The translations under genes and the position numbers were made by a program. Source: Butyrivibrio sp. (GTDB taxonomy: Bacteria; Bacillota; Clostridia; Lachnospirales; Lachnospiraceae). From it: DNA of 64,000 bases. The DNA is taken from NCBI GenBank assembly GCA_017535785.1, contig JAFXTN010000023.1, positions 19,347 to 83,346 on the forward strand. Direction: 5' to 3'. Positions 1-64,000 of the stretch are shown here, in pieces; position 1 is the first letter of the stretch, and each line of letters begins with the position of its first letter. A model generated the notes under the pieces. It was given only the letters and a program-made list of their open reading frames with translations, was not told the DNA's origin and made no database searches.

Positions 1-42
1 CAATTTATCAAGGGCAAAAGAGATTTACTTCGGAGGAAGTTT

Positions 43-1446
43 ATGAATTATACAGACGGAAATACGCTGACATGCGGACTTATCGGGAATCCGGTACATC
101 ACACCATGTCACCGCTCATACACAATTCGATAGCGCAGATGAAAGGCATCAACCTTGTTTATGTCCCTTTTGAAGTGCCAAAGGGCGGAGTTAAAAATGC
201 CGTAAGAGGCGCTAATGCGCTCGGTATAAAGGGCCTTAACGTCACAGTTCCGTATAAAAGCGATGTGATCGACCATCTTGTGGAGATCGATCCTCTTGCT
301 GAGGGCATCGGCGCGGTAAACACTCTCGTTAGATGTGAGGGCGGTTTTAAGGGCTACAATACCGATATGACGGGACTCTATCATGCTATGCAGGATGAGG
401 GCATTGTCCTTTCAGGAGAGACTGTCGTTATCTTAGGAGCCGGCGGCGTTGCAAGACCTGTTGCGTATTTATGCGCTTCAAAGGGCGCCAAGAAGGTCTA
501 TGTTCTTAACAGGACATTCGAGAAAGCTGAAAATGTGGCAAAAGAGGTCAATGAGATCCTTGATGAAGAGGAAGATAAGGTCATTCCTATGCCGCTTGAT
601 TCTTATAAAGAGCTTATTTCCAAGGAAGACAGCTTTTTTGCTATCCAGTGCACGTCGGTAGGTCTTTTCCCCGATGTAAACAGCGCTGTTATCGAGGATG
701 ATGAGTTTTACAAGCATGTAAATGCGGCGCTCGATGTAGTTTATAAGCCGCTTGAGACCAAGTTCATGAAGCTTGCGAAAGCTGCGGGAGCCAAGACGTT
801 CTCCGGGCTTAAGATGCTTCTTTATCAGGGGATCGATGCTTTTGAGCTTTGGTTTGAGGAAGATAATATCAAGATCAGCAAGGAAGAGGCTGATATCATT
901 TATAAGTCACTTGTTATGGATGTTATGGGAGCTACCAATATTATCCTTGAAGGCTTTATGGGAAGCGGCAAGACGACAGTGTCTGAGCTCCTTTCCGAGA
1001 AGCTGGACCTTGAGCTTATTGATACCGACGAAGCGATCTCGGAGGCTGAGGGTTGCTCGATATCAGAGATCTTTGATGTGCAGGGAGAGCAGGCTTTCAG
1101 AGATATGGAGACCGAGCTTATCAAGATGCTTGTTGATGAGCATGTTAGAGAGACAGTCATTTCTCTTGGCGGCGGACTTCCGGTGAGATCCGAAAACCGC
1201 GAGCTTTTAAAGAAATGCGGCAAAGTGGTCTACTTAAGAACAAGCCCCGAGGAAGTGTATAACAGGATAAAAGATGATACATCCCGTCCGCTTCTTCGCG
1301 GCGACGATCCTCTTTCCAAGATAAAGAAGATGCAGGAAGACCGCGGCGGATTTTATGAGGAAGCTGCAGATATCATAATTGACACCGATGGAAAGACTCC
1401 GGAAGAGATAGTTATTGAGATAATAGGAAGTCTTGGCATTGAATAA
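43..1446 (+). CDS. aroE-aroK: Bifunctional shikimate dehydrogenase / shikimate kinase (AroE-AroK fusion)
   Basis: The protein should catalyse two consecutive steps of the shikimate pathway in the cytoplasm: NADPH reduction of 3-dehydroshikimate, then ATP-dependent phosphorylation of shikimate. Residues 1-285 carry AroE signatures: MSPLIHNS near 23, NVTVPYK with the catalytic Lys near 70, NTDMTGL, the nucleotide loop LGAGGVARP and GLKMLLYQG near 258. From about residue 295 an AroK domain follows, with Walker A GFMGSGKT, DTDEAISE, SLGGG and the RPLL lid. At 467 aa it equals the sum of the two usual enzymes, so this is a true fusion without a stop or frameshift. An AGGAAG site lies just before the ATG. 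An internal ATG at 925 could in principle give separate AroK. queH follows with a short overlap. Confidence 0.95.
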   Translation: MNYTDGNTLTCGLIGNPVHHTMSPLIHNSIAQMKGINLVYVPFEVPKGGVKNAVRGANALGIKGLNVTVPYKSDVIDHLVEIDPLAEGIGAVNTLVRCEGGFKGYNTDMTGLYHAMQDEGIVLSGETVVILGAGGVARPVAYLCASKGAKKVYVLNRTFEKAENVAKEVNEILDEEEDKVIPMPLDSYKELISKEDSFFAIQCTSVGLFPDVNSAVIEDDEFYKHVNAALDVVYKPLETKFMKLAKAAGAKTFSGLKMLLYQGIDAFELWFEEDNIKISKEEADIIYKSLVMDVMGATNIILEGFMGSGKTTVSELLSEKLDLELIDTDEAISEAEGCSISEIFDVQGEQAFRDMETELIKMLVDEHVRETVISLGGGLPVRSENRELLKKCGKVVYLRTSPEEVYNRIKDDTSRPLLRGDDPLSKIKKMQEDRGGFYEEAADIIIDTDGKTPEEIVIEIIGSLGIE

Positions 1447-2146
1447 AAGAAATTATTACAAAGAACTGGAAAATAAAATAGACGGATTTCAGAAAAGCGG
1501 CGTGGTGCCGAAGCTTCTTTTGCATGTGTGCTGCGCACCCTGTTCATCGCACTGTCTTGAGTTTTTGAGACAGTACTTTGATGTGACGGTTTTCTTTTAC
1601 AATCCCAATATCACGGAAGAAGCGGAATATCGCAAGAGAGTTGCCGAGGAAAAGAGATTGATAGAAGAGTACAATCGTCAGGTCGATGAAAAGAACTTTG
1701 AAGGAATGCACTCTGATGAGCACGCCAGAAAGATAGCTATCATCGAGGGCGAGTACGATCCCAAGGAGTATTTTGAAGCCGTTAAGGGATACGAGGATAT
1801 CCCGGAGGGCGGAGAAAGATGCAGGAAATGCTTTGAACTTCGACTTCGTAAGACTGCGGAGATCGCTGCAAAAGAGGGAATCGAGTTCTTTACGACATCG
1901 CTTACTATTAGCCCTTTGAAGAACGCAGATGTGCTGAACGAGGTCGGAGAAGAGGCTGCTAGGTTTATAAATGAAAAGAATGCGGCTGAGATAGCTTTTT
2001 TGCCATCTGATTTTAAAAAGAAGGACGGCTATAAGAGGTCGATAGAGCTTTCATGTAAGTTCGGCCTGTACAGACAGGACTACTGCGGCTGCGGCTTTTC
2101 AAAAGCAGAGAGAGAAAAACAAAAGGCGGAGGAAATGACAAGATAA
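1439..2146 (+). CDS. queH: Epoxyqueuosine reductase QueH
   Basis: The product reduces epoxyqueuosine to queuosine in tRNA, the last step of Q34 modification. It shows the QueH cysteine pairs: LLHVCCAPCSSHC near the N-terminus, ERCRKCFELR in the middle and DYCGCGFS near the C-terminus, which in this family hold an iron-sulfur cluster and a second metal. Length (about 235 aa) fits QueH and not the larger cobalamin-dependent QueG. Two TTG starts are possible, at 1433 and 1439. AGGAAG at 1425-1430 is 8 nt from 1439 but only 2 nt from 1433, so I chose 1439. The gene overlaps the aroE-aroK stop and is probably translationally coupled. Other Q genes are not in the window. Confidence 0.9.
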   Translation: MNKRNYYKELENKIDGFQKSGVVPKLLLHVCCAPCSSHCLEFLRQYFDVTVFFYNPNITEEAEYRKRVAEEKRLIEEYNRQVDEKNFEGMHSDEHARKIAIIEGEYDPKEYFEAVKGYEDIPEGGERCRKCFELRLRKTAEIAAKEGIEFFTTSLTISPLKNADVLNEVGEEAARFINEKNAAEIAFLPSDFKKKDGYKRSIELSCKFGLYRQDYCGCGFSKAEREKQKAEEMTR

Positions 2147-2740
2147 ATGGGGAATGAGATAAAACACAATCCGGTCACGGGCGAGCCGATGCTCCCTACG
2201 GAGGATCTAAGCCAGGTAGAGCTTGACCCGGTGCTGGAATTTAAACTTACACAGGAAGAATATGCGAAAAGACAGCAGATGAACGTGCTTCCGCCTGCGG
2301 GACCGGCATTTCAGCAGAATGTGATGCCTCCTTCAGGGGGAAGATTTATAAATGCAAATCCTGCGTGGTATGCCGCCAATGCGCAGCGTATCGCGGAGAA
2401 GAAGATAAAAGACAATAAGAGTAAACCTGCGCTTGTCATGTGCATCATTTCGTTGGTGCTTTGGATATTTGCCAGACTTTTGGTTGTCGGCCTAATAGCA
2501 GATAGTGATGCTATGAATGATATATGGGAATATATCTATCTTTACCTGATGCCGAGTGATGCGACAATAGTGATCGCTGTGCTACTTATACCGATTTTAT
2601 TTATCGTACCTTATATACTACTGATAATCATCAGAGTTTCGCATAAGTACAATAAGTTCGGAAGGGCGCTCCAGTGGATATATATCGGAGAGCTTATCCT
2701 GTTTGTTCTTTTGATCAGATTCGCGGTCCTGTTTATTTAA
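2147..2740 (+). CDS. Hypothetical membrane protein with Pro-rich cytosolic N-terminus
   Basis: I do not recognise a family. The first ~95 residues are hydrophilic with Pro/Gln/Asn-rich stretches (PPAGPAFQQN, MPPSGGRF) and a basic patch (EKKIKDNKSK). Three likely membrane helices follow: ALVMCIISLVLWIFARLL, IVIAVLLIPILFIVPYILLI, and one at the C-terminal end (GELILFVLLIRFAVLF). The ATG directly abuts the queH stop, so the two are probably cotranscribed. A GGAGG lies about 14 nt upstream, longer than ideal, which suggests coupling to queH translation. No catalytic motif is visible. Confidence 0.75.
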   Translation: MGNEIKHNPVTGEPMLPTEDLSQVELDPVLEFKLTQEEYAKRQQMNVLPPAGPAFQQNVMPPSGGRFINANPAWYAANAQRIAEKKIKDNKSKPALVMCIISLVLWIFARLLVVGLIADSDAMNDIWEYIYLYLMPSDATIVIAVLLIPILFIVPYILLIIIRVSHKYNKFGRALQWIYIGELILFVLLIRFAVLFI

Positions 2741-2757
2741 ACAGTGAGTTTTTATCG

Positions 2758-2786
2758 TTGCAGGAGATACAAGATTTTGATAAAAT
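2758..2786 (+). promoter_or_regulatory. Promoter for argS
   Basis: TTGCAG at 2758-2763 and TAAAAT at 2781-2786 are separated by 17 nt, a good vegetative-sigma match. Transcription would start near 2793, leaving a leader of about 44 nt before the TTG start of argS. Confidence 0.6.
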
Positions 2787-2836
2787 CGTGTAGTCTATTT
2801 ATGAAAAGAAAAAGCTTTTAGAAAGAAGGTTTTGAT

Positions 2837-4606
2837 TTGGATAAAGTATTAGAGATAATTTCAAAGGAAGTCGGAGACGCATTTGAGAAGGCAGGATATG
2901 ACAGGGAGCTTGGAAGAGTTACTATTTCCAACAGACCCGACCTTTGCGAATATCAGTGTAACGGAGCAATGGCAGGTGCCAAGAAATACGGTAAAGCACC
3001 TTTCATGATCGCTGACGATGTTGCAGCTAATCTTGTGGGAAATGATATGTTTGAGAAGGTTGAGTCCGTTAAGCCCGGATTCCTCAATATCATCGTGAGC
3101 GGCGATTTTGCAAGAAGCTATATCGTTAAGATGCTTCATGAAAAGCACATGGGTGTGACAATGCCCGGCCACGAGCCCACTTATATCATCGATTACGGCG
3201 GACCTAACGTTGCTAAGCCTCTTCACGTTGGACACCTTCGTTCAGCAGTTATAGGAGAGAGCATCAAGAGGATCCTTCGTTATACAGGAAATAAGGTTAT
3301 CGGCGACGTGCATCTCGGAGACTGGGGACTTCAGATGGGACTTGTTATCACAGGTCTCAAGGAGAGAAAGCCCGATCTTTGCTACTTTGATCCCGATTAT
3401 ACAGGCGCATATCCCAAGGAAGCGCCTTTTACCGTATCAGAGCTTGAGGAGATCTATCCCGCTGCCAGCAAGAAGTCCAAGGAGGACGAGGCATATAAGG
3501 CAGAGGCTATGGAAGCAACTAAGCTCCTTCAGGACGGATACAAGCCATACAGAGCTCTTTGGCACCACATCCTCAATGTGTCTGTTGAAGATCTTAAAAA
3601 GAACTATAACAAACTCGGAGTTTCTTTTGACCTCTGGAAGGGTGAGTCCGACGCACACGTTGCTATCCCCGATATGGTCGAGTACATGAAGACAAAGGGC
3701 TATGCGCATGAGAGCCAGGGCGCTCTTGTCGTTGACGTCGCTGAGGAGACGGATACAAAAGAGATCCCGCCTTGCATGATCCTTAAGTCAGACGGAGCTT
3801 CTTTGTACAACACAACAGATCTTGCGACCATCAGACAGCGTATGGATGAAAATCATCCCGAGGGAATCATCTATGTCGTTGATAAGAGACAGGAGCTCTA
3901 CTTCACACAGGTATTCCGCTGCGCCAGAAAGACCAAGCTCGTTATGCCTGAGACAGAGCTTCACTTCGTTGGCTTCGGTACAATGAACGGCACTGACGGA
4001 AAGCCTTTCAAGACAAGAGAAGGCGGCGTAATGCGTCTTGAGAACCTCATCGCTGAGATCGATGAGAAGATGCTTGGAAGGATCAAAGAGGGTAACCCCG
4101 ATATCTCCGAAGAAGAGGCAAAAGATACAGCTCATAAGGTTGCTGTTTCTGCGATCAAATACGGAGACCTTTCCAATCAGCCATCAAAGGATTATATTTT
4201 TGATATAGACAAATTTACTTCATTTGAAGGAGACACAGGTCCGTACATTCTTTACACAATGGTTCGTATCAAGTCTATCCTTAAGAAGTACGAGAACGAG
4301 GGCGGAAGCGTAAAGGACGCTAAGCTCGGAAATCCCGACAGCGACGCAATGAAGAGCCTTATGCTCATCCTCACAAGATTCGCTGATGCGATCGAGAGCG
4401 CTGCCAAGGACCTTTCTCCCAACAGAGTTTGTGCTTATATCTATGAGCTCAGTAATGCATTTAACAGCTTCTATCACGGAACCAAGATCCTTTCGGAAGC
4501 TGACGAAGATAAGAAGAGCAGCTACATCGCCCTCCTTTCAATAACACTCAAGATTCTCGAGACAGGAATCGATTTACTGGGATTTGATGCGCCGGAAAGG
4601 ATGTGA
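2837..4606 (+). CDS. argS: Arginyl-tRNA synthetase
   Basis: A class I aminoacyl-tRNA synthetase that charges tRNA-Arg with arginine. The N-terminal Add-1 domain is followed by a clear HIGH-type motif (PLHVGHLRSAV, around residue 130). The KMSKS region is the degenerate ArgS form, FKTREGGVMRL near residue 390. The C-terminal DALR-type helical anticodon-binding domain contains YTMVRIKSIL and ends at GFDAPERM, normal for the family. Length 589 aa is typical. The start is TTG at 2837 with AAGG 7 nt upstream; no in-frame ATG fits better. It has its own promoter and is followed by a repeat-rich spacer, so it looks monocistronic. Confidence 0.97.
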   Translation: MDKVLEIISKEVGDAFEKAGYDRELGRVTISNRPDLCEYQCNGAMAGAKKYGKAPFMIADDVAANLVGNDMFEKVESVKPGFLNIIVSGDFARSYIVKMLHEKHMGVTMPGHEPTYIIDYGGPNVAKPLHVGHLRSAVIGESIKRILRYTGNKVIGDVHLGDWGLQMGLVITGLKERKPDLCYFDPDYTGAYPKEAPFTVSELEEIYPAASKKSKEDEAYKAEAMEATKLLQDGYKPYRALWHHILNVSVEDLKKNYNKLGVSFDLWKGESDAHVAIPDMVEYMKTKGYAHESQGALVVDVAEETDTKEIPPCMILKSDGASLYNTTDLATIRQRMDENHPEGIIYVVDKRQELYFTQVFRCARKTKLVMPETELHFVGFGTMNGTDGKPFKTREGGVMRLENLIAEIDEKMLGRIKEGNPDISEEEAKDTAHKVAVSAIKYGDLSNQPSKDYIFDIDKFTSFEGDTGPYILYTMVRIKSILKKYENEGGSVKDAKLGNPDSDAMKSLMLILTRFADAIESAAKDLSPNRVCAYIYELSNAFNSFYHGTKILSEADEDKKSSYIALLSITLKILETGIDLLGFDAPERM

Positions 4607-4612
4607 GCGATA

Positions 4613-4766
4613 AAAGGACTGAGTAAATGCAATGCCGTGCTTGCACGGGCTATTGCATTTATGAAAGGACTGAACGTACATGAGGAAAAAAGACATGCGA
4701 ACGCAGTGAGCAGGTCGATTTCCTCATGTACGTAGGATTGCGAGAATGCGAAGCATGTAGCAATCC
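4613..4766. repeat. Three consecutive foldback hairpins with unrelated arms
   Basis: Three hairpins follow argS. Hairpin A has 10-bp arms at 4624-4633 and 4652-4661 plus an inner CCGTGC/GCACGG stem. Hairpin B has perfect 14-bp arms at 4675-4688 and 4719-4732 around a 30-nt loop. Hairpin C has 7-bp arms at 4735-4741 and 4760-4766 around ATGC-GAA-GCAT. The arms share no sequence with each other. The loops of B and C share a GCGA...GAGCA/GAAGCA flavour with the tandem array downstream. AAAGGACTGA occurs directly before A (4613-4622) and before B (4664-4673). None has a T-run, so they are not ordinary terminators. Confidence 0.85.
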
Positions 4767-4773
4767 GTATTAT

Positions 4774-4919
4774 CGCGAACAAGATAGCGTGACGAAGGCA
4801 CGCGAACAAGATAGCGTGACGAAGGCACGCGAACAAGATAGCGTGACGAAGGCACGCGAACAAGATAGCGTGACGAAGGCACGCGAACAAGATAGCGAGA
4901 CGAAGGCACGCGAACAAGA
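4774..4919. repeat. 27-bp tandem repeat array, five units plus a partial sixth
   Basis: Units begin CGCGAACAAG and end GACGAAGGCA. They occupy 4774-4800, 4801-4827, 4828-4854, 4855-4881 and 4882-4908; the last has one T-to-A change, and a truncated sixth unit starts at 4909. The unit length is a multiple of three, so both strands stay open as repeated peptides (plus strand: EQDSVTKAR repeated). I treat those open frames as a consequence of the repeat, because they lack a ribosome site and any recognisable domain. The high identity suggests recent expansion. Confidence 0.92.
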
Positions 4920-4959
4920 AAAGCGTACAGTTTTCTATTTTTTCTTATAGGGACAAAAT

Positions 4960-6312
4960 ATGGAAAATACAAATGAAAAAACCAATCATATGTTCAGCAA
5001 CAGGCAGTTACTCCTGTTGCTGATTCCTATTATAGCGGAACAATTCCTCACCTCTCTCATGGGTATGGCGGATTCAATGATGGTTAGTACCGTCGGTCCA
5101 GCGGCTCTTTCGGGAGTGTCCCTTGTTGATGCCGTTAACCTCCTCGTAGTGCAGGCTTTTAATGCAATGGCAACAGGAGGCGTCATCATCTGCTCCAACT
5201 ACATAGGACAGAGGAACCTTAAGAAAGCCAATGACTCGGCAAGACAGGTACTTCTTGTTTCGCTCTCTATATCTCTTTTTATGACTGTCATCGGTCTGAT
5301 ATTCAGAACAAGCCTTTTAAGCCTTATATTCGGTAAGGTTGAGGCTGATGTTATGAGAGCATCACAGATCTACTTCCTTTTGACAATACTTTCATATCCG
5401 TTTGTATCGCTTGCAGCTGCGGGCGGTGCTATTTTCAGAGCGCAGTCCAATACAAGACTTCCCATGAAGATCGCGATTATTTCCAATTTACTTAATGTTG
5501 CGGGTAATGCGATCCTTATCTACGTGTTTAAGATGGGAGTTGCGGGCGCTGCGACATCAACGCTGGTTTCAAGGATATTTAACGCCGTAGTTCTTTTGGT
5601 ACTACTTAGAAGCGAAAAGAATGAGATCTCGGTAAGAGATTATCTCAAGATCCGTCCGCACAGACACAGCATCAAGAAGATACTTGCGATGGGCGTTCCT
5701 AACGGAATAGAAAATTCAATGTTCCAGTTCGGAAGACTTGCTATACAGTCATCCGTTTCAACTCTCGGAACCATAGCGATCGCGGCCCAGTCCATGTCGG
5801 TCATCCTTGAGAATGTCAACGGCGTTGCCGGAGTCGGTGTCGGGATCGGACTAATGACTATAGTCGGACAGTGCCTCGGTGCAGGAAGAAAAGACGAGGC
5901 TGTTTACTATACCAAGAAGATGATAAAGTGGGGATATATCGCTATCATTGTAAGCTGCCTTATTGCTTATTCGATCGCCCGCCCCGTTACAACACTTGCC
6001 GGAATGCCGGCTGAGAGCGCAAGACAGTGCATTTATATGATGGGATGGATCACGATATTCAAGCCTATCTTTTGGTCTCCTTCATTTATCACTGCTTATG
6101 GTATGAGAGCAGCCGGAGACGTCAAGTTCTCAATGATCGTATCAACACTTACCATGTGGCTCTGCAGAGTAACTCTTTCAACCTATCTTATCCGTTTCAC
6201 CAACTTAGGTGCAATGGGTGTATGGATTGGAATGTACTGTGACTGGGGAATCCGCGCGATCATATTTACTATCCGCTTTATAAGCAAAAAATGGATACAC
6301 AACGTTGTATAG
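4960..6312 (+). CDS. MATE family efflux transporter
   Basis: An integral membrane cation-coupled drug/metabolite exporter of the MATE family. The ~450 aa length and roughly 12 hydrophobic segments fit the family. The first helix region, QLLLLLIPIIAEQFLTSLMG, and the following MADSMMVSTVGPAALSGVS match the typical N-terminal signature (ADxxMVG-like with AALAAVS). The second half starts around PNGIENSMFQFGRL, showing the usual internal duplication. Substrate cannot be told. AGGGA precedes the ATG. The stop is just upstream of the ketopantoate reductase-like gene, so the two are probably cotranscribed. Confidence 0.9.
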   Translation: MENTNEKTNHMFSNRQLLLLLIPIIAEQFLTSLMGMADSMMVSTVGPAALSGVSLVDAVNLLVVQAFNAMATGGVIICSNYIGQRNLKKANDSARQVLLVSLSISLFMTVIGLIFRTSLLSLIFGKVEADVMRASQIYFLLTILSYPFVSLAAAGGAIFRAQSNTRLPMKIAIISNLLNVAGNAILIYVFKMGVAGAATSTLVSRIFNAVVLLVLLRSEKNEISVRDYLKIRPHRHSIKKILAMGVPNGIENSMFQFGRLAIQSSVSTLGTIAIAAQSMSVILENVNGVAGVGVGIGLMTIVGQCLGAGRKDEAVYYTKKMIKWGYIAIIVSCLIAYSIARPVTTLAGMPAESARQCIYMMGWITIFKPIFWSPSFITAYGMRAAGDVKFSMIVSTLTMWLCRVTLSTYLIRFTNLGAMGVWIGMYCDWGIRAIIFTIRFISKKWIHNVV

Positions 6313-6325
6313 AGAGGAAAAAGGC

Positions 6326-7237
6326 ATGAGAAAATATGTTATTGTGGGTACCGGCGGCACGGGAGGGACTCTTGGTGCTTATCTTGCTAAGGCGGGTAAA
6401 GACGTGACTTTCATAGCAAGAGGAGAGCATCTTGCGGCCATGAAGGAGAAGGGACTCAGGGTAGTAAGACCTAACGATGAGTTCACGATCTTTCCATGCA
6501 AGGCTATGACCTTGGAAGAATACAGTGATAAGCCTGATGTTATCTTCGTCTGCGTCAAAGGTTATTCGCTTAATGGGATCATCCCGGAGCTTCAAAGGAT
6601 AGCGGACAAGAATACCATCATCATTCCAATTCTCAATATATACGGAACGGGAGGCACCATGCAGCCTTCATTCCCTGAAAGCCTTGTTACTGACGGCTGC
6701 ATATACGTGGCTGCTCAGATACAGGAGCCCGGCGTCATCAGGATGAACGGAGATATCTTAAGAGTTATCTTTGGTGTCAGAAACAGCAGCGATCACAGGC
6801 CTGAACTTTCTGATATAGAAAAAGATCTGGTAGAAAGCGGTATTACAGGTCTTCTTTCTGATAACATCGCAAGAGATGCACTCCTTAAGTTTTCCTATGT
6901 TTCACCTCAGGGAGCCTGCGGTCTGTACTACAATGTCCCCGCAGGAGATATCCAAAAGCCCGGAGAGATAAGGGACTGCTTTGCGGGACTTGTACATGAG
7001 ATCGACCTTCTGGCACAGGCCATGGACATACACTTTGAAGAGGATATAGTAAAAAGAAATCTCGGCATATTGGATGCGCTGTCTGAAAGTGCCACCACTT
7101 CGCTTCAGCGAGATATCATGGCGAACAGGCCTTCGGAGATCGACGGACTTATATACGAAGTGGTAAGGCTATCGGATAAGTATAAAGTTGAGCTTCCGAT
7201 ATATCGGAAAATAGCGGAGTTTCTAAGAAATATGTGA
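6326..7237 (+). CDS. 2-dehydropantoate 2-reductase family protein (ApbA/PanE-like)
   Basis: The protein belongs to the ketopantoate reductase family, which uses NADPH to reduce 2-dehydropantoate to pantoate for coenzyme A synthesis. The N-terminal dinucleotide loop VGTGGTGGTLGAYLAKAG and FIARGEHLAAM are characteristic. The central VFVCVKGYSL contains the conserved Lys of the family. The C-terminal helical domain includes RDALLKFSYVSPQGA and SLQRDIMANRPSEIDGL, which matches the family's SSMxxDxxxGRxTEID signature. I chose ATG 6326 (303 aa) with AGAGGAAAAAGG just upstream; an upstream TTG at 6305 would overlap the MATE gene. panB/panC are absent here, so the exact substrate is an inference. Confidence 0.85.
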   Translation: MRKYVIVGTGGTGGTLGAYLAKAGKDVTFIARGEHLAAMKEKGLRVVRPNDEFTIFPCKAMTLEEYSDKPDVIFVCVKGYSLNGIIPELQRIADKNTIIIPILNIYGTGGTMQPSFPESLVTDGCIYVAAQIQEPGVIRMNGDILRVIFGVRNSSDHRPELSDIEKDLVESGITGLLSDNIARDALLKFSYVSPQGACGLYYNVPAGDIQKPGEIRDCFAGLVHEIDLLAQAMDIHFEEDIVKRNLGILDALSESATTSLQRDIMANRPSEIDGLIYEVVRLSDKYKVELPIYRKIAEFLRNM

Positions 7238-7251
7238 CTGAAATAAACTCC

Positions 7252-7280
7252 TTTACAACAGGAGAATAATCGCTGATAAT
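7252..7280 (+). promoter_or_regulatory. Promoter for the secreted protein gene
   Basis: TTTACA at 7252-7257 and GATAAT at 7275-7280 are spaced by 17 nt. A small inverted repeat CTCCT/AGGAG brackets the -35 region. The predicted start is near 7287, giving a leader of about 28 nt. Confidence 0.5.
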
Positions 7281-7314
7281 GAGAATTAGTTAAAGCTATA
7301 GAGGAGGGATTTTG

Positions 7315-8739
7315 ATGAAAAGGTATTTAGTAGCAGCAAGAATTGTTAGTGGGCTTGTTGTAGCAAGTCTTGTCGGTTCTCCGATAACCGTTTATGCAGG
7401 AACATCAGGGTATGTTGGTGAAGATTCCAATGTATTTAATGATGATATTGATAGCGGCGAAGGCTTTACCTGGAGTTCGGACGATAGCAGACTAACTTTG
7501 ACAGATGACGTAAATGGTGATGTCGTGGCTGATAATGATATTACTATTACAACAAATGATGATCCTGTTACTATTTCCGGAAAAATCGAAGTAAGTACAT
7601 TTGATTCTTCAACTAATGCCGATTTAACAATTGATACTGCTAACATTACTACAGGCGGTTCTATTTCTGCTGATGGAGATGTGAAAATAACAGATTCAAG
7701 TGTATCAGCTGATGGCATAATCGGTGGTAAAGACGGTAAAGGAACAGAGGGAAATGTTATTATCACTGATTCGAATGTAACTAGTACCGATACTATTGCA
7801 GCCGGTAGTGTCGAACAGATATCTTCCCATGCCATGGGTGATTACGGAAATCATAATATTGTTATCAATAATTCAAATGTTACAGCTGATGCTAAGAACT
7901 ACGATGCTACAGGATTTCATTCTCCTCTAGCTGCAGTTGGTGGAACAGTTACCATTAATGAAAGTTATATTTCATTACCTTCTGATGGCTCAATTCTTAA
8001 TCAAGGTTATTATGGAACAGATATTTATTTAGGTGAAGTAGGAAGAATAGTAGATACATCTGATGAAGGAGGATATGTATATAAAGGTAAAGTCATAATT
8101 ACAGCCGGTGCAAAGCCTTCATCAGATTCAGCGTCTTCTGATACCGATAATAGCAGTAGTGCATCATCAGACTCAAAGTCTTCTGATAGATCAGATGACA
8201 ATAATTCGCAGGAAGCATATGTAACACCCACGACAGATTATGCTACTGTTTACAAATCTGATATATCAAACGATTATTTTGCAGCTATATCCAATGATTC
8301 AGGTTCATCTACTGTAGCAGTAAAAGATTCAAATGGAAAGTTAATGAACGTTGTTGTTGATCTTACTTCAGCAAGTGCTCCTAAGGGCTATTCGTCAAAG
8401 ATAACAGCAACAATTGTTCCGGCTCTTGATAGAAACGGCAATTCAATCTATGGACTTGATAAAAGCGCAAAGGCTCTTAATACAGTAATAACAGAGTCCG
8501 GAAAGACTCCAATTGAAGGTTCTCTTTTTATCAGAGCATATGCAGCGGGAGTAAGTCTTACAAAGCTTGAAACACCGGCTAAATACACATTTACTCTCGA
8601 TAAGTCTTATGAAGGAAAGACAATAACAGTTTATGTGAGAACCGTTACAGGTGAGGTTCATTCATATGATGCAGTAGTAACTAACGGTAAAGTTCAGATA
8701 AGCACAGAATTTTTAGGAACAGTTGCTTTTGCAATGTAA
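7315..8739 (+). CDS. Secreted beta-repeat protein of unknown function
   Basis: An exported protein of 474 aa. The N-terminal MKRYLVAARIVSG...SPITVYA-GT is a Sec signal peptide with predicted cleavage after VYA. Residues ~40-240 are rich in short Asp/Thr/Ser/Val segments (DGDVKITDSSVSADG, GNVIITDSNVTSTD) resembling rungs of a right-handed beta-solenoid. A Ser/Asp linker (~265-300) leads to a C-terminal beta domain. There is no LPXTG, LysM, SLH or dockerin motif, so surface attachment is unclear. An excellent GAGGAGGGA sits just before ATG 7315; a TTG one codon earlier is less likely. The gene is more AT-rich, with different codon use than its neighbours, suggesting transfer or a fast-evolving surface protein. 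Confidence 0.8.
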   Translation: MKRYLVAARIVSGLVVASLVGSPITVYAGTSGYVGEDSNVFNDDIDSGEGFTWSSDDSRLTLTDDVNGDVVADNDITITTNDDPVTISGKIEVSTFDSSTNADLTIDTANITTGGSISADGDVKITDSSVSADGIIGGKDGKGTEGNVIITDSNVTSTDTIAAGSVEQISSHAMGDYGNHNIVINNSNVTADAKNYDATGFHSPLAAVGGTVTINESYISLPSDGSILNQGYYGTDIYLGEVGRIVDTSDEGGYVYKGKVIITAGAKPSSDSASSDTDNSSSASSDSKSSDRSDDNNSQEAYVTPTTDYATVYKSDISNDYFAAISNDSGSSTVAVKDSNGKLMNVVVDLTSASAPKGYSSKITATIVPALDRNGNSIYGLDKSAKALNTVITESGKTPIEGSLFIRAYAAGVSLTKLETPAKYTFTLDKSYEGKTITVYVRTVTGEVHSYDAVVTNGKVQISTEFLGTVAFAM

Positions 8740-8751
8740 TAGATAAAAAAT

Positions 8752-8789
8752 AAAGACTGTCTCTTGAATCAAAGAGGCAGTCTTTTTTT
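8752..8789 (+). terminator. Rho-independent terminator after the secreted protein gene
   Basis: AAAGACTGTCTCTT pairs with AAGAGGCAGTCTTT across a short loop, followed by a T-run at 8782-8789. Confidence 0.9.
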
Positions 8790-8814
8790 AGACATTACTT
8801 TTGGGTTTAAAAAC

Positions 8815-8858
8815 AAAAAAACTCTGAAACGATATTCATATACGCTTCAGAGTTTAAA
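8815..8858 (-). terminator. Terminator of the tRNA-Met transcript
   Basis: Read on the minus strand, AAACTCTGAAGCG pairs with the later TTTCAGAGTTT and is followed by TTTTTTTGTTTTT. It lies just downstream of the tRNA. Confidence 0.75.
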
Positions 8859-8862
8859 TTAG

Positions 8863-8936
8863 TAGCGAGAGGGGGATTCGAACCCTCGACACCGCGGGTA
8901 TGAACCGCGTGCTCTAGCCAACTGAGCTATCTCGCC
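8863..8936 (-). tRNA. tRNA-Met (anticodon CAT)
   Basis: The minus strand folds as a cloverleaf of 74 nt: acceptor GGCGAGA/TCTCGCT, D arm AGCTCAGTTGGCTAGAGC, anticodon stem CGCGG/CCGCG with loop TTCATAC, and T arm GAGGGTTCGAATCCCCC. The TTCATAC loop is that of elongator Met tRNA rather than lysidine-modified Ile2, which usually has CTCATAA. The first acceptor pair is G-U and no CCA is encoded. Confidence 0.93.
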
Positions 8937-8973
8937 ATATATGTCAAAGCTGCATGTCACAGCCGACTTAGAT

Positions 8974-9003
8974 AATATAACTCAGCAGAGGCACTGTTGT
9001 CAA
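8974..9003 (-). promoter_or_regulatory. Promoter for tRNA-Met
   Basis: On the minus strand TTGACA (8998-9003) and TATATT (8974-8979) are 18 nt apart. Transcription would start near 8967, about 30 nt before the mature tRNA 5' end. Confidence 0.65.
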
Positions 9004-9091
9004 CAAGGAATTTGGAAAAAAAGACAGAAATCGGTATATAATTATTTATATACACGTTTGGCAGTGAATATAAGATATGAGGGGGCTAAAT

Positions 9092-10402
9092 ATGTGGGCT
9101 TATGAGACTTCTTTTTACCAGATCTATACGCTGGGATTTTGCGGTGCACCTTATGAAAATGACGGGAAACTTGAGCACAGGATCCTTAAGGTGATCGATT
9201 GGATACCGCATCTGAAAAAGCTCGGTGTCGGAGCTGTTCTTTTTAATCCAATATTTGAATCGGATACGCATGGATACAATACAAGGGACTATCACAAGAT
9301 CGATGTGAGACTCGGAACGAACGAGGACTTTGCGAAGGTATGCAAGGCGCTTCATAAAGAGGGGATACGAATTATCTTAGACGGTGTCTTTAACCATGCG
9401 GGACGCGGCTTTTTCGGATTCCAAGATGTACTTGAAAAAAGACATGAATCCGAGTACAAGGATTGGTTCAACATAAGCTTTGAGGGAAACAGTAATTACA
9501 ACGACGGTCTTTGGTATGAAGGCTGGGAGGGTAACTACGATCTTGTAAAGCTTAACCTCAGGAACCCCGCAGTAGCCGATTATCTGATAGACAGCGTAAA
9601 GAGATGGATAGATGAATTTGATATAGACGGGCTCAGGCTCGATGTTGCTTACTGCCTTGATACCGAGTTTATCAAGAGACTTCGCCGCGAGACGGACAGC
9701 TTTAAGCAGGACTTTTTCCTTACGGGCGAGATGATAGGCGGCGATTACAACAGGATCATGGGAGATGAGCTATGCCACAGCGCGACCAATTACGAGTGCT
9801 ACAAGGGCATGTTCTCAGCGCTCAACAGCATGAACCTCTTTGAGATAATCCATTCCCTTTTGCGCCAGTTCGGGCCGGAGAATTGGACACTCTATAAGGA
9901 TAAGCATCTTATAAGCTTTGTCGACAACCATGACGTAAGTAGGATAGCGTCTATATTAAACAGACCTGAGCACCTTAAGCTGATCTACACGATCATGTTT
10001 GGAATGCCGGGAATCCCCACGGTCTACTACGGAAGCGAGTGGGGCGAAAAGGCCGACAAATCGCAAGGCGATCCGGCGCTACGTCCTTGCTTTGAAAGTC
10101 CTGAGTGGAACGAGCTTACAGATACGATAGCTTCGCTGTGCAAGGCAAAAGAAGAATCGAAAGCCCTTAACTACGGCGGCTTTAAGTCACTTCTTTTGAC
10201 AAACAGACAATGCATATTTGAAAGAGAGTGCGAGGGCGACAGGGCACTCGTTGTCATAAACGCAGACGAAAGCTCTTTTCACGCACATTTTGATGCGAGG
10301 GCCGGAAAGGGCGTAGATCTTATCAGCGGAAAAGAGATTGATTTTGGAGGTGGACTGGAGATTCCTCCGTACACTTCATATATCATTTCAAAGCTGCAGT
10401 GA
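9092..10402 (+). CDS. GH13 alpha-amylase family glycoside hydrolase, cytosolic
   Basis: A compact (436 aa) GH13 enzyme for alpha-glucan or maltodextrin hydrolysis or transfer. The four GH13 signature regions are all present: LDGVFNHAG (region I, ~97), GLRLDVAYCLD with the nucleophile Asp (~180), LTGEM with the acid Glu (~215) and VDNHDVSR with the third carboxylate (~285). There is no signal peptide or carbohydrate-binding module, so it probably acts on imported oligosaccharides. The protein begins MWAYETSFYQIYTLGF, typical of the barrel's first strand. ATG 9092 is preferred over the upstream ATG 9077, because GAGGGGG at 9080-9086 gives the right spacing only for 9092. Exact specificity cannot be read from sequence. 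Confidence 0.9.
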   Translation: MWAYETSFYQIYTLGFCGAPYENDGKLEHRILKVIDWIPHLKKLGVGAVLFNPIFESDTHGYNTRDYHKIDVRLGTNEDFAKVCKALHKEGIRIILDGVFNHAGRGFFGFQDVLEKRHESEYKDWFNISFEGNSNYNDGLWYEGWEGNYDLVKLNLRNPAVADYLIDSVKRWIDEFDIDGLRLDVAYCLDTEFIKRLRRETDSFKQDFFLTGEMIGGDYNRIMGDELCHSATNYECYKGMFSALNSMNLFEIIHSLLRQFGPENWTLYKDKHLISFVDNHDVSRIASILNRPEHLKLIYTIMFGMPGIPTVYYGSEWGEKADKSQGDPALRPCFESPEWNELTDTIASLCKAKEESKALNYGGFKSLLLTNRQCIFERECEGDRALVVINADESSFHAHFDARAGKGVDLISGKEIDFGGGLEIPPYTSYIISKLQ

Positions 10403-10438
10403 AGCTCTTGATGATCCGGCGTAGAACCTTGATTTCTG

Positions 10439-10467
10439 TTGTTGACGTACAGAAAGTATATTATAAT
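10439..10467 (+). promoter_or_regulatory. Promoter directly abutting the EAL gene start
   Basis: TTGTTG at 10439-10444 and a perfect TATAAT at 10462-10467 are 17 nt apart. Position +1 would fall at about 10473-10475, on the ATG at 10474. Confidence 0.55.
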
Positions 10468-10473
10468 TAGTTT

Positions 10474-12375
10474 ATGGAAATTCGTACACCACTTATTGCA
10501 ATTTTGGTACTTGGAATACTGATATGCATGTATCTTAGAAGGAACATGCCCGAGCTCATTTCCTCGAGAATATATCTTTTTTTCCTGATAACCGCTTTTG
10601 TAAATGTGCTCAGTGAGATAGTCGAATGTATAGTATTCATCTACCTTCATAAGGTATACATCGTGCTGAGAAGGCTTACGCAGGACCTTTATGTGATCAC
10701 ACTTCTCATCACTGTATTTGTCGTGTGCGCTTATATTTGTTCCAAGATCTGTTATAAATATCGCCGCATGTTTATATATATTGCGGTGATCTCCATTCCC
10801 CTTTTAGCCGCTATAGGAGTTATTTTGTTCGGTGAGATCTCGTACTCGAGGACAGCGCCCGGATATTATTACAGCATCGGTTCCGCGATCAATTATGCCT
10901 ATGCGACGGGGCTTGCCTATATTATCGGCGCGATAATCATTGCGTTCATTTACAGAGGCAGGATGAGAAAAGATGAGTTCACGGCGATAGAGATAGGCCT
11001 TTGTATCTGGGCTTGCATTGCCATATTCCAGTTCCATAACAAGGGAGTTCAGATCTTTTCGCTCGCCGTAATGGTGATGGCGCTGATCCTTTTCATTTCC
11101 CTTGAAAATCCAAAAGAGTTTTATGAAAAGAATATCCCGAATGTCCGAAACAAGGATTCTTTTATCTCCATGTTGGCCGAGAGCTTCGGCTATGAGAGAC
11201 CTTTTTTCATAATGTCTGTTATTTTTGCCGGCAAGACAAAAGTGTTCACGGGAACCGATACGCACGACCTGTATGAGATCCAGAGCGACATCGCGGCCCT
11301 TGCTTCCAAAAAGCTCGGTATCAGCGCGTATCTGTCTGATTGGAATACGCTCAGCTTTATCACCAAAAAGAACAGCATTGTCGAGACCTTCATGAATCTT
11401 ATCAACAACTACAAGGGAGAGCTCGGTAATTATAAGATGATCTTTTCGGTTCTTGATATTCCTAGGTGCGTAAAAGAGCTTGATAAGACGATGCAGGTCC
11501 TTAATTTCGTTTCCGGAGAATATGTTCACACGCAGTCGTCACCTAACCTTGTCATCGATCAAAAGATAATCGACAAGATGATCTACAGAAACAGCATAGA
11601 GGATATTGTAAGAGACGCCGTCAAGGGTAAGAAATTTGAAGTTTATTATCAGCCCATATTAAATGTCAAAGACGGAAAGTTTTCATCGGCTGAGGCACTT
11701 GTAAGGCTGATCAGACCTGACGGAGAGGAGTATATATCTCCCGAGGAATTTGTTCCGATAGCTGAGAAGTGTGGTCTTATCATAGAGATAGATGACATCG
11801 TATTTGATAAGGTCTGCTCGTTTATAAAGAGTGAAAAGATATCCGAATACGGCATAAAGACTATAGAAGTAAACCTTTCCGGTAATGAAGCGGTCGATAT
11901 AAAGACGCATGACAGGCTCATCCATAAGATGGAGAAGTATGATATCCCGCCGGAATTTATCAACTTTGAGATCACTGAGACTTCATATATCAACAATGAT
12001 GCGGTTTTCAAAGAGAACGTCAAAAAGCTCAGGGAAAAAGGAAGCTCTTTTTCCATGGACGATTTCGGAAGCGGATACTCCAATCTATTGGAGCTTCTTA
12101 AGATGGATTATATCCTTGTTAAGCTTGATAAAGAGTTTGTATGGCAGTGCCTCGACAGCAACAAGCCTGAGAACCTTAGGATGCTGAAGTATACGATCAA
12201 TTTCCTGAAGGACTACGGGCTTCACATCCTTGCGGAAGGTGTTGAGACGCTTGAACAGGCCAAGATACTTATAGATAACGGCGTTGAGTATTTGCAGGGC
12301 TTTTACTATTCAAGACCTGTCAAAGAAGAGGATTTCTTGGAGTTTCTTAGGGTGAACGAAAGGAGAGCGGAATGA
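10474..12375 (+). CDS. Membrane-bound EAL-domain cyclic-di-GMP phosphodiesterase
   Basis: The protein is predicted to hydrolyse cyclic di-GMP. Residues 1-210 form about seven membrane helices, a membrane sensor region. Residues ~215-385 resemble a degenerate GGDEF-like domain with no GGDEF signature, probably regulatory. The C-terminal EAL domain (~395-633) has the expected residues: SAEALVRL, VNLSGNE, FEITETS, DDFGSGYSNL, VKLDKEF, AEGVET and LQGFYYSRP. This argues for an active enzyme. No ribosome site precedes the ATG, and the -10 box ends 6 nt before it, so the mRNA may be leaderless or the start lies inside. The stop overlaps the next ATG (ATGA). Confidence 0.9.
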   Translation: MEIRTPLIAILVLGILICMYLRRNMPELISSRIYLFFLITAFVNVLSEIVECIVFIYLHKVYIVLRRLTQDLYVITLLITVFVVCAYICSKICYKYRRMFIYIAVISIPLLAAIGVILFGEISYSRTAPGYYYSIGSAINYAYATGLAYIIGAIIIAFIYRGRMRKDEFTAIEIGLCIWACIAIFQFHNKGVQIFSLAVMVMALILFISLENPKEFYEKNIPNVRNKDSFISMLAESFGYERPFFIMSVIFAGKTKVFTGTDTHDLYEIQSDIAALASKKLGISAYLSDWNTLSFITKKNSIVETFMNLINNYKGELGNYKMIFSVLDIPRCVKELDKTMQVLNFVSGEYVHTQSSPNLVIDQKIIDKMIYRNSIEDIVRDAVKGKKFEVYYQPILNVKDGKFSSAEALVRLIRPDGEEYISPEEFVPIAEKCGLIIEIDDIVFDKVCSFIKSEKISEYGIKTIEVNLSGNEAVDIKTHDRLIHKMEKYDIPPEFINFEITETSYINNDAVFKENVKKLREKGSSFSMDDFGSGYSNLLELLKMDYILVKLDKEFVWQCLDSNKPENLRMLKYTINFLKDYGLHILAEGVETLEQAKILIDNGVEYLQGFYYSRPVKEEDFLEFLRVNERRAE

Positions 12376-12809
12376 ACGAAGGGTTATATGATGCGGTTTT
12401 TGGCTGTGGTGAAGACAAAATAGATCCTTTTATGAATACGAATGCGAATTTTGAGAGGATCATCTCCGATATGCGTCTTGTCGGGTATGAGATAAACTCT
12501 TTTAACATAGCCCATCAGATAATGCTCGAGCAGCTTGATTCGATGCTTAAGTTTAAGGGTAAGATCATAGAGTTTGCCATGAACCTCGAGAACAGGGATG
12601 AGTTTTGCAGAGGAAGATACGGGATATCTTTTAAGGACATCGATGCGCTCGATCCTCAGCATGATATCGAGTTCGACATAAAGAGCGGAAAGGTTATCTT
12701 TTATCTTACGGAGGAAGCCGCGCACAAAGAGTCCGCGTACATGACGCTGTTTAAAAAATCATTTGAAGCATTTCAAACCAAGACAGGATTTAGCTATACG
12801 AGTGTGTGA
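12372..12809 (+). CDS. Hypothetical protein coupled to the EAL gene
   Basis: A 145-aa acidic soluble protein with no family I can name. It begins MNEGLYDAVFGCGEDK, has a likely helical middle (FNIAHQIMLEQLDSMLKF) and an alpha/beta C-terminal half (IEFDIKSGKVIFYLTEEAAHK). No signal peptide or membrane segment is present. The ATG overlaps the EAL stop (ATGA) and AAAGGAGAG lies upstream, so translation is coupled to the phosphodiesterase. A role in the same signalling unit is only an inference from this arrangement. Confidence 0.7.
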   Translation: MNEGLYDAVFGCGEDKIDPFMNTNANFERIISDMRLVGYEINSFNIAHQIMLEQLDSMLKFKGKIIEFAMNLENRDEFCRGRYGISFKDIDALDPQHDIEFDIKSGKVIFYLTEEAAHKESAYMTLFKKSFEAFQTKTGFSYTSV

Positions 12810-12810
12810 T

Positions 12811-13374
12811 ATGAGCATGATACTTGAGACCAGAAGATTGATATTAAGAGGATGGACTGAAGAAGATGCTTCAGTCCTCTTTAAATACGCAAAAGACAAA
12901 AGAGTGGGTCCCGCTGCGGGGTGGCCTGCGCATGTCAGTGAAAACTACAGCCTGGCCATCATAAGGACTGTACTTAGTAAGGATGAAGTCTATGCGATCT
13001 GCCTTAAAGGTGGGAATGATGAGCCTATAGGCAGCATTGGGCTTACGTTTTCCGACGGAAGCAACAATGCCCAAAATGAAGGCGAGGCGGAGCTTGGTTA
13101 TTGGGTCGGATACCCGTTTTGGAGTAACGGAATTGCGACAGAGGCAGCAGAGGAAATGATAAGACACGGCTTCGACGATCTTGGCCTTGATAAGATCTTC
13201 TGTGCCTATTTTCATGGAAACGATCAGTCGAAGAGAGTACAGGAAAAGCTAGGTTTTAAGCCGCATCACGTGAATAAGAGGTGCGAAGTTTCGCTCCTTG
13301 GCGAGGTTAGATGCGAGCTTGTAAATGTGCTCACAAAATTGGATTGGGAGCTTACAAAAAATACGAAATTATGA
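12811..13374 (+). CDS. GNAT family N-acetyltransferase (RimJ/RimL-like)
   Basis: An acetyl-CoA dependent acetyltransferase of 187 aa. It opens with LETRRLILRGWTEEDA, the hallmark of the RimJ/RimL-type GNAT subgroup. The middle strand contains GSIGLTF, then ELGYWVGYPFWSNGIATEAA, which is the acetyl-CoA binding loop in a modified R/QxxGxG/A form. IFCAYFHGNDQSKRVQEKLGF closes the fold. Substrate is unknown; ribosomal proteins, antibiotics and small amines are all seen in this subgroup. ATG 12811 follows the preceding stop by 1 nt. The end of the gene overlaps the carD promoter. Confidence 0.85.
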   Translation: MSMILETRRLILRGWTEEDASVLFKYAKDKRVGPAAGWPAHVSENYSLAIIRTVLSKDEVYAICLKGGNDEPIGSIGLTFSDGSNNAQNEGEAELGYWVGYPFWSNGIATEAAEEMIRHGFDDLGLDKIFCAYFHGNDQSKRVQEKLGFKPHHVNKRCEVSLLGEVRCELVNVLTKLDWELTKNTKL

Positions 13375-13380
13375 TATAAT
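13352..13380 (+). promoter_or_regulatory. Promoter for the CarD-like gene
   Basis: TTACAA at 13352-13357 and a perfect TATAAT at 13375-13380 have 17-nt spacing, overlapping the end of the GNAT gene. Transcription would start near 13387. Confidence 0.65.
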
Positions 13381-13387
13381 GAACTCG

Positions 13388-13408
13388 TTCTCGCGAGAAA
13401 AAAGCGAG
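13388..13408 (+). promoter_or_regulatory. Palindrome at the carD transcription start
   Basis: TTCTCGCGAGAA (13388-13399) is a perfect 12-bp palindrome at the predicted +1. Alternatively CTCGC (13390-13394) pairs with GCGAG (13404-13408), followed by CAAAA and seven Ts, a weak terminator or attenuator. Which one matters cannot be decided from sequence. Confidence 0.45.
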
Positions 13409-13429
13409 CAAAATTTTTTTGTTCTTTGG

Positions 13430-13443
13430 TGAAAGCGCTTTCA
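13430..13443 (+). promoter_or_regulatory. cre-like operator (CcpA-type) in the carD leader
   Basis: TGAAAGCGCTTTCA is a perfect 14-bp palindrome that matches the catabolite responsive element consensus of CcpA/LacI-type regulators. It sits about 43 nt downstream of the predicted start of transcription, where such sites act as roadblocks. Confidence 0.65.
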
Positions 13444-13483
13444 ATACGGATAGCAGATTGTTTTTTGAAAAAGGAGGAACAAT

Positions 13484-14002
13484 ATGTTAAATGTAGGAGA
13501 GTGCGTAATTTACGGTAACCATGGTTTGTGCAAAGTACGTGAAGTACTTGTACCGTCGTTTCTTGAGAGGGGAAATGAGAAGCAGTATTACATGATGGTC
13601 TCTGCTGTCGATGCGGGCAGTGTTATCTATGTTCCTGTTGATGGGGCTGACGATAAGGTCCGCGATGTAATGAGCGCTGATGATGCCGAAGAACTTATCG
13701 TAGACATTGAAGAAGTGGAAGAGATTGAGCTTCCGGAGGGCAAGAAGGCTGAGCCTGAGATTTCCGCAATTATCAAAAGAAACATTGCCGATGAGATGAT
13801 GAGGCTTGTGAAGTCGCTTCACAAGATTAAGGCAATTCGTGAATCCGAGGGTAAGAAGTTTGCCGCTCTTAATGAAAAATACTTGAATATCGCTGAAAAG
13901 CTTCTTTATACCGAAATGGCTTTTGCACTTAAGACTGAAAAAGATATCATTAAGGACAGAGTTATTACTGAACTTTCACATCTACCATTAGAGACTGCGT
14001 AA
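13484..14002 (+). CDS. CarD-like / TRCF RNA-polymerase-interacting domain regulator
   Basis: A 172-aa CarD-family protein. The N-terminal ~65 residues (VGECVIYGNHGLCKVREV and YYMMVSAVDAGSVIYVPVD) form the RNA-polymerase interacting domain shared by CarD and the repair factor Mfd. The rest is helical (EPEISAIIKRNIADEMMRLVKSLHKIK). CarD proteins bind the RNA polymerase beta subunit and tune promoter open-complex formation, so a global regulatory role is likely. An AAGGAGGAAC ribosome site precedes the ATG. The gene has its own promoter with a cre-like site, and its stop codon lies in the loop of its terminator. Confidence 0.9.
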   Translation: MLNVGECVIYGNHGLCKVREVLVPSFLERGNEKQYYMMVSAVDAGSVIYVPVDGADDKVRDVMSADDAEELIVDIEEVEEIELPEGKKAEPEISAIIKRNIADEMMRLVKSLHKIKAIRESEGKKFAALNEKYLNIAEKLLYTEMAFALKTEKDIIKDRVITELSHLPLETA

Positions 14003-14019
14003 GCGGTCTCTGTTTTTTT
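13991..14019 (+). terminator. Terminator of the carD transcript
   Basis: GAGACTGC pairs with GCGGTCTC around the loop GTAA, followed by TGTTTTTTT. The TAA stop of the gene is inside the loop. Confidence 0.9.
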
Positions 14020-14062
14020 GCGTTTCCTTAAGGAAGTCTAATGTGATAAAATGTTTATTGCT

Positions 14063-15253
14063 ATGAGTAAAACTACCGAATTATATTATGAAAGTGCATA
14101 TATAACCGAGTTTGACGCAGAAGTCATCGCATGTAAGGGAGATGAGAACGGGAAATTCGAGATCATCCTTGATAAGACAGCTTTTTTTCCCGAGCAGGGC
14201 GGACAGAGTTCCGATATAGGACTGTTTACGGATGAGAGCGGAGCTACATGCGACATGCTGCACGCCTCGATCTCAGAGGAAAACGGTGAGACGATCGTAC
14301 GACATACAACGGACGGAGCGCTTGCCGTAGGTAGCAGGGTTCACGGAAGCGTTGACTGGGAGCACAGATTCAGCAATATGCAGCAGCATACGGGAGAGCA
14401 TATATTCTCCGGTATCGTCTCCGAGAAATTCGGATACGATAATGTCGGCTTTCATCTGAGCGATTCCGAAGTGACGATGGATTACAACGGCGTATTGACT
14501 GTTGATGATATAAGAGAGATCGAGCTACTGGTAAACAGAGCGATCTGGGAGAATGTGCGGGTTACGGCGCAGTTCCCAAGTAAAGAAGAACTTGATAAAA
14601 TAGATTACCGCAGTAAAAAAGAACTGACGGGAGATGTCAGGATCGTGACCGTTGAGGGCTATGATGTATGTGCCTGTTGTGCACCGCACGTTGATCGCAC
14701 GGGCGAGATCGGACTATTAAAGGTTGTAAGCCTTCAGAATTATAAGAAGGGCGTAAGAGTCAGCATCTTATGCGGTAAGAGAGCTCTTTTGTTCCTTCAA
14801 AAAGAGCATGATATGCTATCGGAGCTTTCCGGAAGATTCACAACGTCTACAGATAAGGTGATGGCTTCGGTGAATAAGTTATTTGAAGATAACGATGAGC
14901 TTAAGGGCAAGCTCAATGCGGCAAACGACAAGCTTATGGATCATGAGCTTGAGAACATAGACAAGACACTTTCCGATGTCTTTTTGGTAAAAGAGAAAGA
15001 GTTTGACCAGAATCTTATGCGAAATACGGTAAATAAGCTTGCTGCCGATCGCACGGGTTATTGCGGCGTGTTTGCGGGCGATGAGACAGGATACAGATTT
15101 ATCATCGCTTCGGGAACGGATAAAAAAGACTGCAAGACGCTTATGGATATCCTAAAGTCCGAGTTTGGCGCTAAAGGCGGCGGAAGCAATGCCATGATAC
15201 AGGGGAGTATCACGGGAGCCGATATTTCAGAGGTACTTGGTAAGTGCCGATAA
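14063..15253 (+). CDS. AlaX-type alanyl-tRNA editing protein (long form with DHHA1 domain)
   Basis: A free-standing editing protein that deacylates mischarged Ser/Gly-tRNA(Ala). It has the AlaRS editing-domain zinc ligands HTGEH (MQQHTGEHIFSG, ~residue 105) and CCAPH (~residue 210). A coiled region comes next, then a DHHA1-type C-terminus ending AKGGGSNAMIQGSITG. Length near 400 aa fits the long AlaX class. ATG 14051 and ATG 14063 are both possible. Neither has a good ribosome site. I prefer 14063 because homologous proteins begin close to the TELYYE strand. The catalytic alanine-activating domain of AlaRS is absent, so this is not a synthetase. Confidence 0.87.
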   Translation: MSKTTELYYESAYITEFDAEVIACKGDENGKFEIILDKTAFFPEQGGQSSDIGLFTDESGATCDMLHASISEENGETIVRHTTDGALAVGSRVHGSVDWEHRFSNMQQHTGEHIFSGIVSEKFGYDNVGFHLSDSEVTMDYNGVLTVDDIREIELLVNRAIWENVRVTAQFPSKEELDKIDYRSKKELTGDVRIVTVEGYDVCACCAPHVDRTGEIGLLKVVSLQNYKKGVRVSILCGKRALLFLQKEHDMLSELSGRFTTSTDKVMASVNKLFEDNDELKGKLNAANDKLMDHELENIDKTLSDVFLVKEKEFDQNLMRNTVNKLAADRTGYCGVFAGDETGYRFIIASGTDKKDCKTLMDILKSEFGAKGGGSNAMIQGSITGADISEVLGKCR

Positions 15254-15279
15254 TCTAAGAACCAGAGGTTTTTAAAGAA

Positions 15280-15996
15280 ATGTATGTTGGGAAAATAAGT
15301 GATTTCAGGGACGGATGCAGGGATGCTATTCCTATCTGTCTTGGCTATTTAGCTGTTTCTTTTGCGTTTGGAATAGAGAGTTCCAAGATAGGGATGACGC
15401 CTTTACAGTCAGTTATGACGTCGCTCCTTAACGTCACGAGTGCGGGGCAGTTTTCGGCGCTTTCGATAATCGCGGCGCAGGGAAGCTATTTCGAGCTCAT
15501 AATACTCCAGTTTATAATCAATCTTAGATATATGCTCATGTCTGCGGCACTTTCGCAGAAGCTCGATCCTGAGCTTTCTACGGGCTACAGACTCGGTATC
15601 TCATACGGCGTTACCGATGAGATATTCGGTGTGAGCGTCCTTAAAAAGGGAAAGCTGTATCCCTTGTATTCCTATGGACTTATTTTTATATCCGTATTCG
15701 GCTGGGTTCTGGGAACACTCCTTGGAGCCATGGCGGGACAGATAATGCCTCACAGGCTAATAAGTTGCCTGGGACTTGCGATCTATGGTATGTTTATTGC
15801 TATCATAGTTCCGGATACAAGAAAGAGCAGTGCGGTAATGGCGGTTGTTGCGACTGCGATGGTCCTTTCGACTGTTTTTACCTATGCTCCTTTAGTCTGT
15901 AGCATTTCATCCGGTTTTAGGATTATAATTGTAACTGTAGTGGTTGCTGCGGCAGCGTCACTTATCGCGCCGATAAAGGAGGGTGAAGATGAGTAA
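15280..15996 (+). CDS. azlC: AzlC family branched-chain amino acid exporter, large subunit
   Basis: A membrane protein of 238 aa matching AzlC/BrnF, the large subunit of a branched-chain amino acid exporter. The N-terminal GCRDAIPICLGYLAVSFAFGI, LLNVTSAGQFSAL and the conserved LINLRYMLMSAALSQKL-like stretch are characteristic. Seven or so hydrophobic segments are visible. The ribosome site and ATG of azlD lie within its last codons (8-nt overlap), so the two subunits are translated together. Substrate could be leucine, isoleucine, valine or methionine. Confidence 0.9.
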   Translation: MYVGKISDFRDGCRDAIPICLGYLAVSFAFGIESSKIGMTPLQSVMTSLLNVTSAGQFSALSIIAAQGSYFELIILQFIINLRYMLMSAALSQKLDPELSTGYRLGISYGVTDEIFGVSVLKKGKLYPLYSYGLIFISVFGWVLGTLLGAMAGQIMPHRLISCLGLAIYGMFIAIIVPDTRKSSAVMAVVATAMVLSTVFTYAPLVCSISSGFRIIIVTVVVAAAASLIAPIKEGEDE

Positions 15997-16291
15997 AGTA
16001 TACACTTACATCCTCGTTATGGCGGTTGTGACATATGCGATCAGAGCTCTTCCTCTTACTCTTATAAGAAAAGAGATAAAGAGTAAGTTTATCAGATCGT
16101 TTCTGTATTACGTGCCCTATGCAACACTTGCGGCTATGACATTTCCGGCTATTTTGTCGGCAACGGATTATTGGATTTCTTCCGTTGTAGGCTTTGCTGT
16201 TGCGATGGTACTTGCATTTAACAAGAAGAGTCTTTTGACTGTTGCAAGCTGTGCATGCGCGGCAGCCTTCATAGTTGAGCTGTTTATTTAA
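15989..16291 (+). CDS. azlD: AzlD family branched-chain amino acid exporter, small subunit
   Basis: The ~100-aa small partner of AzlC, with about four membrane helices. The motif ITYAIRALPLTLIRKEI-like segment (VTYAIRALPLTLIRKE) and FLYYVPYATLAAMTFPAIL are typical of AzlD. ATG 15989 is chosen over GTG 15983 because AAGGAGG ends directly before 15983 but is 6 nt from 15989. It overlaps the azlC stop by 8 nt. Together they should form the export complex. Confidence 0.9.
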   Translation: MSKVYTYILVMAVVTYAIRALPLTLIRKEIKSKFIRSFLYYVPYATLAAMTFPAILSATDYWISSVVGFAVAMVLAFNKKSLLTVASCACAAAFIVELFI

Positions 16292-16353
16292 TAGCTTGCG
16301 ATATTAAATGTGCCTCGCTTTTATAGTGAGATGTTAGTTTTTGGAGGAAAAAG

Positions 16354-16908
16354 ATGCATATAGGAATGGGTTATGATGTGCATCGCCTTGTTGAGGGCAG
16401 AGACCTCATAATCGGCGGTGTTAATATACCTTACGAAAAAGGACTTCTCGGTCATTCTGATGCGGACGTTCTTTTGCATGCTATAATGGATGCACTTCTC
16501 GGAGCAGCTGCTCTGGGAGATATAGGAAAGCATTTTCCGGATACCGATCCCAAGTACAAGGGGGCGGATTCGATGGCGCTTCTTAAGGAAGTGGGAAAGA
16601 TGCTTGATGAGAACCACTATCTTATCGAGAATATCGATGCTACGATAATTGCACAGGCTCCCAAGATGAGGCCTCATATCGATAAGATGAGAGAGAATAT
16701 CGCGGCCTGTCTGGGAATTGAACTTTCTCAGATCAATGTCAAGGCTACTACCGAGGAAGGACTTGGATTTACGGGAAGCGGCGAGGGAATATCTTCGCAG
16801 GCGATATGTCTTTTGACAAGTCCTATTGAGCTTCATTCCACAAACGTTACCTTTAATACCGGAGAGGGCAAAGGAAACGGTGGCTGTTGCGGCGGTGGCT
16901 GTAAATAA
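16354..16908 (+). CDS. ispF: 2-C-methyl-D-erythritol 2,4-cyclodiphosphate synthase with Cys/Gly tail
   Basis: The MEP-pathway enzyme that converts CDP-methylerythritol 2-phosphate to the cyclodiphosphate for isoprenoid synthesis. Family motifs are intact: GMGYDVHRL with Asp and His zinc ligands, [23 protein letters not shown] and the C-terminal [19 protein letters not shown]. IspF proteins normally end near residue 157-160. This one is 184 aa and adds a hydrophilic tail finishing GGCCGGGCK. The tail carries three cysteines and might bind metal, but that is inference. TTGGAGG precedes the ATG. cysS lies 50 nt downstream. Confidence 0.95.
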
Positions 16909-16958
16909 TGGATTTTAGTTGGTGACGATCATTCTTTTATCAAGGAGATATAAATAAA

Positions 16959-18380
16959 ATGGCTGCTTTTAAGTTTTACAATACACTTACAAGAACAATT
17001 CAGGATTTTGTGCCCAGAGAAGAGGGCAAGGTTACAATGTATACCTGCGGACCTACCGTATATCATTACGCGCATATCGGTAATATCCGTACATATATCA
17101 TGCAGGACGTGCTCATCAAGTCGCTTATGTATGCGGGCTATGATGTTAAGCGTGTCATGAACATCACCGATGTCGGACATCTTTCATCAGATGCGGATAC
17201 GGGCGAAGATAAGATGCTCGCGGGAGCAAAGAGAGAGCACAAGAGCGTTATGGAGATCGCTAAGTATTATACAGACGCTTTCTTCAAGGATTTTGATGCT
17301 GTCGGAAATAAGCGCCCCGACATCGTTGAGCCTGCGACCAATTGTATCCCTGAGTTCATTCATATGGTAGAGACTCTTCTTGATAAGGGATATGCCTATG
17401 TTGCCGGCGGCAATGTATATTTTGATACAAGTAAGCTTGAAGATTACTATGTTTTCTCTTCAGATATAGAAAAGGAACAGCTTCAGGTCGGCGTTCGTGA
17501 CGACGTTGAAGAGGATACCAATAAGAAGAATAAGACAGACTTTGTTCTTTGGTTCACAAAGTCCAAATTTGAGGAGCAGGCGCTTAAATGGGACAGCCCT
17601 TGGGGCGTTGGATATCCCGGTTGGCACATCGAGTGCTCATGCATTTCGATGAAGCACCTCGGAGAATATATCGATATCCACTGCGGTGGTGTCGACAATA
17701 TCTTCCCTCACCACACCAACGAGATCGCGCAGTCTGAGAGCTATCTCGGACATGAGTGGTGCAAATACTGGTTCCACAGCAATCACTTAAATGACAAATC
17801 CGGAAAGATGTCCAAATCTAAGGGAGCGGTACTTACAGTTTCCGTTCTTAAGGAAAACGGATATGACCCGCTTGTTTACAGATTTTTCTGCTTACAGTCT
17901 CATTATCGTAAGCCTCTCGAATTCTCTTACGAGGCGCTTGATAACGTGACAGGAGCATTTAATAAGCTTATTAAGAGAATTGCAGATCTTAAGGAAGAAG
18001 GAAGCGTTGATGAGGCAGTTGTAAAGAAGTTCGAAGATGACTTCAGAGATGCCCTTTCAGACGATCTCAACACATCAATGGCTATCACACTTCTCTATGA
18101 CATACTTAAGGCCGACACAAGCGATGCTACAAAGCTCGCTGTCATAAAGAGCTTTGATACGGTTCTTTCTCTTGATCTTCTTGGACATGCTGCGGCTTCC
18201 AAGGAGGAAAAAGAGGTTGATCCTGAGCTTGAAGCTTATGTGCTTGATGCTATCGAGAGAAGAGCTGCGGCTAAGAAGGCAAAAGATTTTGCAACCGCTG
18301 ATGCTATCCGTGACGAGCTCCTTCAAAAGGGAGTTGAGATCAAGGATACTCGTGAAGGAGTAAAATGGCAGATCATTTAA
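16959..18380 (+). CDS. cysS: Cysteinyl-tRNA synthetase
   Basis: A class I synthetase that charges tRNA-Cys. The first zinc ligand and HIGH motif are in MYTCGPTVYHYAHIGN. The remaining zinc-site residues lie around WHIECSCISM and FPHHTNE, and the KMSKS loop is SGKMSKSKGAVLTV. The C-terminal helical region ends with the typical ADAIRDELLQKGVEIKDT. Length 473 aa is normal. AAGGAGATATAAATAAA precedes the ATG. Its end overlaps mrnC by 16 nt, the usual Firmicutes arrangement. Confidence 0.97.
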   Translation: MAAFKFYNTLTRTIQDFVPREEGKVTMYTCGPTVYHYAHIGNIRTYIMQDVLIKSLMYAGYDVKRVMNITDVGHLSSDADTGEDKMLAGAKREHKSVMEIAKYYTDAFFKDFDAVGNKRPDIVEPATNCIPEFIHMVETLLDKGYAYVAGGNVYFDTSKLEDYYVFSSDIEKEQLQVGVRDDVEEDTNKKNKTDFVLWFTKSKFEEQALKWDSPWGVGYPGWHIECSCISMKHLGEYIDIHCGGVDNIFPHHTNEIAQSESYLGHEWCKYWFHSNHLNDKSGKMSKSKGAVLTVSVLKENGYDPLVYRFFCLQSHYRKPLEFSYEALDNVTGAFNKLIKRIADLKEEGSVDEAVVKKFEDDFRDALSDDLNTSMAITLLYDILKADTSDATKLAVIKSFDTVLSLDLLGHAAASKEEKEVDPELEAYVLDAIERRAAAKKAKDFATADAIRDELLQKGVEIKDTREGVKWQII

Positions 18381-18805
18381 ATGATTATTTAAATGCAAAA
18401 TTCGGAATAGAGAGTAAAGATATCAGGACATATTCGCCCCTTACGCTTGCGTATATCGGCGATGCGGTTTTTGATGTCATTATCAGATCGATCCTTGTAA
18501 ACAAGGGCAACACCGCGGTCAATAAGCTTCATAAAAGAGCAAGTGATATTGTAAAAGCCGGCACGCAGGCTGCATTTGTAAAGGCTCTTATGGATGATTT
18601 TACCGAGGAAGAGGCTGACGTTTACAGAAGAGGTCGCAACTCCAAGCCCCACACCAAGGCCAAGAACGCATCGACCATGGATTATCTCGATGCCACGGGG
18701 TTTGAGGCGGTTATCGGTTTCCTTTATCTTACTGATAATATGGACAGGATATGCGAGCTCATCGAGATGGGAATTGAGAAGCTTTCGCTCGATATTTTGG
18801 AGTGA
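18365..18805 (+). CDS. mrnC: Mini-ribonuclease III
   Basis: A 146-aa RNase III-like nuclease lacking the double-stranded RNA-binding domain; in Bacillus it matures 23S rRNA. The catalytic helix is LAYIGDAVFDVIIRSIL, with the Asp expected of the RNase III signature, and the second acidic patch is YLDATGFEAVIGFLYL. GRNSKPHTKAKNAS is the family's basic loop. ATG 18365 lies inside cysS with GAAGGAG just upstream. The order cysS-mrnC-rlmB supports the assignment. Confidence 0.93.
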   Translation: MADHLNDYLNAKFGIESKDIRTYSPLTLAYIGDAVFDVIIRSILVNKGNTAVNKLHKRASDIVKAGTQAAFVKALMDDFTEEEADVYRRGRNSKPHTKAKNASTMDYLDATGFEAVIGFLYLTDNMDRICELIEMGIEKLSLDILE

Positions 18806-18834
18806 TGAACAGTCAAAGAGTTTGAGGATATATG

Positions 18835-19584
18835 ATGGAAGATAATTTTGAAAGTAGGATAATAGAAGGCAGGAACGCGGTTCTTGAGGCCTTCAGATCG
18901 GGAAAGACAATAGACAGGCTTTTTATTCTGGACGGATGTAAGGACGGACCGGTTCAGACTATCTTACGTGAAGCCAAGAAGCATAAGGATACTTTGATCA
19001 ATTTTGTAAAAAAAGAGAGACTTGATCAGCTCTCCGAGACCGGAAAACATCAGGGAGTCATAGCATATGCGGCTTCTTATGAGTATGCCGAGGTCGAGGA
19101 AATCTTTGAGAGAGCAGCAGCCAAGAATGAAGATCCTTTTATCATCATCTTGGATAATATTGAGGATCCTCACAATCTGGGAGCGATCATCAGAACTGCC
19201 AATCTTGCCGGTGCGCACGGGGTGATCATCCCCAAGCACAGAGCGGTTGGACTTACGGCAACGGTTGCCAAGGCTTCTGCGGGTGCGATCAACTATACAC
19301 CTGTTGCCAAGGTCACCAATATAGTTAAGACGATCGAGGAGCTCAAGGATAGAGGAATGTGGTTTGTCTGCGCCGACATGGGCGGAACCAGGATGTATGA
19401 CCTCAATCTCAAGGGTTCTATCGGACTTGTGATAGGTAATGAGGGAAGCGGAGTTTCCAGACTGGTAAAAGAGAAGTGTGATATGGTGGCATCTATCCCC
19501 ATGAAGGGCGATATCGATTCACTTAATGCTTCGGTAGCATGCGGAGTTTTGGCGTTTGAAATAGTAAGGCAGAGACTTGGGTGA
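18835..19584 (+). CDS. rlmB: 23S rRNA (guanosine-2'-O-)-methyltransferase, TrmH/RlmB family
   Basis: A SPOUT-class RNA 2'-O-methyltransferase. The N-terminal substrate-binding domain begins IIEGRNAVLEAFRSG. The catalytic domain shows the three SPOUT motifs: DNIEDPHNLGAIIRTA (motif 1, Asn and Arg), VIGNEGSGVSRLV (motif 2) and MKGDIDSLNASVACG (motif 3). This fits RlmB-type enzymes, which bind S-adenosylmethionine in a trefoil knot. GAGGA is 6 nt before ATG 18835 and only 3 nt before ATG 18832, so 18835 is preferred. The gene lies between mrnC and the sigma factor gene. Confidence 0.92.
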   Translation: MEDNFESRIIEGRNAVLEAFRSGKTIDRLFILDGCKDGPVQTILREAKKHKDTLINFVKKERLDQLSETGKHQGVIAYAASYEYAEVEEIFERAAAKNEDPFIIILDNIEDPHNLGAIIRTANLAGAHGVIIPKHRAVGLTATVAKASAGAINYTPVAKVTNIVKTIEELKDRGMWFVCADMGGTRMYDLNLKGSIGLVIGNEGSGVSRLVKEKCDMVASIPMKGDIDSLNASVACGVLAFEIVRQRLG

Positions 19585-19587
19585 GCT

Positions 19588-20214
19588 ATGAAAACAAACT
19601 ATGACGGACAAAGTGATGAACAGCTTATAGTTAAGTTCCATGATGCGGGTGACAAGGAAACCGGCATCATGGATTTTATTATGGATAAATATAAGAATCT
19701 TGTCCGCAAAAAGGCGGCTTCGATGTTTATCTTGGGCGCCGACAGGGACGATCTGATCCAGGAGGGCATGATCGGTCTTTTTAAGGCTATCAGGGACTAC
19801 GACATCGGAAGAGACGCAAGCTTTGCAACATTCGCGGATCTTTGCATATCAAGGCAGATGTATTCGGCGATCAAGGCGTCGGCACGCAAGAAGCATGCAC
19901 CGCTTAACAGCTATATCTCTCTGTACGCCGAAAATCAGGACAGCGCTAATGACAGCGAGGTTGCTCTTGAAGATGTGCTTGAGTCCGATTCAAGCTCGAT
20001 CCCTGAGGAGCAGATAATTGAAAGAGAGAATCTGGAAGCTCTTGAGAGCGCCATTGAGCATGACTTAAGCGACCTTGAGCGCCAGGTCCTTGACTTATAT
20101 ATTACAGGAATGAGCGTAAAAGAGGTTTCTGCCGTGCTGGGGCGCGATGAGAAATCAACCGACAACGCCATGCAGAGGATAAAGTCCAAGCTTAAGAAGT
20201 ATCTGAAAAAGTAA
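19588..20214 (+). CDS. sigH: RNA polymerase sigma factor, SigH type
   Basis: A sigma-70 family factor of 208 aa. Region 2 is visible as DRDDLIQEGMIGLFKAIRDY and FATFADLCISRQMYSAIKAS. Region 4 is DLERQVLDLYITGMSVKEV followed by the DNA-binding helix pair. Position after rlmB and the sequence style match SigH, the transition-state/early sporulation and competence sigma factor of Firmicutes. Whether this organism sporulates cannot be judged here. The ATG follows the rlmB stop by 3 nt, so they are cotranscribed. Confidence 0.9.
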   Translation: MKTNYDGQSDEQLIVKFHDAGDKETGIMDFIMDKYKNLVRKKAASMFILGADRDDLIQEGMIGLFKAIRDYDIGRDASFATFADLCISRQMYSAIKASARKKHAPLNSYISLYAENQDSANDSEVALEDVLESDSSSIPEEQIIERENLEALESAIEHDLSDLERQVLDLYITGMSVKEVSAVLGRDEKSTDNAMQRIKSKLKKYLKK

Positions 20215-20249
20215 GTTATATAGAAGATAAAAATTCGCTGTAATTTCTG

Positions 20250-20277
20250 TTGCATTACATTAAAAACATGTTATAAT
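20250..20277 (+). promoter_or_regulatory. Promoter for the zinc-ribbon membrane protein
   Basis: TTGCAT at 20250-20255 and a perfect TATAAT at 20272-20277 have 16-nt spacing. Confidence 0.6.
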
Positions 20278-20326
20278 CATCTTAACATATTGATTAACAA
20301 AATTTTGTTGGAGTGAGGAAACGAGT

Positions 20327-20896
20327 ATGAGATGTAAAGCATGTGGGACAGAAAACAGTGATACAAGAAGTTTTTGCTCAAATTGCGGGCAGCCGCTTTT
20401 GGGAGATGAAGTAGTTACACAGCAGCCTACGATGGCAGACGGTAACGGCGGAGTATTTTCCGGTAACGTTCCTACGGGAAATCCGGAGATTGTTTATACA
20501 GGTTCCGTTGAAACAATAGGACCTAAGATGAGCAAGGCAGAGTTCTTTAAAATGCCACAGTTCAATCAGCCTAATTCTACTATTAACGGCTGGACAATAT
20601 TTATGATAATCGTTGGCATTTTAAATCTGGTTCTTGAACTTGCATTTGGCCTGATCCCGATAGACGGTGTGCTTATTTTGGGGCTTGGAATAGCACTTCG
20701 TAAGACCAAGAGCGTAGGAGTAGCTGTAACAATATTGATAGTGGGAATCTTATCAGTCATTTATGGATTGTTTACTTCAGGAACACCTGCGGGAGCTATC
20801 CATATCGTCGGCGGAGCGATCCTTAGCTCTGTAACAACGAAGATGCAAAATTCCTATGATAACTACCTTAAAACAGGTACAATATCTTTTGAATAA
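20327..20896 (+). CDS. Zinc-ribbon membrane protein of unknown function
   Basis: Residues 1-25 form a four-cysteine zinc ribbon (CKACGTENSDTRSFCSNCG). A polar linker of about 65 residues leads to three or four hydrophobic helices (ingredients: TIFMIIVGILNLVLELAFGLI, split by IPIDGVLILGLGIAL and VAVTILIVGILSVIYGLF). This architecture is common in Firmicutes but has no defined biochemical role. The protein has its own promoter and a GGAGTGAGG ribosome site. A related architecture recurs at 42646-43254, although the membrane domains differ. Confidence 0.8.
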   Translation: MRCKACGTENSDTRSFCSNCGQPLLGDEVVTQQPTMADGNGGVFSGNVPTGNPEIVYTGSVETIGPKMSKAEFFKMPQFNQPNSTINGWTIFMIIVGILNLVLELAFGLIPIDGVLILGLGIALRKTKSVGVAVTILIVGILSVIYGLFTSGTPAGAIHIVGGAILSSVTTKMQNSYDNYLKTGTISFE

Positions 20897-20912
20897 GCCT
20901 CATAAAAAATAC

Positions 20913-20941
20913 TTGCATATGATATTCAATTATGATATAGT
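20913..20941 (+). promoter_or_regulatory. Promoter for rpmE
   Basis: TTGCAT at 20913-20918 and TATAGT at 20936-20941 have 17-nt spacing. The leader also holds a 12-bp palindrome, TAACTATAGTTA (20966-20977), of unknown role. Confidence 0.65.
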
Positions 20942-21018
20942 GATATAGCTGTTGTGAAATAGCACTAACTATAGTTAATTAGAAGATTCATTGAATATAG
21001 ACAGTGAGGTGAGAAGAT

Positions 21019-21225
21019 ATGAAGAACGATATTCAGCCCGAGTTCAACCAGGCTACAGTTACATGCAACTGCGGTAACACATTCACAGTTGGATCAACTA
21101 AGTCTGAGATCCACGTAGAAATCTGCTCAAAGTGTCATCCATTCTATACAGGTCAGCAGAAGGCTACAGCTGCTCGTGGACGTATTGATAAGTTCAATAA
21201 GAAGTACGGCATGGACAATCAGTAA
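21019..21225 (+). CDS. rpmE: 50S ribosomal protein L31, zinc-binding form
   Basis: A 68-aa protein of the large ribosomal subunit. It has the full set of zinc-binding cysteines of the C+ type (VTCNCGNTF and [14 protein letters not shown]), followed by the conserved [11 protein letters not shown]. The zinc form usually serves when zinc is plentiful. GTGAGGTGAGAAG precedes the ATG. Strong codon bias fits a highly expressed gene. A terminator follows directly. Confidence 0.97.
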
Positions 21226-21242
21226 TTTCAAGACAATTAAGA

Positions 21243-21274
21243 GAGGTTGAGGCTAAGGCTTCAACCTTTTTTTC
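21243..21274 (+). terminator. Terminator after rpmE
   Basis: AGGTTGAGGC and GCTTCAACCT form a stem around a short loop, followed by a run of seven Ts. Confidence 0.9.
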
Positions 21275-21298
21275 TTAATCGACTAACAGAGGTGAACT

Positions 21299-22282
21299 AT
21301 GAAGAGACGTAAAGTAAGTCATTATTCAGGTATTGGCGGACAGGCTGTTCTTGAGGGCGTTATGATGCGCAACAAGGACATGTATGCTGTTGCCGTAAGG
21401 AAGCCTGACAACGACATAGCTGTAGAAATAGATGAATTTCACGGAGTTGCTTACGGAAGTAAACTCCTTAATATCCCCTTTGTAAGAGGAATTTTCGTAT
21501 TTATCAATTCTCTTATCCTGGGACTTAAAGCACTTAATTATTCTTCTTCATTTTATGAGGAAGAGGATACAAAGCCCACCAAGCTTGATGAGAGTATCGA
21601 TAAGGTGAGCAGCGGACATGAGAATACATTTCTTATGTTCGCTACGACGATCATCTCTTTTGCATTTGCGATAGTTCTTTTTATGCTCCTTCCTTATGCT
21701 CTTTCAGAGCTTCTCGGAAAGTATGTTAGAAACGCATCGCTTATTGCTATCATTGAGGGCGTGCTCAGGATCGTTATCTTTATCCTGTATATTCTTTTGA
21801 TCTCAAGGATGAAGGACATTAAGAGACTGTTCATGTACCACGGTGCGGAGCACAAGTGCATCAACTGTATCGAGAAGGGCAGACCCCTTACTGTTAAGAA
21901 TGTCAGAAGAAGCTCAAGACTTCATAAGAGATGCGGAAGCAGCTTTATTCTCTTTGTTATGTTTGTAAGTATTGTATTGTTCTTCTTTATCCGTGTTGAT
22001 TCCTATCTTCTTAGGCTCGCACTCAGGATATTGCTTATCCCTGTGATCTCAGGTATTTCTTATGAGATCATCAAGCTTGCGGGAAGAACAGATTTTATTC
22101 TTGTAAGGATCATTTCAGCACCCGGTCTTTGGCTTCAGAGACTTACAACCAAGGAGCCCGAGGATGATATGATCGAGGTTGCTATCAAGTCCGTTGAGTC
22201 TGTGTTTGACTGGAAGCAGTTCCTCAAGGATTCTTTTGGATACGAGGTCGACGACAGTTGGCTTCAGGATGATGAGACTTAA
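21299..22282 (+). CDS. DUF1385 family membrane protein (YqhQ-like)
   Basis: A 327-aa protein of the DUF1385 family. The N-terminal YSGIGGQAVLEGVMMRNKDM is the family hallmark. The central MYHGAEHKCINCIE is also conserved and resembles a metal site. Several hydrophobic segments lie between ~110-170 and ~220-260. The biochemical function is unknown. Position between rpmE and prmC-prfA is widely conserved in Firmicutes. GAGGTGAACT precedes the ATG. Confidence 0.9.
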   Translation: MKRRKVSHYSGIGGQAVLEGVMMRNKDMYAVAVRKPDNDIAVEIDEFHGVAYGSKLLNIPFVRGIFVFINSLILGLKALNYSSSFYEEEDTKPTKLDESIDKVSSGHENTFLMFATTIISFAFAIVLFMLLPYALSELLGKYVRNASLIAIIEGVLRIVIFILYILLISRMKDIKRLFMYHGAEHKCINCIEKGRPLTVKNVRRSSRLHKRCGSSFILFVMFVSIVLFFFIRVDSYLLRLALRILLIPVISGISYEIIKLAGRTDFILVRIISAPGLWLQRLTTKEPEDDMIEVAIKSVESVFDWKQFLKDSFGYEVDDSWLQDDET

Positions 22283-22320
22283 TTGTTGTTCAAATACTTA
22301 TCAGAGATGAGATTTGGTCT

Positions 22321-23163
22321 ATGATATACAAGGACATCTTGGAAAACGGAATAAATACACTGGAGAGAGCCGGAATCACAGAAGCTAAGCTTGATGCCCG
22401 GCTCCTTTTAGAATATGCATGCGGCACCGATCACAGCACGCTGTACGCTCACCCCGACAGAGAAGTGGCGGACAGTGAACAGCAGAAGTACAATGAGCTT
22501 CTTTCAAGAAGGGAAAAGAGAGAGCCTGTAGCCTATATACTCGGTAAATGGGATTTTATGGGGCTTTCTTTTAATGTTTCAAAGGATGTGCTGATCCCTG
22601 AGCAGGATACCGAGGTTTTGGTCGAAGAGGCGCTTAGATACTGCGAGGATAAGATGAGGATCCTCGATCTTTGCACAGGTTCCGGATGCATTGCGCTGAG
22701 CCTTCTTAATTACACCAATGAAACTACCGCAGTGTGTACGGATATTTCAGAAGCTGCGCTCAATATGGCAAAAGAAAATGCGGATAGCCTGGGCTTTTCC
22801 GACAGAGCTGAGTTTATTGAGACAGATCTTTTTCCTGAGAAAAAAATCGGAAAATTTGATGTTATAGTTTCCAATCCGCCTTATATAGAGACGGAGGTCA
22901 TAAAGACTCTTGCGCCTGAGGTTAAAGACTACGAGCCGAAGCTTGCGCTTGACGGAAGCGCCGATGGACTTGAGTTTTACAGACGTATCGTTGCAGGAGC
23001 GGGTGAGTTTCTTTTTTCAAGCGGCTATCTTATCATGGAGATAGGCTATGATCAGGCGGAGGCTGTGAAAGCTCTTTTGACCGAGAATGGGAACTATCAC
23101 GACATTGAGGTTATAAAGGATTACGCGGGAAACGACAGAGTTATAAGGACGTGCTATTATTAG
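22321..23163 (+). CDS. prmC: Peptide chain release factor glutamine methyltransferase
   Basis: PrmC (HemK) methylates the glutamine of the GGQ motif in release factors. The N-terminal helical domain (LERAGITEAKLDARLLLEYA) recognises RF1/RF2. The Rossmann domain has ILDLCTGSGCIALSL for S-adenosylmethionine and the catalytic NPPYIE around residue 185. YEPKLALDGSADGLEFYRRI is a further conserved segment. Length 280 aa is typical. The substrate RF1 is encoded directly downstream. Confidence 0.95.
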   Translation: MIYKDILENGINTLERAGITEAKLDARLLLEYACGTDHSTLYAHPDREVADSEQQKYNELLSRREKREPVAYILGKWDFMGLSFNVSKDVLIPEQDTEVLVEEALRYCEDKMRILDLCTGSGCIALSLLNYTNETTAVCTDISEAALNMAKENADSLGFSDRAEFIETDLFPEKKIGKFDVIVSNPPYIETEVIKTLAPEVKDYEPKLALDGSADGLEFYRRIVAGAGEFLFSSGYLIMEIGYDQAEAVKALLTENGNYHDIEVIKDYAGNDRVIRTCYY

Positions 23164-23211
23164 CTGAGGATGCCTGTTCATATTGTGTTTGGATAGATAA
23201 GGGATGAGAGT

Positions 23212-24279
23212 ATGTTTGATAAATTAGAGGATATTTTAAGACGATATGAGGACATCACGATGGAGCTTAACGATCCGGCGGTCGTATCGGATCAGGATAA
23301 GTTCAGGAGCCTCATGAAGGAGCAAAAGAATCTGGAAACGCTTGTAGAGTGCTACCGTGAATATAAGAAGTGTAACGAGACGATAGAGGACAGTACTTCG
23401 ATGCTTGAAGAGGAGTCGGATGCCGACATGCGAGAGATGCTTAAGGAAGAGCTCTCTGAGGCAAAAGATAAGAAGGCTGAGCTTGAGGATAAGCTCAAGA
23501 TCCTTCTTCTTCCCAAGGACCCTAACGATGAGAAGAATGTTATCGTTGAGATCAGAGCGGGTGTCGGAGGCGATGAGGCGGCTTTATTTGCTGCCGATAT
23601 GTACAGGGTATACACAAGGTACGCTGAGAGACAAAACTGGCGCGTTGAGACGATGAGTGTGGAAGATATAGGCATCGGCGGTATCAAGACGGTCAGCTTT
23701 ATGATAAAGGGAAACGGCGCCTATTCAAGGCTTAAATTTGAGAGCGGAGTTCATCGTGTTCAGAGGATCCCTGCGACGGAGTCCGGCGGAAGGATACATA
23801 CATCCGCTATTACCGTGGCTATCATGCCTGAGGTTGAGGATGTCGAGGTCGACATCGATATGAACGATTGTAAGTTTGATGTTTTCAGGGCTTCAGGTAA
23901 CGGCGGACAGTGCGTCAATACCACGGATTCAGCTGTAAGACTTACACATCTTCCGACGGGTATCGTTATTTCATGTCAGGATGAAAAGAGTCAGCAGCAG
24001 AACAAGGCCAAGGCGCTTAAGGTACTTCGTGCAAAGCTCTATGAGATGGAGACGGAGAGGCAGCACAATGAGGAGTCTCAGCTTCGTAAGAGTCAGGTCG
24101 GTTCGGGAGACAGATCAGAGAAGATAAGGACCTACAATTTCCATCAGGGAAGGGTTACCGACCACAGGATCAATCTTACTCTTTATAAGATCGATCAGAT
24201 CATGGACGGAGATATTGACGAGATAATCGATTCTCTTATTGCTGCGGAACAAGCTACTATGCTGGCTGCAAATGGATAA
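23212..24279 (+). CDS. prfA: Peptide chain release factor 1
   Basis: RF1 recognises UAA and UAG stops and triggers peptide release. The GGQ motif is in [19 protein letters not shown] (~residue 228). The stop-codon recognition tripeptide is PAT, in [14 protein letters not shown], which marks RF1 rather than RF2. The N-terminal helical domain and central domain are full length (355 aa). The gene sits 48 nt after prmC. Confidence 0.96.
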
Positions 24280-24365
24280 AGTATTTCATTGAAGTAAGTT
24301 ATTATATGATGTAAAATCAATATATAGTCAACTTTTGTATAATAATACAAGCATGGAGTGAACAT

Positions 24366-24734
24366 ATGGATTCCGGATTCAAATCAGAATTAATTGCATG
24401 GGGTGTTGATTGGGACGACGTCCTTGGAAGATTCATGGGTAATGAGGATCTGATCGCCAAGTTTATGATCAAGTTTCTTTCAGATAAGAATATGGGAGAA
24501 CTTACCAAATATCTGGAGGAAGGAAATGTCACGGAAGCGTTTAAGGCTGTGCATGCTCTTAAGGGAGTTAGTGCCAATCTTGGCCTTAAAGGTATGCTTG
24601 GAAATGTGTGTGAACTCACAGAGATCCTAAGAGCCGGTTCGATGGACGGGTACGAAGAATATTACAATGCCATCAAGCCCAAATATGATGAGCTTGTGAC
24701 TATACTAAATAAATTTAAAGATACTGCAATATGA
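24366..24734 (+). CDS. Stand-alone HPt (histidine phosphotransfer) domain protein
   Basis: A 122-aa single-domain protein. The HPt signature is AVHALKGVSANLGL, with the phospho-accepting His around residue 61, set between helices (KFMIKFLSDKNMGELTKYLE and MLGNVCELTEILRAG). Such proteins relay phosphate between hybrid kinases and response regulators. No hybrid kinase is adjacent, so partners are unknown. The 3' end overlaps the convergent gene at 24715-25212 by 20 nt, and no terminator separates them. Confidence 0.88.
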   Translation: MDSGFKSELIAWGVDWDDVLGRFMGNEDLIAKFMIKFLSDKNMGELTKYLEEGNVTEAFKAVHALKGVSANLGLKGMLGNVCELTEILRAGSMDGYEEYYNAIKPKYDELVTILNKFKDTAI

Positions 24735-25212
24735 TATCGTTTGATTCAAGAAAGCTTGGGAAGTAACTGTCCCAGGCTTTTTCTATGCTCTTATCCAGTG
24801 TGAAAATATTGAAAGCGGTGCCTGTAGTGATCACAAGCTCGCCGTTTGAAAATCTGATGTTTACAGCAAGCTTTATATCGCCTGCGGAGAGTCCTGCGCA
24901 GGCTTTTTCTATGATCTCAGCCGTTTTATCTTCGTCAAGGTGAAAAACAAATTTGAATTTTAAGGGAGTTCTTTTACCCTTGATAAGATCAAGGCAGATG
25001 GGGCGAAGATCCGCCCAACGGGAAAAATCTGAAATAGGAGCGGAGCTGTCTGTTTCCTCATCATTATAAAAGTCTTTATGAACGTGACCGTCGATATAGA
25101 AGCTGTTAAATGTATCGATAGCGACTTCTTCGACGTAGAATTTGTCAAAAAGCTCTGTCGCAAGAAGGCTTTTCATAAAGGCTTTGTTGTTGGTGATCTT
25201 TACAGATATCAT
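24715..25212 (-). CDS. DUF5721-like protein of unknown function
   Basis: A 165-aa soluble protein. It starts MISVKITNNKAFMKSLLATELFDKF and contains FYIDGHVHKDFYND and DLRPICLDLIKGKRTPLKFKFVF. I believe this matches the Lachnospiraceae family DUF5721, but I could not run a search. No catalytic residues or membrane segments are evident. An AGGA lies upstream of the ATG. The stop end overlaps the HPt gene tail to tail. Confidence 0.7.
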   Translation of the reverse strand: MISVKITNNKAFMKSLLATELFDKFYVEEVAIDTFNSFYIDGHVHKDFYNDEETDSSAPISDFSRWADLRPICLDLIKGKRTPLKFKFVFHLDEDKTAEIIEKACAGLSAGDIKLAVNIRFSNGELVITTGTAFNIFTLDKSIEKAWDSYFPSFLESNDIILQYL

Positions 25213-25371
25213 GAATGCTGTTCCTATCTTTATTTTTTCTCTTGGTTAATTATATGATAAAAAAAGTCGTTTGTGTTTATTTTTTAAGTGGTTAAATTTA
25301 TCTGTTTCATTTTGCATATATATACTTTATACTTACAAGAAAGTAAGAGTTTTTTATTTGAGGGGTAAAAA

Positions 25372-26412
25372 ATGGCTAAATTGGTAAGACTTAAGGATAT
25401 CGCTGACAGGATCGGTGTCAGTACAGTTACGGTATCCAAGGCTCTTTCCGGACAAAAAGGAATGAGTGAGGAGCTGAGGGATAAGATCAATGTCCTTGCG
25501 GACGAGATGGGGTATGTTCCTTCGGTATCAAGAAAAGTTGGAAATTCAGTTAAAAGCTATACTTTGGGAGTTCTTATTTCCGAAGCGTACATGAGCGAAT
25601 ACAGCTCTTTTTATACCAGGATGCATCAGCAGGTTTCGCAGATAGCAATGGATAAAGGGTGCTTTACCATGCTTGAGGTTATATCCGCTGAGAATGAGGA
25701 AAAGAAGAATCTTCCGAGGATAATCGGCGATGGCAAGGTGGATGGTGTAATAGTCATCGGAAGGCTTAACGAGGATTATCTTAAGATGATCAGGAACGAG
25801 AGCAATATACCGACGATGTATCTTGATTTCTGTAATCACAGCGGCGATGAAGATGCTGTTGTTTCGGATAGCTACAACGGCGCATATGTCCTTACCAATC
25901 ATTTGTTTGATATGGGACATAAGATGATAGGCTTTGTCGGAACAATACTTGCTTCGGGCACCATTACGGATAGGTATCTCGGATATACCAAATCTCTTTT
26001 GGAGCACGGACATCCTTTCATACCTGACTGGATCATTCCCGACAGAGATATAGATACCGGAGAGCTTGATTATGAAAGATTCTTTGCACTTCCTGAGGAT
26101 ATGCCTTCTGCTTTTGTATGTAACTGTGATCTCACAGCAAGTATGATGATAAAAAAGCTTAGAGAGAACGGCTATAAGGTGCCTGAGGATATTTCCGTCG
26201 TCGGATACGACAATTATCTTTTCCCCGGGCTTTGCGACATAAAACTCACAACCTTTGGTGTTGACAGCTATGAGATGGGACGAAACGCAGTCATAAATCT
26301 TATCCGTAAGATAAGCGGAGAGAGATACAGACAGGGAATTACGATCATAGAAGGTCACATGATAGAAGGGGAGAGCGTTACTAGGTTCGAACCGAAAAAC
26401 TTATTTGAATAA
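25372..26412 (+). CDS. LacI family transcriptional regulator
   Basis: A 346-aa repressor. The N-terminal helix-turn-helix and hinge helix are classic: VRLKDIADRIGVSTVTVSKAL followed by the hinge region. The C-terminal periplasmic-binding-like domain begins YTLGVLISEAYMS and includes VDGVIVIGRL, DMGHKMIGFVG, AFVCNCDLTASMMIKKL and ISVVGYDNYLF. The effector is probably a sugar. No transport or hydrolase genes adjoin it, so the regulon must lie elsewhere. It could be one candidate reader of the cre-like site upstream of carD, but that is speculative. Confidence 0.92.
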   Translation: MAKLVRLKDIADRIGVSTVTVSKALSGQKGMSEELRDKINVLADEMGYVPSVSRKVGNSVKSYTLGVLISEAYMSEYSSFYTRMHQQVSQIAMDKGCFTMLEVISAENEEKKNLPRIIGDGKVDGVIVIGRLNEDYLKMIRNESNIPTMYLDFCNHSGDEDAVVSDSYNGAYVLTNHLFDMGHKMIGFVGTILASGTITDRYLGYTKSLLEHGHPFIPDWIIPDRDIDTGELDYERFFALPEDMPSAFVCNCDLTASMMIKKLRENGYKVPEDISVVGYDNYLFPGLCDIKLTTFGVDSYEMGRNAVINLIRKISGERYRQGITIIEGHMIEGESVTRFEPKNLFE

Positions 26413-26418
26413 TAGAAA

Positions 26419-26456
26419 TGCCTCACAGATATCAAATCTGTGAGGCGCTTTTTTTA
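26419..26456 (+). terminator. Terminator after the LacI-family gene
   Basis: GCCTCACAGAT and ATCTGTGAGGC form a perfect 11-bp stem with a short loop, followed by GCTTTTTTT. It abuts the end of the convergent degV gene. Confidence 0.93.
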
Positions 26457-27290
26457 ACAGGTAACAATGATCCCGCCGTCGGCTGCATAGGTTGTAGAAA
26501 CACCTGCGGTGTCAACGATTATTGCATCCTTAAACGGTACTTTTTTCATAATGAGATCTTTTACGACAGCTGCGCGTTCAAAGCAGTTGACGTGTGAGAT
26601 CATAAGTCTCTTTTCCTCGGGATTCTTGATCTCGGCTGCAACAAGCTCTGTCATCTTAACAAGAGCCTTCCTGATGCCGATTCCCTGGGCTTTCTGAACG
26701 ATCTCGCCTTTAAGTCCGTAGCATACGGGCTTGATGCTGAGAGTGGAAGCTACAAGAGCTTTCATTCCGGTAAGGCGTCCGTTTTTACGAAGTGCATCAA
26801 GTGAATCAAGAACGAAATATGTGAGCATCTCATCTCTGTATGCCTCGATCTCGGGGATGATCTCTTCAAATTTGAGACCTTTGTCCGCGAGCTCCATGAT
26901 CTTAAGAGCGATGAGAGCCTCACCGCAGCTTGCAGAGAGAGAATCTGCTATATAAATATTCTTGTCACCGTATTCCTCGTGATATATGTTCTTGGCGAGC
27001 AGTGCACTGTTGTAGCTTCCGCTCAGCTTGGAAGTGAGCGTTACAACATAAACGTCGTCTGCATCGGTCTGATATGCTTTTACAAAAAGATCGGGAGATG
27101 GGCATGCAGTCTTGGGGCAATCTTCGGATGCCGCAACCTTGGCAAGATAATCTGCCTGATCAAAGGTCTCATCATCCACGATAACGCTGTCACCAACCTG
27201 CAAAATAAGCGGTACAAACTCAAATCTGGGATCATTCTTGTATTCAGCAGGTAAATCACAACAGCTGTCTACTACAATCTTATAACTCAT
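26454..27290 (-). CDS. DegV family fatty-acid-binding protein
   Basis: A 278-aa DegV protein; this family (FakB) binds fatty acids and hands them to a kinase. The N-terminal KIVVDSCCDLPAEY and ACPSPDLF, VVTLTSKLSGSYNSA and YIADSLSASCGEAL motifs are the fatty-acid and phosphate binding regions. The C-terminal half has RLTGMKALVASTLSIKPV. The ATG at 27290 has GTGGAGGCACT upstream; a longer frame start is unlikely. The fatty-acid kinase gene is not here. A 17-nt palindrome precedes the gene. Confidence 0.9.
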   Translation of the reverse strand: MSYKIVVDSCCDLPAEYKNDPRFEFVPLILQVGDSVIVDDETFDQADYLAKVAASEDCPKTACPSPDLFVKAYQTDADDVYVVTLTSKLSGSYNSALLAKNIYHEEYGDKNIYIADSLSASCGEALIALKIMELADKGLKFEEIIPEIEAYRDEMLTYFVLDSLDALRKNGRLTGMKALVASTLSIKPVCYGLKGEIVQKAQGIGIRKALVKMTELVAAEIKNPEEKRLMISHVNCFERAAVVKDLIMKKVPFKDAIIVDTAGVSTTYAADGGIIVTC

Positions 27291-27317
27291 AGTGCCTCCA
27301 CGTATAAACTTGCATAC

Positions 27318-27334
27318 GTAGTATTTAATACTAC
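27318..27334 (-). promoter_or_regulatory. Palindromic operator candidate upstream of degV
   Basis: GTAGTATT and AATACTAC form a perfect inverted repeat around one central base, 28 nt upstream of the degV ATG. The regulator is unknown. Confidence 0.45.
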
Positions 27335-27371
27335 ATGAAGATGATACCACGTATAGGCTTATCCGTAAAGC

Positions 27372-28112
27372 TTAATGAGAGGATGTATCAATTGCATCAA
27401 TGATAGCCTGAGTCTCTTTTATAGTCTTGCGGTATTCAAAAGAAATCAAAAAAGAACAACCGTTATCCATTGTTACATGAAGCGGGCTTTTGCTCTTTAC
27501 GTATTTGACATTTACAAGGCTGGAGTTGTTTACAGGGCATATTTGCGGGAACTTTACGCATTGGCTGTAAAAATTATATGCGGTTCCGAGCTGGTCAAAA
27601 ACTCTGTTGTCGGTAAGCCAGATCCTCACCTTTCTTCCAACCTCTTTTACGCAGATGATATCATCTCCGGTCACGTATACCGTTTCATCTTTTTCCCTAA
27701 GCTCGATCCTGGGGACATCAACCTTGATACTGCTCTTGATAAAGTTCATTGTCTCTGTGAGCTCTGCAACCTTGATCGGCTTATCAAGATAATAGATATT
27801 GTCGGCTACGATACCGGCTGCGGGGATCTGTGTTCTGTAATCAATAGAAGAGCAGCACATTATGATAGGGTTTATAATGCCCTTATCAACAAGCATTCTG
27901 GCGATATCAACGCCGTTTTCTTTGCTGCTTGTCATATCGATGAAAAGACCGTGATACATCTCGGGCTTATACATGAAAGCTTCGGCGTTTCCGAAAGAAT
28001 CAATGTATAATCTGTCGCCGAACTCCTTTAAAAATCTGTCAGATTGTCTTCCGAGAAGCCTTTCGGTCTGTTTTCTGTCGGCAATGTTGTCATCGCAAAC
28101 CGCAATAAACAT
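27372..28112 (-). CDS. LytTR-type response regulator
   Basis: A 246-aa regulator. The receiver domain (MFIAVCDDNIADRKQTERLL) has the acidic pair and a likely phospho-acceptor Asp59 in GLFIDMTSS, and a Lys in YYLDKPIKV. The C-terminal LytTR DNA-binding domain follows (GDDIICVKEVGRKVRIWLTD and FPQICPVNNSSLVNVKYVKS). Such regulators often control surface, peptide or cell-density functions. No histidine kinase adjoins it. It is likely read from upstream genes argG and DUF1294 on the same strand. Confidence 0.9.
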   Translation of the reverse strand: MFIAVCDDNIADRKQTERLLGRQSDRFLKEFGDRLYIDSFGNAEAFMYKPEMYHGLFIDMTSSKENGVDIARMLVDKGIINPIIMCCSSIDYRTQIPAAGIVADNIYYLDKPIKVAELTETMNFIKSSIKVDVPRIELREKDETVYVTGDDIICVKEVGRKVRIWLTDNRVFDQLGTAYNFYSQCVKFPQICPVNNSSLVNVKYVKSKSPLHVTMDNGCSFLISFEYRKTIKETQAIIDAIDTSSH

Positions 28113-28126
28113 GGTACACCTCGTTA

Positions 28127-28420
28127 TTAAATGAAACTGAACTTGATTGGTGAAAAGAAAAGTGCAAGTACAATCGCAACCTGCAATACAAAGATAATGG
28201 GCATTCCGAACTTAAAATACCAATGCTTGGTCTTGTGTTTAAATACGAACATGCCGATCGTTGCACCTAAGCTGCCGCCTATTATTGCAAATGCAAAAAG
28301 GGTCGCCTCGGGAATGCGAAAGGCGTTTTTACGCGCCCTTCTCTTGTCGATTCCCATTAAGGCAAACCCTATAATATTCACTGCTGCAATATAGATTATC
28401 AGTAGAGTGAGTGAATTCAT
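28127..28420 (-). CDS. DUF1294 family small membrane protein
   Basis: A 97-aa protein with about three membrane helices. The segment MGIDKRRARKNAFRIPEATLF and the following GGSLGATIGMFVFKHKTKHWYFKFG are characteristic of DUF1294. Function is unknown. It begins 3 nt after the argG stop and ends 14 nt before the LytTR gene start, so all three may be cotranscribed. Confidence 0.88.
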   Translation of the reverse strand: MNSLTLLIIYIAAVNIIGFALMGIDKRRARKNAFRIPEATLFAFAIIGGSLGATIGMFVFKHKTKHWYFKFGMPIIFVLQVAIVLALFFSPIKFSFI

Positions 28421-28423
28421 AAA

Positions 28424-29647
28424 TTATTTGTTCTTAGCTACTTCCTGCATCTTCATAGCACGAACCTTGGAAGAAAGTCCAAAGAGGTTTATGAATCCTT
28501 CAGCATCGTGGTGGTCGTAAAGGTCACCTGTTGTAAATGATGCAATGCTCTCGTTGTAGATAGAGTAAGGTGACTTTGTACCGGCCTTGATGATGTTACC
28601 CTTGTAAAGCTTGAATGTAACTTCACCTGTTACGTACTTCTGTGTTGATTCAATAAACGCCTGCTCGGCTTCACGAAGAGGAGTAAACCATTTCCCTTCA
28701 TATACTATATCGGCAAACTTATTGCCCATATCTTTCTTCATTGTATAGGTATCACGGTCTAAAATCAACTCTTCGAGCTGCTGATGTGCTTCGTAAAGGA
28801 TTGTTCCGCCGGGTGTCTCATAAACGCCACGTGACTTCATACCAACAACACGGTTTTCAACGATATCTACGATACCGATTCCGTTCTCGCCGCCGAGCTT
28901 GTTGAGTGTGCGGATGATATCTGAAACCTTCATCTCTTTACCATTTACTGACTTGGGAACGCCTGCCTCAAATGTCATTGTAACTGTTGTAGGTGTGTCG
29001 GGAGCGTCCTCAGGTGTCTTGCCGAGTACCAAGAGGTGCTTGTAGTTAGGCTCCTCAGCGGGATCCTCGAGCTCAAGACCTTCATGTGAAATATGCCAAA
29101 GGTTTCTGTCACGGCTATAGCTTGAATCAGCAGAGAAAGGAAGATTGATTCCATGCTGTCTGCAGTATTCGATCTCTGACTCACGTGAATCAAGAGTCCA
29201 CTTGTCATTTCTCCAAGCAGCGATGATCTTGATGTCGGGTGCAAGAGCCTTGATACCAAGCTCAAATCTGATCTGGTCGTTACCCTTACCTGTTGCACCG
29301 TGGCAGATAGCTGTTGCGCCTTCTTTTCTTGCGATCTCAACGAGCTTCTTAGCGATGAGAGGACGTGCCATTGATGTTCCGAGAAGATATTTGTTCTCAT
29401 ATACGGCATGTGCCATTACGCAAGGAACTACGTATTCATCACAGAACTCATCTACAACATCGAGGATGTAGAGCTTGCTTGCTCCGCAGCTGACAGCTCT
29501 CTCTTCAAGTCCGTCCAGCTCTTCCTCCTGTCCGCAGTCGATACATACGCAAACTACTTCGTAATCAAAATTCTCCTTGAGCCACGGAATGATAGCTGTT
29601 GTATCAAGTCCGCCTGAATAAGCCAAAATAACTTTTTCTTTAGCCAT
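28424..29647 (-). CDS. argG: Argininosuccinate synthase
   Basis: Joins citrulline and aspartate using ATP to give argininosuccinate. The N-terminal ATP loop VILAYSGGLDTTAIIPWL is diagnostic. CHGATGKGNDQIRFELG, YSRDRNLWHISHEGLELEDP and GIVDIVENRVVGMKSRGVYETPGG are further conserved blocks. Length 407 aa is normal. It is transcribed away from argC, and both share a control region with ARG-box-like repeats. argH is not in the window. Confidence 0.97.
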   Translation of the reverse strand: MAKEKVILAYSGGLDTTAIIPWLKENFDYEVVCVCIDCGQEEELDGLEERAVSCGASKLYILDVVDEFCDEYVVPCVMAHAVYENKYLLGTSMARPLIAKKLVEIARKEGATAICHGATGKGNDQIRFELGIKALAPDIKIIAAWRNDKWTLDSRESEIEYCRQHGINLPFSADSSYSRDRNLWHISHEGLELEDPAEEPNYKHLLVLGKTPEDAPDTPTTVTMTFEAGVPKSVNGKEMKVSDIIRTLNKLGGENGIGIVDIVENRVVGMKSRGVYETPGGTILYEAHQQLEELILDRDTYTMKKDMGNKFADIVYEGKWFTPLREAEQAFIESTQKYVTGEVTFKLYKGNIIKAGTKSPYSIYNESIASFTTGDLYDHHDAEGFINLFGLSSKVRAMKMQEVAKNK

Positions 29648-29741
29648 TTATTTACCCTTCTTTCATAATGTTTATTCAATATTATTGGTGATATAATTAA
29701 GGAACGCGGGACGAATGCCCATTTAGCGCGTTGTCTATCAT

Positions 29742-29770
29742 AATATACTCCGCTCTATAAAAAAATGCAA
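29742..29770 (-). promoter_or_regulatory. argG promoter
   Basis: On the minus strand TTGCAT (29765-29770) and TATATT (29742-29747) have 17-nt spacing. The leader to the argG ATG is about 90 nt. Confidence 0.75.
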
Positions 29771-29777
29771 TACTAAA

Positions 29778-29820
29778 ATGCATAAATATTTAAAAAATGT
29801 ATTTTTTATGCATAAATATA
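29778..29820. promoter_or_regulatory. ARG-box-like operator cluster (ArgR/AhrC)
   Basis: Three related AT-rich sites, ATGCATAAATATTTA (29778-29792), ATGTATTTTTTATGCAT (29797-29813, inverted) and ATGCATAAATATA (29808-29820), lie between the argG and argC -35 boxes. They resemble ArgR boxes, which are AT-rich 18-bp imperfect palindromes. Control of both operons from this site is inferred. Confidence 0.65.
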
Positions 29821-29829
29821 AATTTTCTG

Positions 29830-29858
29830 TTGCATATTTTCATTCGCGGTCGTATACT
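29830..29858 (+). promoter_or_regulatory. argC promoter
   Basis: TTGCAT at 29830-29835 and TATACT at 29853-29858 have 17-nt spacing. Predicted start is near 29865, leaving a leader of about 53 nt. Confidence 0.75.
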
Positions 29859-29917
29859 GAAACAAGTTTATACATATTAGAATCAGAAAAAGAAGACTTT
29901 TGAGAGGTTAGTAGGAA

Positions 29918-30970
29918 ATGATCAAGGTTGGAATCATTGGAGCTACGGGATATGCCGGAGCGGAAATAGTAAGACTTTTACAGGCTCATCCGGATGCACA
30001 GGTTGTGTGGTACGGATCAAGGAGCTATATAGATAAGAAGTACAGCGAGACATTCGGAAACTTCTATAAGATAGTAGATGCAAAGTGTCTTGATGACAAT
30101 ATGGAAGAGCTTGCGAATGAAGTAGATGTGATCTTTACAGCAACTCCCCAGGGACTTTGCGCATCACTTGTAAATGATGACATCTTAAATAAAGTAAAGA
30201 TCATTGATCTTTCCGCAGACTTCAGATTAAAAGATGTAAATGTATATGAAGAGTGGTATAAGATCGAGCACAAGTCACCTCAGTATATAGAAGAAGCTGT
30301 TTACGGACTTTGCGAGATCAACAGGGATAAGATAAAGGGCGCAAGACTCATCGCCAATCCCGGATGTTATACAACATGTTCTATATTAACTGCATATCCT
30401 CTTGTAAAAGAAGGACTTATAGATCCCGACACGCTCATCGTTGATGCACTTAGCGGTGTTTCAGGTGCGGGAAGAGGCGGAAAGGTAGCTAATCTCTACT
30501 GCGAAGTAAATGAGAGTGCCAAGCCTTACGGAGTAGCGGTTCACAGACACACTCCCGAGATCGAAGAGCAGCTTGGTTATGCCGCAGGTAAGAAGCTTAC
30601 CATCAACTTCACACCTCACCTTGTTCCTATGAACAGAGGTATCCTTGCTACAGAGTATGCTACTTTGGTCAAAAAAGACGGCGTACTCCCCACAGCTGCA
30701 GATATCCGCGCAGCATACGAAAAATACTACGGAGATGAGAAGTTCATCAGGATATTGGAAGACGGTGTATATCCCGAGACAAGATGGGTTGAGGGAAGTA
30801 ACTTTACCGATATCGGATTTAAGATCGACGAGCGCACAGGCAGGATCATTATGATGGGTGCACTTGATAACCTTGTAAAGGGAGCTGCAGGACAGGCTGT
30901 TCAGAACATGAATATCCTGTTTGGCTTTGACGAGACGAAGGGACTTGACCTTGTTCCAAGCTTCCCTTAA
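29918..30970 (+). CDS. argC: N-acetyl-gamma-glutamyl-phosphate reductase
   Basis: The third step of arginine synthesis: NADPH reduction of N-acetylglutamyl phosphate. The nucleotide loop is IIGATGYAGAEIVRLL. The catalytic cysteine is in ANPGCYTTCSIL (~residue 148). HRHTPEIEEQL and FTPHLVPMNRGILAT are conserved. Length 350 aa is typical. It is the first gene of argC-GNAT-argJ-argB-argD. Confidence 0.97.
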   Translation: MIKVGIIGATGYAGAEIVRLLQAHPDAQVVWYGSRSYIDKKYSETFGNFYKIVDAKCLDDNMEELANEVDVIFTATPQGLCASLVNDDILNKVKIIDLSADFRLKDVNVYEEWYKIEHKSPQYIEEAVYGLCEINRDKIKGARLIANPGCYTTCSILTAYPLVKEGLIDPDTLIVDALSGVSGAGRGGKVANLYCEVNESAKPYGVAVHRHTPEIEEQLGYAAGKKLTINFTPHLVPMNRGILATEYATLVKKDGVLPTAADIRAAYEKYYGDEKFIRILEDGVYPETRWVEGSNFTDIGFKIDERTGRIIMMGALDNLVKGAAGQAVQNMNILFGFDETKGLDLVPSFP

Positions 30971-30994
30971 TGCTTAAGCTTTAGGAGACGTAAG

Positions 30995-31438
30995 ATGGTT
31001 CGTACAATGACTATGGAAGATTATGATGATGTTTATGCACTCTGGATGTCCATCAAGGGCTTTGGAATAAGATCTGTAGATGATTCCAGAGAAGGAATAG
31101 AGAGATTCATAAAAAGAAATCCGAATACAAGCGCTGTTGCAGTGGAAGACGGCAAGATAGTCGGAGCTGTACTGTGCGGACATGACGGAAGAAGAGCGAG
31201 TCTATATCATGTGTGCGTTAGCGAGAAATACAGAATGCACGGGATCGGCAAGCAGATGGTTCACTTTTGTTGTGAACAGCTAAAGAAAGAACAGATAAAT
31301 AAGGTATGCTTGAATGCATTCGTAACGAATGTTATCGGCAACAAGTTCTGGCAGAAAATGGGCTGGACACTTAGATCTGATATGAATTATTATGATTTCA
31401 CTTTGAATGAAGATAATCTTACTGTTTTTAACAAGTAA
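30995..31438 (+). CDS. GNAT acetyltransferase embedded in the arginine operon
   Basis: A 147-aa GNAT protein. The acetyl-CoA site is VSEKYRMHGIGKQMVHFCCE (RxxGxG form), preceded by KIVGAVLCGHDGRRASLYHVCV and followed by LNAFVTNVIGNKFWQKMGW. It lies 24 nt after argC and just before argJ. Its location suggests work in arginine metabolism, perhaps as a short N-acetylglutamate synthase that primes the cycle or as a protein acetylase. ArgJ may already supply acetylglutamate, so the role is unproven. Confidence 0.85.
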   Translation: MVRTMTMEDYDDVYALWMSIKGFGIRSVDDSREGIERFIKRNPNTSAVAVEDGKIVGAVLCGHDGRRASLYHVCVSEKYRMHGIGKQMVHFCCEQLKKEQINKVCLNAFVTNVIGNKFWQKMGWTLRSDMNYYDFTLNEDNLTVFNK

Positions 31439-31456
31439 AGAAGGATGGCAAAAGAA

Positions 31457-32680
31457 ATGAAGGATATAGTAGGTGGTGTAACGGCTGCCAAAGGCTTTAT
31501 GGCAACCAGCTGCGAAGCAAATATCAAGTACAAAGACAGAACCGATATGGCGTTTGTCTATTCGGAAGTACCGTGCGTTTGTGCGGGAACTTTTACAACT
31601 AATATAGTAAAAGCTGCTTGTGTTCAATGGGATCAGCAGATAGTAGAATCGGGCGATCCAATGCAAGCAGTTGTTATCAATTCAGGAATTGCCAATGCTT
31701 GCACGGGCAAGGAAGGCTTTGATGCTTGTATAGCCACGGCTAAGGCGGTTGAGAGATGCCTTGGTGTCAATTACAATTCAGTTGCCGTTGCTTCAACCGG
31801 TGTTATAGGTATGCAACTTCCGGTAGATAAGCTTGTTATGGGCGTTGAGAAGATGAGCAAGACCTTGGACGGAAGTGTTGAAGCGGGAACAGCCGCTTCC
31901 AAGGCTATCATGACTACAGATACGGTTAATAAAGAGATCGCTGTTTCATTTGAGATCGATGATAAGACCGTTACACTTGGAGGAATGAGTAAGGGATCCG
32001 GTATGATCCATCCCAACATGTGCACAATGCTTGCATTTCTTACGACAGATCTTTCGATCGAGAAGAGTCTTTTGCAGGAGGCTGTAAGTGAAGTTGTTGC
32101 CGAGACCTTCAATATGATCACTGTTGACGGCGATACATCTACCAATGATACACTCCTTTGCATGGCAAACGGAGAAGCAGGAAATAAGACTATAAGGGCT
32201 AAGGGCGAAGAGTACGAGACATTTAAGAAAGCTCTTTTGCATGTCTGCAGATTCCTTGCCAAGAAGATGGCCGCAGACGGAGAAGGAGCGAGCAAGCTTT
32301 TTGAAGCCAAGGTCGTTAACGCTAAGTCTGTAGAGGATGCGAGAATTCTTTCCAGGGCGATCGTTGGTTCCAATCTTTCAAAGGCTGCGATCTTCGGATG
32401 CGATGCCAATTTCGGAAGATTTTTATGTGCGATGGGTTATTCCGGAGCGAAGTTCGATCAGAACGATGTTGAGCTTTATTTCCAGAGTCCCAACGGAAGA
32501 ATAGAGGTATTCCACAAGGGCGTGCCGCTTGAATTTGATGAGAACGTTGCACTCAAGATCATGAAGGCTGACGAGGTTACCGTTTACGTTGATATGAACG
32601 AGGGAACCGCAGAAGCTACGGCTTGGGGATGCGATCTTACGTATGATTATGTCAAAATAAATGCAGATTACAGGAGCTGA
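31457..32680 (+). CDS. argJ: Glutamate N-acetyltransferase / amino-acid acetyltransferase
   Basis: ArgJ transfers the acetyl group from N-acetylornithine to glutamate, making the pathway cyclic. The proenzyme cleaves itself before a Thr; here that is [12 protein letters not shown], with Thr190 as nucleophile and Cys rather than the usual Ala before it. [14 protein letters not shown]-like and [18 protein letters not shown] segments are conserved. The protein is 407 aa from ATG 31457, where homologous ArgJ proteins begin ([14 protein letters not shown]). An earlier in-frame ATG at 31445 is possible. GAAGGA lies about 11 nt upstream of 31457. Confidence 0.95.
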
Positions 32681-32684
32681 TAAA

Positions 32685-33581
32685 ATGGATAAGGATATGC
32701 AGGAAGTATTAAAAAAGGCGGAGGTGCTTGTTGAGGCGCTTCCTTATATTCAGAAATTCAACAGAAAGATCATCGTTGTTAAGTACGGCGGAAGTGCCAT
32801 GAGCAACGAAGAACTTCAGAAGAATGTAATAACAGATGTTACTTTACTTAAGCTTGTAGGCTTTAAGCCCATCATCGTTCACGGTGGCGGAAAGGCCATA
32901 AGCTCATGGGTTTCCAAAGTAGGAAAAGAGGCCGAGTTTGTAAACGGTCTTCGTGTTACAGACAATGAGACTATGGAGATCGCCGAGATGGTTCTCGGAC
33001 GTGTCAACAAGCAGCTTGTAACTATGGTTCAGGAGCTCGGAGTTAAGGCGATCGGTATCAGCGGTAAGGATTCAGGTCTTTTGCACGTTACCAAGAAGCT
33101 TTCAGACGGCAAGGACATCGGATATGTCGGAGATATCGACAAGGTTGATCCCAAGATATTGTTTGATCTTCTTGAAAACGACTATCTTCCTATCGTTGCT
33201 CCTATCGGACTTGACGATAATTTCGATACATATAATATCAATGCTGATGATGCGGCTTGCGCTATCGCAAAGGCTGTAGGTGCCAACAAGCTTGCATTCC
33301 TTACAGATATCGAGGGTGTTTACAAGGATATCAAGGATCCTTCATCCTTTATTTCAAGACTTACATGCTCTGAGGCAGACGCACTTATTGCTTCAGGAAA
33401 TATCGGCGGCGGAATGCTTCCTAAGCTCAACAACTGTACAGATGCCATCAGGAAGGGCGTTAACAATGTGCATATTCTCGATGGAAGAATACCTCATTGT
33501 CTTCTTCTTGAGATCTTTACCAAGAAGGGTGTCGGAACAATGTTTATGTCGGATGACGATGATCTGGCAAAGGCTGAATAA
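32685..33581 (+). CDS. argB: Acetylglutamate kinase
   Basis: Phosphorylates N-acetylglutamate. Motifs are [36 protein letters not shown] and GGGMLPKL. The ~25-residue N-terminal helix before VVKYGG ([18 protein letters not shown]) is the extension found in arginine-inhibited hexameric enzymes, which fits a cyclic pathway where this step is the control point. ATG 32685 (298 aa) has AGGAG 8 nt upstream; an earlier start would overlap argJ. Confidence 0.97.
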
Positions 33582-33607
33582 GTTTTGTATTTACGAGGAG
33601 ACTTAGT

Positions 33608-34807
33608 ATGAGTGAGACTATGAAAAAATATATAGAAGAGGCAGAGGGAGCGCTTCTTCATACATATAACCGTTATCAGATCGTATTGGACAAAGGAGAC
33701 GGTGTTTATTTATACGATACAGACGGAAAAAAATATCTTGATTTTGTTTCCGGTATTGCAGTTTTTGCCCTTGGATACAACAACAAGGCATACAATGATG
33801 CATTGAAGGCTCAGATCGACAAGCTTCTTCATACATCCAATTATTATTACAATGTTCCTGCGATCGAAGCTGCCAAGAAGATAAAAGAAGTTTCGGGAAT
33901 GGACAGGGTATTTTTTACAAACAGCGGAGCTGAGGCTGTTGAGGGCGCTATCAAAGCGGCTAGAAAATATGCTTTTCTTAAAGACGGCAAGACAGATCAT
34001 GAGATCATTGCCATGAATCATTCATTCCACGGAAGGACATTCGGAGCTCTTTCCGTAACGGGAAATCCTCATTACAGAGAGGCGTTCCAGCCTATGATCG
34101 GCAATATTAGATTTGCTGATATAAATGATTTTGACAGTGTTCTTGCCAATGTAAACGATAAGACATGTGCAATCATCATGGAAACCGTTCAGGGCGAGGG
34201 CGGAATCTATCCCGCAACAGAAGAATTCCTTACCAAAGTTAGAAAGCTTTGCGATGAAAAAGATATTCTTCTTATCCTTGATGAGATCCAGTGCGGAATG
34301 GGAAGAACAGGCTATATGTTTGCTTGGCAGAAATACGGTATCAAGCCCGATATCATGACTACAGCAAAGGCACTCGGATGCGGTGTTCCTGTCGGAGCAT
34401 TTTTGTTAAACGAGAAAGTCGGAGCCAATTCACTTGTTGCCGGAGACCATGGAACAACATACGGCGGAAACCCCTTTGCTTGCGCCGCTATTAACAAAGT
34501 CCTTGATTTATTCAAGGAGGACAATATAATAGAGAATGTGAATAAGGTGGCACCGTATCTTGAGAAGCGTCTTGATGAACTCAAGGATAAATACGACTTC
34601 ATAACAGACAGAAGAGGTGCGGGATTCATGCAGGGACTTGAGCTTAACAAGCCCGTTGCTGACGTGATAAACAAGGCACTTGAAAAAGGACTTATCCTTA
34701 TCAATGCAGGTGCAAATATCATAAGATTTGTGCCGCCGCTTATAATAACCAAGGAAGATGTAGATGACATGATCAAGATACTTGATTCATGCCTAGGGGA
34801 TTTATGA
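33608..34807 (+). CDS. argD: Acetylornithine aminotransferase
   Basis: A class III PLP aminotransferase making N-acetylornithine. The PLP Lys is K254 in TTAKALGCGVPVGAF; LLILDEIQCGMGRTG carries the conserved Asp. FTNSGAEAVEGAIKAARKYA and MNHSFHGRTFGALSVTG are also typical. Length 399 aa is normal. The gene ends with ATGA, overlapping the start of the downstream exported protein, so the arg operon continues into it. Confidence 0.96.
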   Translation: MSETMKKYIEEAEGALLHTYNRYQIVLDKGDGVYLYDTDGKKYLDFVSGIAVFALGYNNKAYNDALKAQIDKLLHTSNYYYNVPAIEAAKKIKEVSGMDRVFFTNSGAEAVEGAIKAARKYAFLKDGKTDHEIIAMNHSFHGRTFGALSVTGNPHYREAFQPMIGNIRFADINDFDSVLANVNDKTCAIIMETVQGEGGIYPATEEFLTKVRKLCDEKDILLILDEIQCGMGRTGYMFAWQKYGIKPDIMTTAKALGCGVPVGAFLLNEKVGANSLVAGDHGTTYGGNPFACAAINKVLDLFKEDNIIENVNKVAPYLEKRLDELKDKYDFITDRRGAGFMQGLELNKPVADVINKALEKGLILINAGANIIRFVPPLIITKEDVDDMIKILDSCLGDL

Positions 34808-36324
34808 AGCTTAGAACCAGAATTTTTTCTATAATACTTATACTTTGCACAGTTTTGGGAGCGGTTTTATACGCTCGTTCGGGACAGAGCATTTTCGAGG
34901 AACATGCTTTATTTAACGGAGGAAGGAATACCGTAAGAGTTTGGTACACCGATGATGCTCTGACTCCATATCTTCAGAGCAAGGCTGTAGCATATTCGGA
35001 GACCATGAGTAAGGTAAGGATCGAGCCCGTACTGGTCTCCGGTATTGAGTATCTTGAGGCTATCAATAAGGCCTCTCTTAAGAACAGTAATTATCCGGAT
35101 CTTTTTATAATAACAAACGATTCGCTTGAAAAGGCCTATCTGGCAGGACTTGCACTTGAGATCGACAACACAGGAAATTTCCTCAAAGAGGAAACTTTCC
35201 CTAAGGCTGCCATAGATTGTGTTACTTATAACGGAAGATATATAGGATATCCTTTTTACTTCGAGACAAGTTCACTTGTTTACAACAAGACATATCTGGA
35301 GAATATGGCCAAAGAGCAGCTTGAGATGCAAAAAGAGCTGGAGTCTTTACCCGACCAGAATCCCGATGCCACTGAGGCTTTGGAAGAGGATGCCGGTGAA
35401 GGTGAAGAGGCAGCTGTAGAAGGTGAAGAGGCTGCCGAAGAGGAAGCAGAGGAAGCTATTTCCGAAGAGGCGGTTGAAGAGACTGTTTCGGATGCGATCC
35501 CCAATACCATTTCCGGAATTTTGTCTTTTGCCCAGGACTATACTGCTCCCGAACAGGTAGAAGCCGTATTTAAATGGGACGTTACAGATATTTTCTACAA
35601 CTATTTCTTTGTTGGAAATTACATGAACGTCGGTGGAGATGCCGGTGATGACGTATCTCAGATCGATATTTACAATACAGATACCATTAGCTGCATGAAG
35701 ATCTATCAGCAGCTCAATCAGTTCTTTGCTATCGATTCGGAATCTGTGGACTACGATAGCGTGGTTCAGGATTTCATCGACGGTAAGATCGTATTTACCG
35801 TTGCAACTACGGATATCCTTCGCAGGATTGAAGAGGCCAAGGCAAAGGGCGAGTGCGACTTTGAATTCGGCGTTGCCGATATGCCCGGACTTACTGGAGA
35901 CTTTAAGACTAGGACGATGTCTGTTACGGAATGTATTGTTGTTAACGGATACTCCGAACATCCTTATGAAGCCAATGCTTTTGCTAAATATCTTTGTAAA
36001 GATAATTCGGGTGATATTTATAAGATGAGCGGTAAGCTCGCTGCGCATTACAACGTAAATTATTCAGATCCCAATCTTGATACTTTTGTTGATGTTTATG
36101 CCGATTCGGTTCCTATGCCCAAGACTATTGAGACAAGCAATCTTTGGATGGAACTTGAGATAGCATTTACAAAGATCTGGAACGGAGAAGACTGCAACAG
36201 CACTTTGAAGCAGGTTTCCGAGAATATAATGAAACAGGTCACCGGAAAAGAGTATACTGAAGAGACTATACCTGATCCGAACGATGATGTTATAACTGCA
36301 GGTCTCAAAGAAGAACGCGATTAA
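34804..36324 (+). CDS. Membrane-anchored extracellular solute-binding-like protein with acidic insert
   Basis: A 506-aa exported protein. The N-terminal LRTRIFSIILILCTVLGAVL is a single hydrophobic anchor or signal; the Cys in it does not fit a lipobox. The remainder resembles family 1 ABC solute-binding proteins (VRVWYTDDALTPYL, YPDLFIITNDSLEKAYLAGL, YNGRYIGYPFYFETSSLVYNK, and IVFTVATTDILRRIEEA). A low-complexity acidic stretch of about 60 residues (EEDAGEGEEAAVEGEEAAEE and onward) interrupts the fold near residues 180-240. No permease or ATPase genes adjoin it. The ATG overlaps the argD stop. Confidence 0.8.
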   Translation: MKLRTRIFSIILILCTVLGAVLYARSGQSIFEEHALFNGGRNTVRVWYTDDALTPYLQSKAVAYSETMSKVRIEPVLVSGIEYLEAINKASLKNSNYPDLFIITNDSLEKAYLAGLALEIDNTGNFLKEETFPKAAIDCVTYNGRYIGYPFYFETSSLVYNKTYLENMAKEQLEMQKELESLPDQNPDATEALEEDAGEGEEAAVEGEEAAEEEAEEAISEEAVEETVSDAIPNTISGILSFAQDYTAPEQVEAVFKWDVTDIFYNYFFVGNYMNVGGDAGDDVSQIDIYNTDTISCMKIYQQLNQFFAIDSESVDYDSVVQDFIDGKIVFTVATTDILRRIEEAKAKGECDFEFGVADMPGLTGDFKTRTMSVTECIVVNGYSEHPYEANAFAKYLCKDNSGDIYKMSGKLAAHYNVNYSDPNLDTFVDVYADSVPMPKTIETSNLWMELEIAFTKIWNGEDCNSTLKQVSENIMKQVTGKEYTEETIPDPNDDVITAGLKEERD

Positions 36325-36346
36325 TGTTACGAACTATTAATACGAC

Positions 36347-36375
36347 TTGCACATTTTACAAAATTAGACTAGAAT
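36347..36375 (+). promoter_or_regulatory. Promoter for the comEA transcript
   Basis: TTGCAC at 36347-36352 and TAGAAT at 36370-36375 have 17-nt spacing. The leader of about 34 nt includes CGGGAGGA next to the comEA start. Confidence 0.6.
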
Positions 36376-36415
36376 AAAAAAAGCATGGTGGGGTCCTCTT
36401 AACACGGGAGGATAC

Positions 36416-37066
36416 ATGCATAAATATTTAATACCAATATTATTACTTATCACACTTACAGGGTGTACGGCATCTGAAGGCGCTTCAGAGCTGGTTTTGA
36501 CGGAAAGTGCTATGGAGAATGCGAGTTCAGATCCCGTGGATCAAAGTGAGTATGAGAGTGATATGGGATCGGCCGTAATAGAGGCGTCTGAACCGGAAGA
36601 TATCATTGTATATGTTTGCGGTGCGGTCAATGATCCCGGAGTATATACATTGTCTTCGAATAGCAGAGCGGATGATGCGGTCACCACAGCTGGAGGCTTT
36701 TCGGAGGAAGCGGATATCAATTATGTGAACCTTGCAGCTCCGATATCGGATGGAAGCAAACTTTTTATTCCTACGAAGGAAGAAGTGCAAAGTTCAGGTG
36801 GATCGATCAAGGAACCTTCGATCGGAGAAGGCGGACAAGATGATCTATATCCAAACAGTTCTTCAAATGATGGTCTTATCAACATCAATACGGCTTCCAA
36901 AGAGGAGCTTAAGACACTTCCCGGTGTCGGCGATGTTACTGCCGATAAGATAATCGACTATAGGCAGAAGAACGGTGAATTTAAAAGTATTGAGGATATC
37001 AAAAAGGTATCCGGAATTAAAGATAAACTTTTTTCCAAGATCAAGGAAAAAATAACTACATCATAA
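36416..37066 (+). CDS. comEA: ComEA-family DNA-binding lipoprotein
   Basis: A 216-aa DNA receptor-like protein. The N-terminus (MHKYLIPILLLITLTGCTAS) is a lipoprotein signal with lipobox LTGC, so it should be lipid-anchored rather than helix-anchored. A SLBB domain follows (IIVYVCGAVNDPGVYTLSSN), then an acidic Ser-rich linker. The C-terminal helix-hairpin-helix domain (ININTASKEELKTLPGVGDV and IEDIKKVSGIKDKLFSKIKE) binds DNA in competence proteins. comEC lies four genes downstream, with a two-component module between them. Confidence 0.92.
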   Translation: MHKYLIPILLLITLTGCTASEGASELVLTESAMENASSDPVDQSEYESDMGSAVIEASEPEDIIVYVCGAVNDPGVYTLSSNSRADDAVTTAGGFSEEADINYVNLAAPISDGSKLFIPTKEEVQSSGGSIKEPSIGEGGQDDLYPNSSSNDGLININTASKEELKTLPGVGDVTADKIIDYRQKNGEFKSIEDIKKVSGIKDKLFSKIKEKITTS

Positions 37067-37096
37067 CAAAAAAATATTATAGGGAACGGTGGAGCA

Positions 37097-37780
37097 ATGG
37101 GAAAAGTAGCGCTGGTAGTTGATGATGAAAGAAGTATCGTAAAAGGAATCAAGTACAGTCTTGAGCAGGACGACATTATGGTTGAATGCGCGTATAACGG
37201 TGAGGATGCTGTAACAATGGCATCTAAGAGAAGTTATGACGTTGTCATTCTTGATGTTATGCTTCCTGCAATGTCAGGATTTGAGGTTTGTCAGAAGATC
37301 AGAGAATTTTCTGATGTGCCTATCATTATCCTTACTGCAAAGGGTGAAGACATGGATAAGATCCTCGGCCTTGATTATGGTGCTGATGATTATCTTACCA
37401 AGCCTTTCAATGTTCTTGAGCTTAAAGCCAGAATCAAGGCTATCATGAGACGTTTTGCCAAGAACAATCCTGAAGAGGACAGCATGGTATTCGGTAATCT
37501 TAAGATCAACCAGGAATACAGACGTGTATATATCAAGGATAAGGAGATCAATATCACAGGACGTGAATATGAAGTCCTTGAGTTCCTTGCATCTCATCCC
37601 GGAAGAATCTATTCAAGAGATATGCTTCTTGATGCGATCTGGGGCGAGAAGTTCGTTGGTGATGCAAGAACAGTAGACGTTCATATCAGAAGACTGCGTG
37701 AGAAGATTGAAGAGAACGCCAGCGATCCTCAGTATGTAAAGACTAAGTGGGGCAGCGGTTATTATTTCCAGATGAACTAA
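37097..37780 (+). CDS. OmpR/PhoB-family response regulator
   Basis: A 227-aa DNA-binding regulator. The receiver phospho-acceptor is Asp53 in VVILDVMLPAMSG, with the acidic pair VVDDERS and Lys in DDYLTKPFN. The C-terminal winged helix has REYEVLEFLASHPGRIYSRD and RTVDVHIRRLREKIEEN. It sits 7 nt upstream of its kinase. Position between comEA and comEC suggests a role in controlling surface or DNA uptake functions, but that is inference. Confidence 0.94.
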   Translation: MGKVALVVDDERSIVKGIKYSLEQDDIMVECAYNGEDAVTMASKRSYDVVILDVMLPAMSGFEVCQKIREFSDVPIIILTAKGEDMDKILGLDYGADDYLTKPFNVLELKARIKAIMRRFAKNNPEEDSMVFGNLKINQEYRRVYIKDKEINITGREYEVLEFLASHPGRIYSRDMLLDAIWGEKFVGDARTVDVHIRRLREKIEENASDPQYVKTKWGSGYYFQMN

Positions 37781-37787
37781 TATTGAT

Positions 37788-39302
37788 ATGAAATCAGAAG
37801 CTTATGTATCCGATAGCTCATCAAAGCTATCTTCGTTTAAAGAATTATTCAGAAGTCTAAAAGCACATTTCTTTATAGCGATATTTTTGACAGGACTTGC
37901 ATGTTGTATAACCATGCATGTCCTGATCTTAAATGACTATGAGCAACGTGCTGTCAATGTCAGGATCTCAGAGATGACTACTCAGGTGAGATTACTGGCC
38001 AATCGCCTTATAAAATACAATTACATGCAAGATCCCGATGATCCGGTCATCAATGCTGAGATTGATTATTTGTCCAATTTCAACAACGGTCGTTTGCTCG
38101 TTGTTAATGATGATCTTATGGTCATCAAGGATACCTATGGTAAGAGCCTTGGAAAGACTATCGTATCTGAAGAGACGATCACTTGTCTTAAAGAGGGTAC
38201 TAAGGGTACTTATGCTTATTTTGACAAACAGAACGGGCTTATAGAATTGGTCGTTCCGGTTGTGGAAGATAAACAATCGGAAGGAAGTGATGTTGTTGAT
38301 ACCGACAAGATCGAGGTTGTACGCGGTGCGGTCATGTTAAGTATTTCAATGGATCCGATCCACCGCTCTTTGATAAAGCTTAGTAGGCAGATCGCTGTTT
38401 ATGAAGGTCTTATCATAATTACGATACTTATCATAGCTCTTATGCTTGCGCATAAGCTGATGAAGCCGTTTGATAAGATCACAGCTGATATCAATGAAGT
38501 TAAGGCGGGTTATACCGAAGATTCTATAGAGATTCCTAAATTAACAGAGGCAAGACATATTGCGATAGCGTTTAATTCACTTCTAAGACGAATGAAAGTA
38601 TTGGATGATTCCAGACAGGAATTCGTATCAAACGTGTCTCATGAGCTTAGAACCCCTATCACTTCAATGAAGGTTCTTGCGGATTCTCTTTTATCTATGG
38701 GTGAAGAGGCGCCTGTTGAGATATACAGGGATTTCATGGAAGACATAGGAAAAGAAGTAGACAGAGAAAACAAGATCATTGGAGATCTTCTTACTCTTGT
38801 TAAGCTTGATAAAAAGAATCCTGAGCTTGAGGTCAAGAGCGTCGACATTGAAGCTCTTATCGAGGGCGTTTTAAAGAGGATCAAGCCGATAGCGATGCAG
38901 AGAGATATCGAGCTTATATTTGAAAGTAAACGTTCCGTTACCGCGGAGATTGATGAGGTCAAGATATCTCAGGTCATGACCAACCTTGTGGAGAATGCCG
39001 TTAAGTACAATAAGGACGGCGGAAGTGTGAAGGTTGTTCTTGATGCGGATCATCAGAATTTCACCGTAAAGGTAATGGATACGGGCGTAGGAATCCCCGA
39101 AGATGCGTTGGAGCATGTATTTGAGAGATTCTACCGTGTTGATAAATCCAGATCCAGAGAGATCGGTGGTACCGGTCTTGGACTTGCGATCGCAAGAAGT
39201 GCCGTACTTATGCATAGAGGCACAATTGATGTAGATAGTAAACTTGGAGTCGGAACGACATTTACTGTAAAGATTCCTTTGATATTAGCAGCTGAGAAAT
39301 GA
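37788..39302 (+). CDS. Sensor histidine kinase (HAMP-HisKA-HATPase)
   Basis: A 504-aa membrane kinase. Two membrane helices (~29-50 and ~205-228) bracket an extracellular sensor of about 155 residues. A HAMP linker follows (LMKPFDKITADINEVKAG). The phospho-accepting His285 is in FVSNVSHELRTPITSMKVL. The ATPase domain has NLVENAVKYN, DTGVGIPE and GTGLGLAIARS. The stop overlaps the next gene by ATGA. It forms a pair with the regulator at 37097-37780. The signal it senses is unknown. Confidence 0.94.
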   Translation: MKSEAYVSDSSSKLSSFKELFRSLKAHFFIAIFLTGLACCITMHVLILNDYEQRAVNVRISEMTTQVRLLANRLIKYNYMQDPDDPVINAEIDYLSNFNNGRLLVVNDDLMVIKDTYGKSLGKTIVSEETITCLKEGTKGTYAYFDKQNGLIELVVPVVEDKQSEGSDVVDTDKIEVVRGAVMLSISMDPIHRSLIKLSRQIAVYEGLIIITILIIALMLAHKLMKPFDKITADINEVKAGYTEDSIEIPKLTEARHIAIAFNSLLRRMKVLDDSRQEFVSNVSHELRTPITSMKVLADSLLSMGEEAPVEIYRDFMEDIGKEVDRENKIIGDLLTLVKLDKKNPELEVKSVDIEALIEGVLKRIKPIAMQRDIELIFESKRSVTAEIDEVKISQVMTNLVENAVKYNKDGGSVKVVLDADHQNFTVKVMDTGVGIPEDALEHVFERFYRVDKSRSREIGGTGLGLAIARSAVLMHRGTIDVDSKLGVGTTFTVKIPLILAAEK

Positions 39303-40252
39303 TTGGGTTACCTGATATGATTTTCAAAAAGAGAGGCTTGTCCAACAAAATAGCGGTTATCTGCGGTGTCCTTTTTGCCGCTTTATTTGCGGTGTCTTGT
39401 TCCAAGCAATCGGCTACCGCCAATAATGTGAAGATATACTATGTCGACGCAAAGGGTAATCAGATCGAGTCATGGAACAGTGAGATCAAGGCTAATACTA
39501 TGGATACCGATGAAGCTGTCGGCGTCCTTATTGAGGAATTGTCCAAGAAAATAGTTACTTCCAAAGCTCAGGCTGCAATTTCAGAGCCTGTTAAGCTTAA
39601 GAAGTTTTCCGTTGAAGAGGACGAGGTTAAGCTTGATTTCTTTGCTGAATATGATCAGCTTGGAAGAATTGATGAGGTTCTTCACAGAGCTGCGATAGTA
39701 AGAACTCTTACTCAGCTAAAGAAGATAAATTATGTATCTTTTTCCGTGGAAGGTCAGCCGATCACGGATCACCTCGGAAATAAGATAGGAAAAATGAAAT
39801 CCGAGGATTTTATATACGATATCGGTAATGAAATGAATACCTACAAGCAGTATGAGATCAAGCTTTATTTTGCCAACGAAGCGAACGATAAGCTTGTTCC
39901 CGTGTACAGAGCTGTTGCATATAACAGCAGTGCATCGCTTGAGAAGATGGCTGTGGAGCAGATCATTGCAGGACCCAACAACAATCAGGTCCGTCCTACG
40001 ATCGCGCCCGGTACAAAAGTTAATAATCTTAGTATAAAAGATGGCGTATGCCATATTGATTTTTCGGAAGAATTTCTCTCTGAACCTTTCGAAGTTGATC
40101 CTGAACTGGTCATTTATTCGATCGTAGACACTGTTACGGAATTTCCTGAAGTAAAAAGTGTTCAGATAAAGGTTGACGGTCAGACTGATTTTATCTTCAG
40201 AGATTTCCAGATCACAGGATTATATGAGAGAAATACAGATCTGATCTACTGA
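39299..40252 (+). CDS. GerMN-domain lipoprotein
   Basis: A 317-aa exported protein. The N-terminal NKIAVICGVLFAALFAVSC gives a signal peptide with a Cys that could be lipidated (AVSC, an acceptable but not ideal lipobox). Two GerMN domains follow: the first around KIYYVDAKGNQIESWN, the second around IKLYFANEANDKLVPVYRAV and EKMAVEQIIAGPNNNQVRPT. GerMN domains occur in spore germination and signalling lipoproteins. The ATG overlaps the kinase stop. The order regulator-kinase-GerMN lipoprotein resembles actinobacterial MtrA-MtrB-LpqB. Confidence 0.87.
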   Translation: MIGLPDMIFKKRGLSNKIAVICGVLFAALFAVSCSKQSATANNVKIYYVDAKGNQIESWNSEIKANTMDTDEAVGVLIEELSKKIVTSKAQAAISEPVKLKKFSVEEDEVKLDFFAEYDQLGRIDEVLHRAAIVRTLTQLKKINYVSFSVEGQPITDHLGNKIGKMKSEDFIYDIGNEMNTYKQYEIKLYFANEANDKLVPVYRAVAYNSSASLEKMAVEQIIAGPNNNQVRPTIAPGTKVNNLSIKDGVCHIDFSEEFLSEPFEVDPELVIYSIVDTVTEFPEVKSVQIKVDGQTDFIFRDFQITGLYERNTDLIY

Positions 40253-40278
40253 TCTTAAGGAGTTTTGTTTATATATTT

Positions 40279-42570
40279 ATGAAAAGGCCGTTGGTTATTG
40301 CATCATTATTGATCACGGCGATTGTCTTTATTTATCTTTTGATTTCTTTTGATAATGATATCTATGTGCCTCCGAAAGAGCCGGACGGCTCTTTCACGGA
40401 GTGCATCGGAGTAGTTTCCAAGAAAGAATTAAAAATCTTATATTCGGGCGATACAGTTAATGTTATTTATCTTGTGCCCAAAGAAAAAAAGAGGAGCAAG
40501 GCCAAATACATAGAATGCTACCTTGAAGAGGACGATGATGAGCTTCCTAATATAGGAGAAGAAGTTCTTGTTGCAGGTAAAGCCTATTGTTTTAAGCCGC
40601 CTCGTAATCCGGGAGAATTTGACAGTCGTCTTTATTATTCAACTTTGAAAATTGCATATAGGATAAAAAACGCCCATATTACCGCAAGAAACGGTAAGAA
40701 GGACATCTTGAGAGAAAAACTTTGCATCCTAAGATACAGGCTTGAAGGAATGCTCGATAACTGCCTTGCTGAAGAGGACAGTGCCGTTATGAAGGCGATG
40801 CTTTTGGGAGATAGGGCGTTTATGGATGAGGAGATAAAAGAGCTTTATAAGAACAGTGGGATCGTACACATACTCGCTGTCAGCGGTCTTCACATCTCTA
40901 TATTGGGCATGGGATTGTATAAATTCTTAAAGCGTTTAAAGCTTCAGAATGTAGTATGCTCCGTGCTTCCGATATTGTTTATGTATCTCTATGGGGAAAT
41001 GTGCGGGATTTCTTCATCTTCATTCAGAGCGATCGGCATGTTCGTACTCCGCCTTACCGCTCCGCTTATAGGAAGGACGTATGATCTGTTGTCGGCGCTT
41101 GCGCTAACCGAGATGCTTCTCATTATCGATCAGCCGCTATATCTTTTTAACAGCGGATTTTTGTTTTCCTTCGGCGCGGTCATCGGAATAACCGTAGTTA
41201 AGCCAAGACTCGAGGAAATGATCCTTTTGATCTTAAATTTAAAAGTCAGGATAAGCAGAAATCTTGTGATACAAGGTCTTTTGTCGGGAATCTCCGTCGT
41301 GCTCGTGACGCTTCCCGTATATCTTGAATTCTATTATACTTACCCGATCTACTCGCTTATAACGAATATCATTGTGATCCCTTTGATGGGACTTCTGCTA
41401 GTGTGCGGTGTATTGTCTTGCGCAGCAGGTGGCCTATTGGGGGCGGGGTTAGTGGTCCGGTTTCTGAATATTCCGGGGATCGCGGTCCATTACATTCTTT
41501 TGCTGTATAAATATCTGTGCGGATTTCAGAATTCGATACCGGGAAACATCTTGTACTTAGGGAATAAGGAAGGTTATAGGATCGTTATCTATTATGTGAT
41601 GCTTGGGATAGCGCTTTTTTTAATAAAAAAGGATAAGGAAAAGCATGATAGAGAGCGGACATGGCAGATCATAAGAGCGCTGATCATTCCGGCAGCTCTT
41701 TTTATCCTGACAATAAATATCCCGGGCGGCCTTAAGATAACTGCGATCGATGTCGGCCAAGGCGATGGGATAGTTATTTCTACGGGCTGCAGCAATATTT
41801 TGATCGACGGAGGTAGCAGCAGTAACGATAAAGTTGGGAAATATTCGCTGATCCCGTTCCTAAGCTATGAAGGAATAGGAGTGCTGGATGCCGTGATCGT
41901 AAGCCACGAGGATGAGGATCATATTTCGGGGATACTTGAGATCATGGATGGCATGGAAAAGGGCGGGATTAGGATAAAGACGCTTGTTTTGCCGGATGTA
42001 GCGGCAGCTACAAGGGAGAGCAACTATCATAAGCTTGAAAAACGGGCAAAAGAGCTGAAGATACCGGTAAAGTACATAAGTAAAGGCGAGAAGTTTGAGC
42101 TTAAGGTAAAAACAGGGTTTATGAGCGAAAAGCTAGAATTTACCTGTCTTAATCCGACGAAAAAAATGGAGACGGAAGGCGCTAATGCGTACTCTGGTGT
42201 ATTACATATGCGCTATGGCTCTTTTACAGCTCTTTTTACGGGCGATGTGGAAAAAGAGGGAGAGGAACAGCTTAAACAGACAATAAGCCAAAATACGGAA
42301 AAATATGGCGAAATAACGCTGCTTAAAGTTGCGCACCATGGCTCCGCATATACAACGGATGAAGAATTTCTTGAGATGACGAAGCCAAAGCTTGCAGTCA
42401 TCAGCTGCGGCGTGAACAACAGCTACGGTCACCCGCACGCAGAGCTCCTTGAAAGACTTGAGCAGTACGGAACGAAGATATATCGCACCGATGAGCTGGG
42501 TGCGGTGAGCATCAGCGTATCAAGAAAAGGAGAGGTTAGGATAAAAAGTACTTTAATACCCGGGCAATAA
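40279..42570 (+). CDS. comEC: ComEC/Rec2 DNA uptake channel protein
   Basis: A 763-aa membrane protein that moves single-stranded DNA across the membrane. An N-terminal helix and OB-like domain come first. The competence domain has MKAMLLGDRAF and VHILAVSGLHISILGMGLY (~170-215), followed by multiple membrane helices. The C-terminal metallo-beta-lactamase-like domain (~485 onward) includes ITAIDVGQGDGIVISTG, VIVSHEDEDHISG and VAHHGSAYTT, so the metal ligands are present and a nuclease role is plausible. AAGGAG is upstream. holA lies downstream on the same strand but two minus-strand genes intervene. Confidence 0.94.
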   Translation: MKRPLVIASLLITAIVFIYLLISFDNDIYVPPKEPDGSFTECIGVVSKKELKILYSGDTVNVIYLVPKEKKRSKAKYIECYLEEDDDELPNIGEEVLVAGKAYCFKPPRNPGEFDSRLYYSTLKIAYRIKNAHITARNGKKDILREKLCILRYRLEGMLDNCLAEEDSAVMKAMLLGDRAFMDEEIKELYKNSGIVHILAVSGLHISILGMGLYKFLKRLKLQNVVCSVLPILFMYLYGEMCGISSSSFRAIGMFVLRLTAPLIGRTYDLLSALALTEMLLIIDQPLYLFNSGFLFSFGAVIGITVVKPRLEEMILLILNLKVRISRNLVIQGLLSGISVVLVTLPVYLEFYYTYPIYSLITNIIVIPLMGLLLVCGVLSCAAGGLLGAGLVVRFLNIPGIAVHYILLLYKYLCGFQNSIPGNILYLGNKEGYRIVIYYVMLGIALFLIKKDKEKHDRERTWQIIRALIIPAALFILTINIPGGLKITAIDVGQGDGIVISTGCSNILIDGGSSSNDKVGKYSLIPFLSYEGIGVLDAVIVSHEDEDHISGILEIMDGMEKGGIRIKTLVLPDVAAATRESNYHKLEKRAKELKIPVKYISKGEKFELKVKTGFMSEKLEFTCLNPTKKMETEGANAYSGVLHMRYGSFTALFTGDVEKEGEEQLKQTISQNTEKYGEITLLKVAHHGSAYTTDEEFLEMTKPKLAVISCGVNNSYGHPHAELLERLEQYGTKIYRTDELGAVSISVSRKGEVRIKSTLIPGQ

Positions 42571-42571
42571 A

Positions 42572-42610
42572 AAACAGGCATGGCGAAGATCGCTATGCCT
42601 GTTCGTTTAT
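42572..42610. terminator. Bidirectional terminator between comEC and the DUF4234 gene
   Basis: AACAGGCATGGCG and CGCTATGCCTGTT pair around AAGAT. The minus-strand side has TTTTTTATTG, the plus side only CGTTTAT, so it is stronger for the minus strand. Confidence 0.8.
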
Positions 42611-42645
42611 ATTCAAATATCTATCTCGATGTCAGAAACCGTCTA

Positions 42646-43254
42646 TTAGAATGAATAGCCGTTTGCTCTGTTATATCCCTCGCAGATAGCGTTCATGTTC
42701 TTGATAAGGATATGGAGACCAATGAAAACACCGATACCGCAAAGGAGTGATCCGATAACCATCCAAAGGAGTACTGTTGTACCGTTTTCTTCAAATGCCA
42801 TTCCGTATCTGGGAGCATTGTTGCTAAGTCTGTTAGCTAATTTGTAGTACCAGTAGTATGAATAGATACCGCAAGTTACCATGCTAAGAAGGATGTAACC
42901 AACAAGACCTGTAGTTTCTTCTCCGTCACCTGCACATGCGATGTTAGCATCTTTGGCAAGTGTATAAATGAAGTAATAAGAATAGATTCCGCAAGTAATG
43001 ATTGAAAGAAGGACCATTACAAGAAGATTTCTGTCTGTCTTAAGCGGAGCATTTCCTGTAAAGGCACCGTTGTTACCGTTAAATGTATTCTTTACATCGT
43101 TGACTGCGCTTGTGAAATCCTGCTCAGCTGAATTAAATGCGTTATTAGCTGCATTCTCGAGCTGCTGGATTGTATCGCCTGCTACTTCCTTTCCGCAATT
43201 TGGACATACCTTGGTTCCCTCAGGTACTTCGTGACCACAATTTTTACAAAACAT
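42646..43254 (-). CDS. Zinc-ribbon DUF4234 membrane protein
   Basis: A 202-aa protein. An N-terminal zinc ribbon (MFCKNCGHEVPEGTKVCPNC) is followed by an Asn-rich linker. Two similar halves then carry LLSIITCGIYSYYFIYTLAKD and LLSMVTCGIYSYYWYYKLANR, the DUF4234 repeat with paired membrane helices, and a last helix ends the protein. The ATG at 43254 has a strong GGAGGAG upstream; a longer open frame to 43314 has none. The function is unknown. It sits 10 nt after the DUF2752 gene. Confidence 0.85.
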   Translation of the reverse strand: MFCKNCGHEVPEGTKVCPNCGKEVAGDTIQQLENAANNAFNSAEQDFTSAVNDVKNTFNGNNGAFTGNAPLKTDRNLLVMVLLSIITCGIYSYYFIYTLAKDANIACAGDGEETTGLVGYILLSMVTCGIYSYYWYYKLANRLSNNAPRYGMAFEENGTTVLLWMVIGSLLCGIGVFIGLHILIKNMNAICEGYNRANGYSF

Positions 43255-43264
43255 ACTTCTCCTC

Positions 43265-43654
43265 CTAGAAAAAAGATTTAATAATTTTATATATGAACCC
43301 ATTTTGGGGCTCAAAGCTAACTATTGTATCGCTTGGATCAAACAACCTGTACATATATACAACAACGTAAAGAACGATAATGTTGCACATGATAAAAGAA
43401 AAAATTTTCTTTGGGATCCTTTTTTTGTTAAGTATCAGAACAGCGGCAGGAAGGGGAACCCAGAATAATGGGTGAAACCTAAATGCAGATTTAAGATCGA
43501 GCCTTAACGCGGAATGAACTCCTCTTGTCGTTCCGCATCCCATGCAAGATACCCCTGTTAAGAACCTTATCGGGCAACCGATTCCGACAAAATGGAAGAT
43601 CACATATAACAAAACTATAGCGATAACAGCTATCCAAAAATCTTTGTTCTTCAT
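43265..43654 (-). CDS. DUF2752 small membrane protein
   Basis: A 129-aa protein with three hydrophobic segments. The DUF2752 signature is CPIRFLTGVSCMGCGTTRGV, with closely spaced cysteines, followed by ALRLDLKSAFRFHPLFW. The function is unknown. It is directly upstream of the zinc-ribbon DUF4234 gene on the same strand, a pairing I take to be an operon. Confidence 0.87.
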   Translation of the reverse strand: MKNKDFWIAVIAIVLLYVIFHFVGIGCPIRFLTGVSCMGCGTTRGVHSALRLDLKSAFRFHPLFWVPLPAAVLILNKKRIPKKIFSFIMCNIIVLYVVVYMYRLFDPSDTIVSFEPQNGFIYKIIKSFF

Positions 43655-43771
43655 AACATGCCAAGTATAACATATTAGAAAATTTAATGAAACAAATTAT
43701 AAATAAAAAGTCTGAAGATGGTGAGTTTTTGGGATTTCTATGGTAACATAAAGGCTGGAGTGTGAAATGAA

Positions 43772-44785
43772 ATGGCAGCGAAAACATCAGATTTTAAGGT
43801 AAAGCAAAAACAGCTCAATGATGATATCACATCGGGCAATCTAAAGCACTGTTACCTCGTATACGGCGAGGAGGCTTATCTGCGTCTTCAGAACAGAGAT
43901 AAGCTTGTAAAGGCGATGGGCGGTGACGCATCATCCATGAACTTTACCAGGTACGAGGGCGATGCTTGCGATCCTGCAGCCATCATAGACATGGCGGAGA
44001 CGATGCCTTTTTTGTCGGACAAAAGAGTCATCTTAGTTGAGAACAGCGGATTCTTTAAGAGCGGATGTCCCGAGCTTGCCGATTATTTAAAAGAACCTGC
44101 GGAGGCTGCTTACTTCATTTTTGTGGAAAAAGAAGTAGACAGGAGAAAAGATATATACAAGGCCGCTGCAAAGCTCGGACTTGATATAAACTGTGACGAG
44201 CAGGATGAAGACACTCTAAAGAGATGGATAGCTTCCAAATTCCGATCCGAGGGGAAAAATATATCGGCCGGAGCGGTGGCTTTTTTGATCGACAGAGTCG
44301 GAACGGACATGTCGAATATCAGCACGGAGATTGAAAAGCTTGTGTGCTACTGCATCGATAGGGATGAAGTTACTAGTGCCGATATCGAGGCTGTTTGCGC
44401 AAACTGGATCACCAGCAGGATATTTGCGATGACGGACGCCATTGTCGAGAAGAACAGGAAAAAGGCTATAGATCTGTACTATGACCTTCTTGCCCTAAAG
44501 GAGCCCCCCGCCAAGATACTTGCGCTTATAACAAGGCAGTTCAACCTTATGCTTCAGGTAAAAGAGATGGATGAGAACAGGAGGGATAGGGGAACAATTG
44601 CGAGTGCGGTCGGACTTATGCCGTTCCTTGTCGGAAAGTACGTTAACTGGGCCAAGAATTATTCTTACAAAGAACTCAAGAATGCTCTTGAGCTTTGTGC
44701 ATCCAATGACGAAGCGGTCAAGTCGGGAAAGCTTGATTACGTTATCAGCGTCGAGATAGTCATCATAGGCTGCACGGGAAAATGA
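43772..44785 (+). CDS. holA: DNA polymerase III subunit delta
   Basis: The delta subunit of the clamp loader (337 aa). N-terminal LKHCYLVYGEEAYLRLQNRDKL and the middle domains (ILVENSGFFKSG) fit HolA; the C-terminal collar domain contains KEPPAKILALITRQFNLML, a conserved segment. It is usually found just after comEC in Firmicutes, as here apart from the two minus-strand genes. GGAG is 11 nt upstream of the ATG. Confidence 0.93.
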   Translation: MAAKTSDFKVKQKQLNDDITSGNLKHCYLVYGEEAYLRLQNRDKLVKAMGGDASSMNFTRYEGDACDPAAIIDMAETMPFLSDKRVILVENSGFFKSGCPELADYLKEPAEAAYFIFVEKEVDRRKDIYKAAAKLGLDINCDEQDEDTLKRWIASKFRSEGKNISAGAVAFLIDRVGTDMSNISTEIEKLVCYCIDRDEVTSADIEAVCANWITSRIFAMTDAIVEKNRKKAIDLYYDLLALKEPPAKILALITRQFNLMLQVKEMDENRRDRGTIASAVGLMPFLVGKYVNWAKNYSYKELKNALELCASNDEAVKSGKLDYVISVEIVIIGCTGK

Positions 44786-44787
44786 GT

Positions 44788-44816
44788 TTGAAAAACATTA
44801 GCCCAAGGCTTATACT
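44788..44816 (+). promoter_or_regulatory. Promoter for the DUF1653-GT2 unit
   Basis: TTGAAA at 44788-44793 and TATACT at 44811-44816 have 17-nt spacing, directly after holA. Confidence 0.65.
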
Positions 44817-44850
44817 ATAAGTTGACTTTCTTGTCAGAAGGAGGAGTGTT

Positions 44851-45483
44851 TTGAACAGACCCAGACCACAGGAGATATACAGACATTTTAAAGGGAATAT
44901 GTATCAGGTGATCGCGATAGCAACCCATTCCGAGACACGTAAAGAGATGGTAGTTTATCAGGCTCTTTACGGGGATTACAGGTTCTACGTAAGACCGCTT
45001 GAGATGTTTGTATCGGAAGTCGATAGAGTAAAATATCCGGACGTAAAGCAGAAATATCGCTTTGAGAGAGTGGACGTTTCGGATAATAGCGCAGATAAGG
45101 AAGATGGCGCTGTTAAAGAAAATAACGCTGTTAAGGAAAATAACGTAGTTAAAGAAGATAACGCAAATAAGGAAGAGATCAGAAAGAGCTTTAGAAGTGA
45201 ACCTTACAAGCCATCTAAGGTCATGGAGAAGAGCGTAGACGAAGAGGCAGAGGATCTTAATCTCAATCCCCTTGTTATCAAGTTTCTTGACGCAGATCTT
45301 GCAGTTGAGAAAAATGATATCTTATCCAAGCTTCGTCCTATAATAACAAATGATATGATTGATATCATGGCTATGTCGCTTGGCGTAGTCGTTAAGGAAG
45401 GCGATGTGTACGACAGATACAACGATCTTCGTACTTGCCTTACAACAATGGAAAAATACGAGAGTACCAGATTAAGGAGTTAA
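44851..45483 (+). CDS. DUF1653 domain protein with a repeat linker
   Basis: The N-terminal ~75 residues (IYRHFKGNMYQVIAIATHSE and MVVYQALYGDYRFYVRPLEMF) are a clear DUF1653 beta domain. A repeated, hydrophilic linker follows (AVKENN, AVKENN, VVKEDN-type hexapeptides, about residues 90-112, encoded by near-identical 18-bp units). The C-terminal ~80 residues are helical (VIKFLDADLAVEKNDILSKL). The function is unknown. The TTG start has AGGAGG upstream. GT2 follows by 6 nt. Confidence 0.85.
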   Translation: MNRPRPQEIYRHFKGNMYQVIAIATHSETRKEMVVYQALYGDYRFYVRPLEMFVSEVDRVKYPDVKQKYRFERVDVSDNSADKEDGAVKENNAVKENNVVKEDNANKEEIRKSFRSEPYKPSKVMEKSVDEEAEDLNLNPLVIKFLDADLAVEKNDILSKLRPIITNDMIDIMAMSLGVVVKEGDVYDRYNDLRTCLTTMEKYESTRLRS

Positions 45484-45489
45484 TTAACT

Positions 45490-46515
45490 ATGAAATTACT
45501 TTCAATTGCGATTCCTTGCTACAATTCTGAAAGTTATATGGAGAAATGTATAGAGTCACTTTTGGTCGGCGGAGAAGACGTTGAGATCATCATCGTAGAC
45601 GACGGCTCCAAGGATAGAACAGCTCAGATCGCTGATGACTATGCAGCTAAGTATCCTACTATCGTAAAGGCTGTCCACAAGCCAAACGGTGGACACGGAA
45701 GCGCTGTAAACGCCGGTATTGAGAATGCGACAGGTCTTTTCTTTAAGGTAGTTGATTCGGATGACTGGGTAAAAGAGATCGCTTATCGCAAAATTTTATC
45801 GACACTTTCAGAACTTGCAGGCGGAGAGACACAGCTTGATCTTCTTATCAGCAACTTTGTATATAACAAGGTTGGAGAGAAGAGACATAAAGTAATGCGC
45901 TATGCCAACATGTTCCCTATCGAGGAGCTCTTTACATGGAAGGATGTCAAGAGAACACCCAAGGGACATTATCTTCTTATGCATTCCGTTATCTTCAGGA
46001 CAAAGCTCCTCAGAGAGTGCGGCCTTAAGCTTCCGGAGCACACATTCTATGTAGATAATATCTATGTTTTTAACCCGCTTCCATTCGTTAAGAACATGTA
46101 TTATCTCGATGTGAACTTTTATTATTACTACATCGGACGTGAGGATCAGTCTGTAAATCAGAAGATCATGCTCTCACGTATCGATCAGCAGCTCAGAGTA
46201 AATAAGCTCATGATCGATTACTATGTTGAGAACATCGGAATGATCCGCTCACAGTGCGAAAGACACAAGTATATGTTCAATTATCTTGAGATCATTACAG
46301 CAGTTTCTTCGGTTCTTCTTATTACTGAGGATACTCCGGAGAATCTTGCTAAGAGAAAAGAGCTTCTTGAATATATAAAAAATAAGAGCTTCTTGCTTTA
46401 TCTTAAGATTAGATATAGTATTGAAGGAACATATATATACTTACCCGGCAAAGGGGGAAGGAAGATAACACTCGCAGGCTATAAGCTTTTGCAGAAGATT
46501 TTCCATTTCAATTGA
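45490..46515 (+). CDS. Glycosyltransferase family 2
   Basis: A 341-aa inverting GT-A enzyme. The nucleotide-sugar site has LSIAIPCYNSESYMEKCIES, IIIVDDGSKDRTAQIA, KPNGGHGSAVNAGIENA and the metal motif VDSDD. The C-terminal part has no strong membrane helix. It may transfer a sugar to a lipid or wall polymer. The PAP2-like gene follows after 32 nt, consistent with a lipid-linked process. Confidence 0.92.
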   Translation: MKLLSIAIPCYNSESYMEKCIESLLVGGEDVEIIIVDDGSKDRTAQIADDYAAKYPTIVKAVHKPNGGHGSAVNAGIENATGLFFKVVDSDDWVKEIAYRKILSTLSELAGGETQLDLLISNFVYNKVGEKRHKVMRYANMFPIEELFTWKDVKRTPKGHYLLMHSVIFRTKLLRECGLKLPEHTFYVDNIYVFNPLPFVKNMYYLDVNFYYYYIGREDQSVNQKIMLSRIDQQLRVNKLMIDYYVENIGMIRSQCERHKYMFNYLEIITAVSSVLLITEDTPENLAKRKELLEYIKNKSFLLYLKIRYSIEGTYIYLPGKGGRKITLAGYKLLQKIFHFN

Positions 46516-46547
46516 CGGGGCGCTTTTACAGAATTAGGGGAAAAGAT

Positions 46548-47225
46548 ATGAAAGGAAAAATAAAGGTAAGAGAAATTTTTAGGTTGTCCTTACCGATACT
46601 TATGTATTTGCCGATTTACGGCATTTGGTTCAGCCTATTGGAGAAACACAGATTTTCACATTACGCACTTATCCATACAACATTGGATGATAAGATCCCA
46701 TTTTGCGAAGTATTTATTATTCCGTATGTTTTGTGGTTCTTATATGTTTCGGGGACTGTGTTGTACTTTTTGTTTAACATGGATGTAGAGGATTACTTCA
46801 AGGATTTTATGTTCCTTGTGACAGGAATGACATTGTTCCTCCTTATTTCAACGGTATTCCCGAACATGCATCAGCTTAGACCCGCGGTTATGCCAAGAGA
46901 TAACATATTTACTCATATGATCGCCAATTTATACAAGGCAGATACGCCGACCAATCTTTGGCCGAGTATCCATGTGTATAATTCGATCGGTACGATGATC
47001 GCGGTCCGTCACAGCAAGAGGATCAAGAAAGCAGGAAAGATATTCAGCGACATCTTGGGCGTATCGATAATCTTATCGACAATGTTTATCAAGCAGCATT
47101 CGATCTACGATGTGCTCACGGCTATCTTTATGGCTGTTATCTTTTATCTTGTATTCTATCACTCAACTGTTGTTGAGATCTTTTGCAAGAAAAGAGAAGA
47201 GAAGCTTGCCTTTAGGTATGAATGA
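46548..47225 (+). CDS. PAP2-superfamily membrane phosphatase-like protein
   Basis: A 225-aa membrane protein with about six hydrophobic segments. The second and third PAP2 signature parts are visible: WPSIHVYNSIG (PSxH) and STMFIKQHSIYDVLTA (SxxxxxxHxxxxD). The first signature (KxxxxxxRP) may be LRPAVMPRD in a modified form, so activity is likely but not certain. It could dephosphorylate a lipid carrier. ATG 46548 has AGGGGAAAA upstream. Confidence 0.82.
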   Translation: MKGKIKVREIFRLSLPILMYLPIYGIWFSLLEKHRFSHYALIHTTLDDKIPFCEVFIIPYVLWFLYVSGTVLYFLFNMDVEDYFKDFMFLVTGMTLFLLISTVFPNMHQLRPAVMPRDNIFTHMIANLYKADTPTNLWPSIHVYNSIGTMIAVRHSKRIKKAGKIFSDILGVSIILSTMFIKQHSIYDVLTAIFMAVIFYLVFYHSTVVEIFCKKREEKLAFRYE

Positions 47226-47236
47226 TATCAAAAATA

Positions 47237-47272
47237 TAGCGGTCTGCAGTTAAATCTGCAGGCCGCTTTTTA
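47237..47272. terminator. Bidirectional terminator between PAP2 and lipid kinase genes
   Basis: AGCGGTCTGCAG and CTGCAGGCCGCT pair around TTAAAT, with TTTTT on the plus side and an A/T tail for the minus strand. Confidence 0.9.
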
Positions 47273-47291
47273 ATGCTCAAAATAATATTAT

Positions 47292-48266
47292 TCAGTTCAT
47301 GAGCTGTAATTTCTGTTGTAGACATTCAAGAGTGATATTATCTGATTTTACCGAAACCTCTCCGTCTGTGTGAACCCACATGGGTATCATTGTCTTTACG
47401 GTAAACTTTGAAGTCCTGTATTTGTAAACACCCTTAAATATATAGTGGAATCCGAATATGGCAAAAGGAAGAGCTAAGAACATCTTGGCTCTCGGAAGGT
47501 CTCCTACAACGCACAGATCAAAAAGACCGTCCGTAAGATCTGCCTTAGGAGCAAATCTGAATCCGCCGCCTTCGTGGTGATGGATCATGGCGGTTATCAG
47601 CATAAAGTGAGACAAGTGAAGCGTTTTGCCGTTTTCAAATTCTATATCGCATGGTATTTTATCGGCTTTTATAAGCTGTTTTATAGCGATAGTGCCGTAT
47701 GTCAGCTTTCCGAGACCGATCTTATTAAGGAAATTCTTGGTTCCCGAAGAAAGAGCTTCCTCACATACCGCAGCATCAAAGCCTATTCCCGAGCTTACAT
47801 CAAAATAGCGGACATTGCTTATCTCTTCGCTGTGAAGCCTGGACATGGGAACTGTCTTGGAATTATATGTCAGCTTTCCGATATCAAGAGTCCGCACCAC
47901 ATTGCCTGCGGCGATCCTCTCAAGAAGCTCATCAAAGTCCTTGGGATACGATAGGTCTCTGACGAAGTCGTTACTGGATCCTATCGGAATGAAACCTAAT
48001 ATTATCTTGTCGAAATAGTCATGGATTCCGTTGATAGCTTCATTCAAGGTACCGTCTCCGCCAAGAACGATGACTCTTACGGGATATTCCATATTATCAG
48101 GGGCATTTATCGTGAGCTTTTCCATGAGAGCCGTTGCGTCTCCGGGGCCTTTCGTATATGCCGCTTTATAGTCGATGGAAGCGGAGATGAGTTTGTTTTC
48201 AAGCCTCTCACAGATTTCTTTTCCCTTGCCGGAACGGGCTGATGGATTAACGATGCAGTAGTACAT
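47292..48266 (-). CDS. Diacylglycerol/lipid kinase family protein (YegS/BmrU-like)
   Basis: A 324-aa lipid kinase. The N-terminal YCIVNPSARSGKGKEICERL and VIVLGGDGTLNEAINGIHDY are the DAGK nucleotide motifs; LGFIPIGSSNDFVRDL follows, with the C-terminal SIGFDAAV-type segment (SSGIGFDAAVCEEAL). It phosphorylates a diacylglycerol or related lipid in the membrane. The ATG at 48266 has AGAGGA upstream; earlier in-frame codons lack a ribosome site. Confidence 0.9.
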   Translation of the reverse strand: MYYCIVNPSARSGKGKEICERLENKLISASIDYKAAYTKGPGDATALMEKLTINAPDNMEYPVRVIVLGGDGTLNEAINGIHDYFDKIILGFIPIGSSNDFVRDLSYPKDFDELLERIAAGNVVRTLDIGKLTYNSKTVPMSRLHSEEISNVRYFDVSSGIGFDAAVCEEALSSGTKNFLNKIGLGKLTYGTIAIKQLIKADKIPCDIEFENGKTLHLSHFMLITAMIHHHEGGGFRFAPKADLTDGLFDLCVVGDLPRAKMFLALPFAIFGFHYIFKGVYKYRTSKFTVKTMIPMWVHTDGEVSVKSDNITLECLQQKLQLMN

Positions 48267-48400
48267 AAGATTCCTCTGTTTTTTATTTTGAATAATCGAA
48301 AATATTATAGCATTTTTTGTCGTTGTGTGGTACGATATGCAAGATGTTTGCTTTAATGCATTAAATTGACGAATTATCATTAATTTTTGGAGGAGCTAAG

Positions 48401-49639
48401 ATGTATTCATTGGAAGAAGTTAAGAAAATCGATCCCGAAATCGCTTCCCTTATCGAAGCAGAGGTTGAGCGTCAGAACAACCACATTGAGCTTATTGCTT
48501 CAGAGAACTGGACCAGCAAAGCTGTTATGGCAGCTATGGGCAGCCCTCTTACCAACAAGTATGCAGAGGGACTTCCGGGTAAAAGATATTACGGCGGATG
48601 CCACGTAGTTGACGAAGTAGAGAAGCTTGCAATTGAGAGAGCGAAAGAACTCTTCCACTGTGATTATGCCAACGTGCAGCCTCACTCAGGTGCACAGGCT
48701 AACCTCGCTGTACAGTTTGCACTTTTACAGCCCGGTGATACTATCATGGGTATGAATCTTAGCCAGGGCGGACACCTTACACACGGAAGTCCGGCCAATA
48801 TATCAGGAACATATTTCAAGGTTATTCCTTACGGTGTAGATGAGAACGGTGTACTTGATTACGATGAGATGTACAAGCTCGCTGTTGAGAATAAGCCCAA
48901 GCTCATCATCGCAGGTGCTTCTGCATACTGCAGAACAATTGATTTCAAGAAATTCAGAGAGGCTGCCGATGCATGCGGAGCAATCCTCATGGTAGATATG
49001 GCTCATATCGCAGGACTTGTTGCTGCAGGCGTTCATCCCAGCCCATTCCCTTATGCTGATGTTGTTACAACAACAACTCACAAGACACTCAGAGGACCCA
49101 GAGGAGGACTTATCCTTTGGAACCAGTCAGCTCAGGATAAGTTCAAGATCAACAAGGCTGTATTCCCCGGAATCCAGGGCGGCCCTCTTGAGCACGTTAT
49201 CGCTGCTAAGGCTGTTTGCTTTAAAGAAGCTCTTTCACCTGAGTTCACACAGTATGCCAAGAACGTTGTTGACAACGCCAAGGCTCTTTGCGACGGTCTC
49301 ATGAAGAGAGGCGTACAGATCGTATCAGGCGGTACAGACAATCATCTTATGCTTGTAGATCTCACAAACTTCGGTCTTACAGGTAAAGAGGTTGAGGCAT
49401 GGCTTGATGATGCTCACATCACAGCTAATAAGAATACTATTCCTAACGAGCAGCAGTCTCCTTTCGTTACAAGCGGTATCCGTCTCGGAACACCTGCCGT
49501 AACAACAAGAGGCATGAATACAGAAGATATGGATCAGATTGCTGAGGCGATCGCTGTTGTTATCAAGAACAAGGGCGAGAAGAACGATGAGGCTCGCGCT
49601 ATCATCAAGAAGCTCACAGACAAGTATCCTCTTGATTGA
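48401..49639 (+). CDS. glyA: Serine hydroxymethyltransferase
   Basis: Converts serine and tetrahydrofolate to glycine and methylene-tetrahydrofolate. The PLP Lys is in [17 protein letters not shown]-terminal [12 protein letters not shown] and [13 protein letters not shown] are conserved, as is [14 protein letters not shown]. Length 412 aa is normal. TTGGAGGAG precedes the ATG. A strong terminator follows, then an ncRNA gene. Confidence 0.97.
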
Positions 49640-49685
49640 TCTTCTAATTTTCTATTAGAACAGAAAGATTTCAGTAAATAATTTT

Positions 49686-49733
49686 AAGGCAAAATTGTTC
49701 GCATATTAAATGTGTGACAATTTTGCCTTTTAT
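49686..49733 (+). terminator. Terminator after glyA
   Basis: AAGGCAAAATTGT and ACAATTTTGCCTT form a perfect 13-bp stem, followed by TTTATTTTT. Confidence 0.95.
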
Positions 49734-49878
49734 TTTTCACGATATTACTGATCTCTTTTTTGCCCAAATAGAATATGCAGAATTGATTGAAATGCACATA
49801 CAATTATGAAAATACACAGATTATTTTACAATTATAAACTAATTATTCAAAATAAATAAAGTTTTTGGGTAAAATGTA
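49734..49878. other. AT-rich spacer
   Basis: Very AT-rich sequence between the glyA terminator and the next promoter. I see no gene, repeat or clear operator in it. Confidence 0.6.
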
Positions 49879-49907
49879 TTGACAAATCAGAAGCCCATAA
49901 ATATAAT
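49879..49907 (+). promoter_or_regulatory. Consensus promoter for the ncRNA gene
   Basis: A perfect TTGACA (49879-49884) and perfect TATAAT (49902-49907) are exactly 17 nt apart. This is the best promoter in the window. Predicted start is near 49914. Confidence 0.85.
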
Positions 49908-49913
49908 TAAATC

Positions 49914-50288
49914 AGATAAAGGGATTAAGAAAATATAAAAATACTTCTCTCGGATCGGTTATAGGAGAGAAAGAAAGGCAGGTACACTCCAAAGGGACAT
50001 TTAGTTTAAATCTTTAAGGAAAGGATGGTACAGACCACCGGAAATTTTTAGTATTTAACTAAACTAATCGTTTTATCTAAGATGTAGAAAAACAGCATTT
50101 CCTGTACATGAAAAGTGGTTATGACAATATCAGTATCTTGCAACCACAGCATACGAGTGCAAATGTTAATGGAAAGATATGCTGAGAGTTTAGGAGGACG
50201 GTCCGTTGGACGAAGAAATATTTTTTGAAGATAAGTACTCGGTGTAAGGGCAGAAGTAGGTAATATAGATGAAGCTTCTGCCCTTTTG
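49914..50288 (+). ncRNA. Structured RNA gene of unknown class (~375 nt)
   Basis: Between a consensus promoter and a strong terminator I find no plausible coding region but several stems. Seven-bp TTCTCTC/GAGAGAA pair at 49945-49951 and 49965-49971. TTAGTTTA/TAAACTAA pair at 50001-50008 and 50060-50067. GTGGTT/AACCAC pair at 50115-50120 and 50142-50147. CAGCATA/TATGCTG pair at 50147-50153 and 50178-50184. GC-rich islands (GGTACACTCCAAAGGGAC, GGATGGTACAGACCACC) stand out from the AT-rich background. RNase P, tmRNA and SRP RNA signatures are missing. Length exceeds typical 6S RNA. The exact class cannot be told by eye; raiA, ROOL-like and OLE-like ornate RNAs should be tested. Confidence 0.7.
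50246..50287 (+). terminator. Terminator of the ncRNA
   Basis: AAGGGCAGAAG (50246-50256) and CTTCTGCCCTT (50275-50285) form a perfect 11-bp stem, followed by TTTT and a second T-run at 50294-50302. Confidence 0.9.
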
Positions 50289-50345
50289 TTATGCCCTTTT
50301 TTATGATAAAATAGGTTGAAAAATATTGTGGCATACGGGGAAGAT

Positions 50346-51635
50346 ATGAGTAAATTTGATGAGCAGGATTTTGATGAAAAGAGACTGGCACGCAGGCAAC
50401 GTAGGAAGAAGAGTCAGGTAACGGCTTTTGTTATTCTGGCACTTTTTATTTTACTTATTGCGGGAGTGGCAGTTTTTTGTGTATATACGATAAAAGATCT
50501 GTTGAATATACCCGGTTCAAGTAAGGAAGCGCAGGAGGCTGCGGCTACTGAGGGAACCTCCGAGGAAGTTAGTATAGAGACTCCCGAGACCATAGATACT
50601 GAGCCGGAGGAGATGACTGAAGAAGATATACTTAATGAAGTGGTAGACGGCTGTGTAGCGGAGCTTTCTATTGAAGATAAGGTTGCGGGGCTGTTTATCG
50701 TAACGCCTGAGCAACTCACCGGTGTGGCTACTGCCGTTAAAGCCGGAAGCGGAACACAGGATGCGCTTTCCAAGTATGCAGTAGGTGGTGTGACTTATTT
50801 TGCCAAGAATATCAAGGATGAGAGTCAGATCACAGAGATGCTCAGTACTACAGAATCTATGAGTAAATATCCTATTTTTACGATCGTATCCGACGAGGGT
50901 AAAAAGGGTGGTGTCACTTCAACGATCAGCATCGAAGGAATAACAGATGTTACCGATCCGGATACCGCCGGTGCTACATCTAAGGCACTTGGAGAAAAGC
51001 TTTTTTCATATGGTTTTAATTTGGATATCGCGCCCAGTGTCGATCTTAGCGATAAGGGGCTTTACGGAAGCGATGCCGGTAGCGTTAAGGGTATAGCTGC
51101 TTCTTTTGCCTCCGGAATGAAAGAGAGCGGAGTTGATGTTTGCGTCAATTCTTTCCCTCTCATGACAGATACTACGGCAGGTCTTACTGCCATAGACAAG
51201 AGCAAGGACGATCTTGTTGCCAACGAGTATGAGATCTTCAAAGAGATCATAAGTAATAGCAGTCCTGCGGCTGTTATGATGTCAAACGCTTCGTTTGAGA
51301 ATGCTGCGGGCGACAATACACCGGCTTCTTTGTCTTCCGTTATGATAGGTGATGAGCTCAGAAACGAGCTTGGCTTTGACGGAGTGGTAATAACAGGACC
51401 TCTCAATGAAGCTTCTATAACGGAGTATTATACATCTTCGGAAGCTGCGATAAATGCCGTAAAAGCGGGCGCTGACATGATCTATCTGCCTGAGAATTTC
51501 GAGGAAGCTTACAACGGTCTTCTTGAAGCCGTTAACAGCGGAAGTATCGAAGAGAGCAGACTCGATGAGTCGCTTAAGCGCATTTACAAGGTTAAATATG
51601 CCAACAAGGCAATGGAAATAATAGATAACAATTAA
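50346..51635 (+). CDS. Membrane-anchored GH3-like protein lacking catalytic residues
   Basis: A 429-aa protein with a basic cytosolic N-terminus, one membrane helix (VTAFVILALFILLIAGVAVF, ~24-43), an acidic linker and an extracellular GH3 (NagZ-like) domain from ~residue 105 (LSIEDKVAGLFIVTPEQL). The fold is clear (GGVTYFAKNI, GFNLDIAPSVD, GFDGVVITG, AVKAGADMIYLPENFEEAY). The conserved KHFPGHG loop is replaced by VNSFPLMTDTTAG, and the position of the nucleophile Asp (SDDL in active enzymes) reads TGPL. It should be inactive as a hydrolase and may bind glycan. ATG 50346 has GGGGA upstream. VTC follows after 11 nt. Confidence 0.85.
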   Translation: MSKFDEQDFDEKRLARRQRRKKSQVTAFVILALFILLIAGVAVFCVYTIKDLLNIPGSSKEAQEAAATEGTSEEVSIETPETIDTEPEEMTEEDILNEVVDGCVAELSIEDKVAGLFIVTPEQLTGVATAVKAGSGTQDALSKYAVGGVTYFAKNIKDESQITEMLSTTESMSKYPIFTIVSDEGKKGGVTSTISIEGITDVTDPDTAGATSKALGEKLFSYGFNLDIAPSVDLSDKGLYGSDAGSVKGIAASFASGMKESGVDVCVNSFPLMTDTTAGLTAIDKSKDDLVANEYEIFKEIISNSSPAAVMMSNASFENAAGDNTPASLSSVMIGDELRNELGFDGVVITGPLNEASITEYYTSSEAAINAVKAGADMIYLPENFEEAYNGLLEAVNSGSIEESRLDESLKRIYKVKYANKAMEIIDNN

Positions 51636-51646
51636 AAGAGGGATAT

Positions 51647-52372
51647 ATGCGACAATTCAGAAATGAATGGAAATATCTCATAAGCTACAGTGAGTACGAG
51701 ACGCTGAAATGTCAGATGAGGCCTTTTTTTCATCTTGACCCCAATGCTACTGATGACGGTTATCTGATCCGAAGTCTTTATTTTGACGATCTTTGGAATT
51801 CAGCATATGAGGAGAAGGAATGCGGCGTGTATTTCAGAAAGAAATACCGTATCAGGATCTATAATTTCTCCGACACGAGCATCAAGCTTGAGAGAAAGCT
51901 CAAGCAGGGCAGTTACATTTACAAGGAATCGGCATCGCTCACCAGAGATGAGGTATACAAGATCTTAGACGGCGATTATGAATTTCTTTTGCACTCTGAC
52001 AATAATCTGTGCAGAGAGTTTTATTATGAGTGTATGAGCAACATGATGAGACCGAGAGTCATAGTTGATTATGACAGAACTCCGTTTATAATGGATGCGG
52101 GAACTGTCAGGATAACTTTTGACAAAAAAGTAAGAGCGGCAGTGGGAGGCTTTGATATCTTTGATGATACGCTCCCGACATTATCGGCGCTTCCGTCCGA
52201 CAAGCTTATCATGGAGATAAAGTACACGGAATTTTTACCTAAGATAGTAAAGGAACTGGCTCCTCCTTCGAGAAGTGAATTCGTGGCAGCCTCAAAATAT
52301 GTTCTTTGCTGTGATAAAACCAAATATTTATTTGAAAATAACTATTATGCAGACGAGAGGAGTCTTATATGA
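51647..52372 (+). CDS. VTC-domain polyphosphate polymerase-like protein
   Basis: A 241-aa protein of the VTC/TTM superfamily, which in yeast makes polyphosphate from ATP. The tunnel strands are visible: RQFRNEWKYLISYSEY at the start, YLIRSLYFDD, YRIRIYNFSDTSIKLERKLKQ, RVIVDYDRTPFIM and IMEIKYTEF. Paired Glu/Lys/Arg residues line the tunnel as the family expects. No membrane helix is present; the following DUF4956 protein can provide the membrane partner. AAAGAGGG precedes the ATG. Confidence 0.9.
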   Translation: MRQFRNEWKYLISYSEYETLKCQMRPFFHLDPNATDDGYLIRSLYFDDLWNSAYEEKECGVYFRKKYRIRIYNFSDTSIKLERKLKQGSYIYKESASLTRDEVYKILDGDYEFLLHSDNNLCREFYYECMSNMMRPRVIVDYDRTPFIMDAGTVRITFDKKVRAAVGGFDIFDDTLPTLSALPSDKLIMEIKYTEFLPKIVKELAPPSRSEFVAASKYVLCCDKTKYLFENNYYADERSLI

Positions 52373-53040
52373 GCGTTAAAGACGTAATAAGGAAATCTAT
52401 TTTAAATTCAGACATTTATTCTACTTATGACCTTGGAAAGATAGCTCTTTCCCTTATAATCGCACTCATCATGGGTATGATCATCTATTTTGTTTATAAG
52501 AAGTTCTACGCGGGAGTTGTATTCTCCAAGAGCTTTGCGGTAACACTTATCGGTATGACGGTTCTCACATGTATGGTAACACTTGCCATCAGTACCAATA
52601 TCGTTATTTCACTCGGTATGGTCGGTGCTCTTTCTATCGTAAGATTCAGGACAGCCATCAAGGATCCGCTTGATCTTCTCTATCTGTTCTGGGCTATCAC
52701 GACCGGAATCACTGTCGGTGCGGGCATGTATTGGCTTACACTTGCTTCTGCAGTCATTCTTATCATCATGATCGTTTGTTTCTATGCAAAGGCTGCTACA
52801 GGCCAGGTTTTCGTAGCTGTTATCCACTACGAGGGTTCTGAAGCCGGAGATGAGATCATGAAAGCTTTCGGTAAGATCAAGCACTATCTCAAGTCTAAGA
52901 CACTTCGCGGAAATACAACAGAGCTTGCCGTTGAAGTATACGTTAAGAACGATGAGTTTACTTTTGAAAATGAGATCAAAAATATTGCCGGGGTAAAAGA
53001 TATTACGCTTATCCAGTACAACGGAGAGTATAACGGCTGA
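52369..53040 (+). CDS. DUF4956 membrane protein
   Basis: A 223-aa protein with about four membrane helices in the first 145 residues (IALSLIIALIMGMIIYFVYK and others) and a soluble C-terminal domain. LGMVGALSIVRFRTAIKDPLD is the family signature. DUF4956 genes are widely found with VTC-domain genes, and here the ATG overlaps the VTC stop. They probably form a polyphosphate-making complex, though this is not proven for this family. AGGAG precedes the ATG. Confidence 0.9.
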   Translation: MSVKDVIRKSILNSDIYSTYDLGKIALSLIIALIMGMIIYFVYKKFYAGVVFSKSFAVTLIGMTVLTCMVTLAISTNIVISLGMVGALSIVRFRTAIKDPLDLLYLFWAITTGITVGAGMYWLTLASAVILIIMIVCFYAKAATGQVFVAVIHYEGSEAGDEIMKAFGKIKHYLKSKTLRGNTTELAVEVYVKNDEFTFENEIKNIAGVKDITLIQYNGEYNG

Positions 53041-53128
53041 TATTTTAAGTGAAATAAAATTGCCGTTCAGTAACGCTTTTTAGTCAAAAAAGTATTAAAA
53101 AACGTAAATTTTAGATATGTATGTATTC

Positions 53129-53184
53129 AAAAACACAGTGACCTTGTTTACAATTAATGTGCAGGGTTATTGTGTTTTTTCCTT
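53129..53184 (+). terminator. Terminator after the DUF4956 gene
   Basis: AAAAACACAGTGACC pairs with GGTTATTGTGTTTTT around a long loop, ending in a T-run. An open frame that reads through it from 53117 is not used. Confidence 0.75.
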
Positions 53185-53212
53185 TTACGGAATAAGTGAA
53201 GGAGGCACCGTT

Positions 53213-54022
53213 ATGGTAGATATGCATATTAAGCCGCAGATGGCTGATCCGGTAAGTACAGGGGTTGCCAAACCGGCCGTACAGCGTCCTAAAGAACCTA
53301 TAAAAGTTAAGGAGCCTATTAAGACTCATGATGATAGAGTAGAGAAGCTTATACAGGAAGAGGTTTCCAAACGCGAGGATATAAGGACCAAGGAGTACGG
53401 TCCCGTCATTGCCAGGTCCACCGACGGAGATACTGTTAGGGTAAAAGAAGATAAGGTTAATGCCGAGGATGATCGCGATAAGAAGGATAACAACGCTATC
53501 TATGATGTATCCAAGAACGATCCTAATAAGAATCGCAATGAGGAAGTTCCGGATGTAGAGCTTCCGGAGATCGAGCTTAAGGAATCTAAACCTGCTTATG
53601 AATTTAAGCCGATTCCTTATGAGCCCGGAGAATTCCTTGAAAAGACCAAACAGGAGGCTATAAAGGCTCAGGATAGCGCCAGAGAGATATACAAAGAAGC
53701 TTCGATCGATGGATCGTCTACCGCGCAGAATTCTGTCGGAAGTTATTCTGATTCTATGCTGAAAGAGATGTATCTTAAGGGCGATATTTCTCAGATAAGC
53801 TATGAGCGCGAAATGGAGGCCAGAGAAGAGCAGCAAAAAGCCAGAGAGATGGATGAGAGAGCATTTTCTAATGAAATGGCTGATGATTCCGAGCGGATAA
53901 GAGAGATGGAGAGAACGGCTACAGTCATAAGAGATGTGGAATACGGTGATGTAAATACATCCGACAGTGTAGCTCCATTGGAAGACAGGCTCCAGGCTAT
54001 TCAGAACGCCGATGCCATGTGA
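53213..54022 (+). CDS. Highly charged disordered protein of unknown function
   Basis: A 269-aa protein rich in Glu, Lys, Asp and Arg. The first 150 residues are Pro/Lys/Glu-rich with repeats of the KEPIKVKEPIK type. Residues ~165-269 contain long helical stretches (MLKEMYLKGDISQISYEREM, EEQQKAREMDERAFSNEMAD) that could form coiled coils. No signal peptide or membrane segment is present, so it is cytosolic. I do not recognise the family. ATG 53213 has AAGGAGG upstream; a longer start at 53117 lies within a terminator. Confidence 0.75.
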   Translation: MVDMHIKPQMADPVSTGVAKPAVQRPKEPIKVKEPIKTHDDRVEKLIQEEVSKREDIRTKEYGPVIARSTDGDTVRVKEDKVNAEDDRDKKDNNAIYDVSKNDPNKNRNEEVPDVELPEIELKESKPAYEFKPIPYEPGEFLEKTKQEAIKAQDSAREIYKEASIDGSSTAQNSVGSYSDSMLKEMYLKGDISQISYEREMEAREEQQKAREMDERAFSNEMADDSERIREMERTATVIRDVEYGDVNTSDSVAPLEDRLQAIQNADAM

Positions 54023-54058
54023 TAGCTCTTTTGAATAACTAAATAAGACAAAGAAAGA

Positions 54059-54090
54059 GGACTAAAGAGCAGTGAACTCTTTAGTCCCTT
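54059..54090. terminator. Terminator after the charged protein gene
   Basis: GGACTAAAGAG and CTCTTTAGTCC form a perfect 11-bp stem around CAGTGAA. A/T-rich tails flank it on both strands, so it may also end the lipoprotein operon coming from the other side. Confidence 0.85.
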
Positions 54091-54133
54091 ATTTATGTGA
54101 AGGCATAGATGTTGCCATGCCGGTGTACTAATC

Positions 54134-54164
54134 CGGGTCTTTAAAAATTTAGTAAAGATCCGGG
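54134..54164. repeat. Inverted repeat downstream of the lipoprotein array
   Basis: CCGGGTCTTTA and TAAAGATCCGG arms lie around a short AT-rich loop, 14 nt beyond the last lipoprotein stop. No T-run follows on either strand; it may protect RNA ends or aid termination. Confidence 0.5.
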
Positions 54165-54177
54165 TGCCGAGTACTGT

Positions 54178-54828
54178 TTATTTCGCTTTTAATGCCTCTT
54201 TTTCCACCTCTTTGTTGGTGTAATGGTATTCGATCACCTTATCGTTATCAAAAGTGAAATATAACGCGAATTTTTCGAAATCGTATGCGTAACCGATTCC
54301 GTATTCATTTTTAAATGTTTCATATTTCTCGCCGTAAGCTTTGAGTACGTCGTCTTTTGAATCGCCGATACCGATATTCATAGATGTTGTGACACCTTTT
54401 TTGGAAATGCTTATAGTTAACGGTGTTTCTGTCTTATCCATGTCAAAAGTCTGCATTCCGATCTCGTTTGAATCAAAAGAGTAGTAGTGATCGGCAAGCT
54501 TTGGATCATTTTGAGGATCGGGTGTTCCAAGTGCTGTAAGGATTTGCTCCTTGCTGTCGAGAACAGAAACCGAATTCTCTTTGTAAATGAATGTCGGATC
54601 ATCTTTTTCCATTGAAGTTGCAGTGGATGTTATCACTGTAACTCCCGATGTAGATGCATCAGAACTTGAATCGGAAGATTCCGCGAGTGCATCCTGAACT
54701 GCTTCGACTGTAGCTTCATCTACCGTGAAATCTTCGCTTGATGCGATCACGTCTTCTTCGGTTACCCCGCAGCCGGGTAGCAATAATACAAAAGCTGCCA
54801 GGATAGCCATAGTAGATATTTTTTTCAT
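54178..54828 (-). CDS. Lipoprotein paralogue 1 of the six-gene array (most distal)
   Basis: A 216-aa lipoprotein with signal peptide MKKISTMAILAAFVLLLPGC. An acidic Ser/Asp linker leads to a domain shared with the five upstream paralogues: FIYKENSVSVLDSKEQILTA, NIGIGDSKDDVLKAYGEKY and YFTFDNDKVIEYHY. This copy differs most: TTSMN replaces the KTSK/R of the core and GEKY replaces GEP. AAAAGGAGTTTTT precedes the ATG at 54828. It is the last gene of the operon. No known family or catalytic motif is visible. Confidence 0.82.
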   Translation of the reverse strand: MKKISTMAILAAFVLLLPGCGVTEEDVIASSEDFTVDEATVEAVQDALAESSDSSSDASTSGVTVITSTATSMEKDDPTFIYKENSVSVLDSKEQILTALGTPDPQNDPKLADHYYSFDSNEIGMQTFDMDKTETPLTISISKKGVTTSMNIGIGDSKDDVLKAYGEKYETFKNEYGIGYAYDFEKFALYFTFDNDKVIEYHYTNKEVEKEALKAK

Positions 54829-54870
54829 AAAAACTCCTTTTAGCGCTATAACACCCAACCTTCTCCTAAA

Positions 54871-55446
54871 TTATAGATTTGGCAAAGAAAGCAATATGTC
54901 GTAATTGGCGTCATTTTTGTAAACTATGCTTTCTAATTTATCTCTGTCTTCGTTTTGAATGGTGCTGTTGATTTCAAAAGAAATCGTGTAGTCACCCATA
55001 TCATATTCCAAAGTTCTGTAATTTTCGTTCGTTATTTTTGTCGGCTCTCCGTAAGCAGCGATTATATCCTCTTCTGTGTCTCCGATACCGACATTTCTGG
55101 AGGTTTTGATCTTGTGAGAGATAATGATCATACTTAGAGGAAGCTCTTTTCCTTCATAGGTAAGAGTGTCGTATAATACTTCTCCAAATTTCTTTCCGTA
55201 GTCGTATCTTTTGTAATCGCCTCCCTTATCCAGGTTTGAACGGTTCTTATCGTACTTACCCAATTTAGAGAGTGAGGTTTCGGTACTGTCCAGAATTGAT
55301 ATGGCATTTCCGTTGTATGCGATCTGATCATCTGAAATAGTGATATTTGCATTTTGTGTTGTACCGGACTCAAGGGCTGTTACCCCGCAGCCCATGAGTG
55401 AAAGTACCATTACGGAAGAGATTGCGATTGCGATAAATTTTTTCAT
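54871..55446 (-). CDS. Lipoprotein paralogue 2 of the six-gene array
   Basis: A ~191-aa lipoprotein (MKKFIAIAISSVMVLSLMGC) with almost no Ser/Asp linker, unlike the others. The domain has IAYNGNAISILDSTETSLSK, KTSRNVGIGDTEEDIIAAYG followed by EPTK, and YTISFEINST. It is closest to paralogue 6 (GGDYKRYDYG here, GGNYKNYLFDGG there). Three near-adjacent ATGs (55461, 55452, 55446) are possible; AGGA spacing best fits 55446. The usual CTTATAAAAGG leader is missing, and only 28 nt separate it from the next gene upstream. Confidence 0.8.
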   Translation of the reverse strand: MKKFIAIAISSVMVLSLMGCGVTALESGTTQNANITISDDQIAYNGNAISILDSTETSLSKLGKYDKNRSNLDKGGDYKRYDYGKKFGEVLYDTLTYEGKELPLSMIIISHKIKTSRNVGIGDTEEDIIAAYGEPTKITNENYRTLEYDMGDYTISFEINSTIQNEDRDKLESIVYKNDANYDILLSLPNL

Positions 55447-55474
55447 TTTCATTTTCCTCATCTATAAACGTTTT

Positions 55475-56164
55475 TTATTGGTTGTCGTATCTGGCATTGT
55501 TAGCATTATGGTTAAACCAGAACTTTTCAACCTTTTTGTCTTCACTGTATTTGAAGACGATTGTATAACCATCAAGCTTATACTCGGTGAGATAAAGGAA
55601 CGGAGTCTTACCGTTGCTGCTCTCGGCAACTAATTCTTCGCCGTTGTCAACTTTGGTAGGTTCCCCGTAAGCTGCAACAACTTCATCCTCTGTACTTCCG
55701 ATACCGACACCCTTTGATGTCTTGTAATCACCCGAACGGATATCAAGTGTTAACGGAAGTTCCTCGCCATCAAGCTTTACTGTTGTATATTCTATTGCGC
55801 CTGAAGCAAAAGAGTAGTAGAGTGCTTTGCTTGCATCCGAAGATGGATCGCCGTCTGCAGTTCCCAAAGCATCCATAGTTGTCTGAAGGTCATCGAGGAT
55901 CGATACCTTTTTGCCGTTGATCTCGATGGAAGCGTCCTCAGAATTAGAAGCAGAAGAGTCTGCATCTGAAGCTGTTTCTGAATCTGCCTCTGCTGATGTG
56001 CTGCTTGAGGGATCAAGTACATCGGTTCCCTCGTCCGGTGCAAGAGCCTCTATTGATAATTCACCTGTTGCGGGAGCGTTTTCGGTCGAAGCCTCTCCAC
56101 ATCCCATAAGTGTGAGCATCATGGCAGATGCGATCAAAATTGCTGCTGTAGTCTTGTTCTTCAT
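55475..56164 (-). CDS. Lipoprotein paralogue 3 of the six-gene array
   Basis: A 229-aa lipoprotein (MKNKTTAAILIASAMMLTLM then GC lipobox). A long Ser/Ala/Asp-rich linker (residues ~25-80) precedes the shared domain: VSILDDLQTTMDALGTADGD, YKTSKGVGIGSTEDEVVAAY followed by GEPTK, and YTIVFKYSEDKKVEKFWF. A ~15-residue insert (LVAESSNGKTPF) after GEPTK is unique to this copy. AAGGAG lies about 11 nt from the ATG, in a CTTATAAAAGGAG leader element. Confidence 0.85.
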   Translation of the reverse strand: MKNKTTAAILIASAMMLTLMGCGEASTENAPATGELSIEALAPDEGTDVLDPSSSTSAEADSETASDADSSASNSEDASIEINGKKVSILDDLQTTMDALGTADGDPSSDASKALYYSFASGAIEYTTVKLDGEELPLTLDIRSGDYKTSKGVGIGSTEDEVVAAYGEPTKVDNGEELVAESSNGKTPFLYLTEYKLDGYTIVFKYSEDKKVEKFWFNHNANNARYDNQ

Positions 56165-56192
56165 GTCAGTGCATCTCCTTTTATAAGCTGTG

Positions 56193-56861
56193 TTATTTCT
56201 TGATTGCCTTTGCGGTGTTTTCGGTGTTGATAAATCTTATATCAAGCAATTTGTCTTCTTTATCAAAATCTAAGGATATTTTAAAACTGCCACAGTCATA
56301 CTCTAATGTGTTATCCGAATAGGTGGCTACAGTATATGCATCACCGTATGCGGCTATGACTTCATCTTTGGTATTTCCAACGCCGATACCCTTAGAGGTC
56401 TTAATATTTTTGTCACAGATCCCGAGATCGAGCGGAAGCATTTCCCCATTATTATTCCAAACGCTGTAAGATACGGAATCCTCTTTTGTTCCATAACTTG
56501 AATAAGTTATATTCATATCATTGGTGTAAGTGTAGTCGGGTATTTCTTCGCCTAACGCACCTTTTAATGTCTTGTCATCATCAAATACAGAGATGGTCTT
56601 TCCATTGTATTCAAATGATGCATCGGCCTCTGAAAGATCTACAGTTATGGCCGTTGATGAGCTTTCTGCTGCAGCATCGGCAGAGCTTTCTGTCGATCCA
56701 ACGTCGCTTGCAGTATCGGATGAGGCTTCTGTAGAAGCAGTGATCTCCTCAATAGATAGACCTTCGGAAGTTGAAAGCGCTTCGGCGGAAGTACCGCATC
56801 CTACAAGTGTGAGCATCATTGCTGATGCCGCAAGTACCGCGAATGTTTTCTTTGTTTTCAT
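56193..56861 (-). CDS. Lipoprotein paralogue 4 of the six-gene array
   Basis: A 222-aa lipoprotein (MKTKKTFAVLAASAMMLTLV then GC). The Ser/Thr/Ala linker is followed by FEYNGKTISVFDDDKTLKGA, KTSKGIGVGNTKDEVIAAYG and FKISLDFDKEDKLLDIRF. ATG 56861 has AAAAGGAGGAAAG upstream; the open frame upstream of it reads through the leader repeats and is not coding. Two leader elements precede the gene (56869-56879 and 56902-56912). Confidence 0.86.
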   Translation of the reverse strand: MKTKKTFAVLAASAMMLTLVGCGTSAEALSTSEGLSIEEITASTEASSDTASDVGSTESSADAAAESSSTAITVDLSEADASFEYNGKTISVFDDDKTLKGALGEEIPDYTYTNDMNITYSSYGTKEDSVSYSVWNNNGEMLPLDLGICDKNIKTSKGIGVGNTKDEVIAAYGDAYTVATYSDNTLEYDCGSFKISLDFDKEDKLLDIRFINTENTAKAIKK

Positions 56862-56925
56862 CTTTCCTCCTTTTATAAGTGTAAAAGCAAAACTGCTATT
56901 CCCTTTTATAAGCGCTAAGAGCCGA

Positions 56926-57594
56926 TCACTGCACAACTTTTGATGATGTCTCGACGTTCTCTATCGTGATCCTGTCGACTTTTTCGTCGTAGATATCAAA
57001 CACGAGATTGGTATCGTCAAAGTTATACTCAATTGCACTGAATGTATCGTCGTGAACCTTGTTCGGCTCGCCGTAGGCTGCGATAACTTCATCTTTGGAG
57101 CATCCTACGCAGATATTCTTGGGAGTTAAGATTCCGCTGGCAATGACATAAATGCATTTTGGAAGCTCTTCTCCGTCAACTTTATATGTTTCAAGCTCGA
57201 TGGCGTGAGAGTCAAAGCTATAAAGTGACTCATTGGCATAAAGGCTTGTCTGTTCGGAATCTTTTGTTCCGAGAGCATCGAGTGTTGTTTTAACGTCATT
57301 AAGTACCGAGATCACGTTTCCTTTATAAAGAAATGAATCATCGGGCAGGGAAGCATAAGCGTTTGAACTGTCAGCCGTAATGCTTGAAGCAGAAGCATCA
57401 GTATCAGCTGCAAGATCCGCAGAAATGCCGACTACGGGCATATCCGCCATCCCTGTTGATACTCCGGTGTCGATCTCTGTAGTGGGACCCATGCCGGTTT
57501 CGGGTGAGGACTCGGTAGAGGCAGTTCCGCATCCCATTATTGTTGCCATAATCATTGATGCTGTTAAAAGTGCTGCTGTCTTTCTCTTGTTCAT
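56926..57594 (-). CDS. Lipoprotein paralogue 5 of the six-gene array
   Basis: A 222-aa lipoprotein (MNKRKTAALLTASMIMATIM then GC). After a linker rich in Asp, Ala and Ser comes FLYKGNVISVLNDVKTTLDA, LYSFDSHAIELETYKVDGEE and ICVGCSKDEVIAAYGEPNK. Here the core KTSKxVGIG reads TPKNICVGC, with two extra cysteines in the domain, a clear departure. AAAAGGAGGGTGAC precedes the ATG; three leader elements lie upstream. Confidence 0.86.
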   Translation of the reverse strand: MNKRKTAALLTASMIMATIMGCGTASTESSPETGMGPTTEIDTGVSTGMADMPVVGISADLAADTDASASSITADSSNAYASLPDDSFLYKGNVISVLNDVKTTLDALGTKDSEQTSLYANESLYSFDSHAIELETYKVDGEELPKCIYVIASGILTPKNICVGCSKDEVIAAYGEPNKVHDDTFSAIEYNFDDTNLVFDIYDEKVDRITIENVETSSKVVQ

Positions 57595-57664
57595 GTCACC
57601 CTCCTTTTATAAGCGTTATTTCCTTTTATAAGTGTAGCTTCTTTCCTTTGATAAGCGCTAAGTC

Positions 57665-58279
57665 TTAACTGAAAGCGGTTTTGGAAAGGTAGTAGTTATT
57701 GGTGTACATAACCATATCTACCGATTCCTTGTTTTGTTCATCAAATCTGAAAGTGATGTTATATGTATCAAAGTGGTATTCAAAAGAAAATAGGATACCA
57801 TCATCTGTTTTTTTATCAGGATCGCCGTAAGAAGCTATGATCTCATCCTGATTACTGCCTACGCCGACATTTCTTGATGTTTTAACTTCCGGAGTATGTA
57901 TATACAGATACACCGGTGATTCGTTTCCGTCGACTACTGAAGTGTCAAATCTTATATCTCCGCCGTCGAACAGATAGTTCTTGTAATTGCCGCCTGTACT
58001 TGATGCATCCGTTTCATAATCCCCAAGATAGCCAAGTGTCAGGGCAGCGTCATTTAAAATTGATATCTTGTTTCCGTTATATATAAAAGAATCATCCGAA
58101 GAATCAAAGGTGGTACTGTCTGCCAAAGCAGTAGTATCGGAAGATCCTGAACTTTCTGAAACAGAGATCTCGTTGTCTGCGCTTACAGGTGTTTCCCCTT
58201 CGGATGTCTTTCCGCATCCTATAAGTGTAAGCATCATGGTAGATGCGATCAGAATAGCTGTAGTCTGCCTTCTTTTCAT
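57665..58279 (-). CDS. Lipoprotein paralogue 6 of the six-gene array (promoter-proximal)
   Basis: A 204-aa lipoprotein (MKRRQTTAILIASTMMLTLI then GC). Linker, then FIYNGNKISILNDAALTLGY, KTSRNVGVGSNQDEIIASYG and YNITFRFDEQNK. It is the first gene after the operon promoter, with AGGAGGACTTAC before the ATG at 58279. The longer open frame to 58372 overlaps the promoter and is not used. Function unknown; the repeating GIG-x-DE-x-x-AYG core loosely recalls BamE-like folds, but I do not claim homology. Confidence 0.85.
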   Translation of the reverse strand: MKRRQTTAILIASTMMLTLIGCGKTSEGETPVSADNEISVSESSGSSDTTALADSTTFDSSDDSFIYNGNKISILNDAALTLGYLGDYETDASSTGGNYKNYLFDGGDIRFDTSVVDGNESPVYLYIHTPEVKTSRNVGVGSNQDEIIASYGDPDKKTDDGILFSFEYHFDTYNITFRFDEQNKESVDMVMYTNNYYLSKTAFS

Positions 58280-58320
58280 GTAAGTCCTCCTAATTTCACA
58301 TCTGCCCTCTCGGAAAATTA

Positions 58321-58345
58321 AGTGTATTAGTATTGCTAGTACACT
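58321..58345 (-). promoter_or_regulatory. Inverted-repeat operator over the lipoprotein operon start site
   Basis: AGTGTATTAG (58321-58330) and CTAGTACACT (58336-58345) form 10-bp arms with one mismatch and a 5-nt gap. The site covers the predicted transcription start and touches the -10 box, where a repressor would block. It resembles sites of GntR/YtrA-type regulators, but no such gene is nearby. Confidence 0.65.
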
Positions 58346-58372
58346 TATATCACATTCTGAATGGAGTGTCAA
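58344..58372 (-). promoter_or_regulatory. Promoter of the six-gene lipoprotein operon
   Basis: On the minus strand a perfect TTGACA (58367-58372) and TATAAG (58344-58349) are 17 nt apart. Transcription would start near 58337. Confidence 0.8.
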
Positions 58373-58432
58373 TGAATAATTACAAAAAAATTCAAAATTA
58401 ATAATTTGAAAATAGGGAAAAAGAGGGCATTA

Positions 58433-59230
58433 TCAGCCCTTTAGAGAATAGATCCTATCTGATATTTTTGCCTTTAGATATATCTCGGCATACTGAGAGG
58501 CGGAAACCTCTTCGACGTAATTTTGGATAAAATTTTTGTTAATGCCGTTCTTTTTAAGGATATCGGCAGCTTTGTTGTAGGCTATGGCTGCTTCCGCTTC
58601 AGAAGAATACTTGCCGACAACATAATTACTTTTTATATGGATAACGGTTTTGTATTTCACAAAGCCTTTTTCCGCGAACTGTCTCACGCCATGGTATCTG
58701 TTTAAGATGATGATGTTCTCGTAGCGAAGATCGTAAGGATCATCGTTGGCAAAAGAAAAATCGCGGCCCCTTACGGAATAGCTCTTTATGCCGTATCTCT
58801 GAAGAACGGAGAGCTGGCTGCCGTAATCCGCAACAAAAAGATGAGTGCCTCGTTTCATTATTTTATGCGATGAATAATAAAACAGATCCTCTATATCGAA
58901 TTTGTATGCTGTTTCAGGTGAAAGATAATAGAGAAAATACTTTTTTTCCAGATAAATGGGATTGGCAATGTACATTCCCTTGTCTCTGTAATTGATCAGG
59001 GATACATATTTTTCAAAAGGAAGCGACATATCTTTTTTATAATCGGAGATAGTGGCCTTGTCTGTATGAAGGACGCGATAAGCCTCCTTGTAAACCCTTG
59101 CTGCGGTCCTTTTGTCAGAGAACGAACCAAGGGCTATGTGTTTGCCGTTATAGGTTATTGAAGACCTGTAGGAAGGGGTTCCGTCTTTTAGTGTAGTTTC
59201 GTAAACCCCGACAGATTTATTTTTTTTCAC
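58433..59230 (-). CDS. AP2-like domain protein
   Basis: A 265-aa protein. The N-terminal ~55 residues (VGVYETTLKDGTPSYRSSIT and ALGSFSDKRTAARVYKEAY) resemble an AP2/ERF DNA-binding domain: YR-type strands, GKHIALGSF, then the AAR/AAxAY helix. A second similar stretch sits near residue 205 (TVIHIKSNYVVGKYSSEAEA, then AIAYNKAADIL). The middle (~80-190) has a HNH-like flavour (LRYENIIILNRYHG) without a clear active site. Start is GTG 59230 with AGAGG upstream. In bacteria AP2 domains often travel with homing endonucleases; none is obvious here. Function unproven. Confidence 0.72.
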   Translation of the reverse strand: MKKNKSVGVYETTLKDGTPSYRSSITYNGKHIALGSFSDKRTAARVYKEAYRVLHTDKATISDYKKDMSLPFEKYVSLINYRDKGMYIANPIYLEKKYFLYYLSPETAYKFDIEDLFYYSSHKIMKRGTHLFVADYGSQLSVLQRYGIKSYSVRGRDFSFANDDPYDLRYENIIILNRYHGVRQFAEKGFVKYKTVIHIKSNYVVGKYSSEAEAAIAYNKAADILKKNGINKNFIQNYVEEVSASQYAEIYLKAKISDRIYSLKG

Positions 59231-59247
59231 ACAAGAACCTCTTTTAT

Positions 59248-59275
59248 GATATACTTTACGGGAATATTGTATCAA
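59248..59275 (-). promoter_or_regulatory. Promoter for the AP2-like gene
   Basis: On the minus strand TTGATA (59270-59275) and TATATC (59248-59253) have 16-nt spacing, just before the GTG start region. Confidence 0.45.
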
Positions 59276-59294
59276 TAAAAGAGGAGTAAAAGCA

Positions 59295-60788
59295 ATGGCA
59301 AAGGAAGTTTTGTATAGTAGCACCAGGGGCGCACAGGGCCAGATTAAGGCTTCTGAGGCGATTCTTAGAGGACTCGCACCGGACGGAGGATTGTATGTTC
59401 CGGATCATATACCGCATCTTGAAAAGAGCCTTAGAGAGATTTCAGAGCTCGATTATCAGGGAACAGCTTATGAAGTAATGAAGCTTCTTCTTACGGATTA
59501 CACAGAGGAAGAGCTCAAATATTGCATTTCTCATGCATATGATTCCAAGTTCGATACCAAAGAAATAGCACCCATAGCTGAAGCAGACGGCGCATACTAT
59601 CTTGAGCTTTATCATGGAGCAACCATTGCTTTTAAGGATATGGCACTTTCAATCCTGCCTTATCTCATGACAACTGCGGCTAAGAAGAACAACGCCAAGA
59701 ACGAGATCGTTATTCTTACAGCTACCAGTGGAGATACAGGAAAGGCTGCACTTGCAGGTTTTGCTGACGTTCCCGGAACAAGGATCATCGTATTTTATCC
59801 CAAGCACGGTGTAAGCCCCATCCAGGAGCAGCAGATGGTCACACAGAAGGGTGACAATACCTGCGTAATAGGAATTGAAGGAAACTTTGACGATGCTCAG
59901 ACAGGAGTAAAGAAGCTCTTTACAGATCCCGAGCTCGCTAAGCAGATGGATGAGAAGGGATTCCAGTTCTCATCTGCAAACTCGATCAATATCGGTCGTC
60001 TTGTACCTCAGATCGTATATTATGTATATTCATACGCTAAGCTCCTTAAAGAAGGCAGGATTGCGGATGACGACAAGATCAACGTTGTAGTTCCCACAGG
60101 TAACTTCGGAAACATCCTTGCAGCATACTATGCTAAGAACATGGGCGTGCCGATCGGAAAGCTTATCTGCGCATCCAACTCAAACAAGGTACTTTTCGAC
60201 TTCTTCCAGACAGGAGAATACGACAGAAATCGTGATTTCGTGCTCACAGCTTCTCCTTCAATGGATATTCTTATCTCATCTAACCTTGAGAGACTTATCT
60301 ATCACATCTCAGGCGACAGCGCATCCAAGGATGCTGAGTACATGAAGCAGCTCACTGAGACAGGTAAGTATGAAATAACAGATGATATGAGATCTAAGCT
60401 TGTCGACTTCTTTGGCGGATTTGCTACAGAAGAAGAGACTTTTGATACGATAAGAAAGGTATTCGATAAGACCGGATATCTTATGGATACACATACAGCA
60501 GTTGCAAGCTCTGTTTACAGCAAGTATGTAAATGAGACAGGTGATAAAACAGCAACTGTTATTGCTTCGACAGCAAGCCCATTCAAATTCACAAGAAGCG
60601 TAATGAACGCACTTGGAAAAGGAGATGACAGCAAGGACGATTTCGCTCTTGCCGATGAACTCTCAGCAGTATCCGGAGTTGCCATCCCTGATGCGGTTTC
60701 TTCGATCAGAACAGCAGAGATCAGACATAAGACCGTTGTCGATAAGACAGAAATGGAGAAAGCAGTTAAGAATTTCTTGGGCATGTAA
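59295..60788 (+). CDS. thrC: Threonine synthase
   Basis: Converts O-phosphohomoserine to threonine with PLP. The N-terminal YSSTRGAQGQIKASEAILRG and APDGGLYVPDHIP are typical of the long form. The PLP Lys is in HGATIAFKDMALS. The phosphate loop is ILTATSGDTGKAALAGF. Length 497 aa fits. AGAGGAG is upstream. Citrate synthase follows after 21 nt. Confidence 0.96.
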   Translation: MAKEVLYSSTRGAQGQIKASEAILRGLAPDGGLYVPDHIPHLEKSLREISELDYQGTAYEVMKLLLTDYTEEELKYCISHAYDSKFDTKEIAPIAEADGAYYLELYHGATIAFKDMALSILPYLMTTAAKKNNAKNEIVILTATSGDTGKAALAGFADVPGTRIIVFYPKHGVSPIQEQQMVTQKGDNTCVIGIEGNFDDAQTGVKKLFTDPELAKQMDEKGFQFSSANSINIGRLVPQIVYYVYSYAKLLKEGRIADDDKINVVVPTGNFGNILAAYYAKNMGVPIGKLICASNSNKVLFDFFQTGEYDRNRDFVLTASPSMDILISSNLERLIYHISGDSASKDAEYMKQLTETGKYEITDDMRSKLVDFFGGFATEEETFDTIRKVFDKTGYLMDTHTAVASSVYSKYVNETGDKTATVIASTASPFKFTRSVMNALGKGDDSKDDFALADELSAVSGVAIPDAVSSIRTAEIRHKTVVDKTEMEKAVKNFLGM

Positions 60789-60809
60789 TACTAAAATACG
60801 GAGGTGCGA

Positions 60810-62180
60810 ATGGAAAACGGAAAGAATATTTACTCAGAAAACACACCGCAGATTGTTGAACTTGCTAAGCTTTCGGAAGTTGCCGATCAGATAGAGAACG
60901 ATCTTTTTCTTAAATACGATGTAAAAAGAGGCTTGAGAGACCTCAACGGTAAGGGCGTACTTACCGGACTTACACGTATTTCGGAGATCATTGCCAAGGA
61001 GGAAGTTGACGGAAAGAGCATTCCCAAGGACGGAGAGCTCTACTTTAGAGGATATGACGTAAAAGACCTTATCAAGGCCGCGGTTGACGATAAGAGATTT
61101 GCTTTTGAGGAGTGTGCTTATCTGCTTTTATTTGATAAGCTTCCCGACAAGACAGAGCTTGATGATTTTAACAGGCTCCTTGGATTCTACAGATCTCTTC
61201 CCACAAGCTTTGTAAGAGACATCATCATGAAGGCACCCAGTAAGGATATGATGAATACACTGGCAAGGAGCGTGCTTACGCTTTACTCCTATGACGACCT
61301 TGCAGACGACACATCACTTCCCAATGTACTCAGACAGAGCCTTCAGCTTATAAGCCTTTTCCCTCTTTTATCCATCTACGGATATCAGGCTTACAATCAC
61401 TATCATGAGGGAAATACATTGTTCATTCATCCGCCTATTGAGAGTCTTTCAACGGCGGAGACCATATTACAGCTGCTAAGGCCCGACAGCAAATACACTG
61501 AGCTTGAAGCAAGACTTCTTGATATCTGTCTTGTCCTTCATATGGAGCACGGTGGCGGTAACAACTCATCTTTCACAACGCATGTTGTGAGCTCAAGTAT
61601 GACAGATACATATTCGGTTATTGCAGCGGCTATCGGTTCACTTAAAGGTCCCAGACACGGTGGAGCCAACATCAAGGTTGTTCACATGTTTGATGACATC
61701 GAGCAGAATGTAAAGAACTGGGAAGATGAAGATGAGCTTTCGGCTTACCTTGAAAAGATACTTAACAAGGAAGCATTTGATCAGGCAGGTCTTATCTATG
61801 GTATAGGACATGCTATTTATTCCAAATCTGACCCGAGAGCCCTTATCCTTAAGAGCTTTGTAGAGAAGCTTGCGGTTGAAAAGGGCAGGGAAAAAGAGCT
61901 TGCGCTTTACGAAGCTGTTGAGAGGCTTGCGCCGCAGATCATCAGCGGAGAGCGTACTATGTACAAGGGTGTCAGCGCAAACGTTGACTTCTATTCAGGC
62001 TTTGTATACAGAATGCTCGATCTTCCCGAGGAGCTTTATCCCACAATCTTTGCTATGGCCAGGATCGTAGGATGGAGCGCACACAGAATGGAAGAGCTTG
62101 CCAACAACGGTAAGATCATCCGTCCTGCATATATGGCGATTGAGCCCAGAAAAGATTACGTCTCTATGGATGAGAGATGA
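60810..62180 (+). CDS. Citrate synthase
   Basis: Condenses acetyl-CoA and oxaloacetate to citrate. Active-site motifs are LHMEHGGGNNSSFTTHVVSS, GPRHGGANIKVVHMF and the GIGHAIYSKSDPRALIL block; FRGYDVKDLIKA is the N-terminal signature. The length (456 aa) matches the Clostridia-type enzyme. ATG 60810 is preferred over GTG 60804 because CGGAGG ends at 60804. Aconitase and isocitrate dehydrogenase are not in the window; the enzyme likely feeds glutamate and thereby arginine synthesis. Confidence 0.95.
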   Translation: MENGKNIYSENTPQIVELAKLSEVADQIENDLFLKYDVKRGLRDLNGKGVLTGLTRISEIIAKEEVDGKSIPKDGELYFRGYDVKDLIKAAVDDKRFAFEECAYLLLFDKLPDKTELDDFNRLLGFYRSLPTSFVRDIIMKAPSKDMMNTLARSVLTLYSYDDLADDTSLPNVLRQSLQLISLFPLLSIYGYQAYNHYHEGNTLFIHPPIESLSTAETILQLLRPDSKYTELEARLLDICLVLHMEHGGGNNSSFTTHVVSSSMTDTYSVIAAAIGSLKGPRHGGANIKVVHMFDDIEQNVKNWEDEDELSAYLEKILNKEAFDQAGLIYGIGHAIYSKSDPRALILKSFVEKLAVEKGREKELALYEAVERLAPQIISGERTMYKGVSANVDFYSGFVYRMLDLPEELYPTIFAMARIVGWSAHRMEELANNGKIIRPAYMAIEPRKDYVSMDER

Positions 62181-62222
62181 TAACTCAAAAACAGACAGAT
62201 TTCTGATTTCACTTTATTGGAG

Positions 62223-62246
62223 AAAGCAGGTTCTGCCTGTTTTTTG
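62223..62246 (+). terminator. Terminator after citrate synthase
   Basis: AAAGCAGG and CCTGTTTT form a stem around TTCTG, followed by a T-run. Confidence 0.8.
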
Positions 62247-62356
62247 TTTGTCTAAAAATACACGATACTTTTTCTTCGGAAAAGTATATGGCAAAATGCA
62301 CTCAATTTGCATTTTATTTTTGGTGAATTTTTAACAACGATTTTAGGATTTTGCTA

Positions 62357-62385
62357 TTGAGTTTTGTGTGGTATGCACATATAAT
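62357..62385 (+). promoter_or_regulatory. Promoter for the iron alcohol dehydrogenase
   Basis: TTGAGT at 62357-62362 and a perfect TATAAT at 62380-62385 have 17-nt spacing. The leader is about 40 nt with GAAGGAGG. Confidence 0.7.
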
Positions 62386-62431
62386 ATGGGTATGTTATTT
62401 TATTAACGATTTACTGAAGGAGGTATTTTTT

Positions 62432-63649
62432 ATGTCACGTTTTACACTGCCCAGAGATGTTTACCACGGAAAGGGTGCTCTTGAAGCACTTAAGACTTTT
62501 GAGGGCAAACGCGCCATCATCTGCACAGGTGGCGGCTCAATGAAAAGAGGGGGATTTTTACAGAAAGTAGAGGCTTATCTTAAAGAGGCCGGAATGGAAG
62601 TGGAACTCTTTGAGGGAATCGAGTCCGATCCTTCCGTTGAGACTGTTATGAAGGGTGCAGAAGCTATGCAGAAATTCCAGCCTGACTGGATCGTAGCAAT
62701 TGGTGGTGGTTCACCTATAGATGCAGCTAAGGCTATGTGGATCAAATATGAGTATCCCGAGACAACATTCGAAGATATGTGCAAGGTATTCGGACTTCCC
62801 AAGCTCCGCACCAAGGCTAAATTCTGTGCTATTTCTTCTACATCGGGAACAGCTACAGAGGTTACAGCTTTCTCTATCATCACAGATTACCAGAAGGGTA
62901 TCAAGTTCCCTATCGCTGATTTCGAGATCACACCCGATGTTGCTATCGTAGATCCCGAACTTGCACATACAATGCCCAAGAAGCTCGTTGCTCATACAGG
63001 TATGGATGCTATGACTCACGCTGTTGAGGCATATGTTTCTACAGCTAACTGCGATTACACAGATCCTCTCGCAATCCACGCGATCGAGATGATCATGGAC
63101 AATCTTGTTAAATCATACAATGAGGATATGGACGCAATAGATGCAATGCACAACGCACAGTGTCTTGCCGGAATGGCATTCTCCAATGCGCTTCTTGGTA
63201 TCGTTCACTCAATGGCTCACAAGACAGGTGCTGTATTCGCAGATCAGGGCGCACACATCATCCACGGCGCAGCTAATGCTATGTACCTTCCTAAGGTAGT
63301 TGCATTCAATGCCAAGGATCCCACAGCTAAGAAGCGTTACGGCGTTATCGCTGATTACATGCACCTTGGCGGATCCAATGACGATGAGAAGGTTAAGCTC
63401 CTTATCGAGTACCTCCGCAAGATGAATGACGATCTCAACATTCCTCACAGCATCAATCACTACGGAGCAGACGGACTTCCCGCAGAGCAGGGCTTTGTAT
63501 CCGAGGAAGTATTCCTTGAGAGACTCCACGACATCGCAGCCAACGCTATCCTCGATGCCTGCACAGGATCTAACCCTCGTCAGCCCAGCCAGGAAGAGAT
63601 GGAAAAACTCCTCAAGTGCTGCTACTATGACACAGAGGTAGATTTCTGA
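62432..63649 (+). CDS. Iron-containing alcohol dehydrogenase
   Basis: A 405-aa group III alcohol dehydrogenase that interconverts aldehydes and alcohols in fermentation. The N-terminal nucleotide loop is IVAIGGGSPIDAAKAMW. Metal ligands are in HTGMDAMTHAVEAYVS and IVHSMAHKTGAVF with HIIHGAANA. The sequence is close to butanol/ethanol dehydrogenases by motif; the substrate cannot be fixed. ATG 62432 has AAGGAGG upstream; the longer open frame to 62351 overlaps the promoter. Confidence 0.94.
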   Translation: MSRFTLPRDVYHGKGALEALKTFEGKRAIICTGGGSMKRGGFLQKVEAYLKEAGMEVELFEGIESDPSVETVMKGAEAMQKFQPDWIVAIGGGSPIDAAKAMWIKYEYPETTFEDMCKVFGLPKLRTKAKFCAISSTSGTATEVTAFSIITDYQKGIKFPIADFEITPDVAIVDPELAHTMPKKLVAHTGMDAMTHAVEAYVSTANCDYTDPLAIHAIEMIMDNLVKSYNEDMDAIDAMHNAQCLAGMAFSNALLGIVHSMAHKTGAVFADQGAHIIHGAANAMYLPKVVAFNAKDPTAKKRYGVIADYMHLGGSNDDEKVKLLIEYLRKMNDDLNIPHSINHYGADGLPAEQGFVSEEVFLERLHDIAANAILDACTGSNPRQPSQEEMEKLLKCCYYDTEVDF

Positions 63650-63674
63650 TAAAAATTAAATTGTAAGAATATAT

Positions 63675-63727
63675 AAAAGGACAGATTTTTCTTTTATTCC
63701 TCATGATAAAAGAAAATATGTCCTTTT
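63675..63727 (+). terminator. Terminator after the alcohol dehydrogenase
   Basis: AAAGGACA and TGTCCTTT arms with an inner TTTCTTTTA/TAAAAGAAA stem, ending in TTTTTGTTTT. Confidence 0.9.
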
Positions 63728-63798
63728 TGTTTTACTTGCCTAAATATTTATATATGTATTTCATTAGAATATAAGTTAAGTTTCATAAAAGGAACAAC

Positions 63799-63827
63799 TT
63801 GTTATGCATGAATATTCATGATAAAAT
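63799..63827 (+). promoter_or_regulatory. Promoter with a palindromic spacer
   Basis: TTGTTA at 63799-63804 and TAAAAT at 63822-63827 have 17-nt spacing. The spacer holds a perfect 14-bp palindrome, CATGAATATTCATG (63807-63820), a likely operator for the gene at the right edge. Confidence 0.6.
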
Positions 63828-63876
63828 ATTACTCAAATGTTACAATAAAACGCTTAATAAAAAGGGAATAATAAAA

Positions 63877-64000
63877 ATGTCAGAGAAGGAATTACATATC
63901 GATACTTTCAAATATACGGGTATCGTTAATGAGATCAAGAATATGGCGGCGTCCTGCAATTTATCGGCAAAGCCGCTTGAAAGCGTAAAAGCTTGGAATA
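63877..64000 (+). CDS. Partial gene of unknown function, cut by the window edge
   Basis: The reading frame opens at ATG 63877 (MSEKELHIDTFKYTGIVNEI) and runs to the end of the window without a stop, giving only 41 residues. AAAGGG lies upstream at long spacing. The amino-terminal segment is hydrophilic. No family can be named from this fragment. Confidence 0.6.
   Translation, partial: MSEKELHIDTFKYTGIVNEIKNMAASCNLSAKPLESVKAWN

Follow-up and report, generated by a model that had tools for sequence, protein, structure and literature searches.

Dual-function small RNAs combine a regulatory part with a small ORF, and the GOLLD, ROOL and OLE RNAs have families of their own in Rfam. The candidate RNA described here resembles dual-function small RNAs in that its gene is apparently independent and contains a ribosome-binding site and a short ORF; it differs from them in that the ORF, located at the 3' end and stopping at the terminator, has 5–6 codons in the majority of the other genera seen, and in having a conserved three-way junction as its upstream domain. 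The odc1 motif, which comprises a structured RNA, a ribosome-binding site and an 11-aa ORF, and other structured uORF motifs likewise join a structured RNA and a ribosome-binding site to a very short ORF, but they precede a main ORF (PMC8632094), whereas here a terminator comes next and no downstream gene is universal. The raiA/ModT RNA (RF03072) is a comparable conserved independent structured RNA of Bacillota, and the words "open reading frame" are absent from the main text of the ModT paper (PMC11706538), while GOLLD, ROOL and OLE share with our locus the character of large structured bacterial RNAs (PMC12286853); unlike all of these, the present region has no Rfam match. Comparably short ORFs of about five codons are found in the erythromycin-resistance pentapeptide minigenes, whose 4–6 codon ORFs act via their own translation and termination, with Leu or Ile at position 3 critical (PMC10314930, PMC2928234); here, position 2 is mostly acidic, and position 3 is Ile in 4/29 and Leu in 0/29 of the Lachnospiraceae family hits of our wider covariance model (R2). 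Structured RNAs that are independent and carry a small ORF are of a known kind, and this example is absent from Rfam.

The candidate gene occupies region 49879–50302 of the 64,000-nt stretch of Butyrivibrio sp. DNA that we analysed (the window), flanked by glyA (Pfam SHMT) and by a gene whose product has an N-terminal GH3 domain; all features given below lie on the + strand. A preliminary description had proposed here an abundant, independent noncoding RNA of unknown class, bracketed by a perfect promoter and an 11-bp-stem terminator. Both boundaries held up on comparison. The sigma-70 promoter TTGACA-17-TATAAT (49879–49907) agrees with the consensus at 12/12 positions and recurs in relatives, with a promoter-like match in 45 of the 46 same-genus loci where the two anchors could be placed (in 2/48 loci they could not, and L034 is the locus without a match). 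We infer 49914 as the start of the RNA, giving an extent of about 49914–50290 (~375 nt), and its presumed abundance is likewise read from the promoter alone. At the 3' end, an intrinsic terminator stem-loop (50246–50285) with an 11-bp stem (50246–50256 with 50275–50285) is evident by eye in the sequence; our terminator scan did not list it, because its loop probably exceeds the length that the scan allows. The terminator hairpin is retained at the same place across clades, even though its sequence is replaced between them.

Scanning the whole window with Rfam 15 returned no family at gathering threshold in the region, and relaxing the cutoff to E<=10 gave only chance scores there, as did the same search on 17 homologous loci; elsewhere in the window, the matches were tRNAs and one Clostridiales-1 RNA. 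With the window, the region and the 17 homologous loci all without a real match, a known Rfam class was ruled out, in keeping with the unknown class first proposed: the RNA class is absent from Rfam 15 and in that sense new to it. RNase P RNA and tmRNA, whose signatures had been reported as lacking at the locus, were eliminated since the genome carries its copies elsewhere (G000:C20 and G000:C18, respectively). The 6S RNA model (RF00013) found no match in the genome, but it matches just 5/14 controls, so a divergent 6S RNA could be missed; the raiA/ModT model (RF03072) found none in 31 relatives and was equally silent in control genomes. The RNA did not fit the full definition of any family tested. 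We found no publication on this RNA, although an earlier survey may have described it outside the families held in Rfam; the words Butyrivibrio, Lachnospir and Roseburia are absent from the main text of PMC11109978 and PMC8632094.

Searching 99 genomes at the DNA level gave matches at E<=0.01 in 54, among them 49/61 genomes of the same genus (47/61 at E<=2.4e-7), with the five matching genomes outside the genus at E 2.6e-4 or worse. Promoter, structured core and a terminator are all retained in the aligned homologues. With a covariance model built on the 3' domain (R1), 11/397 family genomes matched, and on reading, seven of the nine matches outside the genus were convincing (L053–L059), one was doubtful (L060) and one false (L061). 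The wider model R2 recovered 28/397 family genomes, representing 25/334 sampled genera with the own genus counted. At the level of the order, it matched 15/295 genomes, every one in the same family (Lachnospiraceae), and at the level of the class 6/391, every one in the same genus; neither the 295 order genomes nor the 391 class genomes gave a model match outside Lachnospiraceae, although the scans were strictly filtered, so that misses do not equal absences. Among named genomes, a pattern scan returned 70 stretches, of which 62 were kept, labelled Butyrivibrio or Lachnospiraceae and including the labels Acetatifactor, Roseburia and Blautia; the other eight (L062, L077, L085, L087, L100, L101, L121 and L127) were discarded as chance on account of a long reading frame or a terminator missing at the stop. 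Viral contigs, searched with one exact pattern only, gave 0 matches. Many Lachnospiraceae of gut and rumen have the predicted RNA, which, being kept in many genera behind a consensus promoter with no Rfam entry, likely matters to the cell.

The sequence folds better than its shuffles on both strands (z -2.43 on the + strand and -2.74 on the - strand), so folding energy alone is no proof of an RNA; a structured RNA is supported because covariation is present. The covariation lies in a three-way-junction domain (50093–50184) closed by stem P3, whose arms (50093–50098 with 50179–50184) show CAGC/GCUG, CAAC/GUUG and UGAC/GUCA changes and whose inner part, P3c, pairs 50107–50109 with 50169–50171. 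Within P3 lies an internal loop, GUA/GAA (50104–50106/50172–50174), seen by eye in the alignment with GUA in 17/19 rows and GAA in 16/19, which we take to resemble a loop-E (bulged-G) motif. In P4 (50115–50120 with 50142–50147), 5/6 pairs change on both sides, through variants such as GUGGUU/AACCAC, GUGGCG/CGUCAC, GUAGUG/CACUAC, GUAACG/CGUUAC, GCAGCA/UGCUGC and GUAACC/GGUUAC. When a script took the best arm in short range in 32 sequences, P4 formed with 6/6 pairs in 19 and 5/6 in 8, and was absent or poor in 5/32 (L071, L074, L075, L112 and L129). All four pairs of P5 (50149–50152 with 50157–50160) change on both sides (GCAU/AUGC, GCUU/AAGC, GUAC/GUAC and AUAU/AUAU).

Counted over the whole domain, both-side changes affect 7/21 pairs in an unfitted MAFFT alignment of 29 sequences, in which 96.4% of cells pair, and 14/21 pairs in a model-fitted alignment of 19 wider sequences, in which 95.6% pair and which leans towards the structure. 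The covariation score was reached by 0/500 shuffles in the unfitted and by 0/500 in the model-fitted alignment; for a second measure, further pair types, 26/500 and 7/500 shuffles, respectively, came up to the observed value. The domain covaries strongly, so the structured RNA first proposed is real and the covarying stems sought in its homologues were found.

The 5' part varies by group. A P1 hairpin (49945–49951 with 49965–49971) has arms that covary by eye, without a statistical count, as CTTCTCC/GGAGAAAG, CTTCAGC/GCTGAAAG and CTTCGATC/GATCGAAAG. Two GGUAC-type modules, a kind present in Butyrivibrio and some other genera, follow it. Module 1, GGUAY-NN-WCC (49981–49990), is highly conserved in Butyrivibrio and missing from some other genera; module 2, GGUA-N-NN-WCC followed by ACC (50027–50036), is conserved in the aligned Butyrivibrio homologues and found in several other genera, with none seen in the Acetatifactor-like group. 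Mutual pairing of the GGUAC and GGAGG modules showed no covariation by eye in the Butyrivibrio alignments. The GGUAC-type modules (49981–50036) also resemble the Shine-Dalgarno-spacer of the mini-ORF described below, and may be decoys or protein sites.

Between the junction and the terminator lies a cassette of fixed order, in which GGAGG is followed by a spacer, then usually by RGUCC and finally by an NUG start. The window has a Shine-Dalgarno GGAGG (50193–50197), with a start-codon spacing similar across loci, ahead of a 13-codon mini-ORF with a UUG start, MDEEIFFEDKYSV (50206–50247), whose UAA stop (50245–50247) overlaps the terminator stem by 2 nt and whose counterparts are kept as a start-to-terminator unit. 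The statement in the preliminary description that the region has no plausible reading frame consequently falls; a mini-ORF of this small size with a UUG start is easily missed. Across 73 distinct mini-ORFs, the product ranges over 5–22 aa in 11 different lengths (a later member, L159, has 23 aa), and the stops are 28 TAA, 24 TGA and 21 TAG. Conservation of the Shine-Dalgarno, the start and Asp2 is partly built in, since this region lies inside the search models and patterns; the start pattern admitted ATG, TTG and GTG only, and one pattern scan forced UUGGA.

The reading that we prefer, and to which we give about an even chance, is that of an independent RNA gene whose 3' mini-ORF is translated, with ribosome engagement as the functional event. 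On this reading, transcription from a consensus housekeeping promoter would yield a ~375-nt RNA in which the conserved three-way junction is succeeded by a ribosome-binding site and a very short ORF, and last by an intrinsic terminator fused to the stop codon. The role of the fold would be to present or to gate the Shine-Dalgarno/NUG site, and a ribosome that initiates there would, with its footprint, occupy the cassette as far as the terminator base. Comparison among loci supports the predicted promoter, the covarying structure, the start/stop architecture and the independence from neighbours; that the mini-ORF is translated, and that ribosome engagement at the 3' end is the function, we infer. 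Because the stop codon is built into the terminator, the RNA may be made to engage ribosomes, and because the start and the stop are kept while the peptide hardly is, ribosome engagement is favoured over the peptide. The most likely assignment is a ribosome-engaging regulatory RNA, either a dual-function RNA or a mini-mRNA, which might regulate through sensing, buffering or a base-pairing target, rather than the source of a sequence-specific peptide, although the odds of the ribosome-engagement reading overlap those of the peptide.

The neighbourhood of the RNA bears on a rather unlikely alternative, an attenuator of the downstream GH3 gene in which a ribosome on the mini-ORF would block the terminator and cause read-through. 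The GH3 gene is next on the same strand in 89/116 loci (some genomes counted twice, and GH3 identified through BLAST clustering with the gene in the window), a linkage that exceeds expectation for an unrelated neighbour and so counts against ribosome engagement as a self-contained function. Among Butyrivibrio loci, GH3 is present in 74/82 and glyA in 65/82; in the 34 non-Butyrivibrio loci, where neighbouring ORFs were likewise called mechanically, GH3 still follows in 15 though glyA lies upstream in none. This long-kept linkage leaves room for an attenuator, as do the mini-ORF stop at or inside the terminator stem, where the leader ORF of a leader-peptide attenuator would end, and the U-tract after the terminator, which is interrupted in much of Butyrivibrio. 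Against it, the next ORF outside Butyrivibrio is convergent in 11/34 loci and another, unrelated co-directional one in 5/34 (the contig ends in 3), so that the 116 loci offer no one consistent co-directional downstream gene. Furthermore, an extended -10 site (TGn-TATAAT-like) occurs <=60 nt past the terminator in 28/57 distinct loci with GH3 within 420 nt, compared with 2.8 expected from mononucleotide shuffles and 0/15 in convergent-type loci. Given these differing or convergent neighbours and the extended -10 site, GH3 is apparently transcribed from a promoter of its own and the RNA apparently forms a transcription unit by itself, and we rejected a GH3 leader as the RNA's main role. Of the independent noncoding RNA, not an mRNA leader, that had been proposed, the independence stands, while the mini-ORF leaves the claim that it is purely noncoding unsupported.

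A second alternative, which we also consider improbable, is a purely structural noncoding RNA in which a conserved hairpin, GUCC-NUU-GGAC, and the terminator would give rise to the NUG and the stop incidentally. The second codon, GAC/GAU, does belong to that hairpin, which in the window is GUCC-(GUU)-GGAC (50201–50211); no pair of it changed on both sides, leaving it without covariation support beyond G-U changes. The substitutions in the mini-ORF, too, lack a clear protein-level pattern. Stop placement, however, is frame-specific at differing ORF lengths: a stop lies at the terminator base in frame 0 at 57/84 loci, compared with 7/81 and 16/80 in the other frames. Outside Butyrivibrio, it is in frame at 42/43 loci, compared with 6/43 and 2/43, in a set of related loci for which the p-values of the frame test are overstated; the sole miss, L075, arose because the script chose another hairpin. 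This set omits duplicates, loci with <100 nt beyond the start codon, and L138, L151 and L153, in which the script found no hairpin, and does not include L141, L146, L148 and L162, whose ORF was then unlocated. For the 29 R2 family hits, with start codons partly located by eye, the in-frame count is 26/29, compared with 8/29 and 4/29, the three misses being L140 (other hairpin picked), L151 (+8) and L153 (2-codon ORF). TTG-to-ATG swaps, which preserve a start codon (21 TTG and 8 ATG among these hits), and the coding of Val5 by GTT (14), GTC (3) and GTA (1) also argue against by-products of structure; the in-frame stops and the start codons favour the reading that we prefer.

The chance is small that the product is instead a short functional peptide, M-D-x-x-V or a longer acidic one, behind a long structured leader and acting, for example, on its own ribosome. 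M-D-x-x-V is the commonest mini-ORF product, with Val at residue 5 in 18/29 and at the C-terminus in 18/29 R2 family hits, and the Butyrivibrio peptides mostly end in YSV/YSA or have QF in common; the middle residues, however, vary freely. Substitutions in the 10-aa group (22/13/31 at codon positions 1/2/3) show a mild third-position excess, but those in the largest group, of 13 aa (216/303/215), show none, so that selection at the protein level is not clearly indicated. The preliminary description had held that a conserved small protein would tell against a noncoding RNA; a conserved 3' mini-ORF does exist, but its amino-acid sequence is weakly conserved. Towards the 3' end of the mini-ORF in Butyrivibrio clade 1, GUACUCGG (50235–50242) is invariant in the aligned rows down to the nucleotide, third codon positions included; a pairing between it and the internal-loop strand GAGUAC was rejected, since changes in the partner are by eye uncompensated.

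A CsrB-type sponge for CsrA is very unlikely: csrA occurs in 59/71 genomes searched, CsrB has a length similar to this RNA, and ANGGA exceeds the shuffle mean in 17/18 RNAs (by >=2 sd in 4/18, namely L009, L055, L056 and L126), but plain GGA is within 1.5 sd of dinucleotide shuffles in 17/18, and the RNA is present in three genomes, 64–87% complete, where csrA was not found (G006, G022 and G032).

Returning to ribosome engagement, the fixed start-to-terminator cassette makes RNA function by this route a directly testable idea, and points to ORFs of about five codons as recognisable conserved units. Standard annotation would tend to miss the RNA because it is absent from Rfam, and the mini-ORF because it is so short. 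As a more tentative proposal, the locus could represent a new family of abundant folded RNAs that deliver a Shine-Dalgarno/NUG/five-codon/stop/terminator cassette, initiation and near-immediate termination, and not the peptide, being the function; if this is true, the function could be, for example, sensing or buffering free ribosomes, and these ORFs would be among the shortest conserved in bacteria.

Several observations lie outside these arguments. In the window, a Clostridiales-1 RNA (RF01699, 98.9 bits) lies at 4608–4775 (+). At 51647–53040, a VTC-domain protein is followed by a DUF4956 protein, a pair that we take to be likely polyphosphate-related. Two loci, L097 and L072, are a longer variant with no Rfam match, with the promoter lying about 420 nt before the start and a different upstream body joined to the same SD-start-stop-terminator end. 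In one genome the RNA is present as two neighbouring copies, L137 and L153 (G210:C57:183441-183589 and 184191-184343); the second of this tandem, L153, has a 2-codon ORF and is possibly a decaying copy.
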